Origin: Deltaproteobacteria bacterium | GTDB taxonomy: Bacteria > Desulfobacterota > DSM-4660 > Desulfatiglandales > HGW-15 | NCBI GenBank assembly: GCA_016932235.1 | Contig: JAFGDF010000302.1 | Coordinates: 1-12,969 of the forward strand | DNA: 12,969 nucleotides | Direction: 5' to 3' | Shown here: positions 1 to 12,969 of the stretch, in pieces | How positions within the stretch are numbered: the stretch's first letter is position 1 | Layout: the number at the start of each line of letters is the position of its first letter | Position numbers and translations under genes: made by a program | Notes under the pieces: model-generated | What the model was told of the DNA's origin: nothing | The model's database searches: none | Seen by the model: only the letters and a program-made list of their open reading frames with translations

Positions 1-141
1 CATCCCCAGGCTCCAACGGCGGGCAGGGCCATTGCCGAACTGATAGAAGAGACGGCGCTGCTTGGTGGCGGTTACTGCCTATTTACCGGTTGCGCTGCCG
101 GTGATACCGCCGCTGCTCTGATCTTAAAAGTTGGAAAATAA
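1..141 (+). CDS. Probable thiolase (acetyl-CoA acetyltransferase family), C-terminal end only
   Basis: The window opens inside this gene. Frame 1 is open from base 1 to a TAA at 139-141 and gives 46 residues ending in AALILKVGK. The segment GGGYCLFTGCAAGDTAAALI resembles the C-terminal active-site region of thiolases, where a conserved Cys lies in a Gly-rich CxGGG-like loop just before a final hydrophobic helix and strand; here the loop reads GCAAGDTAAA. Thiolases condense or cleave acyl-CoA units in beta-oxidation and related degradation pathways. A terminator-like hairpin follows 42 nt after the stop, so the gene ends its transcription unit. Only the last tenth or so of the protein is visible, so the family call is a pattern match and another acyl-CoA enzyme is possible. 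Confidence 0.55.
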   Translation, partial: HPQAPTAGRAIAELIEETALLGGGYCLFTGCAAGDTAAALILKVGK

Positions 142-182
142 TTCCATCGGGGGCTGGGTCTTCATCCGCCCTCTGTTACAGG

Positions 183-214
183 GGCCGTTCCTCTTCCTGA
201 GGAGCGGCCGTTTT
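183..214 (+). terminator. Rho-independent terminator after the thiolase-like gene
   Basis: GGCCGTTCCTC (183-193) pairs with GAGGAGCGGCC (199-209) around the loop TTCCT. The 11-bp stem has one G-U pair and is followed by G and TTTT. It sits 42 nt past the preceding stop and has no open frame across it. The T tract is short, but the stem is strong and correctly placed. Confidence 0.75.
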
Positions 215-387
215 GATCAGATCCGACATCCTAAATCTTCTGAATCGATCTGCTGTGATTCGGGAAACATAGGGAATGTTCTTCACTTATTTTGATTATT
301 GTAAATTAAAATGTTTTCAAAACTGAAACCTTTGAAGTGAAAAGGTAAAGGACGTCCCTTTCTTCTACCCATCAAGATAGACGGATT

Positions 388-1044
388 ATGGAATCACGCA
401 TCACAACCATCAGGAATCTCCTTTCCCTGACGGACCAGCCCGGTCTGTGGATTGTCCATACCATCAAGGAAGAGACCTTTCATCTTCTCAACCTGGATCA
501 CCCGGAGGTGGAGGCCATCATACTGTCCGAGATCGACTCGGGGGTGGATGTCTACTATGATTGCCGGTGGGAGGCCACAGAGGTCTTCTGCCGTTTTCTT
601 CTGACCTACCAGGGGCTCATTGCCCACCGATCGGCCCTGATCCTGGGGGCCGGCATCGGCCTGGAAACCCTGGTCATCGGACGCCTGTCCCCAAGTATCT
701 ACGTCAATGACCTTGCCCCGGTCGCCCTCGATCTCTGCGCCCTGCAGCTAGAAAAAAACGGCATCCACCATTACGAATGTCTGCCCGGCAGGTATGAAAC
801 CCTTCCCTGCCCTGAGGTGGACATCGTGGTGGGTTCCTACCTGATCTACAATGCAGAAACGGCCCGCACCATGCAACAATTCCTTGACCGGTGCTTCTGC
901 CCTGTACTTTTGATGAACGAGCCGCTCCAGCCCTTCAGAAGATTCCTCCGATCGACCTCCAGAGAAAAACATGATATCATCCTAGAAGACTCTATTTCCT
1001 GCGTTCTCTTTGAATCAGATCTTCCACGATCAGAGCTATTTTAG
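388..1044 (+). CDS. METTL21/METTL20-like class I SAM-dependent methyltransferase
   Basis: A 218-residue protein with a Rossmann-type methyltransferase core. Residues 60-72 (RWEATEVFCRFLL) match the W-x-A-x-x-L entry helix of the METTL21/ETF-beta lysine methyltransferase group. The SAM loop LILGAGIGL (84-92) is motif I, VNDLAP (106-111) carries the motif II acidic residue, and VDIVVGSYLIYN (144-155) corresponds to the post-motif segment usually written DxxxxxDxxY. Members of this family methylate lysines on proteins such as the electron-transfer flavoprotein beta subunit or chaperones; the substrate here cannot be read. A link to ETF would fit an acyl-CoA-oxidising organism, but that is inference. 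The ATG has no strong Shine-Dalgarno (AGACGGA lies close upstream). The gene stands alone: a terminator precedes it, a hairpin starts at the base after its stop, and the next gene is convergent. The protein is probably cytoplasmic, with no signal or membrane segment. Confidence 0.7.
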   Translation: MESRITTIRNLLSLTDQPGLWIVHTIKEETFHLLNLDHPEVEAIILSEIDSGVDVYYDCRWEATEVFCRFLLTYQGLIAHRSALILGAGIGLETLVIGRLSPSIYVNDLAPVALDLCALQLEKNGIHHYECLPGRYETLPCPEVDIVVGSYLIYNAETARTMQQFLDRCFCPVLLMNEPLQPFRRFLRSTSREKHDIILEDSISCVLFESDLPRSELF

Positions 1045-1074
1045 GATGGTCCGTTCGGGGACGTGACCATCTTT
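1045..1074 (+). terminator. Strong hairpin terminator directly after the methyltransferase stop codon
   Basis: GATGGTC (1045-1051) pairs with GACCATC (1065-1071). The helix continues inward through CGT (1052-1054) and ACG (1061-1063) with one bulged T at 1064, giving 10 bp around a TCGGGG loop. TTT follows. The hairpin begins at the first base after the TAG. It lies between convergent genes, although only the plus-strand T tract is good. Confidence 0.7.
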
Positions 1075-1206
1075 GAAGTGCTTGTCATACCATCCGCAAT
1101 ACATGGGCGTGATTCGAAAGGAGCCCTCACTCAGTGCATCTTTTCCCACACGAACGACCCGGCCTTATCATGCAGAGGCAACGATCCTTTGGGGGCCCGG
1201 TAAAAG

Positions 1207-2478
1207 TCAAAAATCAACCGATCGTTTCCCTGCGCCGATATCACTCACTCCGGCATCACGGAGAATGGGCCTTAGTGACATTGTCAATCCCAGAGCACCG
1301 GAGCATAAAGCGACCAGGATCAGGAAGACGATTCGATAGCTGCTGGTAACATCGAACACGTGTCCCGCCATAACGGGGCCTATAGCGCCGCCAATGGTGC
1401 TGATGAAGATGACGATTCCGAAAATCAGGCCATGGGCCCGGGTCCCAAACAGCCTTGCCAACAGCGGCGACATCAGGGCAAAGAATCCCCCATGGGCAAA
1501 GCCATAGGTGGCGGCAAACAAATAGAACATCCACATGCTCTTGCACAATAGCAGCCAGCAGAGGGCCGTTAACAGAAAAAGAAGGCAAATAGACAGGGCC
1601 AACTTGCCTCCGATCCTATCCCCTGCCCAACCCGTCACAAACCTGCCGACAACACTCACTCCCCCGATTGTCGCCAGAATGCTGGCCGCATCCGATGTCG
1701 AGATTCCAAGATCGATCGCATGCTGGACAATGTGCATCAGGATGGTGTAAACACAGACGAGGATGATAAAATAGACAACACAAATCGTTCCGAACTGCCT
1801 GGTGCGAACCGATTCACGAAAAGACAGCCCCGCCTCCCCCGCGTTCCCTTCGCGTGGGCTTTTTATTTCCTCATTGTCCGGGAACAGCGCCTTCTTGGCC
1901 GGGTCTCGCACCAGAAATTGGGCGAGCGATATCACAAATATCAAGTTAACTGCAGCCAGCACGGCATATGTTGTGCGCCAACCGTGGCTCCCCAGAAGCG
2001 AAGTGATGAAGATGGGCATGATCACCATGCCGACCCCGGTACCCACCTTGATGAGGCCGCTCATGGTTCCCCGCTTCTTTTCAAACCACCTGGCAATGGT
2101 GGATAGAGGGATAACTTCCGCCCCACCCATGCCGATCCCGACTACCAGGCCATAGAATACATACAGCTGCCAGACCCCATGGACCATCGTCATCAATAGA
2201 TAGCCCAAACTCAGGAAGAGGCCGCATCCGGACATTATCAGTCTCGGTCCGAAACGATCGTTCAGCTTTCCCATGAGGATGCTGACGCAACCATACACCA
2301 GGAAACTCAAAGAGGCTGCACCCGAGACGGTTGCCCTCAGCCACCCGAATTCTTTGAGAAATGGATCGAAAAATATACCGAAGCTGTTGCTTGTTCCCCA
2401 GGTAACGGCCTGGATCAAAAAGGAGGCTGCGACGATCACATAGCCGTAAAAAAAAGGTAACCTTTTGAATGTTGCCAA
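1207..2478 (-). CDS. MFS transporter, monocarboxylate/oxalate-formate antiporter type
   Basis: A 423-residue protein with twelve predicted membrane segments in two six-helix halves, separated by a charged loop at about residues 191-228 (RDPAKKALFPDNEEIK onward). The loop after helix 2 carries MFS motif A as GKLNDRFGPR (70-79). The segment ARWFEKKRGTMSGLIKVGTG (129-148) is typical of the OFA/MCT branch, which moves small carboxylates such as oxalate, formate, lactate or pyruvate by symport or antiport across the inner membrane. The exact substrate is not determinable. The start is TTG (2478-2476), supported by AAGGAGA on the coding strand at 2493-2487, eight bases upstream. The gene is monocistronic and convergent with the methyltransferase. 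About 250 nt upstream lies a decayed mobile element. Length is normal for the family and no frame defect is seen. Confidence 0.88.
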   Translation of the reverse strand: MATFKRLPFFYGYVIVAASFLIQAVTWGTSNSFGIFFDPFLKEFGWLRATVSGAASLSFLVYGCVSILMGKLNDRFGPRLIMSGCGLFLSLGYLLMTMVHGVWQLYVFYGLVVGIGMGGAEVIPLSTIARWFEKKRGTMSGLIKVGTGVGMVIMPIFITSLLGSHGWRTTYAVLAAVNLIFVISLAQFLVRDPAKKALFPDNEEIKSPREGNAGEAGLSFRESVRTRQFGTICVVYFIILVCVYTILMHIVQHAIDLGISTSDAASILATIGGVSVVGRFVTGWAGDRIGGKLALSICLLFLLTALCWLLLCKSMWMFYLFAATYGFAHGGFFALMSPLLARLFGTRAHGLIFGIVIFISTIGGAIGPVMAGHVFDVTSSYRIVFLILVALCSGALGLTMSLRPILRDAGVSDIGAGKRSVDF

Positions 2479-2735
2479 CTGTGATCTCTCCTTCTACTTC
2501 AATGCTTATCGCGGGATCTGATCAAGCATCGACCGGTATTTCTAAAACCTGAACTCAGCTTTGAGCAGAAGACATCCTCAGTCTGGGGCGCCCCGGTTTT
2601 TAACAAAGCAGCCGGTTCAAAAGACCGTTCGATCCCATGGATCCTCAGAACGATTCCGAAGGGCCTTCCCAAAAAATTGATCATGGGCAACTAACATGGG
2701 AGATTCGTTAAGTCAATGAAATCCTCAACCGTGAA

Positions 2736-2757
2736 GGCATAGGTGTCAGGCTTACAC
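2736..2757 (-). repeat. Left REP-like end of the RAYT element
   Basis: The plus strand reads GGCATAGGTGTCAGGC followed by TTACAC. Its reverse complement matches the right end at 3177-3198 in 20 of 22 positions. Each copy can form a small hairpin from GTGT and ACAC around seven loop bases, as REP sequences recognised by RAYT transposases do. Confidence 0.7.
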
Positions 2758-2809
2758 AGTTAAAAGTTAATGAAATCAAGTCTCGATCTGGAATATGGAA
2801 GTGCGTTAA

Positions 2810-3180
2810 AATTTTTTTGCTTCAACGATACTGAGTGGTCGCAGCATTATAAAACAACTAAGAGAAAAACACTTAAATAGAAAGAAGTCAAATCCTGATC
2901 TCCCATACTTCAAGCAATTCAATGAAATACCCGACATAGAGAAAATAACCAGACAGTCCTACAAAGTATTGAGTGAAGACGCGGCATTATTAATAAGAGT
3001 GCAGATTTATTTATTTCATAGATTTAGTGGAAAAAATTAAGAGAAATCGGACTGCACTTTGGCATTGGGGTATCTGGTGTTTCGCAGGCAAGCCGATGCG
3101 TTGTGTTGCAAATTAAAGACTATAAGGTACTGAAAAAACGATTGATAAAATTAATTCAGTTCTCAATTTTTCAATCGTGT
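2810..3180 (+). pseudogene. REP-associated tyrosine transposase (RAYT, TnpA_REP), C-terminal fragment, frameshifted
   Basis: Frame 2 is open from 2810, after a TAA at 2807. It encodes a RAYT-like C-terminal region with KQLREKHL, DLPYFKQF and SEDAALLIRVQIYLFHRFSG, ending at TAA 3038-3040. The match continues without a gap in frame 1 from 3037 as LREIGLHFGIGVSGVSQASR. This is the helix-turn-helix that RAYTs carry at their C terminus, and it is followed by the Lys-rich tail YKVLKKRLIK. The break lies at a run of six A (3031-3036), and one extra A would restore SGKKLREIGLHFG. RAYTs are single-strand HUH transposases acting on REP hairpins. The catalytic N-terminal half is absent here. Loss of one base in a homopolymer and the missing half mark this as a decayed copy; an assembly error could explain the frameshift but not the truncation. 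Confidence 0.75.
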
Positions 3181-3198
3181 AGGTCTGACACCTATGCC
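3177..3198 (+). repeat. Right REP-like end of the RAYT element
   Basis: GTGTAGGTCTGACACC followed by TATGCC. It is the inverted partner of 2736-2757, with two substitutions. GTGT and ACAC can pair around AGGTCTG. It overlaps the end of the transposase remnant's reading frame and the last codons of the integrase fragment on the minus strand. Confidence 0.7.
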
Positions 3199-3380
3199 CT
3201 GAGATATGGCAATAGCGCCAACCGGTCCTTGTGTCCTTTGCCACAGCGGATATGAACCCTTTTGCGCGTGGCATCAATATCACCGACTTGAAGAGATAAG
3301 GCTTCTTCTAAACGAAATTGGGCAACTATGGCAGTTATACACTGATTTGGTTTTTTCCGCCGCGTAACGGTTTCGTTCAA
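3192..3380 (-). pseudogene. Tyrosine recombinase (phage-type integrase) fragment
   Basis: The 62-codon frame contains a clear slice of the integrase catalytic domain. FRLEEALSLQVGDID (residues 22-36) is the box I region with the catalytic Arg23. The segment that follows, VHIRCGKGHKDRLALLP (42-58), contains the beta-strand lysine region GKGHKDR. The rest of the domain (H-x-x-R and the nucleophilic Tyr) is missing. The frame runs into the REP-like end at 3198-3177 and stops within it, so the gene was truncated by that element or by recombination at it. The first about 15 codons (MNETVTRRKKPNQ) do not look conserved, and the true N-terminal part of the gene is not seen upstream. The fragment resembles the single-domain integrases associated with IS91-type and integron-like elements. 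It is not functional. Confidence 0.65.
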
Positions 3381-3384
3381 AAAC

Positions 3385-3423
3385 CTCTTCCAGCGGAGCG
3401 CGAAAGCCGCGCCTGATGAAGAG
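3385..3423. repeat. GC-rich bipartite hairpin beside the integrase fragment
   Basis: CTCTTC (3385-3390) pairs with GAAGAG (3418-3423). Inside, GCGCG (3397-3401) pairs with CGCGC (3407-3411) around AAAGC. Outside, CGTT and AACG can extend the stem with a bulge. It stands out in an AT-rich neighbourhood and could be the remnant of a recombination site or a REP-like structure. An integron attC was considered, but no matching GTTRRRY/RYYYAAC pair is present. Confidence 0.4.
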
Positions 3424-3458
3424 AACGTTAATTTGATTACGTGCCAGAGAGAAAAATT

Positions 3459-3605
3459 ATGGCAAAATATCTACCTCCTATAGTCCAGGTTGTTGAAAGC
3501 GTAAAAGTTGGAGATACTGTCCGAACGACCATAAAGCTCAACGAATTGCCATCAGCAGTGAATAAATGGTTCAAACGATTACAGAATACATTAAATTCCT
3601 TCTAA
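3459..3605 (+). CDS. Small hypothetical protein, 48 residues
   Basis: ATG at 3459-3461 opens a 48-codon frame ending at TAA 3603-3605. The product begins MAKYLPPIVQVVESVKVGDT and ends WFKRLQNTLNSF. I do not recognise it. It has a plausible amino-acid mix, an alternating hydrophobic and charged pattern in the first half, and an amphipathic C-terminal helix. Only a weak purine stretch (AGAGAG) precedes the start. Its last bases overlap the stop codon of the convergent LysR gene by four nucleotides. It may be a genuine small protein, or the tail of a larger gene cut off by the adjacent mobile remnants, since the frame is open only from 3432. Confidence 0.35.
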   Translation: MAKYLPPIVQVVESVKVGDTVRTTIKLNELPSAVNKWFKRLQNTLNSF

Positions 3606-4507
3606 GGCAAATTAGCACGCTCCGCCGTTAAAGTCTGGAGGAATTGCTTGGCGAGCGAAGAAAGTAAATCGTTGTCTTTATAATAGATCCGCAAATCCAT
3701 GAATATCCTTTCAGAAGAAAGGCGCAAGGGTTTCAGTATCCCTTGTTCGAGTTCATTTTTTATGGGTAGTCGGGTTAGAAAGGATACATATTTTTTCAAA
3801 ATAACTATTTCTTTAATGAATTCAAGACCTTCACCTTCATACGATAATTCGATATCAGGGTTGAAGTCATATTTTTTAAAAACTTTTAAGACGTTGCTAC
3901 CAATAGGACCATCTTTTCCATAGAAAATAATGCGTTCATTTCTCAGTTCTTCAATCTTGACTTCGGTTCTTCTATCAAACCATTTATGACTATTTGAGAC
4001 GACCAGAAAGATCTCTTCCTTTTTAAGAAATAGGGATGACAATTCTCGACTATATCCTTTGTGAGAGGGGACAACGGCCAACTCATTTTCCAGATCAATA
4101 ACACTATCAATGATTTTGTTTGGATTTCCAACTCTGACGGCGATTTTAACCTCAGGGTTCTGTGCCTGAAAAGTAGATATGGAGGGTACTAATATATATT
4201 TGGCGCAAGTCTGAGTAGCCCCGATACGAAGGGTGTTCCTGAAAAAGTTTCCTAAATGAAATAATTCATTTTCAGCGGATTTAACCAGTTCGAATATTTT
4301 TTCCGCATATGAAAATAAAATTTTGCCTGTTTTTGTTAGCTGAAGGTTTTTCCCTGAACGCTTGAACAGTTTGACGTTGTAGTATTTTTCCAGCTCCCGG
4401 ACTTGTATACTGACAGCGGGTTGAGAGATCAACAGTTTACCGGCTGCCGTTGTAAAACTGCCGGATTTTGCCGCATAATAGAAAATTTCAAGTTTTTTAA
4501 GGTTCAA
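3602..4507 (-). CDS. LysR-type transcriptional regulator
   Basis: The 301 residues match the usual LTTR length. The N-terminal winged helix-turn-helix spans about residues 1-60, with the recognition region GSFTTAAGKLLISQPAVSIQ (16-35) followed by the RELEKYYNVKLFKRSG wing. Residues 92-295 form the periplasmic-binding-protein-like effector domain, starting at LRIGATQTCAKYILVPSIS. Such regulators bind T-N11-A dyads and switch a divergent operon on when a small ligand binds. The start is TTG (4507-4505), supported by GAGGTG at 4518-4513 five bases upstream. The gene is transcribed away from the fused TctAB gene across a 746-nt gap, the classical LTTR arrangement, so the TTT operon and the regulator itself are the likely targets. 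Its codons are AT-rich compared with the methyltransferase and the 9-12.6 kb genes, suggesting a different origin. Confidence 0.9.
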   Translation of the reverse strand: MNLKKLEIFYYAAKSGSFTTAAGKLLISQPAVSIQVRELEKYYNVKLFKRSGKNLQLTKTGKILFSYAEKIFELVKSAENELFHLGNFFRNTLRIGATQTCAKYILVPSISTFQAQNPEVKIAVRVGNPNKIIDSVIDLENELAVVPSHKGYSRELSSLFLKKEEIFLVVSNSHKWFDRRTEVKIEELRNERIIFYGKDGPIGSNVLKVFKKYDFNPDIELSYEGEGLEFIKEIVILKKYVSFLTRLPIKNELEQGILKPLRLSSERIFMDLRIYYKDNDLLSSLAKQFLQTLTAERANLP

Positions 4508-4534
4508 GGTTACACCTCATCAAAACTTAGGACG

Positions 4535-4550
4535 TTTTCGATCGCGAAAA
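4535..4550. promoter_or_regulatory. Inverted repeat TTTTCG-N4-CGAAAA, possible LysR autoregulatory site
   Basis: TTTTCG (4535-4540) and CGAAAA (4545-4550) flank ATCG, 28 nt upstream of the LysR start. Size and location fit an LTTR dyad that the regulator could use to repress itself. Binding is inferred only from position and symmetry. Confidence 0.4.
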
Positions 4551-4570
4551 TCAGATATAAATTTGCCGCA

Positions 4571-4586
4571 CCGCACATTTGTGCGG
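4571..4586. repeat. Short GC hairpin CCGCAC-ATTT-GTGCGG
   Basis: A perfect 6-bp stem with a four-base loop, about 65 nt upstream of the LysR start, in otherwise AT-rich DNA. No T run follows on either strand, so it is not a typical terminator. It may be an operator or part of the LysR leader. Confidence 0.4.
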
Positions 4587-4654
4587 GTGGATACGACATA
4601 GTGTGGCAAGCTTCAACCCGAATCAACTATATCCTTATGTTGAATAAAAACCGC

Positions 4655-4755
4655 TTCTACATCTATCCCCTGGGGTGAGAGTCCCAGCAGATCCCGAGGA
4701 ACGAGGGACCTAATGGGGCGGTTCGACGCAGGACAGCAAGCGAAGCGCGGTAGGA
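4655..4755 (+). ncRNA. Compact structured block, possible retroelement or intron RNA fragment
   Basis: A GC-rich, purine-biased island lies within AT-rich DNA. CTGGG (4670-4674) pairs with CCCAG (4683-4687) around GTGAGAGT. TCCC pairs with GGGA around the next turn. A further region, GGGGCGGTTCGACGC followed by AGCAAGCGAAGCGCGG, contains several short complementary arms. A stem capped by GTGAGAGT or GTGAAAGT is reminiscent of domain I of bacterial group II introns, but no reverse transcriptase, domain V or intron boundary is visible. The block could instead be a leader RNA for tctAB, though it is nearly 500 nt from that gene. Strand is assumed from the purine-rich side. Confidence 0.3.
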
Positions 4756-4863
4756 ATGCAATTGGGAAATAAAATTAACTGACTTAGTGTAAATTTCCAT
4801 GATAATTGCCTTTCCACAATAGATCGGGGGCACCCATACAAATATGCTATTAGCCATAAATTT

Positions 4864-4883
4864 AATTAATGTTAACATTAATT
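4864..4883. promoter_or_regulatory. 20-bp perfect palindrome, operator candidate
   Basis: AATTAATGTTAACATTAATT is its own reverse complement across all 20 bases, centred on GTTAAC. It contains T-N11-A spacings compatible with LysR-type binding and lies between the divergent lysR and tctAB genes. Perfect symmetry of this length is unlikely by chance even in AT-rich DNA. It could equally be the operator of another dimeric regulator. Confidence 0.55.
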
Positions 4884-5253
4884 TATTTATATTGCAAAAG
4901 TTGATGCCAGTTTTTATAATTAGAACCAAAATTAAGCCGCATCCTTCACTTGCTCATTTGTTCAGTAAAACTTCGCCTGAAGCGGAATGAGTTAAAATTC
5001 GGGTACAGAATATTTCAATGTATTCGAATGACACCGGGACCGTATTCATCATCCATATCCTTCTTTCATTTCAAACCGACCGGAATGCACATGTTCCAGT
5101 GATAAGGAATTGCGAAAAACTCCCTCCTCTTTCAATAATTATCAGCGATCATTAGAAGAGCATCCAAATAAGCGGATCCCACAAAAATATTACCGATGGA
5201 AGATGGCCAACAACGCATTTAGCTTTTGTTGAATTTTCGCAGGAGACCGGATT

Positions 5254-7323
5254 ATGGAGCAGGTTATTGGGGCTATTCATCACATGCTCACGCTTCAAGG
5301 AATATTGGTTTTTGTCGTCGGCTCCTGCACGGGCGTTATTATCGGACTTCTCCCGGGTCTTGGTCAAGGCACAGCCCTTATTTTAACCCTTCCCTTTGCT
5401 TTTGCGATGTCTCCCTTTACAGCCTTTATACTTATGGCATCGGCTTTTGGATCTTCTACTGCGGCCGGTAGCGTGACCTCCATCATGATTAATACCCCCG
5501 GCACCGTTGGAAACCTGACAACCATGATCGACGGTTATCCCATGGCAAGAAAAGGGCAGGCCGGTCGGGCCCTCGGATTATCAGGGATGAGTTCAGCGAT
5601 TGGCGGCCTTATCGGGATATTGGTTTTGATAGCCTCGATCCCACTGGCAAGAACCCTCATTTTTGCCTTCGGCTCACCGGAGTATTTCTGGAGTGTGGTT
5701 TTGGCCTTGCTGGTCATTGCAATCGCAACATCCGGTGAAGGCGTCTTTAAAGGCCTGATATCGGGTCTTTTCGGCATATTAATATCGTTTATTGGCTTTA
5801 ATAAAACAACCGGTAATACCCGATACACTTTGGATCTCTTATATCTGTGGGACGGGATAAATATTGTAGTCCTTGTCATGGGGCTTTTCGCTGTCAGCGA
5901 GCTTGTCATTTTACAGAGTGAAGGCAGAACTATAGACAGCACGGGGACTGGTCACAGCAATATTCGTCAGTCTTTAACTGGGGCGTGGGAGGCATTGAGG
6001 GCAGTAAAAACGATGTTTAGAAGTTCAGTCATTGGAACGATTATTGGAATTATCCCGGGCATTGGTGCGGCGACGGCTACTTATGTCTCTTACGCCTCGG
6101 AAAAAATGCTGGCCAAGGACAAGTCTTCTTTCGGTACCGGAAATCCTAAGGGCATTATTGCGAGTGAGGCGGCGAACAATGCAAAAGACGGAGGTTCTTT
6201 GTTACCGACTTTATTCCTGGGGATCCCCGGTGCGCCGGAAATGGCTATTTTGTTAGGGGGTTTTATTATTTTTGGGTTGCAACCCGGTCCGGAACTAGTT
6301 CTAAAGCATATGGACTTAATATGGATTATTATCTTTTCGACGACATTCAGCAACATATTGATATGCCTTTGGATAATTTTTGGGGGATCGTTTTTAAGTA
6401 GAATAACACAAATATCCATAAGCAAAGTCTTTGTTTTTGTCGTTCCGCTGTGTCTTTCCGCTGTCTATGCAACAAGTGATGATGCCTGGGACTTTATTAC
6501 GATTGCTATATTTACCGCCATCGGCATTTCGCTGAAGCGGGGGAGGTACCCCATTGCCCCGATGATTATAGGATGGGTGTTGGGACCTCATACGGAAAGG
6601 GCCCTTTATGTAACACTAAAGACCGGATATTATAATCCCCTGGCATTTTTAAGTAGTCCGCTTTCAATCATCCTGGCAGTTGTCGTAGCCTTGTTGATTC
6701 CCGCTTTGGTATTGATACCCAGGTTGTGCGCTCCTGCGGATCACAATAGAACTGCGGAAGGAATAGCTTCTTCCCATTCAGAGCGCAAGGTCAATCGGAC
6801 ATTACTAAGTGAAAATTTTGAGAGCATCGTTGCGGGTGTATTCTTAACCATCGTAACGATCATTTTTTTAGTTGGAGCTCCGGCTTATGGTCTGCCGGGG
6901 CTTATTTTTCCCGTAATAGTCGGTGGTCTTCTAATAATACTTTTGCCCTTAGTGCTCCTTTCGGAAGGTTCAGAAAGATTTTCTGAAAAAAGCAAAGTGA
7001 TTCTTGGGCCATTTCTTGGCAAAAATGAACAGGGACAAAAAACAAAAATTCATAAAATTATTATTATCCTCGTCTGGGTCTATTTATTTATTGGGGCGCT
7101 ATTCGTTTTTGGGTCTGTTATGGCGGATGCATTATTCGTTTTTTTCTTCCTGTGGCGACTGGACAAATTGAATTTGCGAATGGCGGCATGTTTCTCTATC
7201 GCAGTAACAGTCATGATCTATTTGCTTTTCGTTGTATTATTTAAATTGGAATTATGGCCGGGTATCGTGCCGACAATTATACCGGGAATAATAGGTGGGG
7301 GATCCCTTTCACCGCTCAGGTAA
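5254..7323 (+). CDS. Fused TctA-TctB permease of a tripartite tricarboxylate transporter
   Basis: A 689-residue inner-membrane protein. Residues 1 to about 490 are a complete TctA, the large multi-helix permease. Family landmarks are GLLPGLGQGTA near residue 31, the INTPGTVGNLTTMIDGYPMA segment (about 77-96) followed by GRALG, and SEAANNAKDGGSLLP with LGIPGAPEMAILLGG in the second half. A polar linker (about 491-516, ending SHSERKVNRT) joins it to a TctB-like domain from about 517 to the end, with roughly four to five hydrophobic segments and the typical GLIFPVIVGGLLIILLPLVL stretch. TctB is normally a separate small protein, and its fusion explains why no other tctB is present. TTT systems import carboxylates using the ion gradient. 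The start ATG has AGGAG nine bases upstream. The gene leads the tctAB-tctC unit and is divergent from lysR. Confidence 0.9.
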   Translation: MEQVIGAIHHMLTLQGILVFVVGSCTGVIIGLLPGLGQGTALILTLPFAFAMSPFTAFILMASAFGSSTAAGSVTSIMINTPGTVGNLTTMIDGYPMARKGQAGRALGLSGMSSAIGGLIGILVLIASIPLARTLIFAFGSPEYFWSVVLALLVIAIATSGEGVFKGLISGLFGILISFIGFNKTTGNTRYTLDLLYLWDGINIVVLVMGLFAVSELVILQSEGRTIDSTGTGHSNIRQSLTGAWEALRAVKTMFRSSVIGTIIGIIPGIGAATATYVSYASEKMLAKDKSSFGTGNPKGIIASEAANNAKDGGSLLPTLFLGIPGAPEMAILLGGFIIFGLQPGPELVLKHMDLIWIIIFSTTFSNILICLWIIFGGSFLSRITQISISKVFVFVVPLCLSAVYATSDDAWDFITIAIFTAIGISLKRGRYPIAPMIIGWVLGPHTERALYVTLKTGYYNPLAFLSSPLSIILAVVVALLIPALVLIPRLCAPADHNRTAEGIASSHSERKVNRTLLSENFESIVAGVFLTIVTIIFLVGAPAYGLPGLIFPVIVGGLLIILLPLVLLSEGSERFSEKSKVILGPFLGKNEQGQKTKIHKIIIILVWVYLFIGALFVFGSVMADALFVFFFLWRLDKLNLRMAACFSIAVTVMIYLLFVVLFKLELWPGIVPTIIPGIIGGGSLSPLR

Positions 7324-7534
7324 ATTATGAATACGCATAGGAATAAGGGTGATAAACGGAAAATTGATAATGAACCGGAACATTCGGGGCCGATTTGGGA
7401 AGGGTGCTATTCAGGCGTGGCACGTCCGGGAATGGCATCTGATATATTATTTTTCAAGCGGGGACCACCGAATTTTTTTCAATCAGGAAATTGGCGATAT
7501 TTCGAAACGACGTCAAATAATAAAAGGGGGGGAC

Positions 7535-8524
7535 ATGATGATATTCTTGCGAAATAGAGGTATTTTACCACTTTTTTTCTTTGTCATCATTGGTGTGGTT
7601 GCGATTAACTTTTCTGTTTCCGCCGCAGACTGGAAACCGGAAAAAACAATAAGGTTGATCGTGACGGATAAAGCCGGGGCCTATTATGATGCACAAGCAC
7701 GGATAATCGCCAAGGAGATGTCTTCTTTATTTGATAAACCGGTCATTGTTGAGAACCTGTCGGGGGCCGGCATGATGATGGGAACCATTAAGGTTTACCG
7801 TTCCAAGCCGGATGGATATACCATAGGATATACCTCCTCGGCGGCTCTCCTGGTAAACCAGATTTTCAAGAAGGCACAATACGATCAAAGCAAGTTTACC
7901 TATCTGGGCCAAACGCTTAATAGCTCAAAATCCCCTTCCGCTTTTATTACGACTGCAAAGAAAGGGTTGGCGAGCATCGAAGAGGTCCTGAAACTCGATA
8001 GACCGTTTCGGTTTGGGACACCCGGTCCAGGTTCCATAGGGGATATCAGTCCGAAGGCAATAAGCCACTATTTTGGATTCAAAGATCCCATTTATGTTAC
8101 TTACCCCGGACCCGAAATTGTTCCTGCAGTGATTCGCGGAGAGTGCGATGGTGCCATTATGCCGATATTCATGGCTGATCAATTTATAAAGACAGGCGAA
8201 CTTGATTTGATCATGGCCGTTGGAATGAGCCGCTATAATGAGTTCCCGGACGTAAGGTGTTTAAAGGATCTTGGACACACGGAAATTGAGAACCTTCTTC
8301 AGAACTATCACATCATTATCGCTCCTCCGGATCTTCCCGACGATATTTATGATGTGCTCAGTAAAGCTGTTTATAAGGCGGTAACAAGTGACAGTCTTAA
8401 AGAGTACCACAAGAAGGCTCTGTTCGACGGCTTAATGTACTTGCCTGCAACAGGGCCGGAAACAAAAGAAAATGTCGCGGAGTCTTTTAAAGCTTTGGAA
8501 AGCAATATCGAGATTTTGAAGTAA
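7535..8524 (+). CDS. TctC-family periplasmic solute-binding protein of the TTT system
   Basis: A 329-residue secreted receptor. The N terminus (residues 1-30, MMIFLRNRG then a hydrophobic ILPLFFFVIIGVVAI and ending FSVSAADW) is a Sec signal peptide. The mature part begins WKPEKTIRLIVTDKAG, followed by YYDAQARIIAKEM, VIVENLSGAGMMMGTIKV and SKPDGYTIGY, the standard TctC order that builds the carboxylate-binding loops. The frame is open further upstream to 7349, but those 62 codons precede the signal peptide and look noncoding. The ATG at 7535 follows an AGGGGGGGAC ribosome-binding site (7525-7534), and the adjacent ATG at 7538 is an equally good start. The gene is 211 nt downstream of tctAB. 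Ligand identity (a carboxylate or a related small acid) cannot be read from sequence. Confidence 0.9.
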   Translation: MMIFLRNRGILPLFFFVIIGVVAINFSVSAADWKPEKTIRLIVTDKAGAYYDAQARIIAKEMSSLFDKPVIVENLSGAGMMMGTIKVYRSKPDGYTIGYTSSAALLVNQIFKKAQYDQSKFTYLGQTLNSSKSPSAFITTAKKGLASIEEVLKLDRPFRFGTPGPGSIGDISPKAISHYFGFKDPIYVTYPGPEIVPAVIRGECDGAIMPIFMADQFIKTGELDLIMAVGMSRYNEFPDVRCLKDLGHTEIENLLQNYHIIIAPPDLPDDIYDVLSKAVYKAVTSDSLKEYHKKALFDGLMYLPATGPETKENVAESFKALESNIEILK

Positions 8525-8546
8525 CTTGATGACATTTCATGTCGGG

Positions 8547-8640
8547 AAGCCTCTGCTACCCGCCGTCAGATCTGCGGTTATGTGGCTTGCTTGGGATTGG
8601 AAGGTCCTTCTATTGTCAATCAGGCGGCAGAGGCTTTTTG
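8547..8640 (+). terminator. Possible terminator or attenuator after tctC
   Basis: AAGCCTCTGC (8547-8556) is perfectly complementary to GCAGAGGCTT (8627-8636). The helix extends through CGCC (8561-8564) and GGCG (8623-8626) across a four-base bulge. TTT continues after the right arm, giving a T run of five. The pair starts 22 nt after the tctC stop. The large central loop (about 58 nt, containing CAGATCTG) is unusual for a simple terminator, so a regulated structure is possible. Confidence 0.45.
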
Positions 8641-8852
8641 CAGAGGTTGAGATCTCAGGAACGTGGACCTTTATTTTGTCCTCTAAAACTTGGTCCTCTC
8701 CCGCTGGGCGGGATCTTCGAATGGCCAGGTTGGAGTCGATTGGCTCTACCGTAAAATCTTATCTGTTGCTAAAAACTCCATCTCCGGTGGAGGACCCGGA
8801 TAGGGTTTACCGATCCGGGAAGGAGGAAAGGCGAAGATTCGTCATGGCTTGA
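8640..8852 (+). pseudogene. Possible decayed C-terminal end of an Ldh-family (malate/L-lactate dehydrogenase) oxidoreductase
   Basis: One plus frame ending at TGA 8850-8852 reads, in order, GTWTFILSSKTW, ARLESIGSTVKS and SPVEDPDRVYRSGKEERRR. This spacing resembles the end of Ldh_2 proteins (G-x-FFLA..., a helix ending VKSSP, then VDRVYVPGExExRR), which often neighbour TctABC genes. The upstream body of such a gene is not recognisable in any single frame. If real, only a frameshifted remnant is left. The match is by eye and weak, and the frame could be chance. Confidence 0.22.
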
Positions 8853-9129
8853 CGTTCAAGGGAGAAAGCCTTTTCTTCCGTTCGAAGGCTCCCGGTCTAC
8901 TATTTCCAGCGCCTTATCGACGTCCCGCTTCAAATAAGCTGGGCTCCCCATTCTCATCGCGGGGGATCGGATATGGGGCTTTCTCCGTGGACAAGCTGTG
9001 AAAACAGGGCGCCCTCCGGCCGATCACTTCAAAAAGGCCTCCTCCCTTAAGTGCCCTTTCCAAAAAAATGCCGTTGCTCGTAAGTCTGAATTTAAAAAGC
9101 GTTTTTAATATATTTCAGGAGGAAGAGAT

Positions 9130-10077
9130 ATGATTTTGATTGCCGGAGGAAGTGGGTTTTTCGGATTTAATGTTGCTCGGTGTTTGGCGGAAAGAGGAGA
9201 AGAGACGTTACTCGTTCAGCGACACCCTATTCAGGCACCACCCCTCTTGGAACCATACTGGGGAAAGCAGGTCAGACAGGCGGCAGGAGATATCCTCGAT
9301 TTGTCATTTGTACTGGGTCTGGTCAAGGAGTTCTCCATAGAAAGTATCATCCATGCAGCCCACGGTACTGCCGGTGTCCGTGAGGAATACGGTTATGATC
9401 CACCCTTACACCAGCCGATAGCGGTTCAAGTTCAAGGCACATTGAATTGCCTTGAGGCAGGGCGCATCATGGATCTTCGGCGTGTTACCTTTGTAAGCTC
9501 CGTCGTGGTGTACCGTGGTTGGCCGAAGGACTGTGACATCTGGCATGAAGATGCCTACCTGCCGCCGGTGTCCTTTGCGGAAATTGGGAACAAAAAAAAG
9601 GCCGTTGAGCAGCTTCTCCTTCTTTACGTTAAAAAATACGGCCTGAGTGTGGTCAGTATCCGTGAAGGCCACAATTACGGCCCGGCATGTGATTGGCACT
9701 CGATTAACACGATGATAAGGAATGCCGTTGCCGGCGTACCATCCGACTTTCGCGGCATCCGTTCCAACCTGCGCCGGCACACGGTGTACGCAAAGGATTC
9801 CGGGGAAGGCACTTGCATGATTCATCTGGCCAAGTCCCTTGACCATTATATCTACAATCTGTCGGATGGGGAAAATCCCACGATGGAAGAGATCGCTCAA
9901 GCCATCAAAGAATTGGTGCCGGGTGCCGAAATACACTTGGGACCTCCCGCAAAAGAAAAAACCAAAAATGTTCCCGTATCCATGGAAAGGATGAAAGAGG
10001 AATTCGGATTTATTCCTTATGATGTAAAAAAGGGGGTAGCGGCTTTTATCGATTTTATTCAAAGCGGGAAATACTGA
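9130..10077 (+). CDS. NAD(P)-dependent SDR epimerase/dehydratase with an altered active site
   Basis: A 315-residue extended SDR. The nucleotide-binding turn GGSGFFG (6-12) matches GxxGxxG. GDILD (53-57) is the adenine-side acidic segment, HAAHG (75-79) the central turn, and VSSVVVYRG (122-130) carries the active-site Ser. REGHNYGP (178-185) matches the R-x-x-x-x-YGP motif. In the position where the family has YxxxK, the sequence reads IGNKK (152-156), so the general-base Tyr is Ile while Lys156 remains. The fold therefore probably binds NAD(P), but standard epimerase or dehydratase chemistry is doubtful, and another residue may serve or the reaction may differ. The ATG at 9130 has AGGAGG seven to eight bases upstream. 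The gene begins a probable operon, with only 31 nt separating it from the M24 gene. Confidence 0.85.
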   Translation: MILIAGGSGFFGFNVARCLAERGEETLLVQRHPIQAPPLLEPYWGKQVRQAAGDILDLSFVLGLVKEFSIESIIHAAHGTAGVREEYGYDPPLHQPIAVQVQGTLNCLEAGRIMDLRRVTFVSSVVVYRGWPKDCDIWHEDAYLPPVSFAEIGNKKKAVEQLLLLYVKKYGLSVVSIREGHNYGPACDWHSINTMIRNAVAGVPSDFRGIRSNLRRHTVYAKDSGEGTCMIHLAKSLDHYIYNLSDGENPTMEEIAQAIKELVPGAEIHLGPPAKEKTKNVPVSMERMKEEFGFIPYDVKKGVAAFIDFIQSGKY

Positions 10078-10108
10078 TATCCATTGATGAAAAACGGAGG
10101 GTACGATT

Positions 10109-11314
10109 GTGGGCAAATCAGGGTATCCAGGGGAAGGAAAGGTTTTGAAATTTACCCCCCAGGAGTTTGAGAGAAGACAGAATAAAATTCGTGCGGGTAT
10201 GCAGTTTCGCAATATGGAGTGTCTGGTGGTCGTGGATAGAGACATCATCCAGTATATCTCCGGCGCGGCGGGGCATACCACTGCGCATAAAGCCGCTACG
10301 GGGTCCGGTGTGCTGATATTTCCATTGGTTGAGACGCCGGTTCTTTTTGTGGTGTCCTCGTTTCATGCCGCGATGATGCAAAAGGAAAGTTCAATACCCG
10401 TAAGAGGCGTTTCTTTCAGAAAAGGCCAACCGGAAGGGGTCAGGATCAGGGATTACAGTGCTGAGATCATTGACACAATCAAAGAGTTAGGCATTGAGAA
10501 GAGGACCATAGGCCTGGCAAGCTGGAGATCTGTCCCGGCCTACCTGTTTGAGGAAATTAAGAGGGAGTTGCCATACGCCGATTTCATCTCGGCAAGTGAC
10601 CTCATGATGGAATGCCGTAGGACCAAAAGTGCGGAGGAACTGGAGTTTGTCCGAAGGGCTGCCGAATGTGCCGATGCCGGCATCCAGGCCCTTGTGGAAA
10701 CGGCTCGCCCCGGGGTCACCGAGGCGGAACTCGTTGCCGCCTGCGACTACGCGATGGTCAAGGCCGGTTCGGACCGTGGATCAATGCTCCTGCTTGGGGC
10801 GGGCCCTTTTGAAGAAATGCAAGGCGCCATCACGGAAGTGACAAAAAGTCGGAGAAAACTGAAAGAGGGTGACATCATTCTTAACGAATTATCTCCAATC
10901 TTCGAAGGCTATACCGCCCAGGTTTGTGTCCCTATCTCCATCGGCGGGCAGATCCCGCAATCCTTCAAGGATCGGATGAATGTGGATAAGGCCTTATATG
11001 AACTGGCGCTGAATGAACTGCGACAGGGGAACAGATATGGGGAAATCGATAAAAAGGTATTTGAGGCGGCTGAGAAACTTGTGCCCGGTTTTTACAAGCG
11101 GGCCTGGGCCTTGCAGCCCCATGAGATAGATCCGGCCCTGGACAGAATCACATTAGAAGAATTGAGGCCGGGAACGGTCTGGGTCAATCATCCCTGGACT
11201 GTACCGGCTTCCGGTAAAGGATACGAAGGGCATACCATCGGCAACACGGTCATTGTCACTGAGGACGAACCCGAGGTAACCAGCCGATGGCCATGTGAGA
11301 TAGTCGTTATCTGA
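10109..11314 (+). CDS. M24-family (creatinase/aminopeptidase P fold) protein lacking most metal ligands
   Basis: A 401-residue protein with a creatinase N-terminal domain (about 13-165, from LKFTPQEFERRQNKIRAGM) and a pita-bread M24 domain (about 170-400). In metalloproteases of this fold five ligands (D, D, H, E, E) bind two metals. Here the first Asp site reads ILNELSP (Glu260 instead of Asp). The second reads GYTAQVCVP (Ala270 where Asp belongs). The first Glu site reads WVNHPW (His361), and the last Glu site reads HTIGNTVIVTED (Gly/Asn). Only His338 in LQPHEIDP could correspond to the His ligand. Creatinase itself works in this fold without metal, so a metal-free C-N hydrolase or lyase is possible, and dipeptidase activity is unlikely. 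The start is GTG at 10109, with GGAGG (10096-10100) eight bases upstream. The gene is co-directional with its neighbours, 43 nt before the UPF0261 gene. No signal peptide is seen. Confidence 0.85.
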   Translation: MGKSGYPGEGKVLKFTPQEFERRQNKIRAGMQFRNMECLVVVDRDIIQYISGAAGHTTAHKAATGSGVLIFPLVETPVLFVVSSFHAAMMQKESSIPVRGVSFRKGQPEGVRIRDYSAEIIDTIKELGIEKRTIGLASWRSVPAYLFEEIKRELPYADFISASDLMMECRRTKSAEELEFVRRAAECADAGIQALVETARPGVTEAELVAACDYAMVKAGSDRGSMLLLGAGPFEEMQGAITEVTKSRRKLKEGDIILNELSPIFEGYTAQVCVPISIGGQIPQSFKDRMNVDKALYELALNELRQGNRYGEIDKKVFEAAEKLVPGFYKRAWALQPHEIDPALDRITLEELRPGTVWVNHPWTVPASGKGYEGHTIGNTVIVTEDEPEVTSRWPCEIVVI

Positions 11315-11357
11315 TCATCGAGAAGAGAGCCTGAAAAAAAGAGCACAGAGGTGAAAC

Positions 11358-12590
11358 ATGCCGAGGTCTATTGTCATTGTTGGCACCCTGGATACCAAGG
11401 GTGACCATTTCGCATATATGAAACAACTGATCGAGAAGCGAGGTCATCGGGCTATTGTCATGGATGTCGGCGTCCTTGGAGACATCCCGTTTAAACCTAC
11501 CATCAGCCGAGAGCAGGTAGCAGAGGCCAGTGGCTCAAGCCTGAGGGAGTTGCTTGATTGCCGGGAAAACGAACCAAAGTCGGTAATGGATCAAATGGCG
11601 AAGGGCGCATCCAGGTTGGTTAAGGAATTCTATCGAAAAGGTGAACTTGACGGGTTGGTTTCCGGTGGAGGCTCCATGGGGACGGCCCTTGCCCTGGAAG
11701 TCATCAAGGTATTGCCTCTTGGAGTCCCCAAGCTCATCGTGAGTACCATTGCCTATTCTACAGCCATAACACCGGACATGCTCAGCGGGGATGACCTGAT
11801 GATGGTCCCCTTGGTAGCGGGTTTGTGGGGGCTGAACAGTATGTCCAAAAGGAGCCTTCAAATGGCCGCCGGCGCGATTTCAGGCGCTGCCGAGACATAT
11901 GATGACAATCGAATCACCAAGATGAAGACCATCGGGGTAACCTCCGTTGGAGGCTCGGCGCAGGGGTATATGAACCCATTAAAACACGGTCTCGAAGAGA
12001 GAGGTTACGAGGTGGCCGTCTTTCACGGGACGGGAATGAGCGGCAGGATTTTTGAGAAAGCGATCATGGACGGTTTTATTGCTGCCAGCCTGGATCTGGT
12101 CGTGGGTGGAGAACTGATGAACTATCTTGCAGGCGGTGTCTGTTCTGCGGGGGAGCACAGACTGGAGGCATCCGGTGAGATGGGGATTCCTCAAATCGTG
12201 TCACCGGGTCGTTTGTTATTTCACTGGTGGTCGGGAGTGCCATTGCCCGATCAATACGGGAATCGCGTACGATCTTTCCATAATTCCATATTCGGCCCTG
12301 TCAGTTGCAGTTCCGACGAGGCGGCCGCGGTCGGGACATTAATGGCTGAAAAACTAAATAAGGCAAAGGGACCGACGGCGGCGGTCATTCCAACAAAACC
12401 ACCACCAAAGGCCCTTGCTGTCGGCGTCATAAAACAAGCCGAGTGGGATGCCTTTCGAGAAGCTTTTGCGGGTGACATCAATTCGGGAGTCAAGGTCGTG
12501 ATGCTGGATGGAAGTTCCGACGATCCATCCTATGTTGACACTCTTTTGGCTATATTTGATGAAATGATGCCCAGGCAGGCCATTGCCTGA
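11358..12590 (+). CDS. UPF0261 (Tm-1-like ATP-binding domain) protein
   Basis: A 410-residue protein of the UPF0261/Tm-1-like family. The N-terminal domain opens IVIVGTLDTKGDHFAYMKQL (5-24) and has the nucleotide-loop-like SGGGSMGTALALE (102-114), followed by VPKLIVSTIA (123-132). The second domain begins near residue 190 with TIGVTSVGGSAQGYMNPLKH and contains DLVVGGELMNYLAGGVCSAG (246-265), then HRLEASGEMGIPQIVSPG. Plant Tm-1 binds ATP through this domain. In bacteria the family is of unknown function and usually sits in catabolic operons. Length is normal. The ATG follows GAGGTG by five bases. The protein is cytoplasmic, with no membrane or signal segment. The partner often seen with this family, a TIM-barrel PEP-hydrolase-like protein, is not in the window but could lie further downstream. 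Confidence 0.9.
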   Translation: MPRSIVIVGTLDTKGDHFAYMKQLIEKRGHRAIVMDVGVLGDIPFKPTISREQVAEASGSSLRELLDCRENEPKSVMDQMAKGASRLVKEFYRKGELDGLVSGGGSMGTALALEVIKVLPLGVPKLIVSTIAYSTAITPDMLSGDDLMMVPLVAGLWGLNSMSKRSLQMAAGAISGAAETYDDNRITKMKTIGVTSVGGSAQGYMNPLKHGLEERGYEVAVFHGTGMSGRIFEKAIMDGFIAASLDLVVGGELMNYLAGGVCSAGEHRLEASGEMGIPQIVSPGRLLFHWWSGVPLPDQYGNRVRSFHNSIFGPVSCSSDEAAAVGTLMAEKLNKAKGPTAAVIPTKPPPKALAVGVIKQAEWDAFREAFAGDINSGVKVVMLDGSSDDPSYVDTLLAIFDEMMPRQAIA

Positions 12591-12695
12591 TCAGTAGTTG
12601 ATCGGCATTCGAAATGCGGTCCCTTCATCGCCAATCCCGGGATTACGCCGGTTCTGTTTCGAGACCTTTTAGCTCAAATTCTCGCTTGGGATCTG

Positions 12696-12715
12696 AAAGA
12701 GACAGGGCCTCTTTT
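12696..12715 (+). terminator. Weak terminator candidate between UPF0261 and the second M24 gene
   Basis: AAAGAG (12696-12701) pairs with CTCTTT (12709-12714) around ACAGGGC and runs into TTTT then CCTT. The stem is short and A-T rich, so it may only attenuate. It lies in a 246-nt gap that is much longer than the other spacings in this operon, so the following gene may have its own promoter. Confidence 0.35.
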
Positions 12716-12836
12716 CCTTCATGTTCCATTAAATAATTTTTCTTGGCTATGTGATTATTACTCAGGCCATCGAAGCCATTAGTAAAAATAAGAAATATTT
12801 TAAATAAAATTCCATTCATAATAGAAAGACACGGTC

Positions 12837-12969
12837 ATGGAAGATGAAATTTTGCAGTCTGAAAAAAAGATTTTAGGGTTTACTAAAGCTGAATGGGACC
12901 GTAGACATCAGAAAATAAGGGAACTGATGCAGTTGAGGGACATAGATTGCTTGATCATTACAGGCAACA
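12837..12969 (+). CDS. Second M24-family protein, N-terminal part (runs off the window)
   Basis: ATG at 12837 opens a frame that stays open to the window end and gives 44 residues. GFTKAEWDRRHQKIRELMQL and DIDCLIITGN match the start of a creatinase N-terminal domain. They align with residues 14-42 of the M24 protein at 10109 (FTPQEFERRQNKIRAGM, then MECLVVVD), so the two are tandem paralogues. A leader of about 14 residues (MEDEILQSEKKILG) precedes the shared part. The ribosome-binding site is weak (AGAAAGAC). Whether this copy keeps the metal ligands cannot be seen. A pair of one intact and one ligand-less M24 subunit would suggest a heteromeric enzyme. Confidence 0.75.
   Translation, partial: MEDEILQSEKKILGFTKAEWDRRHQKIRELMQLRDIDCLIITGN

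Follow-up and report, generated by a model that had tools for sequence, protein, structure and literature searches.

Pairing of a Tyr-less SDR with a metal-free M24 protein in a proposed catabolic uptake cluster of a Desulfobacterota contig

A TTT transporter is encoded in this locus ahead of an SDR, an M24 protein, a UPF0261 protein and a second M24 gene, and the question is whether these genes serve one pathway and what an SDR and an M24 protein with replaced active-site residues would do in it. The window (the whole 12,969-nucleotide stretch of DNA that was analysed) is made up of parts that belong to known families. The reading we prefer, with a probability of about one half, is a catabolic uptake cluster built around a conserved module of Tyr-less SDR and metal-free M24, with the pair probably acting in the breakdown of an imported compound.

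Genes and their spacing

The genes of the window are:

3602..4507, minus strand: LysR-type regulator (Pfam HTH_1 and LysR_substrate above cut-off; GC 0.376)
5254..7323, plus strand: TctA-TctB fusion, membrane part of the TTT transporter (Pfam TctA at residues 17-439, TctB at residues 526-667)
frame 7349..8524, plus strand: TctC, periplasmic solute-binding protein (Pfam TctC)
9130..10077, plus strand: extended SDR lacking the Tyr of YxxxK (Ile152; Ser124 and Lys156 kept)
10109..11314, plus strand: metal-free M24 protein, creatinase/ectoine-hydrolase fold (E260, Q271, R331, H361 and G378 at the ligand positions)
11358..12590, plus strand: UPF0261 (Tm-1-like) protein, a candidate ATP-dependent kinase (Pfam UPF0261 and UPF0261_C)
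12837..12969, plus strand: 5' end of a second metal-free M24 gene (44-residue reading, cut by the window end)

Pfam and, for the truncated second M24, alignment with family rows confirmed the gene list of the preliminary description, from the TctAB fusion through TctC, SDR, M24 and UPF0261 to the second M24, all on the same strand. As in other TTT (tctABC) systems, all three components are present and above the Pfam cut-off (TctA 393.5, TctB 32.0 and TctC 81.2 bits); unlike in those systems, TctA and TctB are fused into one protein of 689 residues. Judging from the sequence, TctC probably starts at 7535 or 7538, with a G-rich stretch upstream. TctC and TctAB would import a small carboxylated compound.

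The gaps between genes are 25 bp from TctAB to the TctC frame, 605 bp from TctC to the SDR, 31 bp from the SDR to M24 and 43 bp from M24 to UPF0261; by coordinates, a further 246 bp separate UPF0261 from the ATG of the second M24. GC content climbs from 0.376 in the LysR gene through 0.45 in the tct genes to 0.50-0.53 in the SDR, M24 and UPF0261 genes. The transporter had been called LysR-controlled, a label that stays putative: the LysR gene is divergent and lies 746 bp away. Scans for transcription signals gave no excess of promoter-like sites (9, versus 11.8 in shuffled sequences) or terminator-like sites (9 versus 9.7). Rfam at gathering threshold and ARAGORN returned no match within the window, which therefore offers no riboswitch clue.

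Active-site residues of the M24 protein and the SDR

The M24 protein scored above the Pfam cut-offs for Peptidase_M24 (PF00557, 71.7 bits) and Creatinase_N (PF01321, 39.2 bits). By alignment, however, the ligand positions D, D, H, E and E read E260, Q271, R331, H361 and G378, so that the five-ligand set of prolidase/aminopeptidase P is absent. The protein had been described as lacking most of its metal ligands; the loss is real, but 'most' understates it, as all five are replaced. A peptidase function was set aside, the metal ligands being absent. E260, Q271, E339, H361 and G378 were found in 60/60 near full-length family rows and R331 in 58/60 (the count excludes fragments P0055, P0057 and P0058, as well as the remoter rows, which begin at P0064). 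Because the same residues recur in all 60 rows, the ligand replacement is no chance event. Compared with each of the 12 best family rows, the start of the second M24 shows 57-68% identity.

The fold model of the M24 protein (pLDDT 87.8) had its highest VIA-align Z score, 36.4, with EutD/DoeA, and ectoine hydrolase and creatinase topped the VIA-align list. Sequence searches ranked prolidases over DoeA and creatinase, and Foldseek ranked them over creatinase. Ectoine hydrolase EutD/DoeA is about 20% identical to the window M24, which scored 84.3 and 57.4 bits against the NCBIfam models for DoeA/EutD, below their cut-offs of 575 and 613. In an alignment including DoeA, from which M24 rows of 330 residues or fewer were dropped, DoeA carries Pro, Met and Thr where the M24 family has Gln271, His361 and Gly378; among the replaced ligand positions only the Glu is common to both. 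E260 aligns with E252 of the DoeA in locus L060, a position which we take to be that of the catalytic Glu. Creatinase has Asn in the E260 column (HMM alignment only) and gene neighbours unlike those of the window M24. The gene neighbours may differ from those of ectoine hydrolase as well: UPF0261 and a Tyr-less SDR adjoin the window M24, and no doeB/eutE deacetylase gene was recognised among the eight window proteins scanned, the window ending inside the cluster.

The M24 protein would work metal-free, using Glu260, which shares a column with a DoeA Glu, together with Gln271, His361 and Glu339. It may hydrolyse or otherwise cleave a C-N bond, less likely a C-C bond, of a ring or side chain, and the second M24 gene could provide either a subunit that partners the first or an additional specificity.

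The SDR has an Epimerase domain (Pfam, 76.7 bits) and a glycine-rich nucleotide motif, GGSGFFG, at its N-terminus. The reported lack of the catalytic Tyr was borne out: the YxxxK motif is broken by Ile at position 152, with Lys156 retained. In the family alignment, Tyr was present in 2/35 rows and Lys in 35/35. The protein may bind NAD(P) and work on the same molecule as M24; its step could be a redox one that relies on another acid/base, or one of isomerase or lyase type without redox chemistry. It probably contacts the M24 protein. Where close relatives carry names in databases, M24 proteins are mostly 'Xaa-Pro aminopeptidase' or 'dipeptidase' and SDRs 'epimerase'; the residue changes at the active sites suggest, at the level of sequence, that these relatives are mis-named.

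The SDR-M24 pair in other genomes

We compared the neighbours of SDR homologues with and without the tyrosine in 18 loci, the window and 17 from genomes of one phylum, scoring the best five or fewer candidates per genome. Tyr-less SDRs directly adjoined a metal-free M24 on the same strand in 6/6 loci; Tyr-bearing homologues adjoined such an M24 in 0/12, in a table whose loci are not phylogenetically independent and include several short contigs. On the SDR tree, all Tyr-less SDRs fall on one side of a branch. This placement and the 6/6 versus 0/12 adjacency make the SDR and M24 look like a real, conserved two-gene module. The M24 tree showed no clustering of the SDR-paired M24s: pairing takes 5 changes, a figure at least equalled in lowness by 173/500 shuffles, in a tree whose L082 row includes residues ahead of its likely start. 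Metal-site loss is less complete in the paired M24s of L046 and L082, since His is kept at 331 and Glu is present at 379. The M24 of L002 is spread over two frames, and its pieces were handled separately.

By the preliminary description, absence of joint SDR, M24 and UPF0261 homologues from other genomes would count against the pathway. Its core survived this check, with SDR and metal-free M24 adjacent in 5/5 genomic loci outside the window that have a Tyr-less SDR, but UPF0261 lies near the pair only in the window (1/6 loci). TTT genes lie near the pair in 3/6 loci; for both counts, two of the six contigs span no more than 4-6 kb. Neighbours in the other loci include PF04199 cyclases, amidohydrolases and molybdenum hydroxylases. 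The M24 family itself was found at 2 loci in the genome contig set and in 1/395 (1e-60; best four or fewer candidates scored per genome), 1/85 (1e-45) and 2/46 (1e-45) whole genomes, and because these matches are few, co-occurrence was taken mostly from distant relatives. Among 60 M24 rows, 120 UPF0261 rows (those listed of 1964) and 66 SDR rows (of 75), fragments and low-ranking rows aside, 15 pairs of database matches sat on contigs of identical size that by eye have the same source. The candidate pair P0033/P0235 (size 1559) was rejected: the two genes do not fit and their sources differ.

By title and start of abstract, no description of the SDR-M24 cluster was found in the open-licence literature for UPF0261, Tm-1-like, TTT with creatinase, or M24/pseudoenzyme. 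As a compact two-gene unit that can be tested, the pairing is a starting point in the search for new chemistry.

Single pathway, alternatives and the place of UPF0261

The idea of a single pathway keeps its SDR-M24 core and is weakened at its edges. The SDR-M24 pair, with or without UPF0261, could be a catabolic unit of its own, with tct and LysR an unrelated chance neighbour upstream; we regard this as possible but on balance doubtful. The 605-bp gap, the GC step from 0.45 to 0.50-0.53 and the TTT genes in only half of the six loci favour it, as do L032, where a DctP (TRAP) gene is on the other strand from the pair, and L082, where no TTT match was present within 19 kb. Against it, the pairs of L044 and L046 immediately follow TTT genes on the same strand, and M24 genes lay within 1.5 kb of TctC above the expectation for uniform placement in three genomes (at 5 kb the excess was not significant in G002, 5/21, P 0.14; four TctC rows under cut-off were left out of the test). 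That both proteins are pseudoenzymes serving in binding, as a scaffold or in regulation, the true catalysts being encoded elsewhere, seems quite improbable: neither has its classical catalytic residues, and non-peptidase M24 proteins are a published subject, according to excerpts of the literature, but the replacement residues are themselves invariant, ectoine hydrolase and creatinase lead the VIA-align matches, and catabolic enzymes are the neighbours in other loci. At the other extreme, Tyr-less SDR and metal-free M24 might form an obligate two-protein unit for C-N or C-C cleavage, an undescribed class with both active sites rebuilt, spread mainly in uncultured bacteria, fed by TTT transporters and, in one lineage, by UPF0261-mediated activation with ATP; this is speculative, and we regard it as possible but rather doubtful.

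The nature of the substrate turns partly on UPF0261. Its two Pfam domains are above cut-off (159.9 bits N-terminal, 128.1 bits C-terminal) and the protein is below the NCBIfam cut-offs. Its PDB relatives are Tm-1 and 9mpy, which is Saro_1862 with bound acetovanillone; the other VIA-align rows mainly cover the first half of the model. R230 is kept in Tm-1 and is Pro in 9mpy. By analogy, UPF0261 may activate its substrate with ATP, because the solved relative 9mpy binds acetovanillone and is perhaps the kinase MarK; as a phosphotransferase related to Saro_1862 it would act on the imported compound or a later intermediate. An alternative built on this, which we consider unlikely, is degradation of an aromatic or aryl-keto acid, in which UPF0261 would phosphorylate a phenolic group, on the model of acetovanillone catabolism, before SDR and M24 cleave a side-chain C-C bond. 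Besides the acetovanillone in 9mpy, it draws on a passage of PMC13101465, by which acetovanillone catabolism in N. aromaticivorans begins with MarK, a single-component kinase; on UPF0261 near a PPDK_N/PEP-utilizer pair in L050, resembling HpeHI, an aromatic dikinase in a portion of PMC12167813; and on the hpa genes in the vicinity of UPF0261 in Rhizobium sp. Pop5 and Ruegeria. The Hpe, Acv and MarK pathways start with ATP-dependent activation, as portions of the same two papers have it, and share with the window the UPF0261 relative that binds acetovanillone. Their carboxylase, phosphatase and ligase genes, in contrast, were not recognised among the window genes scanned, where TTT, SDR and M24 stand instead; identity to 9mpy is just 26-27%, and equating 9mpy with MarK is an inference. 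The earlier guess of a C-N substrate gains indirectly from ectoine hydrolase as nearest structure and from the PF04199, amidohydrolase and molybdenum hydroxylase neighbours elsewhere, but the UPF0261 relative is also compatible with an aromatic or keto acid.

The UPF0261 neighbour gives an opening for connecting a poorly understood family with small-molecule activation. The portions at hand of PMC11837543, PMC12607616 and PMC13406360 contain nothing on UPF0261. Unlike the window, 5/8 annotated plasmid regions with UPF0261 have a neighbour of the PEP-hydrolase family, presumably the same as TBST (one annotated region came without a gene table). Genomes with TBST-domain genes nearly always contain UPF0261, according to a passage of PMC5028733.

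Window genes and active-site residues

The gene set of the preliminary description was confirmed in the window:

3602-4507, minus strand, LysR regulator
5254-7323, plus strand, TctAB fusion
7349-8524, plus strand, TctC
9130-10077, plus strand, SDR
10109-11314, plus strand, M24
11358-12590, plus strand, UPF0261
from 12837, plus strand, second M24, cut by the window end after 44 residues

Over these 44 residues the second M24 shares 57-68% identity with the 12 best-matching family rows. Outside the cluster lie a methyltransferase-like gene (388-1044, slightly below the Pfam cut-off) and an MFS gene (1207-2478; best NCBIfam models, under cut-off, lactate and oxalate/formate transporters).

As had been proposed, the YxxxK tyrosine is absent from the window SDR, with Ile in its place and Lys156 kept. 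This column holds Ile (22), Val (8), Asp (2), Tyr (2) or Met (1) in 35 aligned SDR rows, all 35 of which have the Lys. The first M24 had been described as lacking most metal ligands; the loss was upheld but "most" was not, as alignment to solved prolidases and to relatives puts E260, Q271, R331, H361 and G378 in the ligand columns, so that all five are gone. Among 60 near full-length family members (≥39% identity), E260, Q271, E339, H361 and G378 occur in every row and R331 in 58. Given this conservation across family rows, the replaced residues look to be under selection rather than decaying. The families are already known; what is new is that the SDR and its M24 neighbour have both lost their classical active sites, a pairing for which searches of open-licence papers listed no publication.

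The SDR-M24 pair and its neighbours

The SDR profile was searched at E 1e-30 in three genomes of interest, with 11 matches, and at E 1e-60 in sets of 395 and 46 genomes, with up to five candidates per genome scored in the 395-genome scan. Gene context was compared at 18 loci (17 distinct SDR matches plus the window). An M24 gene directly adjoins the SDR gene on the same strand in all six Tyr-less loci, window included, and in 0 of 12 Tyr-bearing loci, several of which are on short contigs (3.6-8 kb) and one of which has an M24 6 kb away (Fisher P = 5.4e-5, with loci related by descent). On a midpoint-rooted SDR tree of 22 rows, one branch (97/96) separates 8 Tyr-bearing from 14 Tyr-less proteins, a split consistent with a single Tyr change.

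The M24s paired with Tyr-less SDRs retain E260, Q271, H361 and G378, at identities to the window M24 of 28% (L032 and L044) and 24% (L046); in the M24s of L046 and L082, position 331 is still His and position 379 is Glu. They occupy three places on the M24 tree that match SDR groups (window and L001; L032 and L044; L046 and L082), interspersed with M24s of no known SDR pairing, and the paired label is not clustered (5 changes, with 173 of 500 shuffles giving no more). Since paired M24s fall in three places, the pairing is not one recent copy; several M24 lineages have it, or some lost it. Neighbouring genes at four of the loci were:

L044: TctC-TctB-TctA-PF04199 cyclase-M24-SDR, one strand
L046: TctC-M24-SDR-cyclase-amidohydrolase_2-adh_short
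L032: cyclase-M24-SDR, then molybdenum hydroxylase subunits; DctP on the opposite strand
L082: M24-SDR-Amidohydro_1; molybdenum-hydroxylase-type subunits ~1.7 kb off, opposite strand

The cluster had been read as a single pathway whose genes should recur together. This held for the SDR-M24 pair, which is well supported as the core of the cluster, and in part for the TTT genes, found near three of the six pairs (window, L044, L046), and least for UPF0261, found near the window pair only, with the contigs of L001 and L044 just 4.3 and 6.1 kb long. Also counting against a single pathway are a step in GC content (LysR 0.376; TctAB and TctC 0.45; SDR 0.50; M24 and UPF0261 0.53) and the 605-bp gap between TctC and SDR (8525-9129), which contains a 108-residue ORF. 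Promoter and terminator scans showed no signal in excess of shuffled sequence. The TTT transporter is a likely partner of SDR-M24 and UPF0261 a lineage-specific one, and a catabolic unit is a plausible reading of the cluster.

Occurrence of relatives

Reference genomes hold few close M24 relatives. A genome_contigs scan gave 2 loci, and among whole genomes they were found in 1 of 395 (cut-off 1e-60, up to four candidates per genome scored), 1 of 85 (1e-45) and 2 of 46 (1e-45). L001, from a Desulfatiglandales MAG, encodes an SDR 54% and an M24 45% identical to the window's; in this locus (413-3885) a DUF6125-like gene (under cut-off) precedes the pair and a small PAS-domain gene follows it. L002, from a Syntrophobacterales MAG, has an M24 split over two frames, plus TctC.

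Further M24, UPF0261 and SDR relatives are present in the protein database. Fifteen match pairs lie on contigs of exactly equal size and the same source, as judged by eye (6 M24/UPF0261, 4 M24/SDR, 5 UPF0261/SDR); a seventh M24/UPF0261 size coincidence was discarded because the two genes cannot fit. With sizes jittered by 10%, chance coincidences averaged 0.91, 0.58 and 0.78, respectively, and the observed 7, 4 and 5 were reached in 0, 8 and 2 of 2000 trials. A common contig does not prove adjacency of two matches.

UPF0261 from the window shares 53% identity with a protein of its family in a record named Candidatus Hodarchaeota archaeon (P0172). At L050 (8972-14583), UPF0261 adjoins three genes: a 413-residue one that matches nothing in Pfam, a PPDK_N gene and a PEP-utilizer gene. 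The latter two are arranged much like the two-component aromatic kinase HpeHI; similarly sized genes are present in L043. Two Roseobacteraceae plasmids (L061:3402-9227, L063:3357-9224) carry tctC-tctB-tctA-aldehyde dehydrogenase-UPF0261, with a class III aminotransferase and an IclR gene divergent from this run, and L063 adjoins hpa genes. On a single strand, L052 (7288-13203) carries UPF0261 and Amidohydro_2 genes together with the DctP and DctMQ genes of a TRAP transporter.

M24 genes near TctC, fold and chemistry

Counting M24 domains of any kind, 14 of 51 lie within 1.5 kb of TctC in three genomes (G001, 2/8; G002, 4/21; G492, 8/22), exceeding uniform placement in each (P = 0.002, 0.015 and 5.5e-6, by a statistic that ignores contig breaks); at 5 kb the G002 excess is not significant (P = 0.14). 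TctC expansions are very large in G002 (59 matches, 57 over cut-off) and G492 (52, 50) compared with G001 (11).

The AlphaFold model of the window M24 (pLDDT 87.8) gave its top VIA-align Z with ectoine hydrolase EutD/DoeA (36.4; rmsd 3.1, 370 residues), followed by creatinase (34.5), Xaa-Pro dipeptidase (33.1) and other M24 proteins. Foldseek also ranked EutD first, with prolidases ahead of creatinase, and sequence searches ranked prolidases first. Plasmid-encoded DoeA shares the Glu at the E260 column with the window M24 but differs in the other ligand columns; we take this Glu to be catalytic in EutD. On three proteobacterial plasmids, related M24 genes accompany eutBC and genes for ectoine uptake, or allophanate hydrolase and AtzE-family genes, or lie near a hydantoinase-family gene; these neighbours point to C-N chemistry for the wider M24 group.

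Two closely spaced M24 genes occur in L034, L040, L064 and L065, as in the window. The adjacent pairs of L034 (7308-9649) and L040 (1153-3439), which are without the usual metal ligand set, suggest M24 heterodimers. An aconitase-family gene is nearby in both loci.
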